DNA from: Nodosilinea nodulosa PCC 7104
Lineage (GTDB): Bacteria > Cyanobacteriota > Cyanobacteriia > Phormidesmidales > Phormidesmidaceae
Direction of reading: 5' to 3'
DNA: 64,000 nt
Assembly (NCBI RefSeq): GCF_000309385.1
Contig: NZ_JH976537.1
Location: 4,203,984 to 4,267,983, forward strand
Below, piece after piece: positions 1 to 64,000 of the stretch (position 1 is the first letter of the stretch; each line of letters opens with the position of its first letter). Below the pieces are notes generated by a model. That model ran no database searches. It had not been told where the DNA came from and saw nothing but the letters and a program-made list of their open reading frames with translations. A program made the position numbers and the translations under genes.

Positions 1-1300
1 GATTGGACGGTCAATGAGTCAGGGCTGTTCCAATATGGCCATAGCAAAGACCATCCGCCCCGACCTGCCCCAACTGAAGCTGATGCTGGCGACGCTAGAT
101 CCGCTGGGGCTACCGATAGCGACCGAGATTGTCTCCGGGCAGCGCGCCGACGACCCGCTCTACATTCCGGCCATTGGGCAGGTGCGTCAGACCCTCAGCC
201 AGTCTGGGTTGCTCTACGTGGGTGACAGCAAGATGGCCAGTCTAGCGACCCGTTGCTTTCTCCAGGCTACAGGCGATTACTATCTCTGTCCGCTCGGTGG
301 GACTCAACTCAAGGCGGAGGCGATGCAGGCCTACCTAGACCCAGTGGAGCAAGGGGCCGTTGAGTTGCAGGAGATTCACTACGACTATGCCGACGGTCAC
401 ACCGCGCTGATTGCCCGAGGCTATGAGCAGACCCAGACCCGCACAGGAGAATGGGACGGACACACCTGGACGTGGTCAGAGCGGCAATTGGTCGTGTACT
501 CCTTGGCTTATGCTCAATCCGCCCAGCAGGCCTTCCAAGCTCGACTTGAGCACGCCCAGACGGCCCTAGCGGCGCTCAATCAATCGGGGCGCGGCCAGAA
601 AGCCTTTCCTGATGAGGTCGCCTTAGCGCAAGCCGCTGAGACGATTCTCACCCGCTACCGGGTCAAGGCCTACGTTCAACTCACCTACTCACAACAGGTG
701 GAGCAACACGCTGTGCGTCGCTACCGGGACCGCCCGGCTCGGATGGTGGAGCACCGTCGATTCCAGGTGAATGGCACCCTAGAAACTGAGGCCATCAACC
801 AGCAGATGCAAACCTTGGGCTGGCGGGTCTATGTCACCAATCATCCCGCAGCGGCATTATCGCTGCCTCAAGCCGTGACGGTCTACCGCCAAGAATATCT
901 GGTGGAGCACAGCTTTAGCCGACTCAAAGGGCATCCCCTCTCCCTCTCCCCGATGTACTTACAGCGTGAAGACCATATCAAGGGATTAATTCGCTTACTC
1001 TCGATGGGGTTGCGGCTGTTAACGCTGGTGGAGTTTCAGATGCGTCAAGCCTTAGCTGGTCACCAAGAAACCCTCTCAGGGCTATATATCGGTAATCCCA
1101 AGCGGGCGACGGCACGTCCGACAGCCGAATTACTGTTGGCCAGTTTTCGCGACATTACTCTAGTCATGGTGAATGCACGAGGGCAGACCTATGCCCATCT
1201 GACGGAGCTGACGCCTTTACAGCAGCAGATCTTAAAGGCTCTCAACTTCCCGGTAAGTATTTACACCCTGCTGGGGCCCGTATCTGACGAACCACCTTAG
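1..1300 (+). pseudogene. IS1634-like DDE transposase, 5'-truncated and frameshifted
   Basis: This is the C-terminal part of an IS4-superfamily transposase close to IS1634. Frame 1 from base 1 reads a typical core segment (SGLFQYGHSKDH). After base 54 the reading moves to frame 2 and continues RPDLPQLKLMLATLDPLGLP to the stop at 1300. One extra C in the CCGCCCC tract (55-60) accounts for the break. The second catalytic Asp lies in VGDSKMASL, and the Glu lies in YRQEYLVEHSFSRLKGHPL. The first Asp would be upstream of the window or just before its start. The C-terminal helix region (LIRLLSMGLRLLTLVEFQMR) is complete. Unless programmed frameshifting occurs, the protein is broken. The apparent ATG at 14 is an artefact of the frame change. 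Confidence 0.8.
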
Positions 1301-1425
1301 AAATGAGCGAACCGGGAGCTTCTGTATTTGATCATACTGGACTGCAAATTTATCCAGGCTGGATCTTCTCCACTGTCTTTCAAGGGGATGACTGGGTCCC
1401 CCAAGGGTCTAATACCCGATGGGAA

Positions 1426-1451
1426 CCCTCGCCAATAACCCTCGCCAATAA
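1426..1451. repeat. 13-bp tandem duplication
   Basis: The unit CCCTCGCCAATAA occurs twice in direct succession (1426-1438 and 1439-1451). It sits between the transposase stop and the next gene. No function is visible; it may be slippage or debris of the insertion element end. Confidence 0.85.
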
Positions 1452-1532
1452 AGGTTAAATGATTCAGGAAACCCGCAGTGATTGATAGGCTGGAGTCTAG
1501 GATGATGGGGAAATTTAAATATCAGGCGTCAC

Positions 1533-1904
1533 ATGGACTCTATCCAGACTCAAGTCATTCTTTTGACAAATAAAATTGACGCCCTGCATCAGATGATTGA
1601 TCAGGTTAACGATCAGGTTTCTGCGCTAATTGCGACCCAGGCCTGTGCTATTACACCCAACGATGCTGGGTCCGGTCGCCTTGCCTACGGCAGGGCTGCT
1701 CGACAAAATCCTGGCCTGCTTGACAGCGTTTGCGAACACAAAGATGTTCTGCTGGACAGCAGCTATTTAGATCTAGATCGTCAAAATACTGAGACCACCT
1801 TTTCCCAAGACGTGCAGATCCAGCGACTGACGGCCCAGCTAACGGCGGCTTACAATCGCATCGCAGCGCTAGAAGAGCAGCTGCTAGCCTCTCGAGTTCA
1901 CTAG
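1533..1904 (+). CDS. conserved cyanobacterial coiled-coil protein
   Basis: This is a 123-residue soluble protein. Heptad-like segments occur at both ends (about residues 5-35, TNKIDALHQMIDQVNDQV, and 95-118, IQRLTAQLTAAYNRIAALEE). A less ordered middle contains a conserved-looking HKDVLLDSSYLD stretch. There is no signal peptide or membrane segment. The C-terminal helix matches what I recall from cyanobacterial hypothetical proteins, but I know no assigned role. It stands alone between the transposase remnant and a convergent gene. It could be a small oligomerising or scaffold protein, which is inference only. Confidence 0.7.
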   Translation: MDSIQTQVILLTNKIDALHQMIDQVNDQVSALIATQACAITPNDAGSGRLAYGRAARQNPGLLDSVCEHKDVLLDSSYLDLDRQNTETTFSQDVQIQRLTAQLTAAYNRIAALEEQLLASRVH

Positions 1905-1991
1905 GTGCCGGAGAAGCGTAGCTCAGGGCTGATAGAGCGCAGGACTATAGGCTGTTGTTGGCCTGAGCAGCGTTGGTTGAGGCCGCCTCCG

Positions 1992-2399
1992 TTAATCTTG
2001 TACGTAGGGTTCGCCTGCGGTTAAGGCTGCTTCCGCTCGACTAAACTCGCGCCCTAGGTAGGCGGCGTGGTCGAGGAAGGTAATTGGACAAGGATTGGCC
2101 GGATCTTCAAAAATAGCGATGCAGAGTTCCTTAGCGGTGCGCCCGCTGTAGATACGGGTGGGTGTGCGCTCTATGGTCCCGCGCACGGGCAGGGGCTTGC
2201 CGGTAACGGGATCGCAGGCGAGGCCTTTATCGTTGATGATGTTGGCAAAATGTTTGGCGCAAATTAGCCCCTGAGCTACATCCAAATAGATGAGAAAGTA
2301 GCCACCGGGGTCTAGCTCGATGTAGCGCTTCGAGAGTTGGTCATCAAGGGACTGGCGCTGGGCCTTATCAATGGGCTGGGTGCTGGAGGAAAGGGTCAT
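1992..2399 (-). CDS. DUF4346 family protein
   Basis: This is a cyanobacterial protein of unknown function. The core LDPGGYFLIYLD, ICAKHFANIINDKGLACDP, TGKPLP and RTPTRIYSGRTAKELCIAI pattern is that of DUF4346. I use the ATG at 2399; the frame can extend to a TTG at 2426, but nothing supports that start. It lies 88 bp downstream of the tandem cyclase gene on the same strand, so the two could share a transcript. The length of 135 residues suits a single domain. No catalytic motif is evident. Confidence 0.7.
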   Translation of the reverse strand: MTLSSSTQPIDKAQRQSLDDQLSKRYIELDPGGYFLIYLDVAQGLICAKHFANIINDKGLACDPVTGKPLPVRGTIERTPTRIYSGRTAKELCIAIFEDPANPCPITFLDHAAYLGREFSRAEAALTAGEPYVQD

Positions 2400-2487
2400 C
2401 GCAGGTCGCGGCCTGTACTGGATCAAGCTTCTCTATGGTAGCGCGCTGGGCGATCGCCTCCACTTCTGGCCAAGGCCAAGCCTGTCC

Positions 2488-4029
2488 CTACCGGAGGTTC
2501 TCCAAACTGTAGATCGGCTGAAGGACGGCTTTGCCCTTCAGCGCCAGTCGGCCCAAAAATCCGCAGTCATAGTCGGCGGACAGGGCCTCGTAGGTGGCGG
2601 CATCCAGCAGAATTTGGTTTTGGGCCGCACGGCTCATCAGCCGCGCGGCGGTATTGACCGTGTCGCCCAGCACGTTAAACTCTCGTCGTCCGCGAGGTTC
2701 ACCAATTTCGGCGGCAAACACCTGGCCGTAGGTCAGCCCCATGCGGCAGGTAACCGGTAGGGGCTGGCCCTGGCGAAAAGGGGGCCTCAGCTTAGCCACT
2801 AAGTCGCGAATGGTTAGCAGGGTTGCGGCTGCCTGCCGAGGCGCATCGATCTCAGGGCTGAGAACACCAAAATGAATCAATATTTCTGAGCCGACGGAGT
2901 GGTAGGTCACCTTTTGCAAAATGCCGCGCCGCCGCTCCACGGCACCGTTGATCAGGGCAAAGGCGTGGGAAAAGCAGCTGACAATGCCGTCGGTGTCCTC
3001 GGGATAATCGGCGTCCGCAGCCTCCGGGAGGCCAATTAAGTTGATAAAGGCTACCGCTGCCGTCGGAAATGCGGGGGGAATACGGCGATCGGCGGCTGTA
3101 TTGACCAGCAGCTGCAGCACCGGACGCGGCAGGTAGCTGGCCAGCGGTTCAAGGGTTTGCAGGCTGGCCTCAATTTCTCGAATCAGGCCCGGCACACTGC
3201 GGTCAAATAGCACTGTACTAGCGGGGCGGCGGCGGTTCAGGGTGAGATCGTATTCGCCCAGCGCTTGGGGGCTCAGGTCGTCAACCACCAGGCCGCCCGC
3301 CGCGTTGGGCTCTAGGCGCAAAGATGATGGCGCCATCTGCAAGCACCCGGCCTTGCTCAGGCACACCCGACCCATCGCGCCAGCTCCTTCGGTTTGCTTG
3401 GCGGTCAGCACCGTTTGGCCCAGCAGCACGTGGGCGCGGCGCATGGGAGTACCAATGTCAGCGCTCACAAACGGCCCTGAGTGAATGCCCAGCCGCATTT
3501 GCAGCGATAGCGGCCCTTGGGAGGTCTCCAGGTTGGCAAAGTTGGCCATGGCCCGCTGCATGCGTAGCCCCGCATAGATAGCCTGAACCATTTCTCCGTT
3601 GTCGCCCTCAGACTGGTAGGCCTCATGGCAAAACTGCACCAGCATCGCGTCGCCCGTAAACTCCAGCAGGTTGCCACCAGCCTTGCTCACCAGGTCTACC
3701 ATCTGAGCAAAGTAGTCGTTGATGATGGTGAGCAGGGTTTCGGCACCGGCTCGCCCCGCCGCTGCGTTGGCCGCAAAAAGCGGCGTGAACCCGGCTAGAT
3801 CGGTAAACAGCAGGCTGCCCCGGTGCCAGCGATGGCGCACTTCAGGGCCAGTGGGGGGATGCTGAACCACATCTCGCGGCACGTAGTCAGTCAGCACATG
3901 CTGTAGGGTGCGGAGATGGTCAAATACCTTGCCTAGGGTTTTGGCGGAGGGGTCAACCCATAGGGCAGCGTATAGATCTGCCGGGGCCAGATCCCGCAGG
4001 CTGCGCTCAATGCTCTCCAGTTCTGCCAC
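2488..4029 (-). CDS. class III nucleotide cyclase with two cyclase homology domains
   Basis: This 513-residue soluble protein has two class III adenylate/guanylate cyclase domains in one chain (about 70-230 and 320-490). The first domain keeps both metal-binding aspartates (D77 in LFTDLAGFT, D127 in FTGDAML). Its purine/transition-state positions are Q205, L208 and Q212. The second has lost the metal pair (N330, S381) but keeps D456, N459 and R463 in VLGDTVNTAARL. This is the C1/C2 division of labour seen in mammalian adenylyl cyclases and soluble AC, so one active site per chain is expected. There is no sensor domain or membrane segment. The start is GTG at 4029 with an AGGGA upstream. The product, cAMP or cGMP, cannot be read from the sequence. 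Confidence 0.85.
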   Translation of the reverse strand: MAELESIERSLRDLAPADLYAALWVDPSAKTLGKVFDHLRTLQHVLTDYVPRDVVQHPPTGPEVRHRWHRGSLLFTDLAGFTPLFAANAAAGRAGAETLLTIINDYFAQMVDLVSKAGGNLLEFTGDAMLVQFCHEAYQSEGDNGEMVQAIYAGLRMQRAMANFANLETSQGPLSLQMRLGIHSGPFVSADIGTPMRRAHVLLGQTVLTAKQTEGAGAMGRVCLSKAGCLQMAPSSLRLEPNAAGGLVVDDLSPQALGEYDLTLNRRRPASTVLFDRSVPGLIREIEASLQTLEPLASYLPRPVLQLLVNTAADRRIPPAFPTAAVAFINLIGLPEAADADYPEDTDGIVSCFSHAFALINGAVERRRGILQKVTYHSVGSEILIHFGVLSPEIDAPRQAAATLLTIRDLVAKLRPPFRQGQPLPVTCRMGLTYGQVFAAEIGEPRGRREFNVLGDTVNTAARLMSRAAQNQILLDAATYEALSADYDCGFLGRLALKGKAVLQPIYSLENLR

Positions 4030-4187
4030 TGTCCCTATCCATAATTTGGCCGTAGTGTTGCTCTAGGGTTCCCACCGGAGGGGCGATCGCCATGGCGAGG
4101 GCAAAATAGCTGGGGGCTGTCATCAATTAGTTGCCGATGGTCCAAGAATCATAGGATTTTAGCGAGCATTGATATTGATGACGCGAC

Positions 4188-5360
4188 CTAGGGCTGCTTC
4201 AGCGGCAGTTCGGCATTGATAGCGTCTATTTCCTGCTGCTCTAGCTCGTTGACTTCGGTGATATAGCGGGTCAGCAGGGTGCTGAGGCGGGGATTGTAAA
4301 ACCGATGCAGACTGTAGTTACCCAGAGCCGGAAAGCCTCGCCGTTTTTTGTGGCGGCCCCCGGCCCCAGGGTCAAAGAGAGTGATGCCGTTGGCGATTGC
4401 CCACTCAATCGGCGCGTAGTAGCAGGCGTTAAAGTGCAGATTGTTAAAATCCACGGTAGATCCCCAGTAGCGACCGTAGAGGCGATCGCCCTTGGTCAGG
4501 CAAAACGACATGCCGACGGGATCGGTGTCATCGTCGCCATAGGCGGCAAACAATACCATCCGATGTCGGTAGTCGTGGTGCAGCAGCTGAAAGAACTGAC
4601 GACTCAAGTACTTACTGCCCCACCAGCCAAACTTGTCGCAGGTGTCGGCGTAGAAGTCGTACATCTGCGTGCACAGGGTCTTGTCGATGGCATCCCCGGG
4701 GATTGCCTCTAGGCGCAGGCCCGCCGTCGCCATCGACTTGCGCTCCCGTTTGATGTTGCGGCGCTGGTTGGCATTAAACACACTGAGATAGTCGTCAAAG
4801 TCGCTAAAGCCTTGGTTCTGCCACACATAGCTGTGGTGTAGCCACGCTGAGAACCCCAGCTGAGTCATGGTTGCTCGCCACTGGGGGTCAACGTAGAGAA
4901 AATGACAGCCCGAGATGGTGTTGCGATCGCAAAAGTCATCGATTACCCCCACCATGGCCTGGGTCACGGCTGCCTCGTCGGCATCGGGGGCGATCAAAAA
5001 TCGATAGCCCTCGGCTGGGGTAAACGGCGACATGCCCAGCAGCTTGGGATAGTAGTCCACTCCCAGGCGCTCCGCCAGATCGGCCCACTGGTGATCGAAC
5101 ACAAATTCGCCCCGGCTGTGCCCCTTCAGGTACATAGGGGCAGCGCCCACCAATGTCCCTCCCTGCCACAGGGCAAGGTGGCAGGGCAGCCAGCCCGCAC
5201 TGGCCCCCACGCTGAGCGATCGCTCCATATTGTGCAGCCAGCTCCACTCTAAAAAAGGCGTGGCCAGCGGTTGGGCTAGCTCGTCCCACACCGCTTCGGG
5301 CACCTCTTCAATCGAACGTAGCCAGGTGGCAGTCAGCGACGGCACAGTGGGGTAGCCCAT
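4188..5360 (-). CDS. DUF482/FemAB-like GNAT acetyltransferase
   Basis: This 390-residue protein belongs to the DUF482 (COG3146) branch of the GNAT fold, often called a peptidogalycan biosynthesis protein. Diagnostic stretches include NANQRRNIKRERKSM and a C-terminal LFDPGAGGRHKKRRGFP. The substrate is unknown; the family resembles FemAB aminoacyl transferases. The ATG at 5360 lies 6 bp after the stop of the RibD-type gene upstream, so the two are probably co-transcribed. The protein is soluble with no signal peptide. Confidence 0.8.
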   Translation of the reverse strand: MGYPTVPSLTATWLRSIEEVPEAVWDELAQPLATPFLEWSWLHNMERSLSVGASAGWLPCHLALWQGGTLVGAAPMYLKGHSRGEFVFDHQWADLAERLGVDYYPKLLGMSPFTPAEGYRFLIAPDADEAAVTQAMVGVIDDFCDRNTISGCHFLYVDPQWRATMTQLGFSAWLHHSYVWQNQGFSDFDDYLSVFNANQRRNIKRERKSMATAGLRLEAIPGDAIDKTLCTQMYDFYADTCDKFGWWGSKYLSRQFFQLLHHDYRHRMVLFAAYGDDDTDPVGMSFCLTKGDRLYGRYWGSTVDFNNLHFNACYYAPIEWAIANGITLFDPGAGGRHKKRRGFPALGNYSLHRFYNPRLSTLLTRYITEVNELEQQEIDAINAELPLKQP

Positions 5361-5366
5361 GGGTGG

Positions 5367-6125
5367 TTAACCGGTAGGGGACGGTTGGTTATTCTCCAGG
5401 GTAAAGGAATTTGCCGTCGGGTGCAGGGGCAGCACTCGGTAATGCAAAAACACCTCATCTCCCACCGTCCGGTTCGACAGCAGCCTCAGCTGGGGGGCAA
5501 ACTGGGCTAAAAACCCGGCGCCTTCCACTGGGGTGGGGGCCGTCGCGCCCCCCAAAACCAGCGGGCACACTGTGATAAAAATTTCGTGAACGCAGCCGCA
5601 GCGGAGCAGTTCCGCTGACAGCCTCCCGCCGCCGAGCAGAGCCAGTTTAGCCACACCAGCCTGCCTAAACTGGGCTAAAATCCAGGGCCAGTCCCAGGGC
5701 TGAGTCTGGGCTTCAGGGATTGGCCAAATATGCTGAAATAGATCGGCGCCCCACCCAGCTGCCCCCGCTGCCGTCGTGACCAGCCCCCGGCGCACTGGCT
5801 GCCGAAAGAACCGCATCTTGGGGTTTAAATTTCCTGAGGGTGACCAGACAACATGAACTGGCTGGTCAGGCTGCCCTCGCCCTTGGCGCTGGGCGATTAG
5901 GTCAGCACTGCGCAGGCTGAGGGTGGTGCCGTAAGCCCGCAGAGTTCCTCCGCCAAACAGTACCCCATCCGCTGCCGCTACCAGGGTCTCTAGGTGGGCC
6001 AGATCAGCTGGGGATGAAAACCGGGCTGCCCCCCGCTGAACGTCGGCAATTTTGCCGTCTAGGCTCATGGCCAGCACCAGCGTGGTGTGGGGAATAGCGG
6101 GGTCAGACTGAGGAGCGATCGCCAA
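5367..6125 (-). CDS. RibD C-terminal-type pyrimidine reductase
   Basis: This 252-residue protein has a dihydrofolate-reductase-like RibD_C domain (LVLAMSLDGKIAD near the N-terminus, VLFGGGTLRAYGTTL, LALLGGGRLSAELL). It has no deaminase domain. Such stand-alone proteins reduce 5-amino-6-(ribosylamino)uracil phosphate in riboflavin synthesis, or related pterins or pyrimidines, using NADPH. The only plausible start is TTG at 6125, because an in-frame TAG lies just upstream and the next ATG would delete the first strand. It is the first gene of a likely pair with the DUF482 gene. Confidence 0.75.
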   Translation of the reverse strand: MAIAPQSDPAIPHTTLVLAMSLDGKIADVQRGAARFSSPADLAHLETLVAAADGVLFGGGTLRAYGTTLSLRSADLIAQRQGRGQPDQPVHVVWSPSGNLNPKMRFFRQPVRRGLVTTAAGAAGWGADLFQHIWPIPEAQTQPWDWPWILAQFRQAGVAKLALLGGGRLSAELLRCGCVHEIFITVCPLVLGGATAPTPVEGAGFLAQFAPQLRLLSNRTVGDEVFLHYRVLPLHPTANSFTLENNQPSPTG

Positions 6126-6192
6126 GGCTACGGGCTATTTAGAACCTTTTTAGTAGACTGAGGGCTGAGGGTATCGAGGGTATCCCAGGGGC

Positions 6193-6750
6193 CTAGCTCG
6201 CCGAGGGCTGTCCACCGCCCAAATCCCAGCTGCGGTGGCAGATCCAGTCCTGGTTGGGCGATCGCTGGTAAAACCGCATTTCCCACTGAGTCGGGGTTTG
6301 GCAGTCAATGGCGGCTTCGGCCTGGGCCACAACGGCATCTATTTGCTTTTGGTCAACGCCGCAGGCCAGGGGCATACCCAACTCATCCTGAATGCGGAGG
6401 GGCATTTTGCGGGTTGGTGACTTAACGGTACAGGCAAAATTTACCATCACCTGCTTTAGCCAGGGTGCCGTAATCGCCATGCCGCAGCCGTCGGGTTTTG
6501 CCACCAGGCCATCCATGGTGACCACCGGAGAAGGGCGCGACTTGAGTCCCCGGTTAAAGGCGCGATCGAGGCTCTGCGTATAGACCGGAGCCGCACTGCC
6601 CTGTTCTTCAAAGCCCTCAACAAGAGTAAATCCGGGCACAGAACCTCTGCCTCCCTTTGCCCCTAGAGCCTCACCACCCTGGGCCAGAAACTGCTTGATC
6701 TGCTCGGCCAGAGTTCCGGTCGGGCAGACAAAAATAGCAAACTTAGTCAT
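6193..6750 (-). CDS. conserved hypothetical protein, possibly a degenerate 2H-phosphoesterase fold
   Basis: This 185-residue soluble protein has an ATG at 6750. The order of motifs (MTKFAIFVCPTG, FTLVEGF, MPLRIQDELGMPLACGV, WEMRFYQRSPNQDWICHRSW) resembles cyanobacterial 2'-5' RNA-ligase-like proteins. The two H-x-T/S catalytic motifs appear as GFT and RIQ, so both histidines are missing. If the fold assignment is right, the protein is unlikely to be an active 2H phosphoesterase. The assignment rests on pattern memory only; it may instead be an unrelated conserved protein. It lies 67 bp from the RibD-type gene downstream. Confidence 0.4.
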   Translation of the reverse strand: MTKFAIFVCPTGTLAEQIKQFLAQGGEALGAKGGRGSVPGFTLVEGFEEQGSAAPVYTQSLDRAFNRGLKSRPSPVVTMDGLVAKPDGCGMAITAPWLKQVMVNFACTVKSPTRKMPLRIQDELGMPLACGVDQKQIDAVVAQAEAAIDCQTPTQWEMRFYQRSPNQDWICHRSWDLGGGQPSAS

Positions 6751-6945
6751 GGTATTCCCAGAGAAACAACGGACTGGGAAGTACGGTATTGAGCCTGCTC
6801 TAGCTCACAAAAAAGATGCAGACGCTAGGGATAGAGGCAGGACAACGACTATACCTCTACATAGCAGCTTAGGCCATGAATGCTCGGATGCTCGGATTAG
6901 AGCGCTATTCTTAAGAATTGTTCCAGCTCAGCGGCCTGATGGTTC

Positions 6946-7404
6946 CTAACGACTGGGGCCATCAAAGGCATTGTCAATGTAGTCTTGCAGTACCAGGTAG
7001 CGGCGATCGTCTATGGGCAGCTGGCGGGCTGGGTCAGGGACATCAGCGGAACGCCCCCGATGCCGACAGGCCACTAGCGCCACGTCAAAGCGGCAGGTGG
7101 CCTCCGCCCACTGGGGATGCTTTAGCAAATAGAGCTGGGCGGCCTTCCCGAGTTTGGACTGCTTGCTGCGGGTAATGGCCATAAGGCCGTAGGCGTCCCA
7201 GTTGCCCTGGCTGCGCGTTTTGACTTCCACAAAAGCCAGCTGGCCGCTGCCGTTGGCGGGGCCATGGGCCATCACTAAGTCGAGTTCTCCCCAGCGGCAG
7301 TGCCACTGGCGATCGCACTGCCGCCAGCCCTGGGCTTGCAGCCAGTTGGCCACCAGGGTTTCCCCGAGGTTGCCCAGTTCAGTTTTGCTGAGTTCGGCAG
7401 GCAT
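6946..7404 (-). CDS. yraN: YraN family (UPF0102) endonuclease-like protein
   Basis: This 152-residue protein has the Holliday-junction-resolvase-like fold. It contains GNLGETLVANWLQAQGW, the metal-site GELDLVM and FVEVKTR, and a C-terminal CRFDVALV. These form the restriction-nuclease-type E-D-ExK pattern of the YraN family. Its cellular role is unproven; it is often placed in DNA repair or recombination. The ATG at 7404 is clear. The next minus-strand gene upstream, yajQ, ends 75 bp away. Confidence 0.88.
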   Translation of the reverse strand: MPAELSKTELGNLGETLVANWLQAQGWRQCDRQWHCRWGELDLVMAHGPANGSGQLAFVEVKTRSQGNWDAYGLMAITRSKQSKLGKAAQLYLLKHPQWAEATCRFDVALVACRHRGRSADVPDPARQLPIDDRRYLVLQDYIDNAFDGPSR

Positions 7405-7479
7405 TGACGACTCCAGACTATCGCTGTCCCCTCAGGATGCCCAAGATCTGGCGATCGCGCTTGCCCCGGCGCACCGGGC

Positions 7480-7971
7480 CTATCGATAGTTGGTGAACTG
7501 CACAGCCACCGGCCATTCTTCCTGCTTCACCAGCTGCATAGCCTGCTGGAGATCATCCTTAGACTTACCCGTCACCCGCACCGCGTCACCCTGAATGGCG
7601 GCGGTCACCTTTTTAAGGTTGTCGCGAATGAGCTTGGTAATCTGCTTACCCATATCCTGCTCAATGCCCTTTTTAAGCGTTACCGTCTGACGAACGCGAG
7701 TGCCGCTGGCGGCTTCCACATCGCCGTACTCAAAAATCTTCAGAGAAAGATTGCGCTTGGCCGCCTTCTGATGCATCAGATCTTTGACCGCATCTAGGGT
7801 CATGTCGCTGGCGGTTTCAATGGTGATCGTGCTGTCCCCCAGGTCAATGGACGTTTTAGTGTCCTTGAGGTCGTAGCGGCTAGTCACGTCTCGCCGGGTT
7901 TGGTCGAGGGCGTTGACCAATTCCTGACGATCAAAATCGCTGACGATATCAAAGGAAAAGCTAGAAGCCAT
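7480..7971 (-). CDS. yajQ: YajQ family nucleotide-binding protein
   Basis: This 163-residue protein is a full-length YajQ (DUF520). It starts [24 protein letters not shown], continues [10 protein letters not shown], and ends [13 protein letters not shown]. It has the two ferredoxin-like subdomains of the family. YajQ proteins bind nucleotides, and some bind cyclic di-GMP and act as effectors of transcription or virulence. The cyanobacterial role is not established. The ATG at 7971 is the only reasonable start. It sits 32 bp from the MAPEG gene upstream. Confidence 0.93.
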
Positions 7972-8003
7972 AGGGCAATGTTGGGTATCTGCGCACCAAC
8001 AGA

Positions 8004-8420
8004 CTACATCAATGCCGCCCGGCAGCTCAAGAAATAGAGAGCAAAGGTGCTGAGATTGGCGACGCCAAACATTAGCGATCGCCCGATCGGCACGTTCAAA
8101 ATATAGGCCACCGGGTACAGAGTACGGGCGATCAGGTAGGCGATCGCCGCCCCCAGGGCCAGCGGCGACTGCTGCTGGGTCAGGTAGGCCATCAGCGCCG
8201 CCGGAGCATACAGAATCATCGATTCAAACGCATTCTCATGGGCCCAGGTGGCCCGCTGGGCGTAGGCAGGCAGCTTGTCCAGCATCGCCCGCGGGGCCGC
8301 CTGGTCGTAGCCCACCGCAAAGCGCCCGTAGCCCACCGCCAAAAAAGGCAGATACACCAGCAGCGCCGCCACCCCAATGCTAACCAGCAAAAAACCCGGC
8401 ATAGACAATACAACTGCCAT
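8004..8420 (-). CDS. MAPEG family membrane protein
   Basis: This 138-residue integral membrane protein has about four hydrophobic helices. The segment [21 protein letters not shown] matches the MAPEG (microsomal glutathione transferase-like) pattern, where the loop carries R/E/N residues for glutathione contacts. The second half ([35 protein letters not shown]) is typical too. The substrate is unknown. The ATG at 8420 begins [16 protein letters not shown]. Confidence 0.85.
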
Positions 8421-8519
8421 AGACCCTCGTCCTCAGTAACGTTATTTGCAGTGCTGAAACAGCTAAACGCCAACCTCCATTAACGGCACCCGCGCACAGG
8501 CCCAGTCTTTGAGGCCAAA

Positions 8520-9044
8520 TTAGTCAAAGTAGAACAGGGTGACTATTTTGCGCTGATCCTCAGCGTCCTGGCAGGTTTTGAGCAGGGTATGGCTGTCGTG
8601 GAAGGCAAAGCAGACCAGCTGCTGGCAGCGAGAGATAATTTCCTGGTTGCACAGGGAGCTGGCATCGGCCAGGGACATCGCGTCGTTAGCTGGGTTTTCG
8701 ACCAGGTGCATCACCTGCTCTAGCTGGTCCCGCGACTCACGGGGCTGGCGGGCCAGGCTCTGAGGCAAAATTACGGTCAGCAGGTTAGGGTCTGCCTGCA
8801 TCGCGCCCTTAATGGCGGCAGAGTTAGTGCCAGTGGCCCCCGAGGTAATGATGCGATTGCCCCCCAGAGCCAAGGCGTAGGTCATCAGCTCAATTAGCTG
8901 CTGGTGGGTAATCGGCACGTGGCGCGACCCCAAAATGGCCACCCGCTTAGAACCCGACTGTTGAATGGCCGCGAGTTCCTGCAAAAACGTATCGACTTTA
9001 GCGGATTCGAGCGACGCTTCAATAGACTGACTCAAAGGCTGCAC
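8520..9044 (-). CDS. small DprA/LOG-like Rossmann protein (DNA recombination-mediator protein A type)
   Basis: This 174-residue protein has one Rossmann-like domain: VAILGSRHVPITHQQ, then GGNRIITSGATGTNSAAIKGA, then CQQLVCFAFHDSHT. It resembles the central DprA/Smf domain that loads RecA on single-stranded DNA in natural transformation. It lacks the N-terminal SAM and C-terminal winged-helix parts of full DprA (about 370 residues). Cyanobacterial databases call this family DNA recombination-mediator protein A; function is not proven. The start is GTG at 9044, and no strong ribosome site is visible. Confidence 0.75.
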   Translation of the reverse strand: MQPLSQSIEASLESAKVDTFLQELAAIQQSGSKRVAILGSRHVPITHQQLIELMTYALALGGNRIITSGATGTNSAAIKGAMQADPNLLTVILPQSLARQPRESRDQLEQVMHLVENPANDAMSLADASSLCNQEIISRCQQLVCFAFHDSHTLLKTCQDAEDQRKIVTLFYFD

Positions 9045-9120
9045 CGGATTCGAGAATAACGGGCTTAATTGTATCAGAAGGCGAGGGTAAGGCTACATGT
9101 CAACCCACTCACAACCTGTC

Positions 9121-10218
9121 TCAGCTGGCCGATACAGGCAGCTTTAGGTCAAGCAGTTGCAGCAGCCTTTCCATGTCGAAGTGGGTGGCAATCAGGTCTT
9201 GAATGCACCGCACCTTGATCGGTTCGTGCAGCCGTACCTGGCCAAACAGTTCGTCGATACGCTCTACGGTGGATAAGGTATCAGAGTCTACCGAGACAAT
9301 GGGCACCTCTAGGTCTGAAGCCCGCTCTAAAATTTCGGGAGTCGGCGGAATTTGGCCCGTTAGCACCAGGCACTGGGTAGAGGTTTCCAGGGCGGCAAAC
9401 TGAATGTCGGTGCGATCGCCCCCGGTCACCACCGCCATATTGGTTGCCTTGCGGAAGTACCGCAGCGCTGAGTTTACATTCATAGCCCCAATCGTCAGCG
9501 TTTCCACCATCAGGTCCAGCCGGTTGGGGCAGCACAGCACCTCCGCATCCAGCCGGGCCACAATTTCACGCACGGTAATGCTGCGCATGATCGGCGATCG
9601 CGGCAGCAGCGCCAGCACAGGAATTCCCTGGCTTTCCAAAAAAGGACGGGCGAGTTCAGCACAGGCCGCTGCCGCATCCGTGGGCACATCGTTGATAATC
9701 ACTCCCACCAGGCGATCGCCCAGCAGAGCCTTGGCGGCCAGCAGGCGATCGACCAGCAGCAAAGAGTCGTAGCGAGTGACCAGCAGCACCGAGGCATCAA
9801 CACCTGCCGCAATGTGGGCCACAGAAAGGCTTAGCAATGTTCCCTCGGTTAGGTTGCCCGGCCCTTCCAGCAACAGCAGATCTTCACCTCGGTGCTCAGT
9901 GTAGCCCTGGAGACTGTAGCGGGCCGGAGCCTGGCCATCCAGCGCCAGACGAGCAGCCACCGTAGCCTCAGTCAGCGAAATAGAGGGCGGATAAAACCGA
10001 GCCGTAGACAACCCCAGGGTGGCCACAATAAAGTCCAGGTCCGGATCTGCCTCATCACCGCCAATGGAGCTGCCCATGGGCTTGCCAAACCCAATGTCCA
10101 TACCCGCTGCCTGAAGCTGGAGCCCAACGCCCAGTAACACCGCCGATTTGCCGCTATAGGACTCGGTTGAACCAATCACTAAACGTTTCGCTGAATTGGG
10201 CTTTGCTGAACTGGGCAC
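9121..10218 (-). CDS. BioD-like P-loop / DRTGG domain protein (phosphotransacetylase family type)
   Basis: The N-terminal half has a dethiobiotin-synthetase-like P-loop domain (VIGSTESYSGKSAVLLG) and a LLLEGPGNLTEG segment. The C-terminal half is a DRTGG domain (about 215-320, TIGAMNVNSALRYFRKATNMAVVTGGDRTDIQ). This is the N-terminal region of long phosphate acetyltransferases without the Pta catalytic domain, so a sensory or regulatory role is likelier. I place the start at GTG 10218 because GGAGGAG stands 7 bp before it; the frame is open back to a TTG at 10242. It is 365 residues from this start. Confidence 0.8.
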   Translation of the reverse strand: MPSSAKPNSAKRLVIGSTESYSGKSAVLLGVGLQLQAAGMDIGFGKPMGSSIGGDEADPDLDFIVATLGLSTARFYPPSISLTEATVAARLALDGQAPARYSLQGYTEHRGEDLLLLEGPGNLTEGTLLSLSVAHIAAGVDASVLLVTRYDSLLLVDRLLAAKALLGDRLVGVIINDVPTDAAAACAELARPFLESQGIPVLALLPRSPIMRSITVREIVARLDAEVLCCPNRLDLMVETLTIGAMNVNSALRYFRKATNMAVVTGGDRTDIQFAALETSTQCLVLTGQIPPTPEILERASDLEVPIVSVDSDTLSTVERIDELFGQVRLHEPIKVRCIQDLIATHFDMERLLQLLDLKLPVSAS

Positions 10219-10391
10219 GCTGCAACTCCTCCATGGGGGCAATGCACTGCTCTCTGACTACCTGTCGCCGTTGCTAAGCAGCCGCCAAGTTAATCGTGTC
10301 AGTAGGCACAGTACCACACTCATTCTGCCACTTTAGCGGATGTCAGCGTCAGGCATCGGCTAAACCCTTTTTCAGCGGTGTGAAGGACAGC

Positions 10392-10772
10392 CTACTCATC
10401 TAAGCGCAGAAGTTTCCGGTAAAACCCCTGGGCAAAATCCGCCGGACGCTTTTGCCGGAGAGCAACAATTACGTCAAACAAAAAATCGACAAATTCAAAG
10501 GTCGCCATAGTGATTTCATAGCTGAGATCGCTATCGCCCTCAAACTGCATCCGACAGCGGGTCAAGTCGGCAGGCAGTACCGACACGTTCCAGGTGGCCA
10601 CAAAAGCAATGCTGTCTCCCCCCTCAATCTGGCGCTCCCCTTCCAGATTGCCCTGCTTATAGAGAGAAATGGCGTAGGGCAGAGCATTGCGCTTGTTCCC
10701 CTGGTAGTAGGGCATATAAACGCTAATATCTTGCTTGCCTGCGGGCTGAATTGCCTCAAACGTCATACTCAT
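10392..10772 (-). CDS. ebsA: EbsA-like type IV pilus biogenesis protein
   Basis: This 126-residue protein matches my memory of EbsA, the small cyanobacterial protein needed for type IV pilus assembly and for biofilm self-suppression in Synechococcus elongatus. Recognised stretches are SVYMPYYQGNKRNALPYAISLYK, ATWNVSVLPADLTRCRMQF and FAQGFYRKLLRLDE (each abbreviated from longer conserved blocks). There is no signal peptide or membrane segment; EbsA is reported to work with the cytoplasmic pilus motor complex. The ATG at 10772 is used. It is separated by 173 bp from the DRTGG gene downstream, so an operon is uncertain. Confidence 0.65.
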   Translation of the reverse strand: MSMTFEAIQPAGKQDISVYMPYYQGNKRNALPYAISLYKQGNLEGERQIEGGDSIAFVATWNVSVLPADLTRCRMQFEGDSDLSYEITMATFEFVDFLFDVIVALRQKRPADFAQGFYRKLLRLDE

Positions 10773-11044
10773 GGGTCTGGCCTTAGGTCAAGTTGTAATG
10801 GACGATCATTCTGGCGGTCATCGGGTTTAGCTGCTCAGGATACTAGATACCCACCCTTCTGTATGGCCAATGATGCTCTATGTACAGCTAGCATTCCCCG
10901 CGACAAGGCTGAGGGCATCACCAAAATTTTCTTACAAAATCGAGGATGATAGACCTAGGCCGGGGGCACGCTTGGGGTAAAGTATTCTCTCCAGTGTTGG
11001 TGCCCTAGCCACTGTCGTCTTTGTTGTGCTCCCCACCTGAGTTC

Positions 11045-12442
11045 ATGGTTGATATTCCTGAACGCTTTGCCGCCGGGCGCTTTTTTACCCCCCTGGATGA
11101 GCTAGAAATCGAAGATTTTCCTGGTTTTTCCGGCCGCCGCTCCAAGGCTGCCCTGACCCTGAGCGTGTTGTGGGGCGTCACCGTTGCGCTGCATTTAATT
11201 TCTTGGGGAAGTTGGCTAGTGCTGGGTCTTACGGCCATTCTGACGACCCATGCCATGCGCATCCTGCTGGCTCGGCCAGCTCTGTCACCGCCCCCTCTGC
11301 CTTCAACCTCCCGCCCCCAGGTAGAGGCTGAGACCTGGGAGAGCTGGCCCTACGTCTCCCTGCTAGTAGCAGCCAAAAATGAAGAAACCGTGATTGAGCC
11401 TCTCGTCGCAGCCCTCTGCCAGCTCGACTACCCGGCCTGCCGCTACGAAGTGTGGATTATTGACGACAACAGCACCGATGGCACAACCCGTCGGCTACAA
11501 AGCCTGGTCAATCGCTACCCTCAGCTGCGGATATTGCGGCGCAGTGCTGGGGCCAGCGGCGGCAAATCTGGGGCGCTCAACCAGGTTTGGCCCGATACCA
11601 AAGGTGACATCATCGGCGTGTTTGATGCCGATGCTCGGGTACCCAAGGAAATGCTGCGCCATATCGTGCCCATCTTTGACCGAGCGGAGGTAGGGGCGGT
11701 ACAAATGCAAAAAGCCGTCGTCAACCGAGCCAAGAACCTTTGGACTCGGGGACAGCAGGCCGAAATGGCCCTTGACAGCTACTTTCAGCAGCAGCGCATT
11801 AGTCTCGGCGGCATCGGTGAATTGCGGGGCAATGGTCAATTTGTGCGGCGGGCAGCCCTGGCCCAGTGCGGTGGCTGGAATGAAGAAACCATTACCGATG
11901 ACCTCGATTTGACCTTGCGCCTGCACTTTGGCGGCTGGTACATTCAGTTTTTGCTCAATCCCGCCGTGGGTGAAGAGGGGGTCGAGCAGCCCCTGGGCCT
12001 GTGGCACCAGCGCAACCGTTGGGCAGAAGGGGGGTACCAGCGCTACCTCGACTACTGGCGGCTGATTGCTCAAAATCGCTTAAAGCCAGCCAAAACCTTT
12101 GACATGGCAGCTTTTTGGGTGATTCAGTATGGCCTGCCTACGGTTGCATTACCGGACTTTGCAATGGCGATGCTGCGACATCGGCTACCGCTATTTTTGC
12201 CGATATCGAGTTTGGCTCTGACCCTGTCTATGGTCGGCATGTTTTGCGGGCTGAGGCGCACCCGACAGCAGGCGGTGTGGGTTAGCAGCCTGCAAACTCT
12301 CTGGGGCAACCTATACATGCTGCACTGGCTGCTGGTGATAGCGACTATGACAATGCGACTGGCGGTGCGGCCCAAGCGGCTGCGCTGGGTCAAAACGACT
12401 CACCTGGGCAGCGAGGACGACATTCAGGTTGATTTGCTCTAG
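11045..12442 (+). CDS. membrane family 2 glycosyltransferase
   Basis: This 465-residue processive-type GT2 has two N-terminal membrane helices (about 35-75), a cytoplasmic catalytic domain and further helices near the C-terminus. The catalytic motifs are VSLLVAAKNE, VWIIDDNSTDGT, the DxD in GVFDADARVP, TDDLDLTLR, and the acceptor-channel QRNRW in LWHQRNRWAEGGYQR. It should use a nucleotide sugar to build a polysaccharide or glycolipid; the product cannot be told. I use ATG 11045; the frame extends to a TTG at 11021. It stands apart from minus-strand neighbours and precedes the YciI-smpB pair. Confidence 0.85.
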   Translation: MVDIPERFAAGRFFTPLDELEIEDFPGFSGRRSKAALTLSVLWGVTVALHLISWGSWLVLGLTAILTTHAMRILLARPALSPPPLPSTSRPQVEAETWESWPYVSLLVAAKNEETVIEPLVAALCQLDYPACRYEVWIIDDNSTDGTTRRLQSLVNRYPQLRILRRSAGASGGKSGALNQVWPDTKGDIIGVFDADARVPKEMLRHIVPIFDRAEVGAVQMQKAVVNRAKNLWTRGQQAEMALDSYFQQQRISLGGIGELRGNGQFVRRAALAQCGGWNEETITDDLDLTLRLHFGGWYIQFLLNPAVGEEGVEQPLGLWHQRNRWAEGGYQRYLDYWRLIAQNRLKPAKTFDMAAFWVIQYGLPTVALPDFAMAMLRHRLPLFLPISSLALTLSMVGMFCGLRRTRQQAVWVSSLQTLWGNLYMLHWLLVIATMTMRLAVRPKRLRWVKTTHLGSEDDIQVDLL

Positions 12443-12479
12443 GCTAAAGTTTCTTGGGAATATTCTGCGATCGCGTACT

Positions 12480-12746
12480 ATGCCCTGGTTCGTTAAAATC
12501 GAGAAAGGCATCGTCAACAAAGCCATCTTCGACCAGTTTGTGCCGGCCCACGTGGCCTATGTCAAAGACCTGATTGCCCGGGGTCACGCTGCGAGAAGCG
12601 GCTACTGGGCCGAATTTGGGGGTGGTATGCTGTTGTTTCGGGCCAGTTCAATCGAAGAAGCCCGAGCCATTGTGGCTGCTGACCCGCTGATTCAAAATCA
12701 TTGCGTTGAGTATGAGCTGCATGAGTGGCGGGTGGTCGTGGAGTAG
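12480..12746 (+). CDS. YciI-like protein
   Basis: This 88-residue protein has the YciI/YCII dimeric alpha-beta barrel fold: [42 protein letters not shown], and [17 protein letters not shown]. YciI proteins are related to chlorite dismutase and muconolactone isomerase folds, and their enzyme activity is mostly unknown. The ATG at 12480 is chosen; an upstream TTG-type extension has no support. It ends 11 bp before the smpB start and is probably co-transcribed with it. Confidence 0.82.
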
Positions 12747-12757
12747 GAGGAAAAGCT

Positions 12758-13228
12758 GTGGCTGATTCTAGCGATGGATACAAAATAGTCAGCGACAACC
12801 GCCAGGCCCGCCACGAGTATGAAGTTTTGGAGACCTACGAAGCGGGCCTGGAGCTAATGGGTTCGGAGGTAAAATCGATTCGCCAGGGCAAGGTCAACCT
12901 GCGCGACGGCTACGCCTCGATTAGAGACGGGGAGCTATGGCTGCACAACGTGCACATTTCGCCCCATACCATGACCAACAAAGCCTACAACCACGAGGCC
13001 AAGCGTGCTCGCAAACTGCTGCTGCACCGCGACGAAATTCGCAAGCTAATCGGCAAAATCGAGCAGAAGGGCCTGACTTTGGTGCCCCTCAAGCTCTATC
13101 TCCAGCGAGGCTGGGTAAAAGCCACTATTGCCCTAGCTCGGGGTAAAAAGCTCCACGACAAGCGCGAAAGCCTCAAGCGCAAGCAGGAAGGTCGCGAGAC
13201 CGCACGGGCGCTCAGCGGTCGAGATTAG
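12758..13228 (+). CDS. smpB: SsrA-binding protein SmpB
   Basis: SmpB binds tmRNA and brings it to stalled ribosomes for trans-translation. The protein shows the full OB-fold ([62 protein letters not shown]) and the basic C-terminal tail with [12 protein letters not shown]. The start is GTG at 12758, fixed by TAGGAGG at 12744-12750. The predicted 156 residues match the family length. The stop abuts the stop of the convergent herA gene with no gap. Confidence 0.97.
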
Positions 13229-14917
13229 TTACTCGATGCTTACCCCACCGAAGGTTTCGGCCCTTTTGCCGGAGCTGGCAGGAGCGGCTTTTTCGAGCTG
13301 ACGAGCCTGCTGGCGGTGGTGTTGAAAGTGACCCATCCAGGCTTCAGGAGCGTTCATCGTTTCGCCGCCGTGCTTAGTCAGTCGCTTGCGCACCTGGCAC
13401 AGCACCGGAGTGTTGACGCAGGCCCCCGATACAATCACCTGGCCCTTAGTCAGAGAGGGTAATTCTTGCAGCAGGTCGCGTCCGGCGGCCTCGACCCCGT
13501 ACTTGAGGCTGTCCTGGTCGACGGGGTTGACAATACGCATAAGAAACTGACTCATACACTGGCTCAGCACATCGGAGTCGAGCTTGCCAGGGCGCTGAGT
13601 AATCAGCCCTACCCCCATGCCAAACTTTCGGCCCTCGCTGAGAATGGTGCGCAAGATCTGCTTGCAGCGGGCAGGTTCGTGGGCGGGGGCAAAGCGGTGG
13701 GCTTCTTCGATCAGAATAAACACTGGGTAGGGCAGATAATTTTCGTCCTCGGCGGTGATTTTGTCTTTGGCCGTGTTCATGCGGGCCTGGTAGCTCTGCC
13801 GCAGCACCGCCGCACAGATCACCTGCTGCTCTTCCTGGCTAATTTCGTTCATTTGCAGCACGGTAACCTGGCCTGGGGCAAAGAGATCCTTCGGCGCCAG
13901 GTGCTGAACCCGGTGGAAGTATTCGGATCGCTCCAATTTTCCCAGCTTCCACTCCAGAGCTGGAGCAGAGGAGCCGGTTTTTTCGTTACCCTCGTCGTCG
14001 GTGGTGCGGTCTGACTCGTAGCAGGCAGAGATCAAATCCTGCACATCCCAACGGTGCTCGCCAAACTTGTGCTTGCCCAACAGGCTAAAGGCTTTGTTGA
14101 GGATGGCCTGCTGGCGATCGCTCATATCCGGTAGCAGAGTCAGAATGTCGTAGTAATCGAGCGACGACATTCGAATCCGGATGTCGTCTGGGGTGAGAAT
14201 TTTAACCTCGGGGCTGTAGCCATCCTCTGAGGTAAAGCTGGGATGTCCCCGCATGTCGGTCAGGGTGCCATACTCGCCGTGGGGGTCAAAGATCAGCACG
14301 GCGGCCCGGTTGTAGGGGCTGAGCAGTTCTTCAATCAGAACTCCAGCCGTATAGGATTTACCAGAGCCAGTTCCCGCCAGAATGGCCATGTGGGTGCTGA
14401 CCAGCTCTTTCACATCTAGCGCCACCGGCACCCGCCCACCAGGGCGCAGCAGGAGCGAACCAATGTGGGCCGAGCCTACATCCCTAGGCTGCTTTTTGTT
14501 GATGATCTGGCGCAGGCTGTCGTCATCAGCCAGGCATACCTTAGCGCCAGGGTCGGGAGAAATGCGCGGGTTCATGAACCCCAGCGCCGGGTGGAAATGC
14601 CCCACCACATCGACAGTGACTTCGTAGATTTCGGGGTTGGGGTGGGCGAAGCCGACCAGGGCCGCGATCGCTTCAGGGTTGATATCTGGGTCGGCAAAGA
14701 TGCGATCGGGCAGGTGGTCGATCAGGCGGCGATCAGAGATTTTACCTAAAATTTGGGCGTTAGGGATGTCAGCCAGATCGACGGTGTAATACACAAATTC
14801 GCCAATTTTGACCTGGCGGTTGTTGGCGGTAATGAACACGTACTGATTGCCGTTTTCGCCAGGCCCTTTGACGGTGCCAATGACTGCGGAAGCGGTAGGT
14901 TGTGCTGACCGTGCCAT
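13229..14917 (-). CDS. herA: HerA-type ATP-binding protein (DUF87)
   Basis: This 562-residue hexameric FtsK/HerA-family ATPase has an N-terminal HAS-barrel-like beta domain (about 1-140), Walker A AGTGSGKSY, an ILIFDPHGEYG segment, and Walker B FILIEEAHRFAP. The arginine-rich GLITQRPGKLDSDVLSQC is typical of HerA. HerA translocates DNA and in archaea pairs with the NurA nuclease for end resection. No nurA-like gene is adjacent here, so it may act alone or with a distant partner. The ATG at 14917 is used. It is convergent with smpB. Confidence 0.85.
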   Translation of the reverse strand: MARSAQPTASAVIGTVKGPGENGNQYVFITANNRQVKIGEFVYYTVDLADIPNAQILGKISDRRLIDHLPDRIFADPDINPEAIAALVGFAHPNPEIYEVTVDVVGHFHPALGFMNPRISPDPGAKVCLADDDSLRQIINKKQPRDVGSAHIGSLLLRPGGRVPVALDVKELVSTHMAILAGTGSGKSYTAGVLIEELLSPYNRAAVLIFDPHGEYGTLTDMRGHPSFTSEDGYSPEVKILTPDDIRIRMSSLDYYDILTLLPDMSDRQQAILNKAFSLLGKHKFGEHRWDVQDLISACYESDRTTDDEGNEKTGSSAPALEWKLGKLERSEYFHRVQHLAPKDLFAPGQVTVLQMNEISQEEQQVICAAVLRQSYQARMNTAKDKITAEDENYLPYPVFILIEEAHRFAPAHEPARCKQILRTILSEGRKFGMGVGLITQRPGKLDSDVLSQCMSQFLMRIVNPVDQDSLKYGVEAAGRDLLQELPSLTKGQVIVSGACVNTPVLCQVRKRLTKHGGETMNAPEAWMGHFQHHRQQARQLEKAAPASSGKRAETFGGVSIE

Positions 14918-15354
14918 AGAAAACTGCCCCGCTAGAGAAACCCGTTGTCGCTAGTTTAGCCAGAGATCTATCCCCGGCACTGACTTCATTAATACTAATG
15001 TCCTGCCGTTCATTAGGGTAGGGCAAGATATACCCCTGGAAAGTCGCTTTGCCACGAATTAGCTCAAAACATTGGTCTGCAACATCCCCAATGAACCATC
15101 TCATCTCTCTGGCTCAGCCCTGCTGAGGAAGCCCTTGTGGTGGCGCAGCCCCTCTGCAAGACAGGTTACACCAACGCCCATGGCACCGGATGCTGCGGAT
15201 CTTACGGAGTAAGCCCAGGGGGAATATTGGCGAATTCACGGATACTGCTTTGCGGGTGAGTAGATAGGCTAAGGACAGCCGGGGGCGAGGTCAGGCTAGC
15301 CCAGGACCATCCCCCGGCTCAGGGAGTCAGGAACACTTCGCTAAATGGTTGCCC
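14918..15354. other. 437-bp intergenic region between herA and the histidine kinase gene
   Basis: Both flanking genes are transcribed away from this stretch, so it must hold both promoters. I see no clear sigma-70 boxes, RNA gene or repeat. A minus-strand frame at 14769-15104 overlaps herA and has no recognisable protein features. Confidence 0.5.
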
Positions 15355-16710
15355 ATGGCATCTGAAACTTCGCCGCTATTGTTCCAGGCCCGCCCCCGCG
15401 AGGGTGCAGTACCCCCCACCGCCTCCAGCATTGGCGACGGTCGAGAAACATGGCCCTTAGTCCATGCCCTGGCGGCCACCTTAAACAATCCCAACCCTCT
15501 GCCGGCTCTAGCTGAGCTGCTGGGGACCCATCTAGGCTTCGGGGCCTGTCTCCTGCTCTGCCACTACCCCGGCACTGACGATTTAATGTATACCTGCTGG
15601 CATCGGGGTACGGTTCCCACTAGCCAATCGCTCAGTGCCGCCGAGTCGGGATCTTCGCTAGATTGGCCGCATCGGGTATCCCTAGAGCTCATCCAGCAGA
15701 CTATTGAGCAGTCATCTGGGGGGGGTCGACTGCGCTGGCAGAAGGGTTTGGCCGCTCTGCTGGGGGAGCACGATAGCCCACCCCCCTGGCTGAGGACCAT
15801 GGCGGCCTGCACTGCGATCGCCATTGATGGAGCAGGGCTGCAAGGGGCCATGCTGCTGCTGGGTCCAAGCGGGTCGACAATCGACCCAACCGCGCAGGCT
15901 AACCTGGCTAGCCTGGGGGCGATCGCCTTCCACCAGCACTATCTCCAGGGCCAGGCGGTACGCCATACCGAGCAGCTACGCTACCTCAACTACCTGAAAG
16001 AAGACTTTCTCAGCACCCTCAACCACGAGCTGCGCACCCCCCTGACCAGTATGATGTTGGCCATTCGCATGCTGCGCCGCCCCGACCTCACCCCCGAGCG
16101 AGCCGCTATGTATCTGGATATTCTGGAGCAGCAGTGCAGCCGCGAGATCAACCTGGTGAATGACCTGCTGATGCTGCAAACCCTGGAGTCTAAGGCGGCG
16201 GCCCCAGTGTGCCAGTCGGTTGACCTCGGGCAACTGCTCAGCGATTTAGCAGCGCAATCGACAGAAACATTTCAGCAGGCTCAGCTCACGCTGGATTTGC
16301 AGCTACCGTTTACCCCCGTCATGCTGTGCACAGATCCGGAACGGTTGACTAAGGTGCTGCGAGAGCTAGTCAGCAATGCCTGCAAATACTCAGCCCATCA
16401 AACCACGGTCACTCTCGCCCTGGCAGACAATCAGGCCCAGAACGGCCTGGTGACTCTGCAAATAAGCAACCTGGGGGCAGCGATCGAGGCAGACGACTTG
16501 CCCCATATTTTTGACAAGTTTCGGCGGGGGCACAGCGCTACCAAAGACGGCATTGCTGGCACCGGCACGGGGCTGGCGCTAGTGCGTGGTTTAGTCGAGC
16601 GGCTGGGGGGAACTATTAGAGTGTCAAGCCAGCCCAGCCAGGCCCAGCTCTGGCAGACATGCTTTACCCTTGAGTTCGCACATCAGACTAAACCCATCCA
16701 CAATTCATAG
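15355..16710 (+). CDS. GAF-domain sensor histidine kinase
   Basis: This 451-residue soluble kinase has an N-terminal GAF-like domain (about 40-190, with cysteines in GFGACLLLCHYPG), then HisKA with the phospho-His box FLSTLNHELRTPLTSMM, then an HATPase (N box ELVSNACKYSA, F box FDKFRRG, G box GTGTGLALVRGLV). It should autophosphorylate in response to an unknown signal. No response regulator is adjacent, so the partner is elsewhere. I use ATG 15355; a TTG two codons upstream is possible. A small inverted repeat, CCAGCAAA/TTTGCTGG, follows at 16724-16740. Confidence 0.9.
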   Translation: MASETSPLLFQARPREGAVPPTASSIGDGRETWPLVHALAATLNNPNPLPALAELLGTHLGFGACLLLCHYPGTDDLMYTCWHRGTVPTSQSLSAAESGSSLDWPHRVSLELIQQTIEQSSGGGRLRWQKGLAALLGEHDSPPPWLRTMAACTAIAIDGAGLQGAMLLLGPSGSTIDPTAQANLASLGAIAFHQHYLQGQAVRHTEQLRYLNYLKEDFLSTLNHELRTPLTSMMLAIRMLRRPDLTPERAAMYLDILEQQCSREINLVNDLLMLQTLESKAAAPVCQSVDLGQLLSDLAAQSTETFQQAQLTLDLQLPFTPVMLCTDPERLTKVLRELVSNACKYSAHQTTVTLALADNQAQNGLVTLQISNLGAAIEADDLPHIFDKFRRGHSATKDGIAGTGTGLALVRGLVERLGGTIRVSSQPSQAQLWQTCFTLEFAHQTKPIHNS

Positions 16711-16800
16711 GCTCAATACGCTTCCAGCAAATTTTGCTGGTATTCTGGGCACAGGCGTGGTTGCCTGGCCAAACTACACTGTTACCGGCTGGTTTAACCC

Positions 16801-17388
16801 ATGACTGCAAACATCTCTGATATGACAAGCTTTGAGGCGGCCCGCTTGGACGCTGATGCTGCTGTGGGCATAGACGATGGGGCTGGACATGAGACCGGAG
16901 TTACCATCCAAACTGAAAAGCTGGAGGGCCAGCAGCGCCGCATTTTGGCGTTGACCGATATTCCCTTCACGGCCGAACAGGTTTGGCAGATCCTGACTGA
17001 CTACGACAACCTCTCAAGCTTTATTCCTAACCTGTCCTGTAGCCAGCGGCTCAGCCATCCTGAAGGAGGCATTCGGCTGGAGCAAATTGGATCCCAATGT
17101 TTTCTCAACATTAAGTTTTGCGCCCGCGTCGTGCTCGATATGGTGGAAGCATTTCCCAGGGAGTTGAGCTTTTCTATGGTGGAGGGCGACTTCCGTCAGT
17201 TTGAGGGGCGCTGGACTCTGGAGTCGGTGGCGGAGGCCAAAGATAGCATGACCCGGCTGGGCTATGAACTGGTGATTCGGCCGCCCCGAGCAATGCCGGT
17301 GGCGCTGATTGAACGGCACATTCGCCACGATCTGAGCCGAAACCTGAAGGCGATTAGCGATCGCACCGCTGTGGTATTTGGCGCCTAG
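16801..17388 (+). CDS. SRPBCC (START/polyketide cyclase-like) protein
   Basis: This 195-residue protein has a hydrophobic-pocket SRPBCC domain: ALTDIPFTAEQVWQILTDYD near residue 50, NLSSFIPNLSCSQRL, and WTLESV in the central sheet. The C-terminus (VALIERHIRHDLSRNLKAI) is the long helix of the fold. Cyanobacterial members are annotated as cyclase/dehydrase, and the ligand is unknown. The first 45 residues are poorly conserved and acidic. It converges on the LysR gene, with 22 bp between stop codons. Confidence 0.75.
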   Translation: MTANISDMTSFEAARLDADAAVGIDDGAGHETGVTIQTEKLEGQQRRILALTDIPFTAEQVWQILTDYDNLSSFIPNLSCSQRLSHPEGGIRLEQIGSQCFLNIKFCARVVLDMVEAFPRELSFSMVEGDFRQFEGRWTLESVAEAKDSMTRLGYELVIRPPRAMPVALIERHIRHDLSRNLKAISDRTAVVFGA

Positions 17389-17410
17389 TTTCTCTGCGTC
17401 TGAACTGGAA

Positions 17411-18334
17411 TTATAACGTCTGGGCAACCTCCCCAATGAGCGATCGCAGCCACTGGGCAGGAGGCGAACTCTGGCTGCTGCGGTGCCAGCGCATCGCGAT
17501 GGAAAATCCTTCTAGTTCAAAGGGTAGGGGCAGCAGCTTGAGGGGCTGGGTTTGGGCAAAACCCAGGGCGACCCGTCGAGCTAGGGTGGCGATTAGATCA
17601 GTCTGGGCTAGCACAAACGGAGCCGCTAAGAAATGGGGTACTGAGAGGGCAACCTGCCGTTTGAGCCCCTGTTTTGCCAGCAGATTGTCTACTCGTCCCA
17701 CCCGGTCCTCTTTGACTGAAACCAGCAGGTGGGGCAGGGCCAGGTAATTATCGAGGGACAGGGCATCCCCCAGGCTGGGATGCCCTGGGCGGGCTGCGCA
17801 GAGGTAGGTCTCTTGAAATAAGGGCTGTTCCTGATGCCAGGGTACGGCTTCGGGAAACAGGCCGCAGGCTATGTCAATGGCACCTTCGTCGAGCAGGGCG
17901 AAGAGGGCCTGCCTATCCCCTGAGCGAATTTGCAGGCTGACGCCTGGGGCTACGGACTGAAGCCGCTGCATCAGCCTGGGCAACAGGGTGAATTCGACGT
18001 AGTCGGACATACCAATGGCGAAGACGCGATCGCTGGTGGCCGGGTCAAAGGTGACATCTTCCAGCAGCGCCCCCTGGATTTGCCGCAGGACGGGGCTGAG
18101 CTGCTGGGCCAGGGCCAGGGCTCGCGGCGTAGGACGCAGCCCGGCGGCGGTGCGGACAAATAGATCATCTCCGGTGAGCCGACGCAGGCGGGCCAGGGCA
18201 TTGCTGGTGGCGGGCTGGCTGAGGCCGAGGCGCTCTCCGGCTCGGGTCACGCTGCCTGCGGCGATCAGAGCGTCGAACACCACCAGCAAATTTAAGTCTA
18301 AACCAGCAAGATTGATATGGTGAATATTAGTCAT
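17411..18334 (-). CDS. LysR family transcriptional regulator
   Basis: This 307-residue protein has an N-terminal winged HTH (LDLNLLVVFDALIAAGSVTRAGERLGLSQPATSNALARLR, about 10-50) and a periplasmic-binding-like effector domain. The long NodD/PcpR-like HTH and GLFPEAVPWHQEQPLFQE region suggest the NodD-like subgroup. It is divergent from the DJ-1/F420-type operon at 18416, the usual arrangement of a LysR regulator and its target. An inverted repeat covers its own start codon, suggesting autorepression. The inducer is unknown. Confidence 0.92.
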   Translation of the reverse strand: MTNIHHINLAGLDLNLLVVFDALIAAGSVTRAGERLGLSQPATSNALARLRRLTGDDLFVRTAAGLRPTPRALALAQQLSPVLRQIQGALLEDVTFDPATSDRVFAIGMSDYVEFTLLPRLMQRLQSVAPGVSLQIRSGDRQALFALLDEGAIDIACGLFPEAVPWHQEQPLFQETYLCAARPGHPSLGDALSLDNYLALPHLLVSVKEDRVGRVDNLLAKQGLKRQVALSVPHFLAAPFVLAQTDLIATLARRVALGFAQTQPLKLLPLPFELEGFSIAMRWHRSSQSSPPAQWLRSLIGEVAQTL

Positions 18335-18340
18335 ACTAAT
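18326..18340. promoter_or_regulatory. candidate LysR operator (T-N11-A palindrome)
   Basis: The sequence ATTAGT-CAT-ACTAAT is a perfect 6-bp-arm inverted repeat with a 3-bp spacer and contains T-N11-A. The spacer is the lysR start codon itself. It lies 75 bp upstream of the divergent operon start. Direct regulation of both genes is inferred from position and family rules. Confidence 0.6.
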
Positions 18341-18415
18341 TATCCATTGGACAAATCTATAGTGGAGGGCTGAGGATGGAAACGCAACGATTTTCTAGCG
18401 CAAGGACAGCGTTTC

Positions 18416-19129
18416 ATGGCTCAGCATATTTTGATGGTGGTGGCCAATCCAGCGGTGTCAACCACGGTGGGCGGGCCAGTGGGGTTTTGGGCTGCGGAAC
18501 TAATTCACCCCTACGCAGTATTTACCGAAGCGGGCTACGCCGTTACGATTGCCAGCCCCAGGGGTGGCCCCGTTGAGTTTGATCGCCTCAGCGACCCAAG
18601 GGATGAATCGGGCTATTCTAAGGACGACACCCTATCCCTGAAATACATCAACCAGCCCGATTTTATGGCGCTGCTGGAGAATACTCCGGCGATCGCCAGC
18701 CTTGATCCCGGCGAGTTTGACGCCATTGTCGTCTGCGGTGGCCAGTCGCCCATGTTCACCTTTCGCTCCGACCCGGTCCTGCGGGATCTGTTCATGACCT
18801 TTTACAATGCCGAAAAGGTCAGCGCTGCCCTTTGCCACGGCACCTGTCTGCTGCTCGAAACCCGCCTGGCCGACGGCACCCCGCTGATTCAAAACAAAGT
18901 GATGACCGGCTTTGCCAATAGCGAAGAAGACTTTGCCGATCAGGTGGTAGGGCAAACGGTGATGCCGTTTCGCATTGAAGATGAGGCCACCAAGCTGGGA
19001 GCGCGGTTTGTCACCCAGCCCGCCTTTACACCCCACGCCGTCCGCGACGGCCACCTGGTCACCGGGCAGCAGCAGAATTCGGGCGCTGAAACGGCCCGCC
19101 TGGTGCTAAGCGTCCTACAGGGGAGTTAG
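18416..19129 (+). CDS. DJ-1/PfpI family (type 1 glutamine amidotransferase-like) protein
   Basis: This 237-residue protein is in the Hsp31/DJ-1 group: MVVANPAVSTTVGGPVGFWAAEL, VTIASPRGG, and the nucleophile elbow AALCHGTCLLLE with Cys and adjacent His. A later FVTQPAFTPHAVRDGHLVTGQQ completes the pattern. Such proteins act as glyoxalases III, deglycases or chaperones; amidotransferase activity is unlikely. The ATG at 18416 has AAGGA 9 bp before it. It is the first gene of a two-gene operon under the divergent LysR regulator. Confidence 0.85.
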   Translation: MAQHILMVVANPAVSTTVGGPVGFWAAELIHPYAVFTEAGYAVTIASPRGGPVEFDRLSDPRDESGYSKDDTLSLKYINQPDFMALLENTPAIASLDPGEFDAIVVCGGQSPMFTFRSDPVLRDLFMTFYNAEKVSAALCHGTCLLLETRLADGTPLIQNKVMTGFANSEEDFADQVVGQTVMPFRIEDEATKLGARFVTQPAFTPHAVRDGHLVTGQQQNSGAETARLVLSVLQGS

Positions 19130-19131
19130 CC

Positions 19132-19767
19132 ATGAAACTTGCATTTATTGGCATTGGCCAAGTGGGGGCGGCCCTGGCGGGTAACTTAGCAGCCCTAGGT
19201 CACAGCGTCACTATCGCCGCTCGCGACCCCAGTTCCAAGACGGTGACCGAGGCACTGGCTAAGTATCCCGCTTTAGCGGTTGCGGCAACCGAGGATGCGA
19301 TCGCCGCCGCCGAGGTTATTTTCTTGGCTACCCCCTTTGCCGCTGTGTCAGCCGCTCTGGCTAACGGTGATGCCTTTGCGGGTAAAGTGCTGGTCGATTG
19401 CACCAACCCTGTGGGACCAGGTCTGACCCACGGATTGGACAGCAAGCGATCGGGCAGCGAAGCGGTGCAAAGCTTAGTCCCCCAAGCCAGGGTAGTCAAA
19501 GCGTTCACTATCTACGGCTTTGAGAACTTTGAGGACAGCGCCTATCCGGGTTATGGGGATCTCAAACCGGCCATGCTAATTGCCGGAGACGATGCCGAGG
19601 CTAAGCAGGTTGTTGCCACCCTTTGCCAGGATCTGGGCTGGGAGCCAGTGGATACGGGTCCCCTGTCCATGAGTCTGCATCTAGAGCACATGACCCTGCT
19701 GTGGATCAAAATGGCTAGGGTGCAGGGAGGAGGAGCAGGGTTTGTCTGGGCCAGATTGCAGCGATAG
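19132..19767 (+). CDS. NADPH-dependent F420 reductase-like Rossmann protein
   Basis: This 211-residue protein begins with a dinucleotide-binding fingerprint (MKLAFIGIGQVGAALAGNLAALGH). It continues VIFLATPFAAV, VLVDCTNPVG and RVVKAFTIYGFENF, as in the F420H2:NADP reductase-like family. Cyanobacteria do not generally use F420 this way, so another NAD(P)H-linked reduction is likely. The ATG lies 2 bp after the DJ-1 gene stop with GGGAG as ribosome site, showing tight coupling. The pairing may handle reactive carbonyl or oxidative damage (inference). Confidence 0.8.
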   Translation: MKLAFIGIGQVGAALAGNLAALGHSVTIAARDPSSKTVTEALAKYPALAVAATEDAIAAAEVIFLATPFAAVSAALANGDAFAGKVLVDCTNPVGPGLTHGLDSKRSGSEAVQSLVPQARVVKAFTIYGFENFEDSAYPGYGDLKPAMLIAGDDAEAKQVVATLCQDLGWEPVDTGPLSMSLHLEHMTLLWIKMARVQGGGAGFVWARLQR

Positions 19768-19956
19768 GAGAGCGAGCAAGCCAGTACCAATCGCGATGAA
19801 AAGGCTTTTACCCCCAACGGTGAAAGTGAGAATGGCTATATGTGCAGGGCAAATTCAAATAGGTATCCCTAGGGACAAACGACCGTTTGCCTCTAGGTCA
19901 TCTCATCAATGCTCGCTATGATCCTTATCCCATAGGCGTCGCCACGCCCGACCCCC

Positions 19957-20023
19957 AAAAAACAGGCCAGGGGCTGTAATCGCCGATTCTTAAGCCATTG
20001 GCGATTAATTGATGACAGCCCCT
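19957..20023 (-). terminator. rho-independent terminator for the methyltransferase gene
   Basis: Read on the minus strand, an AGGGGCTGT/ACAGCCCCT stem (20015-20023 with 19969-19977) encloses a second stem AATCGCC/GGCGATT (20000-20006 with 19978-19984). A run of six T follows at 19962-19957. It is 107 bp beyond the stop of the minus-strand gene at 20130. The rest of the 362-bp interval 19768-20129 shows nothing else I can name. Confidence 0.7.
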
Positions 20024-20129
20024 AGCAATTGGGGTTAGACGACCAGAATGGCGCCTAGGACGGGAGCCGATCCTTCCAGGCGTGCCATTCAGCCGGTTGG
20101 GGTCCTGTCCGACCTCGGCATAGAAGACT

Positions 20130-20792
20130 TCATAGCTTGGCCAGCGGCTCCATGCGCTCGGCAATCACGGCATAAAATGGGTCGCCACCGGGCATGCCCA
20201 GCATTTGCAGAATGGGGGGAACGCCGGGCGTGTGGGTTACGACCTCTGGGTGGCTAAAGCCTGGCACCGCCATGAAATAGCCTTTGACTAAATTGACCCG
20301 GCGGGTTTCGCTGCCGTCGCGCCAGGCTGCGATCGCCTTCTGGTAAAACATGCGATTGGAAAAGCTGACAATGGCGAGGCCACCGGGTTTGAGAATGCGG
20401 TAGATCTCGCCAAACACAGCTTCAGGCCGCTGAAGATACTGCACCGATACAGTATTCAGTACGGCATCGAAGGATTGATCGGCCAGCGGCAGCGTGGGGT
20501 TTTCGTTGAAGTTTTGCACAAAGTAGTGGTTAAGGCGAGGATTTCTGGCCAGTTCTTCACTGTTCATGCCGTGGCCCTCGACCCACTCAAAGGGAACATC
20601 TTCAGGCAGGTGCGAGACCCAGCTGCTCATCATGTCGAAAATACGGCTGTTTGGGGCCAACCGCTCGCGGTACAGCTCCGTGAGCTGCCGAATAAAGCGA
20701 TCGTCTACGTGGGTGACAAAGCGCGGCGTATCGTAGAAAAAAGTGTCGCTCGACTCGTCTAGCTTGGTGCGCTGGTCAGGCTGAAGCAGCAT
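20130..20792 (-). CDS. SAM-dependent methyltransferase-like protein
   Basis: This 220-residue protein has the C-terminal half of a class I methyltransferase fold: LPLADQSFDAVLNTVSVQYL, then VFGEIYRILKPGGLAIVSFSNRMF. The glycine-rich SAM motif I is weak or replaced by RIFDMMSSWVSHLPED, which is common in this cyanobacterial family. The substrate is unknown. I choose ATG 20792 (MLLQPDQRTKLDES); the frame is open for 42 more codons, but those codons look non-coding. A strong terminator follows. Confidence 0.78.
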   Translation of the reverse strand: MLLQPDQRTKLDESSDTFFYDTPRFVTHVDDRFIRQLTELYRERLAPNSRIFDMMSSWVSHLPEDVPFEWVEGHGMNSEELARNPRLNHYFVQNFNENPTLPLADQSFDAVLNTVSVQYLQRPEAVFGEIYRILKPGGLAIVSFSNRMFYQKAIAAWRDGSETRRVNLVKGYFMAVPGFSHPEVVTHTPGVPPILQMLGMPGGDPFYAVIAERMEPLAKL

Positions 20793-21041
20793 GGGAAAAA
20801 CGCTGAGGGAATTGCCTTTAGTGTAAACAAATATTAAGGTCAAGGCCAGACGATCGCCCGCTGAAGACATGCCTGGATTGACCCTAAATTGAGTCGACGC
20901 AGTATGCGCTCTTGTCACTAGCCTACTGGCTAGGGGGTTGCGATTGGCTTGCGGTCCAGCAGCATCTAGATTTTTAGGCTGAGGTCTTAGCTGCTAAAAC
21001 TTTCGCTGGGGAAGGAAAAGCTTCGGCCCTGAAGATCTGCC

Positions 21042-23567
21042 CTAGCCAACTTTAGGAGCTAGCGCTGCTTTTGGGTACGCGATGCGCTTGTGATTGTACT
21101 GTTGCCACACCTGCACAAAGATTTCAGCAATCAGGGCCATGTGGTCGCGGGTCAGCCCCGATTCTGAGAGCTGATTATCCTTCCAGCGGGCGCGCAAGAT
21201 GCGATTGACCATAGCGAGGGCTTCATCGGGGGTGGCATCGGTCAGCGATCGCAGCGCGGCTTCGCAGGAGTCAGCCAGCATGACAATACCGGTCTCGGGC
21301 GACTGGGGAATGGGGCCGTCGTAGCGAAAGTTAGCTTCCTTCACCGCCAGGGCTGGTTCGTCCTTAGCCATCTCCTCGGCCTGGTGATAGAAGTAGCTGA
21401 TCAGCATGGTGCCCTGGTGCTCTGGGATGAAAGCCTGCACAGCCTTTGGGAGTCGGCACTTGCGGGCCATCACAATGCCCTCGGTGACGTGTTTCTTGAT
21501 GATTTCGGCGCTCAGCCAGGGATCGTTGAGTTCGTCGTGCTTATTTGGCCCACCCATCTGGTTTTCGATGAAGCCCTGGGGATCGTGCATTTTGCCAATG
21601 TCGTGGTACAGGGTGCCCGCCCTTACCAGTTCAACATTGCAGCCCAGGGCTCGGGCAGCGGCCTCCGCCAGGCTCGCTACAAATACGGTGTGTTGAAAGG
21701 TGCCCGGTGCCTCTGAGGCCAGCCGCTTGAGCATAGGTCGATTGGGGTTTGACAACTCGGCTAGGCGAATGGGAGTAACTAAGTCAAACAGATGCTCTAG
21801 GTAGGGGCTGAGGCCGAGGGCGGCAATGCTGGAGATCACCCCGTAAATGCCCTGAAGGGCAGCTCCGGTGAGCATGCCTGACCAGGCGGAAATGAGCGAT
21901 ACCGGGCTGACTACCAGCGTCAGCAGCAGGTAGGCCACACCCTGGGTAAGACCGACGCTGCCGCCCAGCAGGGCCAGTTCTTCACGCGATCGCATGCGGC
22001 CCGCCAGCAGGCTGCACACAAACGCCCCAGCGGCCCCGGCCATAAACGAAATACCGCCCACCGTCGCCCCCACCGGCAGCAGGACGGCCACAAGCACCAC
22101 CAGGGTGCCCCCCAGGACAGGCCCGTAGAAGCTGCCCGCCAGTAGGCCAATAGCGGGCAGGCCGTAGGCAGCCACCCCAAACATTTTCATCACCCCAGTG
22201 CTGACCACCATGGCTGTTAGCAGCAAATAGTCTTGCTGGCGCAGGCGCTGGGGCACCCAGCACTCGATCAGTAGAAATATGCCCACCCCGCCGGCTACCA
22301 GCCCTCCAAACATGGCCAGCCCCCAGTAGTTAAAGCGACGCTGGCTGAGGTTAAAATTATCGAGCAGAACAAACCGACTCTGGGTGATGGTGTCCCCAGC
22401 GGCAACGATCAGCTCACCCCGCTGCACTTCGACAAAGACGGGCTTAACGGCCTCTGCGGCCATGTCGGCCTGGAGGCGGGTGCGATCGCTGTCTTCGACC
22501 AGGTTGGGTTCCAGGGTAGAGAGCAGCAGCTGGCGAGAAAAGGGTTCAATTGGATTGGGCAGCGCGTCTTTGAGCTGAAGATAGACGGCCCGATCTAGCA
22601 CCTCCGGGGGCAAGCCAGAGGCGATGCCCTGGGCCAGCATCCGCTCAGCAGCTTGGCGAATTTCGACCTGGGCATCGACCCATACCTGGGTAGGCAGATC
22701 GAGCACCTGGGATGACTCTGAAATACCTTCCGCCTGCGAGGCGAGCAGCGTAAAATTGGCCATGGCCTGCTGGTAGGCCTGGCGCGCCTTTTCTATTGAG
22801 TCTAAAAGCTGGCTCAGCTCCTTACTGTTGGACCGCTGGCTGTAAGCCCAGAGTTCGCCCAGGGCCGCCTGCTGATCGGGGGTAATGGTTTGGTTGCGCA
22901 GCAGGGTGTCCAGCGATACCCGCGCACCTCGAATGCTATCGCCGGTCAAAGGGTCGATTAGGCTGCGCAGTTTTAGCCAGGTAGCATCGTCGGAACGACG
23001 CAGGTAAACCTGCACCTGGGTGGACAAAACACTGGTGGAGACAAAGGGCACGCTTCCCGCCTGACGGCGAATATCGCCAACCTGGGCCATCAGGTTATTG
23101 AGCGATCGCAGCACGGCATCGTCTGTAGAAGACTCGATGCGCAACACCCTCAGGGCGCCGTTGCGGGCGTCGCGACGGCGTTCTTCAGTGGTTTCTTTAT
23201 CTTCGACTCGGGCGTTGTCGGGGGCAAAAATGGTGTTGGGAGCAACGCTGCCCACCTGCAAGCCCGGCTGATTGTAGAAGCGCTGCCCCAGGACCGCAGT
23301 CAGGCTCAGTGTGGTCAGCACAAAGGCCAGGCGGGGGTGGCGAATGTTCTTGCGCCGTCTGAGGGGTCGACAGGGCTGAAGATGTTTCCTGAGCCGCCGC
23401 TGGGGCTGGGCCGACTGGGCGGCGATCGTGCCCCCACCCGCCTGCTCTGGCTCCAGAGACGACGACCGGGGCACCAGCGCAGGCGGAGGAATAATCGGCC
23501 TTGCGGCCCGCTGCCCTACAGCCCACCAGCGCTCAACCGCAGCCACAAATTCCTGAATTGCCTTCAT
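21042..23567 (-). CDS. 7TM-HD family phosphohydrolase (PgpH-like c-di-AMP phosphodiesterase)
   Basis: This 841-residue protein has an N-terminal basic region, one membrane anchor near 75-95, a large extracytoplasmic 7TMR-HDED domain (about 100-400), seven membrane helices (about 415-600) and a cytoplasmic HD domain. The HD metal site is seen in FQHTVFVASLAEAAARA, GTLYHDIGKM and the later IPEHQGT and MLADSCEAALRS. Family members such as Listeria PgpH hydrolyse cyclic di-AMP. The extracytoplasmic domain probably senses an unknown ligand. The ATG at 23567 gives the expected family length. Confidence 0.9.
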   Translation of the reverse strand: MKAIQEFVAAVERWWAVGQRAARPIIPPPALVPRSSSLEPEQAGGGTIAAQSAQPQRRLRKHLQPCRPLRRRKNIRHPRLAFVLTTLSLTAVLGQRFYNQPGLQVGSVAPNTIFAPDNARVEDKETTEERRRDARNGALRVLRIESSTDDAVLRSLNNLMAQVGDIRRQAGSVPFVSTSVLSTQVQVYLRRSDDATWLKLRSLIDPLTGDSIRGARVSLDTLLRNQTITPDQQAALGELWAYSQRSNSKELSQLLDSIEKARQAYQQAMANFTLLASQAEGISESSQVLDLPTQVWVDAQVEIRQAAERMLAQGIASGLPPEVLDRAVYLQLKDALPNPIEPFSRQLLLSTLEPNLVEDSDRTRLQADMAAEAVKPVFVEVQRGELIVAAGDTITQSRFVLLDNFNLSQRRFNYWGLAMFGGLVAGGVGIFLLIECWVPQRLRQQDYLLLTAMVVSTGVMKMFGVAAYGLPAIGLLAGSFYGPVLGGTLVVLVAVLLPVGATVGGISFMAGAAGAFVCSLLAGRMRSREELALLGGSVGLTQGVAYLLLTLVVSPVSLISAWSGMLTGAALQGIYGVISSIAALGLSPYLEHLFDLVTPIRLAELSNPNRPMLKRLASEAPGTFQHTVFVASLAEAAARALGCNVELVRAGTLYHDIGKMHDPQGFIENQMGGPNKHDELNDPWLSAEIIKKHVTEGIVMARKCRLPKAVQAFIPEHQGTMLISYFYHQAEEMAKDEPALAVKEANFRYDGPIPQSPETGIVMLADSCEAALRSLTDATPDEALAMVNRILRARWKDNQLSESGLTRDHMALIAEIFVQVWQQYNHKRIAYPKAALAPKVG

Positions 23568-23756
23568 AGATTAAGACAGCTAGAGGGGTGGGCAGAGGCC
23601 GGGGAACCCCAGAATGTATGGCAGCCAGCGAGTAACAGCCAGATTGAACGATTCGAGATTCTCCTTCCCCGCAACGCGCTAGGGCTGCCAGCCCAATCGG
23701 AGTCTCTCAAACGCTATTATAGGCGGCGGTCTCGGTCAACGCCTGTACCCTTTGCC

Positions 23757-24557
23757 CTAAACCCTTATCCCCCAAGGAAATGGCGACGACCCCAGGGCAA
23801 TGCCAGTCTCCCCTCCCGCCCAGCGGCAGTGCAGACCCGCCGCGATCGCCGCCAAATCATCCGATTTCAGGCCCTGCCAACCATCGGGATACCGGCCCTG
23901 CTCGCCGTCAGCACCCCAGCGCAGCCAGCGCTGGCGCAGCCCCGCGCCCACGCCGGAACGCCCTTCGGTCAACCCCACTAGCAGCCCTGCCAGGGCCACC
24001 TCCGTCGGCGTCCAGCCCCGCCCATAGGCCACATCTAGGACCACCGCCAACTGCCCCTGACTCTGGACCATCAGCCGGAGGGCTGGCTCCAGGGGAGGCT
24101 CGTTTCCAGCCTTTAGTGCCGCCCTGGCCAGGCTGGCCCCAGCGCCAGATCCAGCTACCTTCATCTCCTGGCATACCAGACTGAACAGTGCTTCACAGGC
24201 CTCTGCCGTTGCCACAGATCGCCCCAGCGCTGAGACCCAGCGGCCTACCGCCGCCCGGTGATGGCCCTGGGCATCGGCTTGCAGCCACAGGTAGGGGAAA
24301 ACGTTGATCAACACCGCTGCTCGATCGGGTAAGGCCTGAAAGTGGGTCTGCCAGCGCTGGGGCAAAAGCGAGTCTCCCTGGGTGCAGGCGTGGGCAACCC
24401 GCAGCAGCCCTTCCTGCCAGCTTGGCGCTGGGCCAATCGTCTTACTTCGGCCATGGGCCACCCAGCGATCGCTAATCACAATCGCCTCCAGCGCTGCTCC
24501 CAAACGATCTGGCAGAGATCCGGGCGCTACCTGTAGATAATTCGCAACATGCACCAT
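23757..24557 (-). CDS. conserved hypothetical cyanobacterial protein
   Basis: This 266-residue protein is mostly helical and Ala/Gly/Leu-rich, with no signal peptide. The LALAGLLVGLTEGRSG-like stretch near residue 190 is reminiscent of ADP-ribosylglycohydrolase-like helical bundles, but the metal-binding Asp residues of that family are not evident. I do not recognise a function. It is divergent from the peptidoglycan-binding gene, with about 140 bp between starts. The next minus-strand gene downstream is the 7TM-HD gene, 189 bp away. Confidence 0.55.
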   Translation of the reverse strand: MVHVANYLQVAPGSLPDRLGAALEAIVISDRWVAHGRSKTIGPAPSWQEGLLRVAHACTQGDSLLPQRWQTHFQALPDRAAVLINVFPYLWLQADAQGHHRAAVGRWVSALGRSVATAEACEALFSLVCQEMKVAGSGAGASLARAALKAGNEPPLEPALRLMVQSQGQLAVVLDVAYGRGWTPTEVALAGLLVGLTEGRSGVGAGLRQRWLRWGADGEQGRYPDGWQGLKSDDLAAIAAGLHCRWAGGETGIALGSSPFPWGIRV

Positions 24558-24698
24558 GGTTCAATGGGTCGTTCTGCCTGCACCAGCCTGCTCTGTTGAA
24601 TTTTAATCGGGGCGGTAGCCCATTTCGCGACAGCAATCCTATAATGCTTGCTGTCAAGCGCCTGCCGCTTGCTGTTATCCCTGCCTGGAGCCACCTCT

Positions 24699-25424
24699 AT
24701 GTTCAGCGCCGTCCCCTTCACAAAACAGACTGCCCGAGGCTGGGCTAGTCTCAGCGCTTGGGGAGTGGTCCTGGCGATCGCCTTGGCTAGTGGCTCAGCG
24801 ATTCCTTTGGCCCGAGCCCAAACTGCCCCAGAAACCGACCAACCCAGCCAGCCAGCCGTTCCAACCGTGAGCGGCGAGCGCATCGTGCGGCCTACCCTAC
24901 AGCTGGGCAGCCAGGGGGAATCGGTGCGCGAACTCCAATCGATGCTGATCCTTTTGGGCTACTACCCTGGCCAGGTAACCGGGATATATCAAGAAGACAC
25001 CGCCGCCGCCGCTCGCCGCTTTCAAACGGCAGCGGGCATTACCGCCGACGGCATTGTTGGCCCTGCCACCTGGAGCCGCCTATTCCCCACGCCGCCTGGA
25101 GAGGCAAACCCGCCAACGGCCACTCCCCCCAGCACCACAACCCCTGCGGCTAGCACACCGCCAGCTAGCACCCCCAGCCCAAGCACTCCACCAGCGACCA
25201 GCGGCAGCAGCTCCACCCCTGCACTTCCCGTACTGCGGCCCGGCATGGAAGGCGATGCCGTGCGACAGCTCCAGCAGCGCCTGCGCACCAAAGGGTTCTA
25301 CAACGGAGCAATCGATGGGATCTTCGGCAGTCAAACCGAGACCGCCGTTCGTGCCGCCCAGGCCGCAAACGATCTAACTGTAGACGGCATCGTTGGCCCG
25401 GCCACCTGGCAGGCGCTGAACTAG
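24699..25424 (+). CDS. exported protein with two peptidoglycan-binding domains
   Basis: This 241-residue protein starts with a signal peptide (hydrophobic VVLAIALASGSAIPLA then ARA). It carries PG_binding_1 domains at about 70-130 and 175-240, each with LQ-L-GYY/GFY, D-G and TADGIVGPATW / TVDGIVGPATW. The linker between them is a Pro/Ser/Thr-rich stretch of about 45 residues. It has no catalytic domain, so it likely anchors to the cell wall or is a non-enzymatic wall protein. I use ATG 24699 with GGAG upstream; the frame extends to a TTG at 24648. Confidence 0.88.
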   Translation: MFSAVPFTKQTARGWASLSAWGVVLAIALASGSAIPLARAQTAPETDQPSQPAVPTVSGERIVRPTLQLGSQGESVRELQSMLILLGYYPGQVTGIYQEDTAAAARRFQTAAGITADGIVGPATWSRLFPTPPGEANPPTATPPSTTTPAASTPPASTPSPSTPPATSGSSSTPALPVLRPGMEGDAVRQLQQRLRTKGFYNGAIDGIFGSQTETAVRAAQAANDLTVDGIVGPATWQALN

Positions 25425-25447
25425 CGGGTTGGCCCTGAAAAACACGA

Positions 25448-25487
25448 GACCGCCGGGAGTAGATCTACCCCAGCGGTCCCATTTTTT
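25448..25487 (+). terminator. rho-independent terminator
   Basis: A GACCGCcgGGGAGTAG / CTACCCCaGCGGTC hairpin (25448-25478, with minor mismatches) is followed by a run of six T at 25482-25487. It ends the peptidoglycan-binding gene, 24 bp after its stop. The minus-strand gene at 25533 converges from the other side. Confidence 0.8.
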
Positions 25488-25532
25488 GTGGCTTTGGCCA
25501 TTACAGCCCTGAAATTGTAGCTCTGCCAGGCT

Positions 25533-25832
25533 TCACTCAGCCTGGGTCAGCCAGTCGGCCATCAGACTGGAGGAGTCGGGAACTGTAGCGCTGGCGTAGA
25601 TGGAGTAGGGAACATCCAGTGCCTCCATATCAGACAGCTGCTGGGCAGCACTGTTCATATAGAGCACATAGTTGCCCATCAAAAAGTAAACTCCCATCAG
25701 GGCGGCAGCCGAAGATGCCACCAGAAAACCGGCCAGCATCAGAGAGAACTCCTGACCCTTGACGGCCTGCTCCATCAGCCGGAGTGCCCAGGCTACCAGG
25801 GCAATAACAATAATCAGGATGAGCAGCAGCAT
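25533..25832 (-). CDS. small membrane protein of unknown function
   Basis: This 99-residue protein has two hydrophobic segments (MLLLILIIVIALVAWAL at 1-17 and LAGFLVASSAAALMGVYFLMG around 33-55). A polar C-terminal half of about 45 residues follows. There is no cysteine lipobox. I do not recognise the family. It is convergent with the peptidoglycan-binding gene and is preceded by hisF on the same strand, 161 bp away. Confidence 0.6.
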   Translation of the reverse strand: MLLLILIIVIALVAWALRLMEQAVKGQEFSLMLAGFLVASSAAALMGVYFLMGNYVLYMNSAAQQLSDMEALDVPYSIYASATVPDSSSLMADWLTQAE

Positions 25833-25993
25833 GAACGAGGTTAACGGTAAAGAATTTGACAGACAGAATTCAAAGCTCTGATCTTAAAGCTGTTGATCTA
25901 TATGTTACACATCGTAACAGGCATTCATAAAACCAGCATGCTTCCACAGAATGTTTTCGCTTTTGCCGTGCTCAGGCCTCAACCGAGGCGCAA

Positions 25994-26764
25994 CTAGGCC
26001 AACCGTACTGGTATCTGGCGATCGCGCAAATGCTCCTTGATCTGCTGTACCGTAAGCTGCCCATAGTGCAGTAGCGAGGCCAAGAGTGCGGCCTCAGCCC
26101 GCCCCTCCGTCAGCGCCTCGTGAATGTGGTCACAGGTGCCTGCCCCGCCAGAGGCAATTACGGGCACCGGCACGCGATCGGCAATGGCGCGGGTGAGCGT
26201 CAGGTCGTAGCCCGCCTGGGTGCCGTCCGCATCCATACTGGTGACGAGCAGTTCGCCAGCACCGTGGTTGACAACGGTTTCGGCCCAGTGGAGGGCGTCT
26301 AGCCCGGTATTTTCGCGGCCGCCCCGCACGTAGACATCCCAGCCGGGGTTGGTGGGGTCTTCGCGGCGGCGAGCATCGATGGCCACCACAATACACTGGG
26401 CCCCAAAGCGATCGCTGGCCTCCCGAATTAGCTCCGGTCGCTTGACCGCCGCCGAGTTGATGCTGACTTTGTCTGCTCCAGCTCGTAACAGTTTCTTAAT
26501 GGTCTCTAAGGATTGTACGCCGCCACCCACCGTCAGCGGGATAAACACCTGCTCCGCCGTGCGGTACACCACGTCGTAAATAATGTCGCGGTCTTCGTGG
26601 GTGGCCGTGATATCGAGAAATACCAGCTCATCGGCCCCCGCCCGGTTATAGGCCTGGGCCAGTTCGACCGGATCGCCCGCATCGCGGAGATCGACAAAAT
26701 TGACCCCTTTTACTACCCGCCCCGCTTTGACATCCAAACAAGGCACAATCCGTTTCGCCAGCAT
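25994..26764 (-). CDS. hisF: imidazole glycerol phosphate synthase subunit HisF
   Basis: HisF is the cyclase subunit that makes imidazole glycerol phosphate and AICAR in histidine synthesis, using ammonia from HisH. The 256-residue barrel shows the catalytic Asp in [16 protein letters not shown], the second Asp in [14 protein letters not shown], and phosphate loops [10 protein letters not shown] and [10 protein letters not shown] use ATG 26764; the 25 extra codons upstream read through palindromic leader sequence and are not protein-like. hisH is not adjacent. Confidence 0.97.
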
Positions 26765-26791
26765 GAGCGTTCTCCCTATTGACCTTGGGTT

Positions 26792-26831
26792 CGGGCAGGC
26801 CTGCCCGTCGTCCCCGAACGGGCTAGCCCGT
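26792..26831. repeat. two adjacent perfect palindromes in the hisF leader
   Basis: CGGGCAGGCCTGCCCG (26792-26807) and ACGGGCTAGCCCGT (26818-26831) are each perfect inverted repeats, 10 bp apart. They lie 28-67 bp upstream of the hisF start and in the divergent interval with petP. They could fold in the hisF leader RNA or be protein sites. Confidence 0.6.
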
Positions 26832-26989
26832 CCAGACACCCTATTTCCTGCGGCAGCAGATTAACCCTTTTCAAGTTTCACACATAGAGGATTTTGAGGA
26901 TCAGATTTTGACGATCACCAGGGGCCAAGACGCTGATACACTGTGTTTTGGTTTTATTGTTGGATATGCAGTTGGAGCCCTCAGTAAAC

Positions 26990-27190
26990 ATGGGTTTAGA
27001 GATTGGCCAGAAGGTGAAAGTATCCCGTCTTCGCGATCGGGTTTCGAAGGATGTGGCGGCTTACCTCGGCAAGCGCGGCGTTGTGAGTCAGTTCAAGATG
27101 GTAGATGGCAGCGGCGTGGGCGTAGTGGTGGAGTTTGAAGATCGCTACACCACCTGGTTTTTTGAAGATGAGCTGTCGGTGGTTCAATAG
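26990..27190 (+). CDS. petP: PetP-like small protein (DUF2862)
   Basis: This 66-residue protein has an SH3-like fold: GLEIGQKVKVSRLRDRVS, LGKRGVVSQFKMVDGSGVGVVVEFEDRYTTWFFEDEL in broken form. This is DUF2862, the family of the cyanobacterial cytochrome b6f subunit PetP (Ssr2998), which influences the b6f complex and electron transport. The start is ambiguous: ATG 26990 gives the usual family length, while ATG 26966 adds MQLEPSVN. It stands alone and is divergent from hisF. Confidence 0.7.
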   Translation: MGLEIGQKVKVSRLRDRVSKDVAAYLGKRGVVSQFKMVDGSGVGVVVEFEDRYTTWFFEDELSVVQ

Positions 27191-27584
27191 TCAGGCGGCA
27201 AGCGGCATTCAACGAACTGTAGCGGGCGGCATCACCAGGCCGAGGTTTAGGGCTGCTAGAATCCCGGCAGGATTTTTGCTGACTCCGGGCAGCCATGCCT
27301 CTCTTCGGGGGGATGGGTGAATGCGTTGGGCCAATTACGATCTTGAGCCAGGCGCCTGAGCGAGAAATCCCAGCGCGGAAGCCGAGACAAAATCCCTTAC
27401 TAAACCGTTCGGGGACTAGTCGTTGGATACGGGCGTCTTCGGGCTGAGCTTCGGCAGCGTCCCCAATTTCGCCTCTGGGCTTATCCTTAAACCCCGTTGA
27501 GGCAGAGCGGTCTTCTGCGGCGATCGCCCGCAGTCCGATCATCTCTGTAGTCATGACCTAACGAAACGTGCAGGCCGATTTTTT
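27191..27584. other. 394-bp interval between petP and the ArsA-like gene
   Basis: I see no gene, repeat or clear terminator. A long minus-strand frame at 27093-27554 overlaps petP and has the composition of a shadow frame (many Arg/Ser/Pro, no motifs), so I leave it out. Confidence 0.5.
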
Positions 27585-28685
27585 ATGGCACTAATTCTCA
27601 CCTATTTGGGTAAGGGCGGCTGCGGCACCACCACCGTCGCGATCGCGGCGGCCAAGCAGCGGGCGCGGGCGGGGCAGCGGGTGCTGCTGGTGGTGCAGGA
27701 TGTGACCCCGGCCCCGGCCCTGCTGCTGGGGCATCCCCTCAAAGCCGAGCCCGCCGAGGTAGAGGCGAACCTGTGGGCCGTGCAGTTTCAGGCGGCAACC
27801 CTGCTGGAGCAGAGCTGGGATGAGGTAAAGGCGCTGGAGGCCCAGTACCTGCGCACGCCCTTCCTTAAGGCGGTCTACGGCCAGGAGCTGGGGGTGCTGC
27901 CGGGTATGGACAGCGCCCTGGCGCTAAATGCTCTGCGCCAGCTCGACGCCAGCGATCGCTACGATGTGATTGTCTACGACGGCAGCGATGCCCTAGCCAC
28001 CCTGCGCATGCTGGGTATGCCTGAAATTTTGGACTGGTATCTGCGGCGGTTTCGCGGCGTGTTTCAGCAGTCGGATGTGGGGCGAGTGCTGTCGCCGTTT
28101 TTGCAGCCCATGGCCTCGGCGGTGCTGGCGGTGGACTGGTCAGGGGATGTGCTGGATCAACCGACCGGGCAGGTGCGATCGCAGCTAGAAGACGGCAGAC
28201 AGGCCGTCACAGACCCCAGCCGAGTCGCCGCCTTTTTGGTCACCACTCCGGCCCCTGGCGCGGTAGCCACCGCCCGCTACCTGTGGGGCAGCGCCCAGCA
28301 GATCGGCCTTACCGTGGGCGGTGTAGTAGTCAACGGCGGCGGTCTCGAGCGCGATCAGACCACAGCCTTCGCGCCCCTGCCCCAGGTGGCCCTGCCCCAG
28401 GTTCTGGAGCAGGGCTGGGAGGAGGCGATCGCGGCCCTGCCTGACCCGGTTAAGTGGGCCGCCGCCGCCCCCCGCCCGGTCAGCGTGGATGTGGCGGCCA
28501 AAACCGTGCGCTTGTTCCTGCCCAGTTTTGACAAAACTCAGGTCAAGCTCACCCAGTACGGCCCCGAGGTTACCATCGAAGCGGGCGATCAGCGGCGCAA
28601 CCTGCTGCTGCCAGCGGCGCTCCAGGGCAAGGCCGTGGCTGGGGCCAAGTTTCAAGACCAGCACCTGGTGATTTCCTTTAGCTAG
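27585..28685 (+). CDS. ArsA/Get3-like ATPase family protein with altered P-loop
   Basis: This 366-residue protein has the SIMIBI deviant-Walker fold of Get3/ArsA and a C-terminal HSP20-like beta domain (about 305-366, VRLFLPSFDKTQVKLTQYG to LVISFS). The P-loop reads GKGGCGTTT: the signature lysine K10 is kept, but the catalytic P-loop lysine is T15. Switch regions (YDVIVYDGSDALATLRML) are recognisable. It may bind nucleotide weakly or act as a membrane-protein or pigment-protein chaperone (inference). It lies upstream of chlG on the same strand with a strong hairpin between them. Confidence 0.8.
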   Translation: MALILTYLGKGGCGTTTVAIAAAKQRARAGQRVLLVVQDVTPAPALLLGHPLKAEPAEVEANLWAVQFQAATLLEQSWDEVKALEAQYLRTPFLKAVYGQELGVLPGMDSALALNALRQLDASDRYDVIVYDGSDALATLRMLGMPEILDWYLRRFRGVFQQSDVGRVLSPFLQPMASAVLAVDWSGDVLDQPTGQVRSQLEDGRQAVTDPSRVAAFLVTTPAPGAVATARYLWGSAQQIGLTVGGVVVNGGGLERDQTTAFAPLPQVALPQVLEQGWEEAIAALPDPVKWAAAAPRPVSVDVAAKTVRLFLPSFDKTQVKLTQYGPEVTIEAGDQRRNLLLPAALQGKAVAGAKFQDQHLVISFS

Positions 28686-28696
28686 GAAACGGGCTC

Positions 28697-28736
28697 CATA
28701 CCGCTGCCGTGCTCCGGCGAGCGCGGCAGCGGTATG
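28697..28736 (+). repeat. 40-nt near-perfect hairpin after the ArsA-like gene
   Basis: The arms CATACCGCTGCCG and CGGCAGCGGTATG (13 bp) enclose an inner GCTC-CGGC-GAGC stem-loop. The hairpin starts 11 bp after the stop of the ArsA-like gene. It has no T run, so it is not a standard terminator; RNA 3'-end protection or factor-assisted termination is possible. Confidence 0.7.
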
Positions 28737-28864
28737 TCATCGGTTCCCAGGAAAACCATGCCGACCTCAGCCATGGTTTGATCCTGACCTCAGAAATGTG
28801 GCACCGTGGGTAGAGATCGCGATCGCCCAAGCTTTTATCGACCCGTAGCAGTTATCTCCCCACC

Positions 28865-29914
28865 ATGGCTGAACCATCGTCTTCCATCCCGGTTAACGAC
28901 GCTCCAGACGAGGCGGTGGCTGGCACCGCTGAAGCTGAGGCAGCAGCGACACCAGCAGCGGCCGCTCAGGGCGACGCCACCCGCCAGCTCTTGGGCATGA
29001 AGGGCGCCAAGACTGGCGAAACCTCCGTCTGGAAGATTCGCCTCCAGCTGATGAAACCGATCACCTGGATCCCGCTCATCTGGGGTGTAGTGTGTGGGGC
29101 AGCCTCCTCCGGCAACTACCGCTGGACCCTAGAATACGTGCTGATTGCCGCCGCCTGCATGCTGCTCTCGGGGCCTCTGCTAACCGGCTACACCCAAACC
29201 CTCAACGACTTCTACGATCGCGACATCGACGCCATCAACGAGCCCTACCGGCCCATCCCCTCCGGAGCCATCTCAATTCCCCAGGTGGTGACCCAAATTT
29301 TGCTGCTGCTGGTGGGGGGCATTGCCGTTGCCTACGGCCTCGATCGCTGGGCAGGCCACGACTTTCCCACCATTACAGCTCTGGCCCTTGGCGGGTCGCT
29401 GGTGTCGTACATCTACTCAGCTCCGCCGCTCAAGCTGAAGCAGAACGGCTGGCTGGGCAACTACGCCCTCGGGGCCAGCTACATCGCGCTGCCTTGGTGG
29501 GCGGGCCACGCCCTGTTTGGCGAGCTGACCTGGCAGATCGTGGTGCTGACTCTGTTTTACAGCCTGGCGGGCCTGGGCATTGCTGTGGTCAACGATTTTA
29601 AGAGCGTGGAGGGCGATCGCCAGATGGGCCTCAAGTCGCTGCCGGTGATGTTCGGCGTCACCACCGCCGCCTGGATCTGCGTCCTGGCGATCGACATTTT
29701 TCAGGGGGGCGTAGCGGCTTATCTGATGGCCATTCATCAAAACCTCTACGCGGTGCTGCTGGTGCTGCTGATCATTCCCCAGATCACCTTTCAAGACATG
29801 TACTTCCTCCGGGATCCCTTGGGCAACGATGTTAAGTACCAGGCCAGCGCCCAGCCTTTTTTGGTGCTGGGTATGCTGGTCACGGGGCTAGCGCTGGGGC
29901 ACAGGGTACTTTAA
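28865..29914 (+). CDS. chlG: chlorophyll synthase
   Basis: ChlG is a UbiA-family prenyltransferase that attaches the phytyl or geranylgeranyl chain to chlorophyllide a in the membrane, the last step of chlorophyll a synthesis. The 349-residue protein has a polar N-terminal tail of about 45 residues and about nine membrane helices. It has the first Asp-rich motif NDFYDRDIDAINEPYRPIPSG and the second motif NDFKSVEGDRQMGLKSLPV. The ATG at 28865 is the natural start. In Synechocystis, ChlG works with Hlip proteins and YidC; an hlip gene lies 4.3 kb downstream. Confidence 0.97.
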   Translation: MAEPSSSIPVNDAPDEAVAGTAEAEAAATPAAAAQGDATRQLLGMKGAKTGETSVWKIRLQLMKPITWIPLIWGVVCGAASSGNYRWTLEYVLIAAACMLLSGPLLTGYTQTLNDFYDRDIDAINEPYRPIPSGAISIPQVVTQILLLLVGGIAVAYGLDRWAGHDFPTITALALGGSLVSYIYSAPPLKLKQNGWLGNYALGASYIALPWWAGHALFGELTWQIVVLTLFYSLAGLGIAVVNDFKSVEGDRQMGLKSLPVMFGVTTAAWICVLAIDIFQGGVAAYLMAIHQNLYAVLLVLLIIPQITFQDMYFLRDPLGNDVKYQASAQPFLVLGMLVTGLALGHRVL

Positions 29915-29982
29915 GGGGATCCGCTCAATCGTGGCTGTACCCTTGAAGAAATGACCGAAACCCCATACAGTTCACAGAGGAT

Positions 29983-32442
29983 ATGAAGGGCAACGGTGCT
30001 ATGGCTCGATCTTGGTTAACCTGGCTGTCGTCTCCTGCAAGGAAGCCGTCGTCTTCGGCAGGGCGCAGGGCCTCTGGGCGCAACGCCTCTGAGCGCAAAG
30101 CCTCTGAGGTGAGTTCAACCAATTTTTCTGGCACAACCTCCTCGCGGCAATCGATCGAACCGTCCAACCCGTCGCGGGAGAGGCCAACGCCGCCGCGCCG
30201 CTACCGGCCCTTGTTTTTGCGGCCCCTGTTTTGGGTTGTGCTGCTGACCGGAGCGGGCATCGCTGGCGGCGGTACTCGCGCTTACCGAATATTGCAGGCG
30301 ACAAACGCTGCCCTACCCGACTCCAGTGCCGCCCTCACCTACCAGCGCGATGGCACCGTGACCATGGTTTCGGCCGATGGTGTCATTCTGCAAAAGATTG
30401 GCCCCGCCAGCCGCGAAACCATCACCTACGACGACATTCCAAAGTATCTGGTAGACGCGTTCATTGCTTCCGAAGACCAGCGTTTTTACGAGCACAACGG
30501 CGTTGACTATCGCGGCATTGCCCGGGCTGTTGTCGCCAATGTGCAAAGCCGCGAGACAGTCGAAGGGGCGAGCACCATTACCCAGCAGCTAGCCCGTATT
30601 GTCTTCCTTGACCAGGAGCGCAGCTATCAGCGCAAGCTGAAAGAAGCCCTGATGGCGATCAAGCTTGAAAAAAGCTTGACCAAAGAGCAGATCATTGAGC
30701 GCTACCTCAACCTGGTGTACCTGGGTTCGGGGGCCTATGGCGTTGCCGATGCCGCCTGGATTTACTTCGGCAAAACCATTGACCAACTCACCGTAGCCGA
30801 GTCGGCCATGATTGCTGGAATGGCCCCGGCGCCCAGCCTCTATTCCCCGGTGGTCGATGCAGAGTCGGCTCGCAACCAGCGCGATCGGGTAATTCGCCGC
30901 ATGCTGGAGACCAATACGATTACTGAGGCACAGGCCAACGAGGCCCTTAACGCCGATGTGGATGTCTCCCCCAAACAGCCCAAATTTCTCTACAGTGAGT
31001 TTCCCTACTTCACTATTTACGTTCAAAAGCAGCTCGAATCTGTGCTTTCCCCCGACCAGCTAGAGGCTGGGGGGCTGACCGTAGAAACGACGCTCAATGT
31101 GGTCTGGCAGCGTCGCGCCGAAGAAACGATTGAAAACGCCGTGGTTCGCTACGGCAGTTGGCAGGGGGTAGGCCAGGCGGCCCTGGTAGCTGTCGATCCC
31201 CGCAACGGCGAAATCAAAGCCATGGTGGGCGGCACCAACTTTAACAGCAACAACCAGTTTAACCGGGTAACCCAGGCCCAGCGGCAGCCAGGGTCAACCT
31301 TTAAGACCTTTGTTTACTCGGCGGCGATCGCAGGGGGCATGTCGCCCTACAAAAACTATATGGACGCTCGCTACGTAGTAGACGGCTACGAACCCAAGAA
31401 TTACAGCAAAAGATACAGCGGCAGCATGGATTTGCGCCAGGCCCTGCGCAACTCGGTCAACATCATCGCTGTAAAGCTACTGGTGGATGTGGGCTTCGAC
31501 CCAGTGATCGAGCTGGCGAAGCGCATGGGCATTGAGTCGCCGCTGCTGCCAGCCTACTCGCTGGCCCTGGGCACGTCCGAAGTCAATCTGCTAGAGCTAA
31601 CCAGCGCCTACGGCACCCTCGACAATAAGGGAGTGCACCGTCCCGCCCACGGCATTCGGCGGGTGCTCGACAGCAATGGAGAGGTCATTTACGAAAACCC
31701 TAACGAGTCGGTGCAGGCGATTGACGCTGACTCGGCAGCCATTATGACCTGGATGCTGCGCGGAGTAGTGGAAGGAGGAACCGGCGGCAACGCCTATTTG
31801 GGTCGCCCAGTGGCGGGCAAAACTGGTACCTCCGAGGAGTATCGCGATCTCTGGTTTGTGGGCTACATCCCACAACTGGTGGCCGGGGTGTGGATGGGCA
31901 ACGACGACAACACGCCTACCCATGGAGCTAGCAGCACAGCCGCCGCGATCTGGCACGACTTTATGGCCAAACTCACCGACGATATTCCGGTAGAGCAATT
32001 CCCAAGCCTGCCCCGCCTGGGAGGGCGCGAACCGACCATTACCCTCAGCCCCCTTAAGCCAGGTCGAGTTGTTGCCGATTCTGGGCCGTCTCAACCATCG
32101 GAATCTGCCTCTAGGTCTAGCGGTGAGAGTCGTCAGGTGGCCAGGCAGTCAGAAAGCGAGAGTCGCCGCAGTGAAGAGAGTTCCACTTCCAGTGGCGACA
32201 GCAACAGCCAGGGCACTGGCGACAGTACCGAAACCTCTGATTCAGCGGAAGCAGCTACTCCGGCCATTACCAATGAACCGCCAGCCGTAGCGCCGGTTAG
32301 CCCAGCGCCTCGCCCCGTCAATACGGCCCCGGTAGCGCCTGCCCCTGCGCCTATACCAGCCGCCCCGGCCCCTGCGCCACCGCCAATTGTGGCACCCCCA
32401 CCCCCCCTTGAGGCACCCCCACCCACCAGCAGCGGGGAATAG
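29983..32442 (+). CDS. class A penicillin-binding protein 1A
   Basis: This 819-residue bifunctional peptidoglycan synthase has a basic cytoplasmic tail, a membrane anchor near 75-95, a GT51 transglycosylase (EDQRFYEHNGVDYRGI, EGASTITQQLAR, KLKEALMAIKLE) and a transpeptidase. The transpeptidase has the SxxK serine in PGSTFKTFVY, SVN in LRNSVNIIAVKL and KTG in AGKTGTSEEYRDLWFVG. The last 140 residues are low complexity: Ser/Glu-rich, then Pro/Ala-rich, with no domain. Start choices are ATG 29983 or ATG 30001; ribosome sites do not decide. A GACC..GGGGATGATCCCC..GGTC hairpin (32496-32522) follows. Confidence 0.95.
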   Translation: MKGNGAMARSWLTWLSSPARKPSSSAGRRASGRNASERKASEVSSTNFSGTTSSRQSIEPSNPSRERPTPPRRYRPLFLRPLFWVVLLTGAGIAGGGTRAYRILQATNAALPDSSAALTYQRDGTVTMVSADGVILQKIGPASRETITYDDIPKYLVDAFIASEDQRFYEHNGVDYRGIARAVVANVQSRETVEGASTITQQLARIVFLDQERSYQRKLKEALMAIKLEKSLTKEQIIERYLNLVYLGSGAYGVADAAWIYFGKTIDQLTVAESAMIAGMAPAPSLYSPVVDAESARNQRDRVIRRMLETNTITEAQANEALNADVDVSPKQPKFLYSEFPYFTIYVQKQLESVLSPDQLEAGGLTVETTLNVVWQRRAEETIENAVVRYGSWQGVGQAALVAVDPRNGEIKAMVGGTNFNSNNQFNRVTQAQRQPGSTFKTFVYSAAIAGGMSPYKNYMDARYVVDGYEPKNYSKRYSGSMDLRQALRNSVNIIAVKLLVDVGFDPVIELAKRMGIESPLLPAYSLALGTSEVNLLELTSAYGTLDNKGVHRPAHGIRRVLDSNGEVIYENPNESVQAIDADSAAIMTWMLRGVVEGGTGGNAYLGRPVAGKTGTSEEYRDLWFVGYIPQLVAGVWMGNDDNTPTHGASSTAAAIWHDFMAKLTDDIPVEQFPSLPRLGGREPTITLSPLKPGRVVADSGPSQPSESASRSSGESRQVARQSESESRRSEESSTSSGDSNSQGTGDSTETSDSAEAATPAITNEPPAVAPVSPAPRPVNTAPVAPAPAPIPAAPAPAPPPIVAPPPPLEAPPPTSSGE

Positions 32443-32576
32443 ACCCTAGGGCATAGATAGCTGGTCGATGGCGGGCGTCGGGGGCACCAGGCTCAGACCA
32501 GGGGATGATCCCCCAATTGGTCTATCGTCGTAGGATGGTAGATAGCTAATTACTGATTTTGGAGTCTGATATAGCT

Positions 32577-32771
32577 ATGACACTCTTTTTTGCGATCGCA
32601 AGTGAAAGCCTTTCCTCCCCGTTTGTGCTGGTTTACGTAGTAGGGTTTGTGGCTGCGGTGACCATCGGCTCAATTGCCTGGTACAACTCGAAGCGGCCTG
32701 CCGGTTGGGAAAATAAAGAAAAGCCTGACTTTGTTCCCACCGTGAAACCTGAAGAGGGAAAAGAGGGTTAA
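32577..32771 (+). CDS. psb35: Psb35-like small membrane protein
   Basis: This 64-residue single-span protein has a hydrophobic segment (FVLVYVVGFVAAVTIGSIAWY) followed by NSKRPAGWENKEKPDFVPTVK. That tail matches what I recall of Ssl2148/Psb35, a photosystem II-associated small protein of Synechocystis. I use ATG 32577; a TTG six codons upstream is open. The photosynthetic assignment comes from memory of the family, not a search. It is followed by the decayed transposase and then an hlip gene. Confidence 0.6.
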   Translation: MTLFFAIASESLSSPFVLVYVVGFVAAVTIGSIAWYNSKRPAGWENKEKPDFVPTVKPEEGKEG

Positions 32772-32939
32772 GCCTAGTAGACTGCGGCACAAGTGTGGCG
32801 ACTATTGCCAATCGCGAGGGAGCATGGGAGCTAGGGAGCCAGGTGCTGGAATAGTCGGCATATTTCAGCCTTCGAGTACTAGTTTCCCCCAAATTTGTGT
32901 CGAGTAAAATAAAGGGAGAGCGCTCAGGGGGCCAACAGG

Positions 32940-34110
32940 ATGGCCAAGCAGCGACAGAAGCGTGGAACCGCAGGCGATAAAACGATTTGTCTCCCCCTTG
33001 CAGACGACCTCGACTACGCCACTTTGGTGGAAGATCGTGAAGCCTCTCGCCAGTGTCTCGATGAGCAGATTGCGGCTCACCCTGAACTGTTTCCCGAAGG
33101 CATTGAGGTCGGTTATCGCTTTCAGACTGGGTCGAGTCCTCCCGCCAGCAGATTCAGACCCGCTAGATTTTGCTCCCGAGGATGAAGGAGATGTATCAAC
33201 TGCGTCCGGATTTTGTGATGCCGTACATGGGTGAATTGGCAGAAATGGCGAATAGAGAACTCTATCTGCGGAAGCATGGTCTGGCGTTTGGGGGCATTGC
33301 CCATGTGCTGGGTTGCTCCGAGATGCACTGGTATCGGCTCTACCAGTCGTTGGGGTGAGCCTCTATTGTCGGGGCTACCCTGAAAACGGAAACGGCGCTT
33401 CTCCAATCTAGTTGCGGACGAAAAGCACTGTGATTGGCAAGGGAACCGTGCAAATCTGGCCGTCACCGCCGCCCAAGGGTGCATTTTGGGGCCGGTCTGA
33501 GGACCAGTGCGGGGCAGCACTGACTCACTGAAGCCCATGGCGTATTCCAGCAGGAAGCGGCCCATTATGCCCCTGACTATACTCCCGAAACGGCAACCAC
33601 CAATGGGTGGGACGCCACCCGAGCCGCCTGGGAAACATTATTTCCTGGCGTCGTCTGGATTCTGTGCTTTCTCCATGAAGTGATTAAGATTCGGGATTGG
33701 TGCCGATCGAAACCCGCGCTCCGGCAACAACTCCTCGACCAACTCTGACCTGTCTATCAGGCTACCAGCAAGCGACGCTTTGCCCAACGACTGTGACGGT
33801 TGCTGGAGTGGGTGAATACGCGCACCTTGCCAAGGCCATTGACGGGCGCTTGCGACGGTTGAAAGGCAAGTCTCAATTTTTTCAACGGGCCTTTGACTTC
33901 CCTGACGCTTATCGCACCAGTAATCAAGTGGACCGGCCAATGAACTATCTCGACCGCACCTTGTATGCTATGCAAGATTTCCACGGGAAATGGGGCTCCG
34001 CCGAGCAATCCAGTCGGGCCATGGCGTTACTCTTGATTGCTTCGTCGTTGAATGACAGAAGGCGGTTGCCCAGGGGAACTGACGGACCTAGGCCTGAACT
34101 TGTCAAGCAG
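32940..34110 (+). pseudogene. decayed transposase with several frameshifts and stops
   Basis: Fragments of one transposase appear in order but in different frames. They are MAKQRQKRGTAGDKT (32940), MYQLRPDFVMPYMGELAE (about 33188), NLVADEKHCDWQG (about 33407), EAHGVFQQEAAHY then TNGWDATRAAWETLFPG (about 33530-33650) and AYRTSNQVDRPMNYLDRTLYAMQDFHG (about 33908-33985). In-frame TGA codons occur near 33747 and 33795, besides frame changes. The DEKH and NGWDATRAAW segments look like the DDE core of a known cyanobacterial IS type whose family name I cannot state with confidence. Outer inverted repeats were not found. Confidence 0.75.
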
Positions 34111-34221
34111 CACAGGGCAGCGATCGCCCCCGCCGTCCAGTCGCTAGCCATGGCACACCCCTTACCACAACGGGCAACCCATGGGGTAGGCTAAGAAAGC
34201 AATCGACACACCCCCAAACCT

Positions 34222-34392
34222 ATGGCTAACCTCGACCCCACTGTGACCCCCACTATCGAGCGCCCCAAATCGGGCTTTAACGACTATGCCGAACGGCTAA
34301 ATGGGCGGGCCGCCATGCTGGGGTTTGTGGCGCTGGTGCTGTTTGAGGCCGTAACCGGGCAGGCGATTGTAACTTGGCTGGGGCTGCGCTAG
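34222..34392 (+). CDS. high-light-inducible protein (Hlip/SCP)
   Basis: This 56-residue protein has one chlorophyll-binding membrane helix with the family motif YAERLNGRAAMLGFVALVLF, then EAVTGQAIVTWLGLR. Hlips bind chlorophyll and carotenoid and protect photosystem assembly and chlorophyll synthesis (ChlG) under light stress. It starts at ATG 34222. It sits right after the decayed transposase, so its promoter must be in or near the IS remnant. Confidence 0.9.
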   Translation: MANLDPTVTPTIERPKSGFNDYAERLNGRAAMLGFVALVLFEAVTGQAIVTWLGLR

Positions 34393-34624
34393 GTAGACAA
34401 TATCCCTCCGTTTGGGAAACCTATTGCGTGAGCAGGATTAGTTCCCCTACGACGTTGCAGTCATGTCTTACGCTGCACCTCTGCCTGTTAAGGCAAACCT
34501 GGGGATTCTCTAAAGCCTGGCCGCCATCAACTTTGCTGCACTTGGGAGACTGACCATTAAAGCGCTGTTTAGAAAACAACCGTGGCTGGCCACGGCGCTC
34601 ACCGTTGGCGCTGTCGATGGCCTA

Positions 34625-34834
34625 ATGGGGTCAGTGGAGGAAAAGGTCTCCCTGGCCCTGTTTGGGCTACTTTTGGCGGGCGGGGCGGTAACCCTGAGCT
34701 GGGGCCAAATTCAGCGCCACGCCACAGCTAGCAAAATGCCGGTCGTGCTGCACCCGCCGGGGCAGATCTATATGCCCCCATCCACGGGCCTAAACGATCT
34801 ACAGGCCAGTACGGGTGACGAGTCTACTCCCTGA
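34625..34834 (+). CDS. small membrane protein of unknown function, start uncertain
   Basis: From ATG 34625 it gives 69 residues with one hydrophobic helix (SLALFGLLLAGGAVTLSWG) and a polar tail. The same frame stays open upstream for about 37 codons and reads protein-like (LTIKALFRKQPWLATALTVGAVDG, about 34550-34621). There is no ATG, GTG or TTG in that part before a TAA, so either the start is non-standard or the 5' end is damaged. The 3' end overlaps the convergent gene by 67 bp. Confidence 0.4.
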   Translation: MGSVEEKVSLALFGLLLAGGAVTLSWGQIQRHATASKMPVVLHPPGQIYMPPSTGLNDLQASTGDESTP

Positions 34835-35682
34835 AGCGGACATTTGGCCTGGGCACAGGAGCGGCAGCTGGCGCTGATGACGAACTCTACACTGCGCTGC
34901 CGATACAGGCTGACGTTCTGGCGAATGTAGCCCTCAATTTCCAGCTCCGAGAGGTCGTCAGCAATCAATATTGCCTGGGGGCTACTGAGGGTTTGGCGGC
35001 TGAGGTTGATGTGGGCCAGGTTGTCGCAAAAGCTGACCTGGGGTGAATGTACGACTACCGGCAGCTTCTGGGACTGGCTGCGAAAAGCTTCCGGGCGCTG
35101 CTGGGCGTAGTGGTCTTTGAATTGCAGGGTGACGGTGCCGTCGGTGTAGCAGCGGCTGCGAATGTGGCGCTGAAAGGGCACGGTGAGAAAGCCTTCGGGG
35201 GTGAGGCTGTACCACCACGACTTGTGCCAGCCCTGGTTGGGCAGATTGAGAATGTGCTGAATATCGTCAGGCTCAAAGCCCGATCGCGCTAGCAGGGCCT
35301 CGGCCTCGGCCAGGGGCACATTGTGGGCCAGGGTGGCCAGGTCGGAGTGGCAGGGGGTAATCGCCTGGTACTCTCGATGGTTGCTGACATCGGGCAGCGG
35401 CGCCTCGGGGTAGGACCCGGCCAGCACGCAGTTGATGTGCTCGAAGGTGAGCACCGCATCTATGCGGCCCTGGCCCTGGGAGCTATGGCAAGGGAGTGGT
35501 ACGCCCACTTCGACGGTGACCGTGCCTATTTCGTGGGGATGGGCGATCGCGGGCAGGCTTTCGCTCAGCAGCGATCGCAGAAAGACATCATCGGCCACGG
35601 CCAGGGCCAGCTGCGGGTCAACCGCCACCGGCAGGGCGGTCTGCTGACGCTGGGAAGACGGGGCGAGAGGAGAGCTAACCAT
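34768..35682 (-). CDS. conserved hypothetical protein with C-terminal cysteine cluster
   Basis: This 304-residue soluble protein is not recognised. The middle holds CHSDLATLAHNVPLAEAEALLARSGFEP and GWHKSWWYSLTPEGFLTVPFQ. The end has C-x2-C-x4-C-x11-C (SCRSCAQAKC ... LACRSF), a possible metal or Fe-S site. The Asp/Leu-rich ILIADDLSELEIEGYI precedes it. The ATG at 35682 is used. Its 3' end overlaps the small membrane gene on the plus strand. Confidence 0.65.
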   Translation of the reverse strand: MVSSPLAPSSQRQQTALPVAVDPQLALAVADDVFLRSLLSESLPAIAHPHEIGTVTVEVGVPLPCHSSQGQGRIDAVLTFEHINCVLAGSYPEAPLPDVSNHREYQAITPCHSDLATLAHNVPLAEAEALLARSGFEPDDIQHILNLPNQGWHKSWWYSLTPEGFLTVPFQRHIRSRCYTDGTVTLQFKDHYAQQRPEAFRSQSQKLPVVVHSPQVSFCDNLAHINLSRQTLSSPQAILIADDLSELEIEGYIRQNVSLYRQRSVEFVISASCRSCAQAKCPLQGVDSSPVLACRSFRPVDGGI

Positions 35683-36088
35683 CGGTAAACACTCGCCAGA
35701 AGGGATGCTGCGATGGCCCGTGGGCCAGGGTTAACTGTCGCGATCGGACACGCATTCGAAGGCGCGGTTGAGCGCGATGGAGTCAGGCTAGATCTAGCCC
35801 TTTAACCCTCAAGTTTTCACTGTTCTATCAATCAGATGGGTCAGCGTGTGCCCCTAGGCCAGGAAACGTTGCACAGGTTCGCACAGCGCAACGTAAGCGC
35901 TGCACTTTGTTACTGTTTTTAGCGATCTCAGGGTCAGAACCTCACCGCAGGCCACAAAAAAGCGCCGCAACCGCAGCGCTTTGGGGGTTATACCAAGTCC
36001 AGACGTGGGGTTCTCCCCCAGGCAAAGCTTCGTCTCTAGACTTGAGTGAGGATTGTCTAGGGGTTAAACACACACAACCAACCAAAAC
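35683..36088. other. 406-bp interval
   Basis: This separates two minus-strand genes. It holds the terminator at 35955-35982 of the upstream gene and presumably the promoter for the gene at 35682. No coding signal stands out. Confidence 0.5.
35955..35982 (-). terminator. rho-independent terminator
   Basis: On the minus strand the hairpin AAAGCGC / GCGCTTT (35982-35976 with 35965-35959), with a TGCGGTTGCG loop, runs into a T tract ending at 35955. It lies 107 bp beyond the stop of the minus-strand gene at 36089. Confidence 0.75.
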
Positions 36089-36730
36089 CTAAACCTGAGC
36101 TGAGTCATCACCATGGGCTGATTCACTGCCGTCCAGCACTTCAATGTGGACGGGGGTAGGGGCAGCAGTCTCCTCGGACCGGCCAATTTTGCCGTAAACC
36201 ATGGCCACGAGGGAGCGAATGCCGCGCACCAGAGGCCGGACAAAACCGTAGCGATCGCCAAACTCGCTGGCCATCTCAGTGTCGAAGCGATCGATCTGAG
36301 TTTGCAGATTGGAAAGCAACTGCTGGGCCCAGTCCACCTTGCGATCGTTGGCCAGGTAGCGCAGGTCGGCAAAGATTTGCGCCCAGGTCGGAGCAGTTGC
36401 CTCGGTTTCGGTAGCGGCCTCGGCGTGAATACCTTCGGCGTGAATACCTTCGGCGTGAATGCCTTCGGCTTGGACGGCCTCAGCTACAGCGTCGGCGACG
36501 GCTTCAGCAGCGGCAGCATCGGCGGCTTCGTTGGCCCTGAGTTGCTCAATCATTTCGGACAGGGTTTTACGGCCCTGGGTTTCGATTTCGCTAGAGCCCT
36601 CTCTTAGCTCAGCCAAGGCTTCGATCGCGGCCGTTTTAACGATGTCGCGAATGCGTTCTACGCGCTGTCCACCCTCTTTTTGGGCTTTTTCCCACTCGGT
36701 CTTAACGCGGTCTTGTACAGGATGAGCCAT
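36089..36730 (-). CDS. helical repeat-containing hypothetical protein
   Basis: This 213-residue acidic, mostly helical protein lacks a signal peptide. An N-terminal amphipathic region (VQDRVKTEWEKAQKEGGQRVERIRD in pieces) and a long Ala/Glu helix lead to three exact copies of EGIHA. A C-terminal domain follows (WAQIFADLRYLANDRKVDWAQQLL, then FVRPLVRGIRSLVAMVYG). The start is ATG 36730 with AGGAG 7 bp upstream; the longer frame to 36781 is not supported. It resembles apolipoprotein-like stress proteins in composition only. The YkvA gene upstream is on the same strand, 117 bp away. Confidence 0.65.
   Translation of the reverse strand: MAHPVQDRVKTEWEKAQKEGGQRVERIRDIVKTAAIEALAELREGSSEIETQGRKTLSEMIEQLRANEAADAAAAEAVADAVAEAVQAEGIHAEGIHAEGIHAEAATETEATAPTWAQIFADLRYLANDRKVDWAQQLLSNLQTQIDRFDTEMASEFGDRYGFVRPLVRGIRSLVAMVYGKIGRSEETAAPTPVHIEVLDGSESAHGDDSAQV
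36421..36465 (-). repeat. three 15-bp tandem repeats within the helical protein gene
   Basis: The unit CGGCGTGAATACCTT occurs three times without gaps; the third copy has one change (G for A). It encodes EGIHA repeats and keeps the frame, so copy number could vary between strains. Confidence 0.9.
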
Positions 36731-36847
36731 GGATTTTCTCCTAATAAAAAATGAGTTGAAAGCTGGGTAAGCTAAGTCCAAATCGGCCTCTGGCTTTTTA
36801 AGCGGCAGAACCCCGTCTATGGACCGCGATTGGCGCTAAAGCTAGGT

Positions 36848-37162
36848 CTAGAGGACAGCGACAGAATCTACGTCAATCACTGTTTCGTGGATATCGGTTG
36901 CTTCTGCCCTGGTGATAGACTCATCCACCTGGCGCAGGCTGCGCTTGCGATCGAGCAGAATTTGGGTAATTTCGGTAATGGCGATCGTGGCGACTAGGCC
37001 ATCGTCAATCCAGCCCAAAACCGGAAATACGTCAGGGGAAATATCAATGGGGCTGACCAGATAAACCAGAGTGCCAAATAACACAACCCAACGATACTTA
37101 GAGTTGCGCAGCAGCTTGCGATACCAGTTCATAAAAGGCTTGCCGAAAAATTGTTTTGCCAT
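36848..37162 (-). CDS. YkvA family (DUF1232) protein
   Basis: This 104-residue protein has the DUF1232 core TLVYLVSPIDISPDVFPVLGWIDDGLV. The core forms a hydrophobic helical hairpin, probably membrane-associated. The N-terminus is basic and the C-terminus acidic. Function is unknown; plant and bacterial relatives are membrane or plastid proteins. ATG 37162 is supported by AGGAG 8 bp before it. It may be transcribed with the helical repeat gene downstream. Confidence 0.85.
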   Translation of the reverse strand: MAKQFFGKPFMNWYRKLLRNSKYRWVVLFGTLVYLVSPIDISPDVFPVLGWIDDGLVATIAITEITQILLDRKRSLRQVDESITRAEATDIHETVIDVDSVAVL

Positions 37163-37273
37163 TGCTATCTCCTTTCGCCAACACCATCATCTTGCCAGAG
37201 CGAAAGGGTTAATACAGGTGTGGCTTACCCATGGAAAAGCGTGGTTTTTACACCGAATCGACCGTACAGCAAA

Positions 37274-37309
37274 AGCCGTAGGGACGCGATTAATCGCGTC
37301 CCTACGGCT
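37274..37309. repeat. 36-bp perfect palindrome upstream of upp
   Basis: The arm AGCCGTAGGGACGCGATT (37274-37291) is followed directly by its exact reverse complement (37292-37309). It ends 41 bp before the upp start codon. I recall dispersed palindromes of this GTAGGGACGCG...type in cyanobacterial genomes, so it may be a REP-like or MITE-derived repeat rather than a dedicated operator. Confidence 0.85.
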
Positions 37310-37350
37310 CTCCGGGGTATGATGTGGCAAATTTTGCTGGCAATTGGGCT

Positions 37351-38004
37351 ATGTCTTCTTTCCAACTGCGTATTTATGTTCCACCCCATCCGCTGGTGAA
37401 GCACTGGCTGGGGGTCGCCCGCGATGCCGAGACGCCGGGGCCGCTGTTTCGTTCGGCGATGGAAGAACTGGGCCGCTGGCTCACCTACGAAGCCATTCGC
37501 GAGTGGCTACCGACGATGGATACGACGGTCGATACGCCCCTCGGCCCGGCTGCGGCTACTTTTATTAACCCCGATGTGCCGACGATGATTGTGCCGATTT
37601 TGCGGGCGGGACTGGCGCTGATGCCGGGGATTCAGGCGCTGGTGCCCCTGGCCTCGGTGTACCACGTGGGCTTTGTGCGCAATGAAGAAACCCTGGAGGC
37701 GAGCTGCTACCTCAACAAACTGCCCGACCGGCTTGACCCCCAAACTAAGGTTTTGATCAGCGAACCGATGCTGGCCACTGGCGGCACTATCATGGCGATG
37801 ATGGACCTGCTCACCCAGCGGGGCATTGACCCGGCGGCGGTGCGAATTATTTCTATCGTGGCGGCCCCCCCGGCGCTGCAAAAGCTGGCGGCGGCCTACC
37901 CCACGGTGACTATCTACACCGCCATGATCGATGAGACAGTGAACGAACACGGATTTATTGTGCCGGGGCTGGGGGATGCGGGCGATCGCACCTTTGGCAC
38001 CTAG
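37351..38004 (+). CDS. upp: uracil phosphoribosyltransferase
   Basis: Upp makes UMP from uracil and PRPP in pyrimidine salvage. This 217-residue protein shows LRIYVPPHPLVKHWLG, MIVPILRAGLALMPG, the PRPP loop VLISEPMLATGGTIMAMM and the C-terminal GFIVPGLGDAGDRTFGT. I use ATG 37351; the frame extends to a GTG at 37324, but the family start fits MSSFQLRIYVPPHP. The 36-bp palindrome is just upstream. Confidence 0.95.
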   Translation: MSSFQLRIYVPPHPLVKHWLGVARDAETPGPLFRSAMEELGRWLTYEAIREWLPTMDTTVDTPLGPAAATFINPDVPTMIVPILRAGLALMPGIQALVPLASVYHVGFVRNEETLEASCYLNKLPDRLDPQTKVLISEPMLATGGTIMAMMDLLTQRGIDPAAVRIISIVAAPPALQKLAAAYPTVTIYTAMIDETVNEHGFIVPGLGDAGDRTFGT

Positions 38005-38157
38005 CTCTCGCCCATGGATCTACGCCCCCGCCGCCGGAGAGAAGGGCTCAATTTCTCGGGGCGGCCTGTCATTAGGCCTGGCAGTTTGGCACAATTAGGA
38101 TATTGTGGGCATTGGTTTTGCCAGATAAACGTTTTTGGGTGAGATAAATAACGACCT

Positions 38158-38484
38158 ATGAGTCAGCAGGACAACTTCGTCGGCGGATTTTTGCTCGGTA
38201 CCCTCGTAGGCGGTGCCCTGGGCGGCGTTGTAGGCGCTTTGGCGGCCTCACGCATTCAGTCGGGGGGCAGCAAGCCCAAGCCCTCCCTCCCCAAAACAGA
38301 CGGCAATCTGGCCTTTGGCGAGTTTGCCGACAGCGATGAGGACAGCATTGAGGCCGCCCGCCTGGGCCTAGAGGCCAAAATTGCCCAGCTCAACGACGCC
38401 ATTGATGACGTGCGCCAGCAGCTTGGCGGCATTAACGGCCACTCCGAGCACCCCTGGGAAAACCCGTCCCGCATTGACTCTTAA
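38158..38484 (+). CDS. YtxH-like small protein with glycine-rich membrane segment
   Basis: This 108-residue protein has an N-terminal Gly/Ala-rich hydrophobic helix (VGGFLLGTLVGGALGGVVGALAA). A basic loop (SGGSKPKPSLPKTDG) and a helical region (ARLGLEAKIAQLNDAIDDVRQQLG) follow. The layout matches small YtxH-like cyanobacterial proteins. No function is known. The ATG at 38158 is used; the gene stands between upp and yggT on the same strand. Confidence 0.7.
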   Translation: MSQQDNFVGGFLLGTLVGGALGGVVGALAASRIQSGGSKPKPSLPKTDGNLAFGEFADSDEDSIEAARLGLEAKIAQLNDAIDDVRQQLGGINGHSEHPWENPSRIDS

Positions 38485-38593
38485 GCAAATCTCCCGAGTT
38501 TGCTCCCGTTCAGGGCGAAGCAAACCGTTACACTAACTGACAGAGAAAGACGTTCCGTGTATTGTTGGTAACGACTACTGCCGAGGTTCTCAA

Positions 38594-38878
38594 ATGGACA
38601 TATTGGTACAAACCCTCACAACTTTTCTTTCGATTTATACGATCCTGCTGATCGTGCGCATTCTGCTGAGCTGGTTTCCCAATGTGGATTGGTTTAGCCC
38701 CCCTTTCTCGGTGCTCAGCCAGCTGACCGACCCTTACCTCAATCTGTTTCGGTCGATCATTCCTCCTCTGGGTGGTATTGACCTGTCCCCGATTTTGGCG
38801 TTTTTGCTGCTGTCCTTTGTGCGGCAGGGGTTGGTTGCGATCGCGGCGGCAACCGTATCCACCTACGCCTACTTCTAG
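38594..38878 (+). CDS. YggT family membrane protein
   Basis: This 94-residue protein has two hydrophobic helices with the family pattern YTILLIVRILLSWFPNVDW and LTDPYLNLFRSIIPPLGGIDLSPILAFLLLSFV (in pieces). YggT/Ycf19 proteins are linked to membrane organisation and, in plastids and cyanobacteria, to thylakoid or cell-division functions. The ATG at 38594 is clear. It lies 110 bp after the YtxH-like gene. Confidence 0.9.
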   Translation: MDILVQTLTTFLSIYTILLIVRILLSWFPNVDWFSPPFSVLSQLTDPYLNLFRSIIPPLGGIDLSPILAFLLLSFVRQGLVAIAAATVSTYAYF

Positions 38879-39004
38879 ACCCCTATCTCTAGATCTGCTT
38901 TGGGCCTGGCTGGCTGAATCCTTTTGTTCCAAAGAGGTTTGGCCGCTGGGCTTACTGCGTTTTATGCAGGCGATACGAAGCGCTGCTTTAGCAGGCCGGG
39001 TTTC

Positions 39005-39036
39005 TTGACTAAGGGAGGGCCAGGGGTCCCTATAAT
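39005..39036 (+). promoter_or_regulatory. candidate lysS promoter
   Basis: A consensus -10 TATAAT at 39031-39036 lies 40 bp before the lysS ATG. A TTGACT at 39005-39010 is 20 bp upstream, which is longer than the ideal 17-bp spacing. The -10 is convincing; the -35 is doubtful. Confidence 0.5.
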
Positions 39037-39075
39037 GGGGGTTTGTGACGTTCTGCCATTCATCTGCCCCTAGCT

Positions 39076-40617
39076 ATGTCGTCTGACTCCAATCGCCCTG
39101 GCCAAAGCGCTTCCAGCCTCGAAGAAATTCGCGCGGCGCGGCTGCAAAAAGTTGAAGATCTCAAGCAGCTGGGCCTCAATCCCTTCGCCTATCGGTGGAC
39201 CGTAACCGCTCAAACGGCAGACCTTCAGGCCAAATATGCCGATCTGGAAGCCGGGGCAGAAGTCGAGGTCGAGGTTTCCCTGGCCGGGAGAATCTTGGCG
39301 CGGCGGGTGTTCGGCAAGCTGGCCTTCTTCACCCTGCAAGATGAAAGCGGCCTGATTCAGCTTTACCTCGACAAAACCACCATCCAAGCCGCCATGGGCG
39401 CTGCGGATGAGAAAGCCTTTGAACACCTCAAGCAGCTCACCGATGTGGGCGATATTCTCGGCGTGCGCGGCACCCTCAAGCGCACCGAGAAGGGCGAACT
39501 CTCGGTCAAAGTGCAGGAGTACGCTGTGCTGACCAAGTCGCTGCTGCCCCTGCCCGACAAGTGGCACGGCCTCACCGATGTGGCCAAGCGCTACCGCCAG
39601 CGCTACGTCGATCTCATCGTCAACCCCGCCGTGCGCGACACCTTTCGCAAGCGGGCGCTGATTACCACGGGCATTCGCCGCTACCTGGAAGATCGCGGCT
39701 TTTTGGAAATTGAGACCCCGGTGCTGCAGAGCGAGGCTGGGGGGGCCGAGGCGCGCCCCTTCGTCACCTACCACAACACCCTGGAGATGGATCTCTATCT
39801 GCGCATCGCCACCGAACTGCACCTGAAGCGGCTGGTGGTGGGCGGCTTTGAGAAGGTGTTTGAAATTGGCCGCATTTTTCGCAATGAGGGGGTTTCAACT
39901 CGCCACAACCCCGAGTTTACCAGCGTGGAGTTTTACCAGGCCTACGCCGACTACCACGACTTTATGGATCTCACCGAAGACTTGGTGGCGACCCTGGCCA
40001 AGGATGTTCTCGGCACCCTCAAGATTACCTATCAGGGTATCGATATCGACCTCACCCCGCCCTGGAAGCGCATTTCCATGCATGACCTGGTGAAAGAGCG
40101 CACCGGGATTGATTTCCACCAGTTGGCTACCCTGGAGGAGGCCAAGGCTGCCGTCCAAGACCTGAACCTGCCCGGAATCGACAGCTGCGACTCGGTGGGC
40201 AAGCTGCTAAACGAGGTCTTTGAAGAAAAAATCGAGTCAACGCTAATTCAGCCGACGTTTTTGATTGACCATCCGGTGGAGATTTCGCCGCTCTCTAAGC
40301 CCCACCGCAGCAAGCCGGGGGTCGTCGAGCGCTTTGAGCTGTTTGTGGTCGGGCGCGAAACCGCCAACGGCTTCTCGGAGCTGACCGACCCGATCGACCA
40401 GCGGCAGCGGTTTGACTTGCAGGCAGCTCGCAAAGCCGCCGGGGATCTTGAGGCGACCGGCGTGGACGAAGATTTTCTCACCGCCCTGGAGTACGGCATG
40501 CCCCCCACCTGCGGCGAGGGCATCGGTATCGATCGCCTGGTCATGCTGCTCACCGACAGCCCCAGCATTCGCGACGTCATTGCCTTTCCGCTGCTGAAGC
40601 CGGAGCGGGAGGAGTAG
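39076..40617 (+). CDS. lysS: lysyl-tRNA synthetase (class II)
   Basis: LysS charges tRNA-Lys. The 513-residue protein has an N-terminal OB-fold anticodon domain (about 60-170) and a class II core. Motif 2 is [21 protein letters not shown], abbreviated here as RIFRNEG...RHNPEF, and motif 3 is [20 protein letters not shown]. The length is typical for bacteria. The ATG at 39076 is the natural start. A MITE-like element and a terminator follow. Confidence 0.97.
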
Positions 40618-40655
40618 GGATGGGGGCGTAGAGGCGTAGGGGCGTTGTGCAGAGG

Positions 40656-40775
40656 TATAGCAGCCCACGGGTAGGTTAAGGACATTTCTCAGAGCCAGCG
40701 TTCAAACGTTTGAACGTTCTCAATGTCCCTCAGCGTCCTAACTTCAGCGTCCTAACTAACGTGATGAAGGCTATA
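40656..40775. mobile_element. MITE-like palindromic element, copy A
   Basis: This copy begins TATAGC and ends GGCTATA. The arms contain GGTTAAGGAC (left) and GTCCTAAC (right), partly inverted. Its core CGTTCAAACGTTTGAACG (40699-40716) is a perfect palindrome. A 14-bp internal duplication (CAGCGTCCTAACTT/A) makes it longer than the other copies. It starts 39 bp after the lysS stop. It makes up most of the 434-bp gap with the terminator at 40806. Confidence 0.75.
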
Positions 40776-40805
40776 CATTCAAAATCTAGACATTCCGCCG
40801 CAGCG

Positions 40806-40837
40806 AAAAGCCCCCAATCCTAGGACCGGGGGCTTTT
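40806..40837. terminator. bidirectional rho-independent terminator
   Basis: AAAAGCCCCC and GGGGGCTTTT form a perfect 10-bp stem with a 12-nt loop. T runs exist on both strands, so it can end lysS from the left and the HTH-GrpE-like gene from the right. Confidence 0.85.
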
Positions 40838-41051
40838 CACATATAAGTAGTTCGGCTAGAAAGTGGGTTTCTGTATAGGAAGGTGCGGCCTGGGCTTGCC
40901 CGGTTAGTGACTCACCCACGCATAAGATTCCCACGGGAAGGCCCAAATTCCGAATGAAATCGAAAAAAAATCTGGAACTTCACCGAAGGTTTATAGAAGA
41001 GCGGAAAACTCTTCTCAGTAGGCACTTTTAGCTGGCCAGCAACGTCCTGGC

Positions 41052-41726
41052 TTAGATCGCGCTGACCTTAGCGCGATACAGCAGGCGATCGCCCTGCCGG
41101 TAGCCCACATGGCTCACCCGCACCCGCTGCCCCGACGACAGCATGCCCGCCTTGGGCTGGTGAATCTTTGGGTCGAAGGATACCTCAACTCCTACCGCTT
41201 CGATGGGGGTGATGCCCCAGTGCTGCACCAACGCTTCCACGGGCCGCACCAGGGGAATGAGCTTTTGGGCGGGCAGATCGGGCTTTTGCTGGGCCGCATG
41301 GACGGCGGTGGGCCACTGCACGAGCCAGGGCTCTAGCTGGGCGATCGCCGCCTGCTGCACCTGCTGGCGTACCGCTTCGGCCTGGGTGGCAAGCTGGGTT
41401 TGGAGGCGATCGCACTCCTGCCGCAGGGCCTTGATTTGATCGGTGGTATCGGCCCCAGCGCGATCGCCAGGGGATGCTGCAAGTCCGCTAAACATCTCGA
41501 CCAGGGCGTCTAGGGGTACGTTCAGCGTCTGGCTGAGGCGTTGCAGCGCGACCACCCGCAGCCGCCCGATCTGCCCTTGCCGCAGGCCGTCAATGGCCGA
41601 TCGGGGCACGCCGCTGCGCTGGCTGAGCGATCGGTAGCTGGCTATGCCCGCCTGGGCCATCAGCGATCGCAGTGTTGGGCTGTAGTCAACCGGCTCCGTC
41701 CCGAGATTCGCCATACCCTGTGCCAC
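41052..41726 (-). CDS. HTH-GrpE-like fusion protein
   Basis: This 224-residue protein has an XRE-type helix-turn-helix (about 16-80, SYRSLSQRSGVPRSAIDGLRQGQ in pieces), a coiled coil (about 95-130, IKALRQECDRLQTQLATQAE), a WLVQWPTAVHAAQQ segment and a C-terminal beta domain. That beta domain (VGVEVSFDPKIHQP ... VRVSHVGYRQGDRLLYRAKV) matches the GrpE head, which opens DnaK for nucleotide exchange. DNA binding joined to a GrpE-like module suggests a chaperone-linked regulator or a specialised GrpE. It lies 14 bp after the membrane beta-domain gene. The true start may be a few codons downstream of 41726. Confidence 0.75.
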   Translation of the reverse strand: MAQGMANLGTEPVDYSPTLRSLMAQAGIASYRSLSQRSGVPRSAIDGLRQGQIGRLRVVALQRLSQTLNVPLDALVEMFSGLAASPGDRAGADTTDQIKALRQECDRLQTQLATQAEAVRQQVQQAAIAQLEPWLVQWPTAVHAAQQKPDLPAQKLIPLVRPVEALVQHWGITPIEAVGVEVSFDPKIHQPKAGMLSSGQRVRVSHVGYRQGDRLLYRAKVSAI

Positions 41727-41740
41727 CGGACGCTGCTCCC

Positions 41741-43255
41741 CTAAAACTTCAAGTCTAGATTCTCTGGGGATTGCTGTTGCAGGTCGCGGAGATTGCTGCT
41801 GGGAGTTGAGTTTTGGTGGCGCAGGCTCTCGCCCAGGGGGTCGCGGCGCGGGGCTGGCGTCGCCGATTGGGCTGAAGAGCCAGAGCCGCTGCCGCTGGGA
41901 GTCCCCTCGCCCTGGTTAGGGCCGCCCCCCTGGTTAATAATGACGGGCTGGTTCGGCCGGGGGTTGAAGGTTTCAAAGGTGACCGCCCGCACTATCGGCG
42001 GGTTTTGACCATCGGTTACCCGCAGGGTTACGGTGGTGGTGCCCGAGGGGGGCAACGGCATGGACAGTGCGCCCTGAAGCCCTACGGTGCCGGGGGAAGG
42101 CAGCAGCTCGACCTTGGCCGTAGAGCCGCCCTCGACCCGCCACGCCACCTGAAAACCAGGGATGGACTGCCCTGGTTCCACAGGCACCAGGTACTTGGGC
42201 TGCGCGTCGCGGCCATTGATGGTAAACGAGGCAATGCGCACCGGGCGGGGCTCAATGTTGACGACCTCGCTCTGTTTGGCCGGCGGCAGCTCCCGATCCC
42301 CCAGGTTGATGGGCACCGGAGTTAGCTCAAACTGGTACTGGCCCACGTCGGTCATGCCGCTGGGCACGCCCTGACAAATCAGGCGGTCTTGAATTTGGCA
42401 AAAGGGCTGGAGTTCTTCGGGCAGGGCCACCTGGGATGGACTGCCGGGTTTCCCAGGTTTACGCAGGCTGAAGCGGCGGCCTCCCAGGGTAGCGCCATCG
42501 GGTCGCTTGACCACAAGCAGGAGGTCTTGCAGACTTTCTGGATTGGCGACAATCCAGCTGACGCGAATGCCCGCCTCGGTGACCGGAGGAGCCGTAGCAG
42601 GGCCGCTTGCCGCGACCTGGGTGCCTGCCTCCGAGTAGATCACCTGGTCGGGAGCCAGTTCGACGACTTTGGGCTGGGGCAGGTCGGCTACGGTAACCAG
42701 GCTGCTCTCGGCCTTTACGGGCGGCAGGTTGAGGGCCAGGTTGGGCAGCAGGGTGAGCTCAAATCGATACTGCCCCGGCTGGCGCAGGTCAAGGGGTATC
42801 TCTTTACAGGTCAGGAGCTGCCGAGTCTGGTCGCAGTAGGGCAGCAGGTTGACGGGCACCCCCTGGGTCAGGTCGTAGGTCTCGGGGCCATACACCAGGG
42901 TGCCGTCGGGGGCATACCCCCGCAAAAGTATCGTTTTGACCTGGCGGGGGTGGCTCACCTGCCAGCTCAGGTGGGGAGACTCGGCCTGGGCAGTGGCATA
43001 CTCGCTCTGGGAGGGCGAAATATCGAGCACGTAGGGAGGGGCAGGGGTACGCCCAAAAAACCACCACAGCAAGCCGCCCAGACCGCCCAGAGCACCTACC
43101 CCGGCTGCGATCGCCAGCCGCCGCTGCCAGCGGGGGCGCGGCAGCGGCGGCGGTGGTGGGGCCAGGGTGATGGCCGTCGCCGTGGCGGCATCCTCTACCG
43201 ACGGGTCGACCTGGATTTCTGGCTCCTGCCACTGTTCAATCTGAGACCCTGCCAT
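41741..43255 (-). CDS. membrane-anchored protein with repeated beta-sandwich-like domains
   Basis: This 504-residue protein has a Pro-rich cytoplasmic N-terminus and one membrane helix (about 48-67, LAIAAGVGALGGLGGLLWWFFG). Three repeat units follow, each with a W-x-V or W-R-V core and a Y-R/Q-F-E-L ending (GQYRFELTLLP, GQYQFELTPVP). The last 60 residues are Gly/Ser/Pro-rich. It has no enzyme motif and would be mostly outside the cytoplasmic membrane. It is first in a two-gene operon with the HTH-GrpE-like gene, so a shared envelope-stress role is a possibility only. Confidence 0.7.
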   Translation of the reverse strand: MAGSQIEQWQEPEIQVDPSVEDAATATAITLAPPPPPLPRPRWQRRLAIAAGVGALGGLGGLLWWFFGRTPAPPYVLDISPSQSEYATAQAESPHLSWQVSHPRQVKTILLRGYAPDGTLVYGPETYDLTQGVPVNLLPYCDQTRQLLTCKEIPLDLRQPGQYRFELTLLPNLALNLPPVKAESSLVTVADLPQPKVVELAPDQVIYSEAGTQVAASGPATAPPVTEAGIRVSWIVANPESLQDLLLVVKRPDGATLGGRRFSLRKPGKPGSPSQVALPEELQPFCQIQDRLICQGVPSGMTDVGQYQFELTPVPINLGDRELPPAKQSEVVNIEPRPVRIASFTINGRDAQPKYLVPVEPGQSIPGFQVAWRVEGGSTAKVELLPSPGTVGLQGALSMPLPPSGTTTVTLRVTDGQNPPIVRAVTFETFNPRPNQPVIINQGGGPNQGEGTPSGSGSGSSAQSATPAPRRDPLGESLRHQNSTPSSNLRDLQQQSPENLDLKF

Positions 43256-43439
43256 ACTTAATCACTACCCTCACGTTCCACGGTGGTGCCACAGCCGCTG
43301 CAATTGGTTCATCATAAATGGTGATGATTGCTGGTGGCATTTTACTGCTCGACCAGCAAAAGGTGGGGAAACCTCAGGGCACAGCCGCAGATTATCCCCG
43401 ATTTCTCGCCCATAGCCTTTACATTTAGGTGCGATCGCC

Positions 43440-43757
43440 ATGACAAATTACTCCCCATCCCAGACCGATCCCGATGACTTTCCCCTGGAGCCTGGCCTGG
43501 TGGATCAGGTGCACTGGATCAACGAAGAAAGTGAAGCGCCAACCTTCCCGGAGGGAGCCTGGTCCGAGCGGACTGCGGAGGTGGCTGACGTGCTTCGCCC
43601 CGGCTACCGCTATCAGGTTAAGTATGAGGCCACCTACTGGACCGCCGTTCCGGTCGAAGAAGGGACTACCTATAACCTGGGCGATCGCGTTGCCGTGCTG
43701 GGCCGCCGAGGCAACGAGCTCATGATCAGCGCCCTGCCCCAGCCCTCCGAGTCGTGA
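43440..43757 (+). CDS. NfeD-like OB-fold protein
   Basis: This 105-residue soluble protein has a C-terminal OB-like domain of the NfeD type: RPGYRYQVKYEATYWTAVPVEEGTTYNLGDRVAVLGRRGNELMI in pieces. Its N-terminal 40 residues are acidic and unstructured-looking. It lacks the membrane helices of full NfeD, so it may act as a small partner of membrane proteases or flotillin-like proteins (inference). The ATG at 43440 is used. Confidence 0.7.
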   Translation: MTNYSPSQTDPDDFPLEPGLVDQVHWINEESEAPTFPEGAWSERTAEVADVLRPGYRYQVKYEATYWTAVPVEEGTTYNLGDRVAVLGRRGNELMISALPQPSES

Positions 43758-43948
43758 TTCACATCGCACTCCAATCACCCTTCGGAGCGAGGAGGATCGC
43801 TGTCTGGGCTAGCCTGGGTCACCGCGATCGGGCTGACGCACCCCGCTGCCCCGACCGATGTCACCCCCTCTATCAGGCGATCGGGCGACGATAGACCTGC
43901 CAGCCAACCCGGCTGTCACCGTCCCCCAAAGCTCCCGAGGAAACCCCC

Positions 43949-44149
43949 ATGGACCTGACGTATCGCGGCATTGGCTACAGCACCGCCGCCCCCAGCTTTG
44001 AGGCTACGGCAATGACAGAAATGACGGAGAAAGGCACCTTTCGCGGGACGCGGTTTGCCTGGAAACAGTATTACTCTGCCGCACCTGTAGCCGCCAATTG
44101 CCAGGTGCCCCTGCGGACTGAGCGCACCGCCTCATGGCCACTGTTTTGA
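43949..44149 (+). CDS. DUF4278 domain protein
   Basis: This 66-residue protein begins MDLTYRGIGYSTAAPSFEAT and continues KGTFRGTRFAWKQ. This is the short DUF4278 pattern (L-Y-R-G-x-x-Y then G-x-Y/F-R-G) common in cyanobacteria. Function is unknown, with possible stress or small regulatory roles. A terminator follows 39 bp after its stop. Confidence 0.7.
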   Translation: MDLTYRGIGYSTAAPSFEATAMTEMTEKGTFRGTRFAWKQYYSAAPVAANCQVPLRTERTASWPLF

Positions 44150-44187
44150 GCGCGACCGGGCCACCGCCTTCAACACCAGCAACAGGC

Positions 44188-44218
44188 ATCCCTCGGCTAC
44201 GGCTGGGGGATTTTTTTT
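44188..44218 (+). terminator. rho-independent terminator
   Basis: ATCCCTC and GGGGGAT (with one G-T pair) form the stem and a run of eight T follows at 44211-44218. It ends the DUF4278 gene. Confidence 0.75.
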
Positions 44219-44233
44219 AGGCGATCGCAGCAT

Positions 44234-44755
44234 TCAGCTGGGGGGACTGACTAAGCCCATCCGAATTTCAGAGCAAAATGAGGCGATTTGAACGGTATTC
44301 CCGCTTTTGAGCACGCTGGTGCGCATGCGCAGGTTGGGGTTGACAAACCACAGCCGTTCTTCCACCTGTCCTGCCTCGGTGGGAGTGACAATGGTAAGGA
44401 TCTCATTCTCTAGCCGGTAGTTGCCCTGGAGTGCCGGGGAGGACGACGCGGCCTGCACCAGCACCCCAGTTTCTGCCTCGGTGGGCGGAAAGATTACCAT
44501 CAGGGCTGTGCTCTGGATTTTCTGGGTTTGCCCATCGATCTGGCTATCTTGGTGAATGCGCAGGCCGCAGGCAATTTGGCTGGGGTCGTGGCCGAGGGGG
44601 GCGCAGGCCTGGGCCAGATCGCCATCGGTGGCGGGCAAAAATTCAATTAGCAGATTAGACTTCCCCGCTTGGGAACTCTGTCCAGCCAGATCGTGGGTGG
44701 TGCGCTGAGAAAACCACTTGCCGGCCAGGGTTTCAAAAAAGTTCACAATGTCCAT
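44234..44755 (-). CDS. CpcS/CpeS-type phycobiliprotein lyase
   Basis: CpcS/CpeS lyases attach phycocyanobilin to cysteine 82-type sites of phycobiliproteins. This 173-residue lipocalin-like protein shows FFETLAGKWFSQRTTHDL at the N-terminus and VEERLWFVNPNLRMRTSVL and FCSEIRMG near the end, the family signature. It is full length. I cannot tell CpcS from CpcU or CpeS. It is divergent from hemE. Confidence 0.88.
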   Translation of the reverse strand: MDIVNFFETLAGKWFSQRTTHDLAGQSSQAGKSNLLIEFLPATDGDLAQACAPLGHDPSQIACGLRIHQDSQIDGQTQKIQSTALMVIFPPTEAETGVLVQAASSSPALQGNYRLENEILTIVTPTEAGQVEERLWFVNPNLRMRTSVLKSGNTVQIASFCSEIRMGLVSPPS

Positions 44756-45065
44756 GGGAATAATCTGCGTTTGGCCAAATCGTCACAGTCTTTAATTCTA
44801 CGGTGAAGCGCCACTTTTCTGGCCTGAGGATTGGCGAGAAAGAAACTCAACCCCCGAGCCGTCAAGGCCTTGGGGCGATCGCTCTCGGCCCTGGAGCCTG
44901 TCTTTGAAAATGTATACAAATGTTGCGACGCAAAAAGTGCTGAACCCCTTTTCCCGTAAGAATTAGAGAGCATCACAGAGTGATAAGCTAACGGTTACGC
45001 TTAAATTTGTTTTTGTCACGTTAGTTCTTGTAAAACGCTGTTCTTGTAAATTGGTGACGCCTTCC
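44756..45065. other. 310-bp divergent regulatory region between the bilin lyase and hemE
   Basis: It must hold both promoters. A direct repeat GTTCTTGTAAA occurs at 45024-45034 and 45040-45050, right before hemE. A GTATAC-centred short palindrome lies near 44914. No RNA gene is visible. Confidence 0.5.
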
Positions 45066-46127
45066 ATGACCGCAGTGAACCAGGTACCTTTGTTGCTCCG
45101 CGCCGCCCGCCACGAAGCGCTAGAGCGTCCTCCGGTGTGGATGATGCGCCAGGCCGGGCGCTACATGAAGGTGTACCGAGACCTGCGCGACAAGTACCCG
45201 TCCTTTCGCGATCGCTCCGAAAACGCCGACCTGGCCATTGAAATTTCGCTCCAGCCCTGGCGCGCCTTTCGCCCCGACGGGGTGATCATGTTCTCCGACA
45301 TTCTGACGCCGCTGCCGGGCATGGGCATTCCCTTCGACATCGTTGAGAGTCAGGGGCCAATCATCGACCCGCCCATTCGCACCCAGGCCCAGGTCGATGC
45401 GGTGCACGACCTCGACCCCGAGACGGCGCTGCCTTACATTCGCACCATTCTGCAAACCCTGCGCCAGGAGGTCGGCAACGATGCTGCCGTGCTGGGCTTT
45501 GTCGGCTCGCCCTGGACCCTGGCCGCCTACGCCGTAGAGGGCAAGACCTCGAAGAGCTACACCAACATCAAGGGTATGGCCTTTAGCCAGCCCGCCATGC
45601 TGCACACCCTGCTAGGCAAGCTGGCCGACAACATCGCCACCTACGTGCGCTACCAGATCGACTGCGGCGCTCAGGTGGTGCAGCTGTTCGACTCCTGGGC
45701 CGGGCAGCTCAGCCCCATGGACTACCGCACCTTTGCCCTGCCCTACCAGCAGCGGGTGGTGCAGCAGGTGAAGCAGACCCACCCAGACACACCGCTGATT
45801 CTCTACATCAGCGGCAGCGCCGGCATCTTTGACATGATGGGTGAGTCGGGGGTCGACATCGTCAGCGTTGACTGGACGGTGGACATGGCCGATGCTCGTC
45901 GTCGCCTTGGACCCAGTATTGGTGTGCAGGGCAATATTGACCCGGCGCTGCTGTTTGGTTCGCAGTCGCTAATTCGCGATCGCATCCTCGATACGATCAA
46001 AAAAGCGGGCAATCGCGGCCACATCCTCAACCTGGGGCACGGCATTCTGCCCGGCACCCCCGAGGAAAACGCCGCCTACTTCTTTGAAACCGCAAAAAAC
46101 ATCGACAAGCTGCTGGCCACTGTGTAA
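45066..46127 (+). CDS. hemE: uroporphyrinogen III decarboxylase
   Basis: HemE removes four carboxyl groups from uroporphyrinogen III to form coproporphyrinogen III, upstream of both haem/bilins and chlorophyll. The 353-residue protein has [50 protein letters not shown] and [16 protein letters not shown] use ATG 45066; GTG 45054 and TTG 45051 are open but atypical. Its position opposite the bilin lyase links the tetrapyrrole steps. Confidence 0.97.
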
Positions 46128-46138
46128 TCTCCTGGCAC

Positions 46139-46160
46139 GCTGTAGGGGTGCCCCTACAGC
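46139..46160. repeat. 22-bp hairpin between hemE and the nuclease gene
   Basis: GCTGTAGGGG, a 2-bp loop, then CCCCTACAGC form a perfect stem. It sits 12 bp after hemE and 13 bp before the next start. Its GTAGGG arm resembles the 36-bp palindrome upstream of upp. Confidence 0.8.
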
Positions 46161-46172
46161 GGACCCTCGCCC

Positions 46173-46955
46173 ATGCTCACCCTTACCCAAGGCCACCTGC
46201 GGCAGCTAGAAATTTGCCCCCGCCGCTACCAGTACAGCTACCTAGAGCACGTCCCGGTTCCCACCGATCCGGCGATGCTAGAGCGGCAGTGGTGGGGGAC
46301 ACAGTTTCACCTGGTCATGCAGCAGCGCGAGCTGGGGCTGCCGATTGACGATTTTTTAAGGGAAGATGCGGCCCTGGATGCAGCGGTGAATGGGCTATTG
46401 GCCGCTGCCCCAGAGCTGTTTGTCCCCCAGCCCGACGTCTTTCGCCAAAGCGAGCACCGCCGCACCCTGGCCTTTAATGGCTATATTCTCACCGCCATTT
46501 ACGATCTGCTGGTGCTAGGGCCAGCCTGCGGCCAAATTATCGACTGGAAGACCTACCAGCGGCCGCCCGAGCAGGCGCAGCTGGCCCAGGAGTGGCAGAC
46601 GCGGCTTTACCTCTATCTCCTGGTCGAAACCAGCCACCTAAGGCCTGAGCAGGTCTCGATGACCTACTGGTTTGTGGCTCCGCCCCAGGCCGAAGCGAAT
46701 GCTGAACCGCCCAGCCGTATTACCCTTACCTACAGCGACGATCAGCACCGCCGTACCGGAGCCGATTTGCAGCGGCTGACCGATCACCTGACGACCCTGC
46801 TGGCTCCCGCAGAGGATTTGCCCAAGATTGATGCGGCCCTGGGCTACTGCGCCCAGTGCCCCTTTGCGGTGCGCTGCCAGCGATGGTCCGAGCGCTTTGG
46901 GGCTGCCTACGCCACTCTGCCCGCGATCGCCGACATTGCCGAAGTCCCCCTCTGA
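46173..46955 (+). CDS. PD-(D/E)XK nuclease with probable Fe-S cluster
   Basis: This 260-residue protein is a Cas4/AddB-like nuclease domain. It has CPRRYQYSYLEHV near residue 15, the active-site Asp in YILTAIYDLLVL, IIDWKTYQRPP (the xWK motif) and QTRLYLYLLVE. The C-terminal CAQCPFAVRC with the N-terminal Cys suggests a 4Fe-4S cluster. It lacks a helicase domain and has no Cas genes nearby, so DNA repair is likelier than CRISPR. It lies 45 bp after hemE on the same strand. Confidence 0.85.
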   Translation: MLTLTQGHLRQLEICPRRYQYSYLEHVPVPTDPAMLERQWWGTQFHLVMQQRELGLPIDDFLREDAALDAAVNGLLAAAPELFVPQPDVFRQSEHRRTLAFNGYILTAIYDLLVLGPACGQIIDWKTYQRPPEQAQLAQEWQTRLYLYLLVETSHLRPEQVSMTYWFVAPPQAEANAEPPSRITLTYSDDQHRRTGADLQRLTDHLTTLLAPAEDLPKIDAALGYCAQCPFAVRCQRWSERFGAAYATLPAIADIAEVPL

Positions 46956-46965
46956 GCACCCAGAG

Positions 46966-47745
46966 CTATAGAATTTGGGAGAGAAACTTTTGGGTGCGGT
47001 CTTCGCGGGGGTTGCTGAAAAACTCCTGGGGGGTGTTTTCTTCGACCAGGTAGCCGCTGTCCATGAGCACTACGCGATCGGCCACCTCGCGGGCAAAGCC
47101 GACCTCGTGGGTGACGCAAACCATGGTCATGCCCGAGTCCGCCAGCGATCGCATCACGTCGAGCACCTCCCGCACCATTTCGGGGTCTAGGGCGGAGGTG
47201 GGTTCGTCAAACAGCATCACCTTGGGCTGCATGGCCAGGGAGCGGGCGATCGCCACCCGCTGCTGCTGCCCGCCTGAGAGCTGCCCTGGAAACTTGTGGG
47301 CCTGCTCTAAAATGCCTACCCGCTCCAGCAGCTGCATTGCCACCTCCTGGGCCTTGGCCTTGGGCCAGCGCCGCACCCAAATGGGCGAAAGCGTAATATT
47401 TTGCAGTACCGTCAGGTGAGGAAAGAGATTGAACTGCTGAAACACCATGCCGACTTCGCGGCGAATGGATTCAATGTTCTTCAGGTCGTGGGACAGCTTC
47501 ATCCCATCGACCAGAATGCTGCCTTTTTGATAGCTTTCCAGAGCGTTAAAGGTGCGAATAAACGTGGACTTTCCGGAACCCGAAGGCCCCATTACCACGA
47601 CCACTTCGCCCTTGCTTACGGTCAGACTCACCCCTTTCAAAACGTGGAAGCCGTTGTCGTACCACTTCTCCACATTTTCGGCGATAATCATGGGCTGGTT
47701 GTCAGCGGTATTATCTCCAATGGTTTCCGTTTGAAACTGAGTCAT
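46966..47745 (-). CDS. bgtA: amino-acid ABC transporter ATP-binding protein (BgtA/AapP-like)
   Basis: This 259-residue ATPase drives uptake by the permease pair upstream. Walker A is GPSGSGKST, the signature is [10 protein letters not shown] and Walker B is [16 protein letters not shown]. It belongs to the polar amino-acid (PAAT) class. It is the last gene of the minus-strand operon natF-natG-natH-bgtA, 149 bp after natH. In Anabaena, BgtA also serves the Bgt basic amino-acid system, so the name is by similarity. Confidence 0.9.
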
Positions 47746-47894
47746 GTTGTTTGTTATTCCAGTAGTTTCAATGGTCCTACGGGGCTAGCCTTAACCCTTT
47801 GCAGCTGGCCAACCAGCGAATGAATTAGGCATATATTCAACGTATTTTAGTGGGTCAGTACCCCCTTGCGTCGGTGAGATTTGTTACATCTTGC

Positions 47895-49133
47895 TTAGTG
47901 CGAGGTCTTAAGCTGTTTTTCCAGTCGTCGGCTGCCCTGAGACATGGCGTAGCACAGGCCCCAGTAGAGTAATCCGATAAACAAATAGACCTCGGCATAG
48001 CGGCCAATGAACTGCGGATTAGCCAGAATAGAGCGGCTGATTCCCAGCAGGTCAAACAGCCCCACAATGGACACCAGAGTCGTGTCTTGAAGCAGGCTGA
48101 TAAATAGACCCACAATGGCTGGAATCGATATTTTCAGAGCCTGAGGAAGGACGATCAGCACCATAGACAGGGGTGTATTTAGCCCCAGGGAACTGGCGGC
48201 CTCGTACTGGCCCTTTGGAATGGCTTGCAGCCCGCCCCGCACCGTCTCAGCCAGGTAGGCGGCGGTAAATAACGTCAGGCCCAGGGTGGCTCGCAGGACC
48301 AGGTCGAGGCGAATGTTCTGCGGCAAAAACAGGGGAATCATAATCAGGCCGATAAATAAAATAGCGATCAGCGGCACCCCCCGCACCACCTCGATATAGA
48401 TAGTCGACAGCCAGCGAATCACCGGCAGAGAGCTCTGGCGACCCAGCGCCAGAAGCACCCCAAACGGAAATGACAGCACAATGCTGACTAAGGACATAAA
48501 TGCTGTTAGCAGCAGCCCTCCCCAGGCCGTGGTAGACACTACCGGCAGGCCCAGCCCACCCGCCATCAGCCAGAGCCCCACAAAAAAGGACAGGCCCCAA
48601 GCCAGGGAGAGCCAGTTCCCCAGCCCCGATTTCCGCTGTCCCAGCCACCGCCCCACCCAGGCCGCCGCCAGCACCAGGGCCACCAAACCCAAAAGCTTAA
48701 GCCGCACGAGCAGTGGGGCTCCCCCCTCAACGCTCGGCAGGGGCATGAGCACAATGACCAGTGCCGCAAGGCCGACGCCAATCAGCACCGAGCGACTGAA
48801 CAGCCGGGTCGCCATCTGGGCTAAAACTCCCCAGGTCAACCCTGCCAGCAGGGCTATCAGGGTCAGCAGCAGCCACATCCGCCAGTACTGGTTAGCCGGA
48901 AATCGGCCCACAAAAAACAGCGGCAGGTTGGTCGGAATCACGCTCCACTTGGCGGTACTAAAGGCCCAGCGCAGGAATCCAATCACCGTATTGATCAGAA
49001 CAAAACCTACCAAAATGGTTAGCAGGCTGTTGAACCAGTCGCTAAAAAGGTTTTTCTTGGCCCAGTCCAGCGGCGTTAGATTTACAGCCGACGGACGCTG
49101 GGAAACGGGAGACGGCGGATGGGTGGCACTCAT
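47895..49133 (-). CDS. natH: amino-acid ABC transporter permease (NatH/AapM-like)
   Basis: This 412-residue inner-membrane permease has a long N-terminal part with extra helices and a C-terminal BPD_transp_1 domain. The domain holds IEVVRGVPLIAILFIGL and the EAA-type loop ETVRGGLQAIPKGQYEAASSLGL. This long form is typical of Aap/Nat-II M subunits. Its ATG at 49133 is 2 bp after the natG stop, showing translational coupling. Confidence 0.88.
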   Translation of the reverse strand: MSATHPPSPVSQRPSAVNLTPLDWAKKNLFSDWFNSLLTILVGFVLINTVIGFLRWAFSTAKWSVIPTNLPLFFVGRFPANQYWRMWLLLTLIALLAGLTWGVLAQMATRLFSRSVLIGVGLAALVIVLMPLPSVEGGAPLLVRLKLLGLVALVLAAAWVGRWLGQRKSGLGNWLSLAWGLSFFVGLWLMAGGLGLPVVSTTAWGGLLLTAFMSLVSIVLSFPFGVLLALGRQSSLPVIRWLSTIYIEVVRGVPLIAILFIGLIMIPLFLPQNIRLDLVLRATLGLTLFTAAYLAETVRGGLQAIPKGQYEAASSLGLNTPLSMVLIVLPQALKISIPAIVGLFISLLQDTTLVSIVGLFDLLGISRSILANPQFIGRYAEVYLFIGLLYWGLCYAMSQGSRRLEKQLKTSH

Positions 49134-49135
49134 GG

Positions 49136-50308
49136 CTAACGTTCCTGAATCTTAACGGCGCGGTTGAACTGATTCATAACCAGCGAAATAATTAAATTGA
49201 CGGCCAGGTAAGTGACTGTCCATAGAAGCACTACCTCAACGGCTCGCCCGGTTTGGTTTTGAGTAGTTTGCCCAGTCGCAAAAATATCTGGATAGCCGAT
49301 CGCCAGGGCCAAACTGGAATTTTTGGCGAGGTTCATGTACTGGCTGCTGAGGGAGGGAATCATCACCCTAAGGGCCTGGGGAAAAACGACCAGCCGCATA
49401 GCCAGACCGCTCTTAAGCCCCAGCGAACGAGCCGCTTCCCACTGGCCCCGAGATACCGACTGAATGCCGGCCCGCACGATTTCGGCAATAAAGGCCCCGG
49501 TGTAAAACGTCAGCCCCCCCAGCATGGCGGCGTACTCAATGGAGATCCGCAAGCCTCCTACAACATCGTTGCCGTTGGCCAGTTTCGGAAAACTCCAGCC
49601 CAGGCCAAAACAAAAAATTAATAGCGCGATCGCCCCGGTGGCCAACAGCGCCAGCAATTGAGGCCGACCGGAAACTCCCGCCTCTTCCATCACCCGCACG
49701 CGCCAGCGCCAGATAAAGTAGGCGGCTATGGCCAGCAGAACCAGAGCTGCGGTCGCAATCCAGGCCCCAGGCGTATTGGCAGGCCAGGGAATCATCAGCC
49801 CTTTTTTGCTGACAAAAGCCAGGCCCAGCAGGCGAGTTACCTCTGCCCCCTGGGAAAGCCCAAACAGGATGACGAAGTACCAGACAAAAAGCTGTAGGAG
49901 CAGGGGTGTATTGCGAACAATCTCAACATAGAGCAGGTTAATTTTGTGGACTAACCAGTTATCGGAAAAACTAGCTATGCCCGCAACCACTCCGACGGCC
50001 GTGGCCGTTAAGAAGCCCACCACAATGAGCCGCAGGGTATTCACGAACCCAACCACTAAAGCCCAGCCGTAGGTGTCGTTAGTTTGGTAGGGCAGAATAC
50101 TCTCCCCAATATTGAATCCGGCCTGGTTTTTAAGGAAGCCAAAATTGAACTGCCTGCCCAACTGCTGGAGATTTCGGTTCATATTCCCCAGCAAAATTGA
50201 GATTGTGACCAGCACCACAACCAGCACCACAACCTGAAAGGCCAGACGGATAAAGCGATCGTCTCGCCAGATAGGAACTTTCTCATCTGAGGAGCGAAGG
50301 GATGTCAT
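49136..50308 (-). CDS. natG: amino-acid ABC transporter permease (NatG/AapQ-like)
   Basis: This 390-residue permease has helices from residue 20 and a BPD_transp_1 domain with EIVRNTPLLLQLFVWYF and the EAA loop AGIQSVSRGQWEAARSLGL. It pairs with NatH. I choose ATG 50308 because GAGG stands 6 bp before it; ATG 50320 and TTG 50323 are also open. An intercistronic hairpin separates it from natF. Confidence 0.88.
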   Translation of the reverse strand: MTSLRSSDEKVPIWRDDRFIRLAFQVVVLVVVLVTISILLGNMNRNLQQLGRQFNFGFLKNQAGFNIGESILPYQTNDTYGWALVVGFVNTLRLIVVGFLTATAVGVVAGIASFSDNWLVHKINLLYVEIVRNTPLLLQLFVWYFVILFGLSQGAEVTRLLGLAFVSKKGLMIPWPANTPGAWIATAALVLLAIAAYFIWRWRVRVMEEAGVSGRPQLLALLATGAIALLIFCFGLGWSFPKLANGNDVVGGLRISIEYAAMLGGLTFYTGAFIAEIVRAGIQSVSRGQWEAARSLGLKSGLAMRLVVFPQALRVMIPSLSSQYMNLAKNSSLALAIGYPDIFATGQTTQNQTGRAVEVVLLWTVTYLAVNLIISLVMNQFNRAVKIQER

Positions 50309-50339
50309 AAAAGGCCTCATCAAAGGAAGGTGCTCTTTT

Positions 50340-50376
50340 GCCGTAGCGTCTGGCCCCTAGGACCAGGCGCTACGGC
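50340..50376 (-). promoter_or_regulatory. intercistronic stem-loop between natF and natG
   Basis: GCCGTAGCGCCTGG and CCAGACGCTACGGC (minus-strand sense, one G-U pair) form a 14-bp stem with a 9-nt loop. It starts 50 bp after the natF stop. There is no T tract in the minus direction. Such stems often stabilise the upstream binding-protein mRNA. Confidence 0.6.
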
Positions 50377-50426
50377 TAGTCAGTCCAGACAGTAGAAAGG
50401 TCCGCTATCCGATCCACAGCCATTCC

Positions 50427-51512
50427 TTAGCGGAACGGCGGCGAGTAAATTAACCCGCCTTCGGTCCAGAGATTGTTCAGACCCCGATCGAGTTTGAGCG
50501 GTGAGTCTGCCCCCACATTGCGCTCAAAGATTTCGCCGTAGTTGCCAGTGGTCTTAATCACAGCCACCATAAAGTCGTTGGGTAGACCGAGCTGCTGCCC
50601 CAACTCTCCCTGAGCACCCAAAAAGCCCTGGATGTCGGGGTTGTCGCTACTCGTCATCTGGTCAACATTGGCCTGGGTAATGCCAAACTCTTCAGCCTGC
50701 ATCAGGCCAAAGGTCACCCATTTGACGACATCAAACCAGGCGGAATCGTTGTTGATGGTGACCGGACCCAGGGGTTCTTTAGAAAGTACATCGGGGAGCA
50801 GGATATTGTCGTCCGGGTTGGGCAGGCCGGTGCGCTTGGCCGCCAGCTGAGAGCGATCGGAGGTAAACCCCTCACAACGACCCTCGGTGTAGGCTGCCGA
50901 CGCCGCATTGGAATCCTGAAATTTAACTTCGTTGACGGTAATGCCGGCTTCTTTAGCGCGGCTGGCCAGGTTGAGTTCGGTGGTGGTGCCGGTCTCAACA
51001 CAGACAGACTTGCCGTCTAGCCCATCAAAATTGGTAATTCCGCTCGCCTTGGTCACCATCACCCCCTGACCGTCGTAGAAGGTGGTAGGGGCGAACTCCA
51101 GACCGTTACCGCCAGCGGCGTCCCGACTTAGGGTCCAGGTTGTGTTTCGGGCCAGCATATCCACTTCCCCGTTTTGCAAAGCGGGGAAACGCGCTGTGGA
51201 GTCAAGGTTACGATATTCGATCTTGCTGTCGATATCGTCGGAGGCACCGAATAGAGCTGCTGCCACGGCCCGGCAGGTATCTACATCTAGACCGGAGTAT
51301 TTGCCGCTTTGATCGACAAAGCTAAATCCAGGAATGGTACCTTCCACGCCGCAGATCAGCTTGCCCCGAGATTTGATTGTGTCGAGACGGCTGGCCACAC
51401 TGGTAGTAGCGGTTCCATTATCACCGCTCGAGCCTGTTGTCGTGGTTGTGGAACCACCACAGGCTGTGACCGTCAAGCTTAGAGCAGCGGCCAACAAAAT
51501 CCACTTGCGCAT
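50427..51512 (-). CDS. natF: amino-acid ABC transporter substrate-binding lipoprotein (NatF/AapJ-like)
   Basis: This 361-residue lipoprotein has a signal peptide and lipobox VTAC (cysteine about 18), a Ser/Thr/Gly linker, and a periplasmic binding domain. The domain holds GKLICGVEGTIPGFSFVDQSGKYSGLDVDTCRAVAAALFG, abbreviated, and the AapJ-type NYGEIFERNVG. It feeds polar/general L-amino acids to NatG/NatH. I use ATG 51512 with GAGG 6 bp upstream. A duplicated region lies upstream. Confidence 0.88.
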   Translation of the reverse strand: MRKWILLAAALSLTVTACGGSTTTTTGSSGDNGTATTSVASRLDTIKSRGKLICGVEGTIPGFSFVDQSGKYSGLDVDTCRAVAAALFGASDDIDSKIEYRNLDSTARFPALQNGEVDMLARNTTWTLSRDAAGGNGLEFAPTTFYDGQGVMVTKASGITNFDGLDGKSVCVETGTTTELNLASRAKEAGITVNEVKFQDSNAASAAYTEGRCEGFTSDRSQLAAKRTGLPNPDDNILLPDVLSKEPLGPVTINNDSAWFDVVKWVTFGLMQAEEFGITQANVDQMTSSDNPDIQGFLGAQGELGQQLGLPNDFMVAVIKTTGNYGEIFERNVGADSPLKLDRGLNNLWTEGGLIYSPPFR

Positions 51513-51553
51513 ATCTACCTCACTCACAACTCACATCAATAAAATCGCAAAAA

Positions 51554-51777
51554 ACCGCAAAACTTAGTTAACCAAGCGAGGATGTCAAATCTGCTTAACA
51601 TTCCAGCGGTTTAAGCTTTCATTTTGCACTGACAATAATATACCGGGCTGGCTTCTCCGGACGCTTTATCCCGGCTCATTGCAAAGAACCGTAGAACTTA
51701 GCTCAAACAGTCAGAGACATTGAGCTTGCTTAACATTCCACTGGTTTGGGTTTTAATTTTGCATCACAGATAACACT
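51554..51777. repeat. diverged tandem duplication upstream of natF
   Basis: Two copies about 134 bp apart (51554-51640 and 51688-51777) share ACCGYARAACTTAG, then GCTTAACATTCCA, then GGTTT and ATTTTGCA in order, with changes between them. Reading on the minus strand, copy 1 holds TTGACA as a possible -35. The duplication probably carries promoter or regulator sites for natF. Confidence 0.6.
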
Positions 51778-52127
51778 ATGCTGCTCTGAGTTCCCTAAGT
51801 TTTGGGGGAAATGATTTTTTGGCTGCATCACCGATTTGCGCAAGCGGTGAGCCAGGCGGGCAAGCTTTTGGCTCACGCTAGGGGACAGTTAGGCCCCCGA
51901 GGCTTGTGTCTGGGCACTGGCTTAGGTGGCTGTTACGTATGCGTAGTTGGCCTTGAGGTTAGCAGGCCGTGTGTTGTGCTGCATCAGGCTCAATCTAGCT
52001 GGCGCGTTGCGGCTGTTCTTTGCGTGGAGGGCAGGGAAGGTCGCGCTAGTGGCAATACACGCTTATGACGACTTGATTAAAAAATAATTATCGGCCAGTG
52101 CGGCCAAGTGGTAGCTATAGATGCGAT
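51778..52127. other. 350-bp interval with no supported gene
   Basis: A plus-strand frame at 51802-52068 has no recognisable features and no ribosome site, so I do not call it. Nothing else is visible. Confidence 0.45.
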
Positions 52128-52337
52128 CTAGCGTCCCTGAGCCAGATCGCGGATGAGGGGAATTTTGGCGCGAATGTAGCAGTAGAGCTGATCGGTTTCG
52201 GTCTGGTTGATCGGCTGTTGCCCGATAAACTGGTCTAACAACCAGCACACCAGGCTGTTGTCATCTAGGGCTAGAAGATGACTGCTCTGTGAACGGTCTA
52301 CCAAAGACCACAGGTGGCGCAGGATCTGGGGGTTCAT
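52128..52337 (-). CDS. small conserved cyanobacterial protein
   Basis: This 69-residue helical protein begins MNPQILRHLWSLVDRSQSSHLLALDD and ends IRAKIPLIRDLAQG. I recall similar short cyanobacterial proteins with the IL-x-LWS and PLIRDLA ends, but no function. It has no membrane segment. Confidence 0.65.
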   Translation of the reverse strand: MNPQILRHLWSLVDRSQSSHLLALDDNSLVCWLLDQFIGQQPINQTETDQLYCYIRAKIPLIRDLAQGR

Positions 52338-52491
52338 AGCAGTTGTTAATAATTTCTTTAGATTTATAGTAGTGCATCTGCCTCCGCATACGAGTGAGGC
52401 TGTGAATTATTAACATCGCCTATTTTTTGGGGTTGCCAATCTATCTCGGGAGAGAGATGTGATCGGGCGGGGCGGTGGGGCGGTGGCTGTT

Positions 52492-53205
52492 TTAGGAATC
52501 TGCGTTCCAGGCGATCGCGCGCGCCACGGCGCAGATGCCCCCTACGGTAACGCCGCTCTGTCGGAGGGTTTGGGCTGCGGCCTGGGCCGTAGCCCCCGTA
52601 GTGAAAATGTCGTCGAGTAGCCACACCGTTGCTTTGCGCAGCGTGCGGACTTGGGCTGGATTGACGGCAAAGGCCTGGGCCAGGTTGCGCTGGCGGGCTG
52701 AGCGCCCCAGGCTGTGCTGCGCCTGGGTGGCCTGCGATCGCACCAGCCCCTGACTGCACAGGGGCAGCCGGGTCTGTCGGCAAAACCACTGGGCCAACAG
52801 ATCGGCCTGGTTAAAGCCCCGCTGCTGGAGTTTGCTGGCATGCAGCGGGATGGGCACGATCGCCACTGGGCTGGCCGCTGGATCGCGCCTGGGGGCATGT
52901 CGGTGCCAGGTTTGCCCCAGTTCGATGCCCAAAAACTGAGCCAGGTCGGTGTGGCCGCTGTACTTGAGGCTGCCAATGGCCTGGCGCAGGCTGCCTTCGT
53001 AGCAGCCCCAGGTGATCACCGCCAGGTCGGTCCCGGGGTCGTAGGGGGTGGAGGTTTGGCACTGGCGCAGCCGACGGCAGCAGCTGGGGCAGAGGACTGC
53101 TGAAGCCGATCGCTGGCACAGCGGGCAGGGGCTGGACAAAACCAGGCTGAGCAGCTGGCGTTTGCCCTGGACTAGCCAGGTCTGAACCGATGAGGGCATG
53201 GGCAT
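52492..53205 (-). CDS. comF: ComF family phosphoribosyltransferase-like protein
   Basis: This 237-residue protein has an N-terminal zinc ribbon (CPLCQRSASAVLCPSCC) and a C-terminal PRT domain with the PRPP-type loop VWLLDDIFTTGATAQAAAQTL. ComF is needed for DNA uptake in transformable bacteria and may couple to nucleotide use. Together with the DprA-like and EbsA-like genes it fits a natural-competence capacity, although the genes are not clustered. Start ATG 53205, or ATG 53199. Confidence 0.9.
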   Translation of the reverse strand: MPMPSSVQTWLVQGKRQLLSLVLSSPCPLCQRSASAVLCPSCCRRLRQCQTSTPYDPGTDLAVITWGCYEGSLRQAIGSLKYSGHTDLAQFLGIELGQTWHRHAPRRDPAASPVAIVPIPLHASKLQQRGFNQADLLAQWFCRQTRLPLCSQGLVRSQATQAQHSLGRSARQRNLAQAFAVNPAQVRTLRKATVWLLDDIFTTGATAQAAAQTLRQSGVTVGGICAVARAIAWNADS

Positions 53206-53583
53206 GGGGATGGTTCCCTACGAAGGAAAGGCAGGACTTTGCGGCAGCGCTGCTGGGTCTATTGTTGTGGAGACCAGCGGCCGTGACGAGGGTGAAACTA
53301 ATGAATCTGGCGGCTGTTTGGCCAACTCTAAGTCGCTGGGCAGGCGGCCAAGGCGGTAGCCATCACGTAGAATCAGTACATATAAGATATTGACTTCAAA
53401 AAGCTGCGCTTGGGGCGGGTTGCTCCTCAGCAATTGCCCCTTGGCTTAAAGGTTCCAGCGTTTGGGCAGACCCGGCGCCCTGGGCCATGGCTAAGCATTG
53501 ATTAAAAACCGAATACAAACCCTAATACGTTGGCCATCTCCCCCCCGCTGGTTTTCAGTGAGGGCTAGCCTTTTACTTTTGGT
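53206..53583. other. 378-bp divergent interval
   Basis: It separates comF and the PEP-synthase-like gene. A minus-strand frame at 53218-53433 (71 codons) lacks motifs and I do not support it. No repeat or RNA is visible. Confidence 0.45.
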
Positions 53584-55953
53584 ATGACCTGGCTTCGACA
53601 ACTGGATGACCTAGACGTAGCCGATCTGAAAGCCGTTGGTCATAAAGCCTATTACCTGGGCCTGCTGAAGCAACGGGGGCTGCCTGTTGCCCAGGGATAC
53701 GTGCTGACGGCAGCGCCCTGGCACTACAGCCTGGAGCAGATGGCCTGGTCAGATGGGGCAGGCGATCGCCTGGCACCAGTCTGCCAGAGCGGCTTTCAGA
53801 CGCTGCAGCAGTATAGTCAGCGGTGGCAGGGGGCGATGCGAGCCATTCCGGCGATCGCCGCTGCCGATTGGCCGGCTTCCCCTCCGCCCGGCGACGTTGT
53901 CCCCGCCGCCTGGATGCTGCGCGCTTCGCTGTGGGTAGATGGATCGGGCGGAGAGGCGTTGACTGCTGCGGTGCCGGTGGGCAGTGGCCTGCTGCCGGCT
54001 CACATTGAGGCCGATTTTACCGCGCTGCCCCAGGTGCTGCCCCAGTTTTGGAGTCATGCCCTCACGGCCCGCTGTCTGTCGGTTTGGCAGCTCCACTGCC
54101 AGCGCCTGCGCGACCTCAGCTTCGCCACGCTGGTCATGCCCGTGTACCCGGCGCTAGCCTCAGGCACCTTGACCCTCGCCCAGGGGCAGATTGTGGTGAC
54201 GGCGGTCGCGGGCCTGGGGCTGGCCCTCACCCAGGGAGAGGCCGTTCCGACCTACTGCCGCACCAGCCGCGGCAAGATAGCGGCGGCGACCTGGGAACCA
54301 GGGTTTCAGGAGCGTGTTTACCGGCTGATGCCAGCTTTGAAGTACCGCCCTCGGCCTGCGATTGTAGCCCAGCCCGTGCAGGTGGTAGAGCGCGATCGCC
54401 CCGAGCTTCTAGCCCCTCTCAATGCCAGTCAAATGACCCGTTTGGTGCACCTAGCAGACCTGGCCCAGGGGGCCATGGGCAGCAGCGGAGTGCGCCTGGA
54501 GTGGCTGCTCCACCCCAGCGCTAACCCCGATCAGCCCAACCTGGTCATCACCGAGGCGGCCCCCTGGGATGACCCCGCCGGGGTTAGACCGACGGCGCCT
54601 TCCCCGGCGGCCTCGCCCCGCTCCCAGCCGCCGCTGCTGCCTATGGCCAGCACGGTGGTGCGCGGTATTGGGGCGGCGGGTGGTCGTATCCAGGGGGTGG
54701 CGGTGGTCGCCCAGCACCCTCAGGATTTGCCTGAGGCCTTGCCGCCGGGATGCATCGTGGTGATGCCCGATCTCCAGCCCGATGCGTTTTTGCAGCTGCG
54801 AGCGGTGATGGGCATTATCACCGAGCGGGGTGGGGCGACCTGTCACGCGGCGATTTTGGCGCGGGAGGTGGGTATTCCAGCCGTGGTGGGGGCGCCTCAG
54901 GCCACCCAGCTGCTGGAAACCGGCATGGTGCTCTGGCTGGACGGCGATCGCGGCGTGGTCTACGGTCTCACCGATGGAGCCATAGACCACCAGCAGTTTG
55001 AAACGGCCCTGGCCCAGTTTCAAACCCCCACGGCCCGGGTTGCCGACCTGTCGAGTCAGCATCGGGCCCGCTACCAGCGCCTGCGCACCCAGGTCATGGT
55101 CAACCTGAGCCAGACCCAGCGACTGGCCACGCTGCCCCTCGACTATGCCGCTGGGGTTGGCCTGGTGCGATCGGAGTGGCTGCTGCTGGATGTCCTCGAC
55201 GGACGGCACCCGTGGGACTGGGTCAACCGGGGCCAGGAAGCGGAGCTACAGCAGCGCCTGGTGCAGCAGCTAGAGCCAATTTTGCAGATTCTGGGGTCCA
55301 AGCCGCTGCGCTACCGCAGCCTCGATCTGCGATCGCACGAGTGGACGGCCCTGGAGGGCAGCCCACCGGTCGAGCCAAACCCAATGCTGGGCCTGAGGGG
55401 CACCCTCAGCTATGAAATCGACGATCGCCTGTTTCAGGTTGAGCTGGCGGCCCTGGCCACCCTACAGCGGGCGGGCTATACCAATTTGCAGCTCATTTTG
55501 CCCTTTGTGCGCACCGTAGAAGAGGCGATCGCCTGCCGCCAGCGCATCGATCGCGCTGGCCTGCTGGATACCGACGGCTTTGCCCTGTGGATTATGGCTG
55601 AGGTGCCGTCGGTGCTGTTTTTGCTGCCCGCCTACGCCCAGGCAGGGGTGCAGGGCATTGCCATTGGCTCCAACGATCTGACCCAGCTGCTGCTGGCCGT
55701 CGATCGCGATCAGCCCACCATCGCCTCTGCCTACGATGAGCGCCATCCGGTGGTGCGGCTGGCCATGGCTCACCTGGTCCGAGAGGCCCATCGCTGCGGC
55801 CTGATGTGCTCAATTTGCGGCCAGGCCCCGGTGCGCCATCCCGAACTGATTGCCGATCTGGTGGCCTGGGGGATTGGCTCAATTTCCGTGGAAGCCGCGG
55901 CCCTGCCCTTTACCTTGGAGGCCGTGTGGCAGGCCGAACAGGGTAAACCCTAG
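53584..55953 (+). CDS. PEP-synthase-like protein (PEP/pyruvate dikinase family)
   Basis: This 789-residue protein has the order ATP-grasp-like N-domain (about 1-335), phosphohistidine domain and PEP/pyruvate TIM barrel. The swivelling-domain motif ITERGGATCHAAILAREVGIP has the T-C-H phosphorylation site. The barrel shows VRSEWLLLD, NPMLGLRG, GIAIGSNDLTQLLLAVDRD and the catalytic Cys in CSICGQAP. The N-domain is eroded: the usual VRSSATAED reads LRASLWVDG, and the LQARP end reads ITEAAP. ATP-dependent pyruvate activation is therefore doubtful, and it may take its phosphate otherwise or be regulatory. Confidence 0.8.
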   Translation: MTWLRQLDDLDVADLKAVGHKAYYLGLLKQRGLPVAQGYVLTAAPWHYSLEQMAWSDGAGDRLAPVCQSGFQTLQQYSQRWQGAMRAIPAIAAADWPASPPPGDVVPAAWMLRASLWVDGSGGEALTAAVPVGSGLLPAHIEADFTALPQVLPQFWSHALTARCLSVWQLHCQRLRDLSFATLVMPVYPALASGTLTLAQGQIVVTAVAGLGLALTQGEAVPTYCRTSRGKIAAATWEPGFQERVYRLMPALKYRPRPAIVAQPVQVVERDRPELLAPLNASQMTRLVHLADLAQGAMGSSGVRLEWLLHPSANPDQPNLVITEAAPWDDPAGVRPTAPSPAASPRSQPPLLPMASTVVRGIGAAGGRIQGVAVVAQHPQDLPEALPPGCIVVMPDLQPDAFLQLRAVMGIITERGGATCHAAILAREVGIPAVVGAPQATQLLETGMVLWLDGDRGVVYGLTDGAIDHQQFETALAQFQTPTARVADLSSQHRARYQRLRTQVMVNLSQTQRLATLPLDYAAGVGLVRSEWLLLDVLDGRHPWDWVNRGQEAELQQRLVQQLEPILQILGSKPLRYRSLDLRSHEWTALEGSPPVEPNPMLGLRGTLSYEIDDRLFQVELAALATLQRAGYTNLQLILPFVRTVEEAIACRQRIDRAGLLDTDGFALWIMAEVPSVLFLLPAYAQAGVQGIAIGSNDLTQLLLAVDRDQPTIASAYDERHPVVRLAMAHLVREAHRCGLMCSICGQAPVRHPELIADLVAWGIGSISVEAAALPFTLEAVWQAEQGKP

Positions 55954-56008
55954 CCTGCTCCAGGACAATGCCCGTCGCTGGGGTGGACAAAGTGCGCCCA
56001 ACTCTAGC

Positions 56009-56105
56009 TATAGCTAGCCTGGTTAAGACGTTTCTCCTATGAACGTTCAAACGTTTGAACGTTCATAGAATTTCTGGATGTCCTATCAACATAGCTATGG
56101 CTATA
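56009..56105. mobile_element. MITE-like palindromic element, copy B
   Basis: TATAGC begins the copy and GGCTATA ends it, 97 bp in all. The centre (56037-56068) is a perfect 32-bp palindrome: CTATGAACGTTCAAAC followed by its reverse complement. Arms carry GGTTAAGAC (left) and GTCCTATC (right). It lies 56 bp after the PEP-synthase-like gene and 60 bp before gpx. Confidence 0.8.
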
Positions 56106-56164
56106 CCTGGCGCTTGTCAGCAGATGACCGATAATAACAACGTTGTGCAGACGGTTACTTATCT

Positions 56165-56629
56165 ATGGCTCTTCCTACCAACCTAGCCACCCTAGACGGT
56201 GCTCCCCTGGCTCCCGAGACTTTGAGCGGCAAAGTTGTTCTCTTTGTCAATGTGGCCAGCAAGTGCGGCCTCACGCCCCAGTACAGCGGCCTAGTAGAGC
56301 TGGATAAGGCCTACGGCGATCGCGGCCTGGTGATTGTGGGCGTCCCCTGCAACCAGTTTGGCCAGCAAGAACCCGGCAGCTCCGAAGAGATTAAGGACTT
56401 CACCAAAACCAAGTACGATGTCGACTTTACCCTGCTCGAAAAACAGGATGTCAATGGCCCCAATCGCAGCCCGCTCTACCAGTTTCTGGTGGGCAGCGGC
56501 CCCGACATCGGCTGGAACTTTGGCAAGTTCTTGGTCGGGCGCGACGGCGAGGTGATCGCCCGCTTCGAGCCCCAAACCGCCCCCAGCGACCCAGCTCTCA
56601 AAACCGCCATCGAGCAAGCCCTGGGCTAA
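56165..56629 (+). CDS. glutathione peroxidase family protein
   Basis: This 154-residue thioredoxin-fold peroxidase reduces hydroperoxides. The peroxidatic site is a cysteine (NVASKCGLTPQYSGL) rather than selenocysteine, with GVPCNQFGQQEPG and WNFGKFLVGRDG supplying the Gln/Trp/Asn residues. The family's usual resolving cysteine (FC in the motif after EI) is Thr in KDFTKTKYDVDF. Cyanobacterial members often use NADPH or thioredoxin. Its stop overlaps that of the convergent csaB gene. Confidence 0.92.
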   Translation: MALPTNLATLDGAPLAPETLSGKVVLFVNVASKCGLTPQYSGLVELDKAYGDRGLVIVGVPCNQFGQQEPGSSEEIKDFTKTKYDVDFTLLEKQDVNGPNRSPLYQFLVGSGPDIGWNFGKFLVGRDGEVIARFEPQTAPSDPALKTAIEQALG

Positions 56630-57693
56630 CCCGCCAGGGCCGACAGCACATCGTGCAGCAAATCCTGGTGCATGAGGGCGCGATCGACCCGCGATTTGAT
56701 CTGCTCTGGGGCCAGGGGTTCACCGTTGGCATAGACCTCCAGCCAGGTTTGGGTCATCTGCTCTGGAGTGGTGGGCCAGCGGTGTGCCACCGCCTGGGGG
56801 CTGAGGTCAAAGCCCGGCAGGTCGAGGTCGGCCATCAGGTGGCTGACCTTGGGGTCGTAGCTCAGCCCGAAGCAGCGACAGCCCTCGGCAGCGGCCATAA
56901 TCAGGGCGTGCAGCCGCATGCCAATGGTCATCTCGACGCCGCGAAACAGCCCCTTGAGCTGATGGGGATTGCTGAGGCTGTAGATCCGACTGGGGCCTGC
57001 CAGCCTGGGCTGGATATACTCCGCAATGGGTAAATCTTTGACGGGCTGAAACGGCACCAGCAGCAGACAGGTGTGGGTAGCCTTTTGAAACGAGGCCAGG
57101 GCCTGGGTAAACTGGTCAAGCCGACTTTCCGTTAGCCAAAGATGAGGGCGCAGGGCCACCGCCACGCGGGGGGCGGGCAGCTCCCACAGGCCTTCTACGG
57201 GGGCTGCCTCTAAGGCCCAGACCGGGTCGGGGGCCTGCATACCCGGCACCTGCCACCGGGCCAACCAGGCCGCCGACCCGTGGTCGCGCACGCTGACGGC
57301 GTCGCAGTGGGCCAGGGCGTAGCGGCTTAGCCCCTGGCTCAGGACATGGTTTAGAGGGCCAATACCCTGGCCCCAGGCAATGGTTTTGAGGCCTAACCAC
57401 TGGGCCAGCGCCATCAGGCCGCCGTAGTAAATCGGGTTTTGCAGGCTGGTGGCATCCTGCAGCAGGCTGCCCCCTCCCCAGATAAACACATCAGCACCTC
57501 GCAGCGCTCTGATCACTGGCCCCAGGGCCTTTCGGGGCACCGTCTCCACCCCGTAGCGCTGGGCTGTCTCCACCGGGTTGCCCGACAGCACCACGGGCGT
57601 TACCGCCCTGGGCAACATCTGGAGCAGGGTGGCCAGCAGAGCTTCGTCGCCGCCGTTGCCCATACCGTAGTAGCCACACAAAACCGCTCGCAT
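56626..57693 (-). CDS. csaB: polysaccharide pyruvyl transferase CsaB
   Basis: CsaB adds pyruvate ketals to cell-wall polysaccharide, giving the anchor for S-layer (SLH) proteins. The 355-residue GT-B-like protein begins MRAVLCGYYGMGNGGDEALLATLL (abbreviated) and has FIWGGGSLLQDATS, the IGMRLHALIMAA loop and CRCFGLSYDPKVSHL. It is soluble. It ends over the gpx stop by 4 bp. Confidence 0.9.
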   Translation of the reverse strand: MRAVLCGYYGMGNGGDEALLATLLQMLPRAVTPVVLSGNPVETAQRYGVETVPRKALGPVIRALRGADVFIWGGGSLLQDATSLQNPIYYGGLMALAQWLGLKTIAWGQGIGPLNHVLSQGLSRYALAHCDAVSVRDHGSAAWLARWQVPGMQAPDPVWALEAAPVEGLWELPAPRVAVALRPHLWLTESRLDQFTQALASFQKATHTCLLLVPFQPVKDLPIAEYIQPRLAGPSRIYSLSNPHQLKGLFRGVEMTIGMRLHALIMAAAEGCRCFGLSYDPKVSHLMADLDLPGFDLSPQAVAHRWPTTPEQMTQTWLEVYANGEPLAPEQIKSRVDRALMHQDLLHDVLSALAG

Positions 57694-57786
57694 GCTTACC
57701 TACCCAGATTCGAACCGCTAGCTAAACCGCTATACGCCATACCCCGACCTTTCTACAATAGAGGCTGTTGTTACGCCCTGAACGCC

Positions 57787-58098
57787 ATGCATGCCCTCTC
57801 CCTGCCCACCTGGATGATCCATATTTCAAGCGTGCTGGAGTGGATGGCAGCGATGTGGTTTGTCTGGCAGTTTGCGGCGGTGACCCAGCGCCCCGTGTGG
57901 CGGTGGTTGGCGATCGGCATGCTGCCGGCTTTGGTCAGCGCCATGGCCGCCTGCACCTGGCACCTGTTCGACAATGCCCCGGGGCTGGCCTGGTTAGTCA
58001 CCCTGCAAGCGGCCATGACCGTGGCGGGCAATGCCACGCTATGCCTTGCCGCCTGGTGGATTTGGCGGCAGGGGAGAGTCTCCACAGAAAATCAGTAA
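57787..58098 (+). CDS. ycf49: Ycf49-like protein (DUF2499)
   Basis: This 103-residue membrane protein has three hydrophobic helices and the family motifs LPTWMIHISSVLEWMAAMW, LPALVSAMAACTWHLFDN. DUF2499/Ycf49 is found in cyanobacteria and plastids, with unknown function, possibly in membrane or photosynthetic assembly. I use ATG 57787; the long open frame upstream (to 57439) overlaps csaB antisense and is not protein-like. It is followed by DUF3593. Confidence 0.85.
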   Translation: MHALSLPTWMIHISSVLEWMAAMWFVWQFAAVTQRPVWRWLAIGMLPALVSAMAACTWHLFDNAPGLAWLVTLQAAMTVAGNATLCLAAWWIWRQGRVSTENQ

Positions 58099-58220
58099 AT
58101 GAGCACCTTGGGCTTTAAATTTTAAAGAATCCCTGGCGGCTTGGCCCCAATAGCAGCCCTGCCAGCAATCATCCTGATATCTAAGCCCCACCCCACCCCA
58201 TCACTCCCCACCCCCAAACC

Positions 58221-58538
58221 ATGCTCGACAAAAATACCCTCTTTGCCTTCTCCCTCTTCCCCTATCTGGGGTTTTTATGGTTTCTAACTCGCACTAAGGA
58301 GACGCCAAAGCTGGCGCTGATTGGCTTCTACGCGCTGCTAGTGTTTGTCGCCATCACAATTCCGGCTGGTATTTACGCCAAAGTGGGCCTGGGCAAGGAA
58401 CTGGCGGATGTGGATTGGCTGCACGGCAGCGCCGAGGCCTTTTTGACGCTGTCGAACATTTTGGTGGTGCTGGGGTTTCGCCAGGCGGTGTTGCAGCACC
58501 GGGCGGGGTTAGAAGGGGTGGAGGCAGAGGGGAAGTGA
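58221..58538 (+). CDS. DUF3593 membrane protein
   Basis: This 105-residue protein has helices FAFSLFPYLGFLWFL, LIGFYALLVFVAITIPAGIYA and AFLTLSNILVVLGF, with KVGLGKELADVDWLHGSAEAF between them. It matches DUF3593, which I recall as a frequent neighbour of DUF2499 in cyanobacteria and plastid lineages. The two may form a complex (inference). A MITE-like copy follows 60 bp later. Confidence 0.8.
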   Translation: MLDKNTLFAFSLFPYLGFLWFLTRTKETPKLALIGFYALLVFVAITIPAGIYAKVGLGKELADVDWLHGSAEAFLTLSNILVVLGFRQAVLQHRAGLEGVEAEGK

Positions 58539-58597
58539 GAATGGAGGAGGTGAGGACGATGGGGAGGAGTGGGGAGAATGTTCATGGTCTGGCGAGA

Positions 58598-58700
58598 TAT
58601 AGCTGTGGACAGTCCGGCTAAGACAGGTCTCTATGAACATTCAAACGTTTGAACGTTCATAGGTTTTTTGGATGTCCTAACCAACGTGACTATGGCTATA
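58598..58700. mobile_element. MITE-like palindromic element, copy C
   Basis: It runs from TATAGC to GGCTATA (103 bp). The 32-bp centre (58631-58662) matches copy B except for one base in the left arm (CATTC for CGTTC). Left arm GGCTAAGAC pairs with right arm GTCCTAACC imperfectly. It fills much of the 324-bp gap to the glutathione reductase gene. Confidence 0.8.
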
Positions 58701-58862
58701 GCCATCGCCGCCGTTCAGGCAGTACAGTCCCGTGCTCATTCCACCAGACAAAAAGATTTTGACCGATGCGCCAATGAAACCTTACGCAAGATTTTGAATC
58801 AGTCTCGGCCTAAGGACAGTCCAGAGCAAAGGATTCCCCCCATCCCCCCATTCCCCCATCTC

Positions 58863-60218
58863 CTACTCAAGACCAACAAACTCCTCCGCAATGCTAGGGT
58901 GAATAGCTACGGTGACGTCAAAATCGGCCTTGGTGGCCCCCATGGTGAGGGCGATCGCGATGCCCTGCATGATCTCCGCCGCATGGTCCCCGACCATGTG
59001 CGCTCCCAGCACTCGATCGGTCGATGTTTGCACCACCAGCTTGACGAGAGCCTTGGTTTCCAGGTTGGACAGGGTGTTGTGCAAGGGCCGGAAATGGGTG
59101 CGGTAAATTTGCACATCTCCAGGCCCAAATTTTGTCTGCGCCTCCACCTCGGTGAGGCCTACGGTGCTCATTTCGGGAGTGGTAAATACAGCGCTGGGAA
59201 TAGCGTCGTAGTTGATGGGCACGGGAGTTGGGCCAAACTCGGCATCGGCAAACTGACGCCCTTCTCGCAGCGCGACCGGGGTGAGGCTGGGATGCTCGGT
59301 CACATCGCCGACGGCAAAAATGTGGGAAACGCTGGTGCGCTGCTGGGCGTCTACGGCGATCGCGCCTTCCTTGAGCTGCACGCCGATACGTTCCAGGCCC
59401 AGGCCTTCCAGGTTGGGGATGCGTCCGGTGGCGGCCAGGTTCACCGCGTCACAGAGAAGGGTGTCTTGACCGTGGGGGGTGGTGACCGTCACCGTTACCC
59501 CCGCCTCGGCTGGGGCGATCGCAATGCTTTCGCTGTGGGCAATGATTTTGATGCCCCGCTGCTGCATGGCCCCGTGGATTTCGCAGCGAAGGTCGTCGTC
59601 AAAGCCGCGCAAAACTCTGTCGGCCCGAATAATCTGAATCACCTCGGTACCCAGTCCGTTCAAAATGCAGGCAAACTCGCTGCCGATATAGCCGCCGCCG
59701 ATAATCACCAGGCGCCTGGGCTGCTGGGGCAGGTGAAAAATGTCGTCGGAGGTAATGGCATGCTCAATGCCGGGAATGTTGCCGGGCAACTTGGGCCTGC
59801 CGCCAACGGCAATCAAAATTTTTGCGGCGGTGACGGTGCGATCGCCAACGGCCAGGGTGTGCCCATCGACAAAGCGGGCGTAGTGGGGGAATAACGCCAC
59901 CCCGGCGTCGTCGAGCATGGCCTGGTAAACCCCGTTTAGGCGCTCGGTTTCCTGCGCGATCGCCGCCCTCAGCGTTGGCCAGTGAAAGGTGCTCTGCTCC
60001 ACCTGCCAGCCGTAGCTGGCCGCCGCCGTAAACTGGTCGCTAAAGCGGGCGGCATAGACCATCAGCTTTTTCGGCACGCAGCCCCGGTTGACGCAGGTGC
60101 CCCCCAGCCGATCCGCCTCTGCCAGGGCGACTCGTGCCCCGTGCCCTGCGGCCCGGCTCGCGGCCGCAATGCCTCCAGAACCACCGCCTACCACAAACAA
60201 ATCAAAATCGTAGGCCAC
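58863..60218 (-). CDS. gor: glutathione-disulfide reductase
   Basis: Gor reduces GSSG with NADPH. The 451-residue flavoprotein has FAD motif FDLFVVGGGSGGIAAAS, the redox disulfide GGTCVNRGCVPKKL, the NADPH Rossmann motif VIIGGGYIGSEFACILN, the second FAD motif FAVGDVTEHPSLTPVA, and the catalytic pair in HPSIAEEFVG. I use GTG 60218 with AGGGA 6 bp upstream; the extension to 60311 is not supported. It complements the nearby glutathione peroxidase. Confidence 0.93.
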   Translation of the reverse strand: MAYDFDLFVVGGGSGGIAAASRAAGHGARVALAEADRLGGTCVNRGCVPKKLMVYAARFSDQFTAAASYGWQVEQSTFHWPTLRAAIAQETERLNGVYQAMLDDAGVALFPHYARFVDGHTLAVGDRTVTAAKILIAVGGRPKLPGNIPGIEHAITSDDIFHLPQQPRRLVIIGGGYIGSEFACILNGLGTEVIQIIRADRVLRGFDDDLRCEIHGAMQQRGIKIIAHSESIAIAPAEAGVTVTVTTPHGQDTLLCDAVNLAATGRIPNLEGLGLERIGVQLKEGAIAVDAQQRTSVSHIFAVGDVTEHPSLTPVALREGRQFADAEFGPTPVPINYDAIPSAVFTTPEMSTVGLTEVEAQTKFGPGDVQIYRTHFRPLHNTLSNLETKALVKLVVQTSTDRVLGAHMVGDHAAEIMQGIAIALTMGATKADFDVTVAIHPSIAEEFVGLE

Positions 60219-60331
60219 GGTATTTCCCTGACTGGTGTTCAAACTCCAGCATTGCCCGGGGGCGATCCCCTTGGCATCCGCACTGGGGCACAGTTTCCCT
60301 CGGCGGCCCATTCAAGCCTTGCCCCTGTCGC

Positions 60332-60979
60332 TCACCCGTTCCCCTGGGCGGCGCTAGCGCCCGAGGCAAAGGCCATCTGCCAAAAGGCGGCTTCGAGATC
60401 GGCAACGCGCAGAAAGGCGGCTTCGGCCTGGGTCTGGGTGGCGGGGCTGGCGATCGCCAGGGTGGCATCGGCCTGGGCGGCCAGCAGGCGCACGTAGTCG
60501 GTAAAGCCGGGGTTGCCCCAGCGATCGGCAAACTCGGCGTAGGGGGCGGGCATGGGGCCGGGCCGCTGCCAGCCCTGGTTATAGGCGCACTCGATGGCCC
60601 ACAGGGCCGTGGCCTGGACCGCATAGGGCGCGATCGCCAGACTGGCCATAAACTCGCAGTAGTGCTGGCAGGTGGGCTGGGGCGGCGTGGCCAGAGGGAG
60701 CGATCGCTCGGCGGCCTTGGCCTCAAACCACAGCAGCTCGTCCTTGAGGGCCGTCAGCCCGGCCAGCAGCACATCGAGGTGATCGTCGGGGGCGGCCCCC
60801 AGCACCCGGCCCACCATGCGGGTAAACGCTTTGACGAACAGAAAATCCTGCACCAGCCAGGTGTTGAACTGGGCTGGCTGTAGCCTGCCGCTCTGACAGC
60901 CGGTGAGGAAGGGATGGGTGGTGGCCCTGACCCAGGCGGCGGGATGGGCCTGCAAAAGCAGCTGACAACTCAGGGCCAT
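60332..60979 (-). CDS. tenA: TenA family protein (thiaminase II-like)
   Basis: This 215-residue helical protein has the TenA fold: THPFLTGCQSGRLQPAQFNTWLVQDFLFV (in pieces) and ALWAIECAYNQGW. TenA salvages thiamin pyrimidines. The AIE site position suggests the TenA_E type, in which Glu replaces the usual active-site Cys and thiamin degradation products are further processed. This subtype call is by memory. The gor start lies 113 bp downstream. Confidence 0.8.
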   Translation of the reverse strand: MALSCQLLLQAHPAAWVRATTHPFLTGCQSGRLQPAQFNTWLVQDFLFVKAFTRMVGRVLGAAPDDHLDVLLAGLTALKDELLWFEAKAAERSLPLATPPQPTCQHYCEFMASLAIAPYAVQATALWAIECAYNQGWQRPGPMPAPYAEFADRWGNPGFTDYVRLLAAQADATLAIASPATQTQAEAAFLRVADLEAAFWQMAFASGASAAQGNG

Positions 60980-61122
60980 GGGGGTACTTAGGGAATGAGG
61001 ATTGGATTAAACCTGCGGTTAGAGCGGGTCTACGGGGTTTGGACAGCCGAGGCGGCCATCCCACAAATCCCTGAGTCTCAACCCCTTGAGCGCAGGAAAT
61101 CGGGGACAGCTTCCCAGGTGCG

Positions 61123-62271
61123 CTAGTTGGGCACGATTTGGGTGACGACGCGGCCGCCGTCCACCACCACGGTTTCATCGTCCAGGCGGCCCACGGCGCG
61201 GGAGCCATTGAGGTTGACGGCGGGGTTGACCTGGCTGTAGTTGACGTCGCCCTCGGCCACCAGGGTCTGGGTCTCGACGTTCCAGTTGAGGCGATCGCTG
61301 GTCATGCGGGTCTGGTTGGTTTCGCCCACGGCCACCACGTTGTCGGAGAGGGCAATCTGCTGCTGGGCCAGATCCATCCGCCCCCGGTTGGCGGTAACCC
61401 TGACTTTATTTTTGGGATGCACCAGGGTGAGGGGCTGGTTGACGGTCACCTGCTCCTTGGCCACCTGCCAGTCCAGGGCTTCGCTGGTCATGTTGAGGGG
61501 CAGCTCTAGCATTTGCATGGCCACCTGACCCCGCAGGGCAACCAGTTTGTCCGCCAGATTGACCGAGCCTCGCTGGCCAGTAACTACATCGGTAATGGCA
61601 TTTTGCTGAAACTGCTCGACCCGCAGTGGCTGAGTGCTCTCAATTCGCTCATCACGCCAAAACCAGGTCAGCTCTTTCGCCTGGAGCTTGAGCCAGGATT
61701 CGGTTTTGGGGTCGGCCACCACGGTGTTGGCGACCACGTTGCCCACTAGCTCCATCCGGTTTTCGCGGTTGAAGACCCGCGCCTCATCCGCCGCCGCCCG
61801 CAGCTGGGGATGGGTGCCGGTGATGTGGTCGCGCATGATCAGCACATCCTCCTGGGGGCGCCACTCCATCTCATTGCCCCGCAGCACAGAGCCATTTTGA
61901 ACGCCCGTGGCGACGATATTGCCGTGCAGCAAAATAACGGTGCCGTTTTCACGCACTTCGCCGGTATCGGCAATCACCCGGTACAGCACTTTGCCGTCCT
62001 GGAACAGGTCGCCGTCCGGTCGAGTGATAAAGGCCACCTTCTGGTCGGCGCTGTAGGTTACCTCGTCCCCCTTCACCCGCCACAGCATCTGGCCCTGATC
62101 GTCGGGCTGCTCAAGGGTAACGTCGTGCAGGGTGAGGCCGGGCTGCGGATCGTTGGCCGACTCATCGGCGCCATTGTTGGGGTCGAAGCCTGGGCCAACT
62201 ACGCTGTATAGCCCGATCGCCACCATCGCGATCGCAGCCCCGCCAACCGTTAACTGCCGCCATCGTGCCAT
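61123..62271 (-). CDS. lptC: LptC-like lipopolysaccharide export protein
   Basis: This 382-residue protein has an N-terminal membrane anchor (GGAAIAMVAIGLYSVVG) and a long beta-jellyroll of LptC/LptA type with repeats such as LVGNVVANTV, VALRGQVAMQML, IALSDNVVAVGE, LVAEGDVNYSQ. It should link the inner-membrane LptBFG to the periplasmic bridge carrying LPS. The extra length over enterobacterial LptC is usual for cyanobacteria. It is 33 bp after the NYN gene. Confidence 0.88.
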   Translation of the reverse strand: MARWRQLTVGGAAIAMVAIGLYSVVGPGFDPNNGADESANDPQPGLTLHDVTLEQPDDQGQMLWRVKGDEVTYSADQKVAFITRPDGDLFQDGKVLYRVIADTGEVRENGTVILLHGNIVATGVQNGSVLRGNEMEWRPQEDVLIMRDHITGTHPQLRAAADEARVFNRENRMELVGNVVANTVVADPKTESWLKLQAKELTWFWRDERIESTQPLRVEQFQQNAITDVVTGQRGSVNLADKLVALRGQVAMQMLELPLNMTSEALDWQVAKEQVTVNQPLTLVHPKNKVRVTANRGRMDLAQQQIALSDNVVAVGETNQTRMTSDRLNWNVETQTLVAEGDVNYSQVNPAVNLNGSRAVGRLDDETVVVDGGRVVTQIVPN

Positions 62272-62304
62272 TGCTGTTATGCCTCTAGTTGCGCCTCTAA
62301 GGGC

Positions 62305-62955
62305 CTACTCGCCCACCACCAGGCCGTCTTCGGTCGAGTCTGCGGCGGTTAGATTGGGCAGCGGGCGATAGGTGTAGTTCTGGCTGGCAGAACTGCGGGG
62401 CAGCTTTCTGATGTCGTCTTTGACCCCTTCCAGGTCGATGTAGCGGTCGGCCACATTAATTAAGCTGTCGCTGGTCATCGATCGCAGGCTCACCACCTCA
62501 ACCCGCGCCCCCCGATAGCTGGCGGCATCGGCGGCATAGGCCAGGTCGCCATCGCCGCTGACCAGCACGGCGGTGTCGTAGTAATTGACCAGAGCGACCA
62601 GGTCTACGGCGATCTCCACATCCAGGTTAGCTTTCTTAGAGCCGTCGGGCAGCTGCACCAAATCCTTGGCAATCACCCGGTAGCCGTTGCGCCGCATCCA
62701 CAACAGAAAGCCCTGCTGCTTTTCGTTGGTGCGATCTACCCCGGTGTAGAAAAATGACCGAAACAGCCGCGACCCGGCGGTAAGCTTGCACAGCAGCTTG
62801 GTGTAGTCAATCTCGATGCCTAGCTGTAGCGCTGCGTAGAACAGGTTAGAGCCGTCGATAAAAATGGCCACCCGACCCCGGTTGTCGAGCACCTGCTCGG
62901 GGGTAAATATGGCATCGTCGCTCAAAAGGGAGTGGTTATGGTGAGTGTCTAACAT
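62305..62955 (-). CDS. NYN/LabA-like PIN-fold protein
   Basis: This 216-residue protein has a NYN (DUF88/LabA) nuclease-like domain: VAIFIDGSNLFYAALQLG, VEIAVDLVALVNYYDTAVLVSGDGDLAYAADAA (in pieces), GARVEVVSLRSMTSDSL. The acidic residues D (FIDGSN), D (LDVEIAVD) and D-D (SGDGDL) form the metal site, so RNase activity is plausible. LabA of Synechococcus affects circadian gene expression. The ATG at 62955 lies 69 bp downstream of metG and upstream of lptC. Confidence 0.88.
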   Translation of the reverse strand: MLDTHHNHSLLSDDAIFTPEQVLDNRGRVAIFIDGSNLFYAALQLGIEIDYTKLLCKLTAGSRLFRSFFYTGVDRTNEKQQGFLLWMRRNGYRVIAKDLVQLPDGSKKANLDVEIAVDLVALVNYYDTAVLVSGDGDLAYAADAASYRGARVEVVSLRSMTSDSLINVADRYIDLEGVKDDIRKLPRSSASQNYTYRPLPNLTAADSTEDGLVVGE

Positions 62956-63024
62956 AATTTTGATATGGGGTTGCGTAGGGTTTTAAAGGGGTTTGAAACG
63001 AAGGTAGCAAGAGCGCTTGGGGGC

Positions 63025-64000
63025 CTAGGGGCTGGCCTCAGGTTCGGGCAGTTCCAGCCGCTGAAATACGGGCGCGGCCTCCCCGAGGGGCTGGGTGGGG
63101 GGCAGATGGCCCCAGGCGGCGTGGTCGGCGTAGCTGAGCGTCTGCCCCAGGGTCTTGTCGTTAAAATCGACCCCAAAGCCCAGCTGGGCGTAAATCTGAT
63201 TGCTAATGCCGGGAATCACAGGCGCCAGCAGGTAAGCGGCCTGACGCACCGACTCTAGCACGGCGTACAAAACGGCCTCGGTCTCGGCCTGCTTGCCCTG
63301 TTTGTAGAGACTCCAGGGAGCCTGATCGTCCAGGAACTTGTTGCTGGCCTGCACCAGGGCCAGGGTGGCGGTGCAGGCCTGGCTAAAGGCCAGGCGGCTG
63401 TAAGCCTCAGTGACGGTCTCGGGCAGCGCCGCCCCGATCGCCCGCAGGGGATGATCTGCCGCGATCGCCTGGGGATCGATATCGGGCACTCTGCCGTCGC
63501 AGTAGCGAGCCGCCATCTTCAGGGTGCGGTTGAGCAGGTTGCCCAGATCGTTGGCCAAATCGGCGTTGAGCACGTTGATAAAGCGGGTTTCGTTGAAGTC
63601 GCCGTCTTTGCCAAACTCAATTTCGCGCAAAAAATAGTAGCGCACCGCATCGGCGCCGTAGGTTTCGACCAGGGCTACCGGGTCTAAGGTGTTGCCCTGG
63701 CTCTTGCCCATTTTTTGGCCGTCCTTAGTCAAAAAGCCGTGGCCGTACACCCGCCTGGGCAGCGGCAGCTCCGCCGACATCAGCATGGCGGGCCAGTACA
63801 CCGCATGAAAGCGCAGAATATCCTTGCCAATCAGGTGGGTGTGAATGGGCCACCAGTGGGCGATCGCTTTTTCCAGACTGGGGGGATCGTCGGGGTCTTG
63901 CAGGGCGGTGATATAGCCCAAAAGGGCGTCAAACCATACGTAGAGGGTGTGCCCCGGATCGGTGGGCACCGCAAACCCCCAGTCGAGGTTGATGCGTGAG
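63025..64000 (-). CDS. metG: methionyl-tRNA synthetase, C-terminal part
   Basis: The window ends inside this gene; the N-terminal HIGH motif is beyond 64000. The visible 324 residues start SRINLDWGFAVPTDPGHTLYVW. They contain FHAVYWPAMLMSAELPLPR, the KMSKS variant DGQKMGKSQGNTLDPV and the helical anticodon domain. The protein ends PEPEASP without the EMAP/Trbp111 tRNA-binding domain, so it is the short bacterial form. It heads the metG-NYN-lptC series. Confidence 0.95.
   Translation of the reverse strand, partial: SRINLDWGFAVPTDPGHTLYVWFDALLGYITALQDPDDPPSLEKAIAHWWPIHTHLIGKDILRFHAVYWPAMLMSAELPLPRRVYGHGFLTKDGQKMGKSQGNTLDPVALVETYGADAVRYYFLREIEFGKDGDFNETRFINVLNADLANDLGNLLNRTLKMAARYCDGRVPDIDPQAIAADHPLRAIGAALPETVTEAYSRLAFSQACTATLALVQASNKFLDDQAPWSLYKQGKQAETEAVLYAVLESVRQAAYLLAPVIPGISNQIYAQLGFGVDFNDKTLGQTLSYADHAAWGHLPPTQPLGEAAPVFQRLELPEPEASP

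Follow-up and report, generated by a model that had tools for sequence, protein, structure and literature searches.

Class III nucleotidyl cyclases of the single-domain type carry all catalytic residues in their one catalytic domain and act as homodimers, and the full-length soluble adenylyl cyclase (sAC) of mammals has an NTPase and TPR region behind the second of its two cyclase domains, C2. Human sAC (ADCY10), in its truncated C1-C2 form of 55 kDa (sACt), is reported to hold all catalytic elements in one chain and to bind bicarbonate beside the active site via Lys95 and Arg176; when either residue is changed to Ala, the stimulation by bicarbonate is nearly gone (PMC12867704). According to the same 2026 report, the sea urchin and salmon enzymes, each of which is without one residue of this pair, respond to pH and not to bicarbonate, and insect sACs have Lys at both sites (PMC12867704). 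Arg176 of human sAC is described as keeping Asp99 off the metal until bicarbonate takes Arg176 (PMC12250328). A Thr residue has also been reported as a predictor of bicarbonate regulation (PMC3383692), which we read as sAC Thr405, and bicarbonate reportedly stimulates the cyanobacterial cyclase CyaC (PMC4284465). The split active site itself is already known, both from human sAC and from Plasmodium AC-beta, whose catalytic motifs lie over two domains, which suggests intramolecular pairing; unlike the protein described here, AC-beta keeps the predictive Thr, and its domains are interrupted by charged inserts (PMC3383692).

The window, by which we mean the whole stretch of 64,000 nucleotides of Nodosilinea nodulosa PCC 7104 that was analysed, contains a tandem class III nucleotidyl cyclase gene on its minus strand (2488..4029). 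This gene runs from a GTG start at 4029 to a TAG stop at 2490-2488 and encodes 513 aa, a size near that of the 55-kDa human sACt (PMC12867704); the plus-strand frame translated over 2488-4029 is riddled with stops. In a Pfam scan the protein matched PF00211 in two stretches (E 5.9e-28; best stretch, residues 72-227) and no other family at E up to 0.1. The single NCBIfam match, over domain 1, was to the TOMM kinase/cyclase fusion TIGR03903, at 21 bits and thus far under the cut-off of 705.75 (a homologue, L016, scores 72 bits), and there is no kinase part here. An N-terminal extension (residues 1-61; 3847..4029, minus strand), with a mean column conservation of 0.67 over 37 aligned homologues, ends in a YxP segment, and a similar segment precedes C1 in the bacterial sAC-like proteins compared. 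Behind it, on the same strand, come cyclase domain 1, of C1 type (residues 62-235; 3325..3846), a linker and pre-C2 helix (residues 236-317; 3079..3324), delimited by alignment and mostly of low pLDDT in both AlphaFold2 (AF2) models, and cyclase domain 2, of C2 type (residues 318-513; 2491..3078). The NTPase/TPR region that follows C2 in full-length sAC is absent: the open reading frame stops at 513 aa, and Pfam shows PF00211 alone.

The catalytic residues are divided between the two domains. Equivalences were taken from an alignment with human sAC, and the roles of the residues follow PMC12867704 and PMC12250328, as far as these reports describe them. Domain 1 has both metal aspartates, Asp77 (3799..3801, minus strand; human sAC Asp47) and Asp127 (3649..3651, minus strand; Asp99), as the first-pass annotation of this stretch had stated, with residue numbers that fit the GTG start. 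Its Arg179 aligns with human sAC Lys144. At the sites of the catalytic Asn/Arg pair of single-domain cyclases, domain 1 has Leu208 and Gln212; among eight aligned single-domain cyclases of the same genome, the Asn is present in 8/8 and the Arg in 7/8. In domain 2, Asn330 and Ser381 replace the two metal aspartates, in line with the earlier statement that this domain lacks the metal pair. It carries the base-recognition residue Lys373 (2911..2913; human sAC Lys334), Asn452 at the site of the base-contacting Thr405 (2674..2676), and the catalytic pair Asn459 (2653..2655; Asn412) and Arg463 (2641..2643; Arg416), all encoded on the minus strand. The first-pass annotation had instead singled out Asp456, Asn459 and Arg463; all three are present, but Asp456 is the Asp in a common motif, GDxVN, and no substrate residue, and we replace that set with Lys373/Asn452/Asn459/Arg463. 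With the metal Asp pair in C1 only, Lys, Asn and Arg in C2 only, and the order C1-C2, the 513-aa protein resembles human sAC. It shares its fold with the single-domain cyclases Spirulina CyaC, Synechocystis Cya2 and Pseudomonas aeruginosa CyaB, but differs from them in dividing the catalytic residues between two domains.

Conservation was followed in an alignment (A6) of 37 homologues with a lowest pairwise identity of 39% and 30 clusters at 90% identity; two rows (L081 and L082) are N-terminally partial. The broken copy of genome G038, the split copy of G430 and an N-terminal fragment of G457 were excluded from the count, as were L032-L036, which repeat L006, L005, L004, L012 and L073, judging by identical sequence at the residues compared. 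A separate 38th homologue outside the 37-row alignment, L031, has identical key residues except for Ala at the Ser381 site. Asp77, Glu123, Asp127, Arg179, Lys211, Asn330, Ser381, Asn452 and Asn459 are invariant in 37/37, Asp456 is kept in 34/37, and Lys498 was left uncounted in L064 and L065, whose matched range ends before that residue. The claim that domain 1 lacks the Asn/Arg pair therefore stands for the window protein and, as far as the Asn is concerned, for the whole family (Leu, Thr, Gln or Arg at position 208, never Asn), but for the Arg it does not hold throughout, position 212 being Gln in 29, Arg in 4, Lys in 3 and Asn in 1 of the 37. The four homologues with Arg there are L007, L011, L014 and L016, in spite of a domain 2 without the metal pair.

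The C2 substrate residues vary a little more, with Lys in 33/37 at the Lys373 site (Asn in 3, Gln in 1) and Arg in 34/37 at the Arg463 site (Tyr in 2, His in 1). In eight pairs of genes, dN/dS (NG86) was 0.06-0.16, with dN and dS of 0.094 and 0.96 for the window gene and L002, 0.142 and 1.05 for the window gene and L006, and 0.215 and 1.89 for L064 and L065, estimates that are unsure where dS is near or above 1. The main branch and the side branch formed by L064, L065 and L071 both look to be under constraint at the codon level. As Asp77, Asp127, Asn330, Ser381 and Asn459 are invariant in the 37 homologues and dN/dS is 0.06-0.16, the split-residue pattern is not due to chance.

In the side branch (L064:1390-2952, L065:1363-2982 and L071:208-1788), the C1 metal Asp pair is kept and both C2 residues are lost, the base Lys being replaced by Asn or Gln and the catalytic Arg by Tyr or His; L063 has lost the Lys alone. 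These three side-branch proteins are possible pseudo-enzymes, judging from their residues. Genome G430 has the side-branch copy L071 together with a normal-type copy, L072, which is split into two open reading frames, and in G038 the gene is broken (L018:1101-2064), residues 21-130 and 343-509 lying in separate open reading frames and the middle being absent. One might extend the pseudo-enzyme reading to the family as a whole, as a nucleotide-binding protein that keeps the fold and the binding of ATP and metal and makes little or no cyclic nucleotide: L064, L065 and L071 have lost the equivalents of Lys373 and Arg463, and L063 that of Lys373, and yet dN is far below dS for L064 and L065; row 39 of a Foldseek search is 6yii, by its title an ATP-binding protein of P. 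aeruginosa that resembles class III cyclases. Against it, the full set of Asp77, Asp127, Lys373, Asn459 and Arg463 is found in 33/37 homologues, including the window protein, and drift is unlikely to preserve such a set. We regard this reading as unlikely for the window protein.

Each domain is related to its own counterpart in sAC. With phmmer against the PDB, human sAC was matched at E 3e-13 over residues 68-508 of the query and so in both domains, the best sequence match, ahead of sAC, being the single-domain CyaB (1.1e-17). The family C1 profile gives human sAC C1 61.5 bits and human sAC C2 4.7 bits, the family C2 profile gives C2 51.4 and C1 10.6 bits, and the preference has the same direction in 5/5 bacterial sAC-like proteins; with either family profile, the single-domain cyclases reach 41-68 bits. 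The C2 domain of the window protein prefers a sAC-like C2 profile over a single-domain cyclase profile by a small margin (69.8 versus 61.6), and for C2 of L017 the single-domain profile wins (88.2 versus 67.3). In a 42-row tree that comprised 11 of the 37 family members, five bacterial sAC-like proteins, human sAC and 8 of the 12 other cyclase loci of the same genome, family C1 grouped with sAC C1 (support 97/96) and family C2 with sAC C2 (100/98), although long-branch attraction is possible given the long human sAC branches (1.9). Three other groupings, chosen after the tree was known, were rejected by AU tests: a tandem duplication of the family's own, with its C1 and C2 in one clade (p 0.013), family C2 with the single-domain cyclases (p 0.005) and family C1 with them (p 0.016). 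Two marks of C2 are shared with human sAC. One is FxNL at the first metal site, whose Asn also occurs in L051 and L067, with Ser or Lys there in L052, L068 and L069; the other is a stretch between the Lys and the Gly of the C2 hairpin that is longer by four residues. Taken together, the profiles, the tree, the AU tests and these marks make it most likely that the fused cyclase and sAC go back to one tandem ancestor.

Closer to home, C1 and C2 of the cyanobacterial sAC-like tandem proteins L051 (1313 aa), L052 (1292 aa), L067, L068 and L069 group with C1 and C2 of the family. Behind C2, where the window gene ends, a domain scan of L051 showed AAA_16 and, below the threshold, TPR matches, and the frames of L052, L067 and L069 likewise differ from it in running to about 1300 aa. 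The genes for L051 and L052 lie at L051:692-4633 and L052:571-4449. In 145 genomes drawn from the class, the C1-C2 part of L051 matched 4 at 1e-25, one of them through a member of the window cyclase family.

Structure models were built with AF2 from seven sequences, and both are weak (full protein, pLDDT 57.2 and pTM 0.51; residues 61-513, pLDDT 60.3 and pTM 0.53). The best 24 Foldseek rows for the first of these weak models are all human sAC (E 5.5e-24 to 1.1e-19), at an rmsd of 15-17 Å. With VIA-align, single domains came top for the first model (Z up to 23.4), and the two-domain rows of AC9, AC5 and sAC had Z 20-22. For the trimmed weak model two-domain cyclases were on top, AC9 with Z 26.4 (372 residues, 5.8 Å) and the AC9/AC5 rows with Z 20.4-26.4; human sAC was matched over both domains at Z 20.7-22.2 (366-387 residues, 5.7-6.3 Å). 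With AC9 and AC5 above sAC, the fold search with the trimmed model fails to separate sAC and the membrane cyclases, and the models are compatible with domain pairing and do not prove it. The intramolecular C1/C2 layout like that of mammalian sAC, as first proposed for this gene, is supported at the sequence level by the phmmer match over both domains and by the grouping of C1 and C2 with their respective sAC counterparts, next to the 24 best Foldseek rows of the weak model, and one composite sAC-like active site appears well supported by sequence.

As each domain has a half-site only and the genome has 12 other loci with cyclase domains, domain 1 of one chain might instead pair with domain 2 of another chain or with another cellular cyclase. 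The two domains are, however, fused in 35/37 rows, and in the other two, which end at a contig edge, as far as they reach; in human sAC, the C1-C2 fragment reportedly has all catalytic elements in a single chain (PMC12867704). Pairing between chains seems to us the least probable of the readings considered, and a highly improbable one.

We think it probable that the gene product belongs to the sAC lineage and is a soluble adenylyl cyclase working as a single chain, with one intramolecular C1/C2 site and without bicarbonate activation via a sAC-type site. C1 and C2 would fold head to tail into one pseudo-heterodimer, with one working site at their interface to which C1 would contribute the metal aspartates Asp77 and Asp127 and the pyrophosphate-facing Arg179, and C2 the base-recognising Lys373/Asn452 and the pair Asn459/Arg463. 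The second, pseudo-symmetric site, without metal aspartates, would be dead. Two-metal catalysis in one composite site per chain would yield cAMP, which is the most likely product because Lys373 is kept; some uncertainty about product and substrate comes from the partner Thr/Asp being Asn. A monomeric state, which had also been suggested, would follow by analogy with sAC. The genome has, in addition to the 12 other cyclase-domain loci (from 14 PF00211 matches, two of them in the tandem cyclase gene), 19 matches to cNMP-binding domains, 18 of them above the cut-off, and cyclic-nucleotide output is therefore plausible.

The suggestion that the enzyme is possibly bicarbonate-responsive finds no support in the comparison with sAC. 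At the sites of Lys95 and Arg176, the protein has Glu123 (3661..3663, minus strand) and Lys211 (3397..3399, minus strand), and Asn452 is found in place of the predictive Thr, each without exception among the 37 homologues (site roles as reported in PMC12867704 and PMC3383692). The substitutions of Lys95 by Glu, Arg176 by Lys and Thr405 by Asn set the protein apart from human sAC, with which it has about 20% identity in structure-based alignments. The mycobacterial cyclase Rv0386 has Asn at the base position. The Thr is present in human sAC and in 5/5 bacterial sAC-like proteins, and Asn in 0/14 comparison sequences. The five bacterial proteins, which differ from the window protein in this Thr and in having Lys, His or Arg at the Glu123 site, are also without the mammalian Lys/Arg pair (K/G, K/G, R/Q, H/C and H/C at the two sites). 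Bicarbonate activation via a site of the Lys95/Arg176 type is not expected here, because those sites hold the invariant Glu123 and Lys211.

On this rival reading, the protein would be a bicarbonate-activated, sAC-like cyclase that serves a phototroph as inorganic-carbon sensor. In its favour, the C1-C2 layout is that of bicarbonate-sensitive sAC, a cyanobacterial CyaC is reported to be stimulated by bicarbonate (PMC4284465), and Lys211 retains one positive charge at the Arg176 site, where insect sACs have the Lys/Lys combination mentioned above (PMC12867704). What speaks against such a sensor is the Glu and the Asn in 37/37 homologues, together with the reported near-abolition of stimulation by Ala at Lys95 or Arg176 and the unresponsive sea urchin and salmon enzymes (PMC12867704); we hold it to be very unlikely. 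It is tempting to speculate that Glu123 is a built-in bicarbonate: its carboxylate, at the HCO3- site, might tie up Lys211 and free Asp127 for the metal, so that this sAC would be constantly active, or would be controlled through the protonation of Glu123 instead of by bicarbonate. That Glu123, facing Lys211, permanently does the job of bicarbonate is a guess, and a rather doubtful one.

Full-length homologues (E below 1e-200) are present in 12 of 26 genomes of the same genus, homologues at E <= 1e-30, fragments counted, in 27 of 63 genomes of the same family, and in a phylum draw 13 of 386 genomes had one, the broken G038 copy counted. A search with side-branch L071 gave 12 of these 386 genomes at 1e-60, every one already found with the window protein. 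The named contigs of close relatives belong to Nodosilinea, Leptolyngbya and other filamentous or metagenome cyanobacteria (six loci; 67-83% identity over the best segment).

A DUF4346 gene and a gene for a 123-aa coiled-coil protein adjoin the cyclase gene in 7/7 genus-level genomes (the window, L010, L031, L032, L033, L034 and L035, the latter equal to L012), and a FemAB-like gene lies upstream in 6/7, being absent from the 6-kb upstream flank of L035. In the window, the downstream neighbour is a small PterinBD-DUF4346 protein (1992-2426). A transposase of the IS1634 family (14-1300; NCBIfam E 6.9e-73) is encoded at the start of the window, with some 1.2 kb between it and the cyclase gene. 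None of nine neighbours in the window was found at 14 loci outside the genus (L013-L015, L036, L054-L058, L060 and L062-L065, from 13 genomes, L013 and L056 being in one genome), ten of which have flanks of about 1.5 kb. Eight flanking genes of five of these loci are mutually unrelated (GNAT, Calx-beta/RTX, methylguanine methyltransferase, phosphoribosyl-AMP cyclohydrolase, SRAP, Rieske, FtsH-like and ParA-like). The comparison of the seven genus-level genomes and the 14 outside loci yielded no functional partner, and the genus-level neighbours say little about function because the outside loci compared, mostly with short flanks, showed none of them next to the cyclase gene. A promoter and terminator scan gave 2 and 2 matches, versus 1.0 and 2.8 in shuffles.

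A literature search by titles and the beginnings of abstracts gave no description of this tandem cyclase family, which does not prove that there is none. Judged on sequence, what is new here is the combination of the invariant Glu/Lys and Asn substitutions with the missing tail, in Nodosilinea-type cyanobacteria. The protein would thus be a compact bacterial relative of the catalytic core of mammalian sAC, without the large tail, and it cautions that a split C1-C2 cyclase in a phototroph need not be a carbon sensor. The Glu/Lys pair, invariant in 37 homologues at the supposed bicarbonate-sensing sites, offers a naturally occurring test case for the sAC switch model and complements the 2026 report that the sea urchin and salmon enzymes respond to pH rather than to bicarbonate (PMC12867704).
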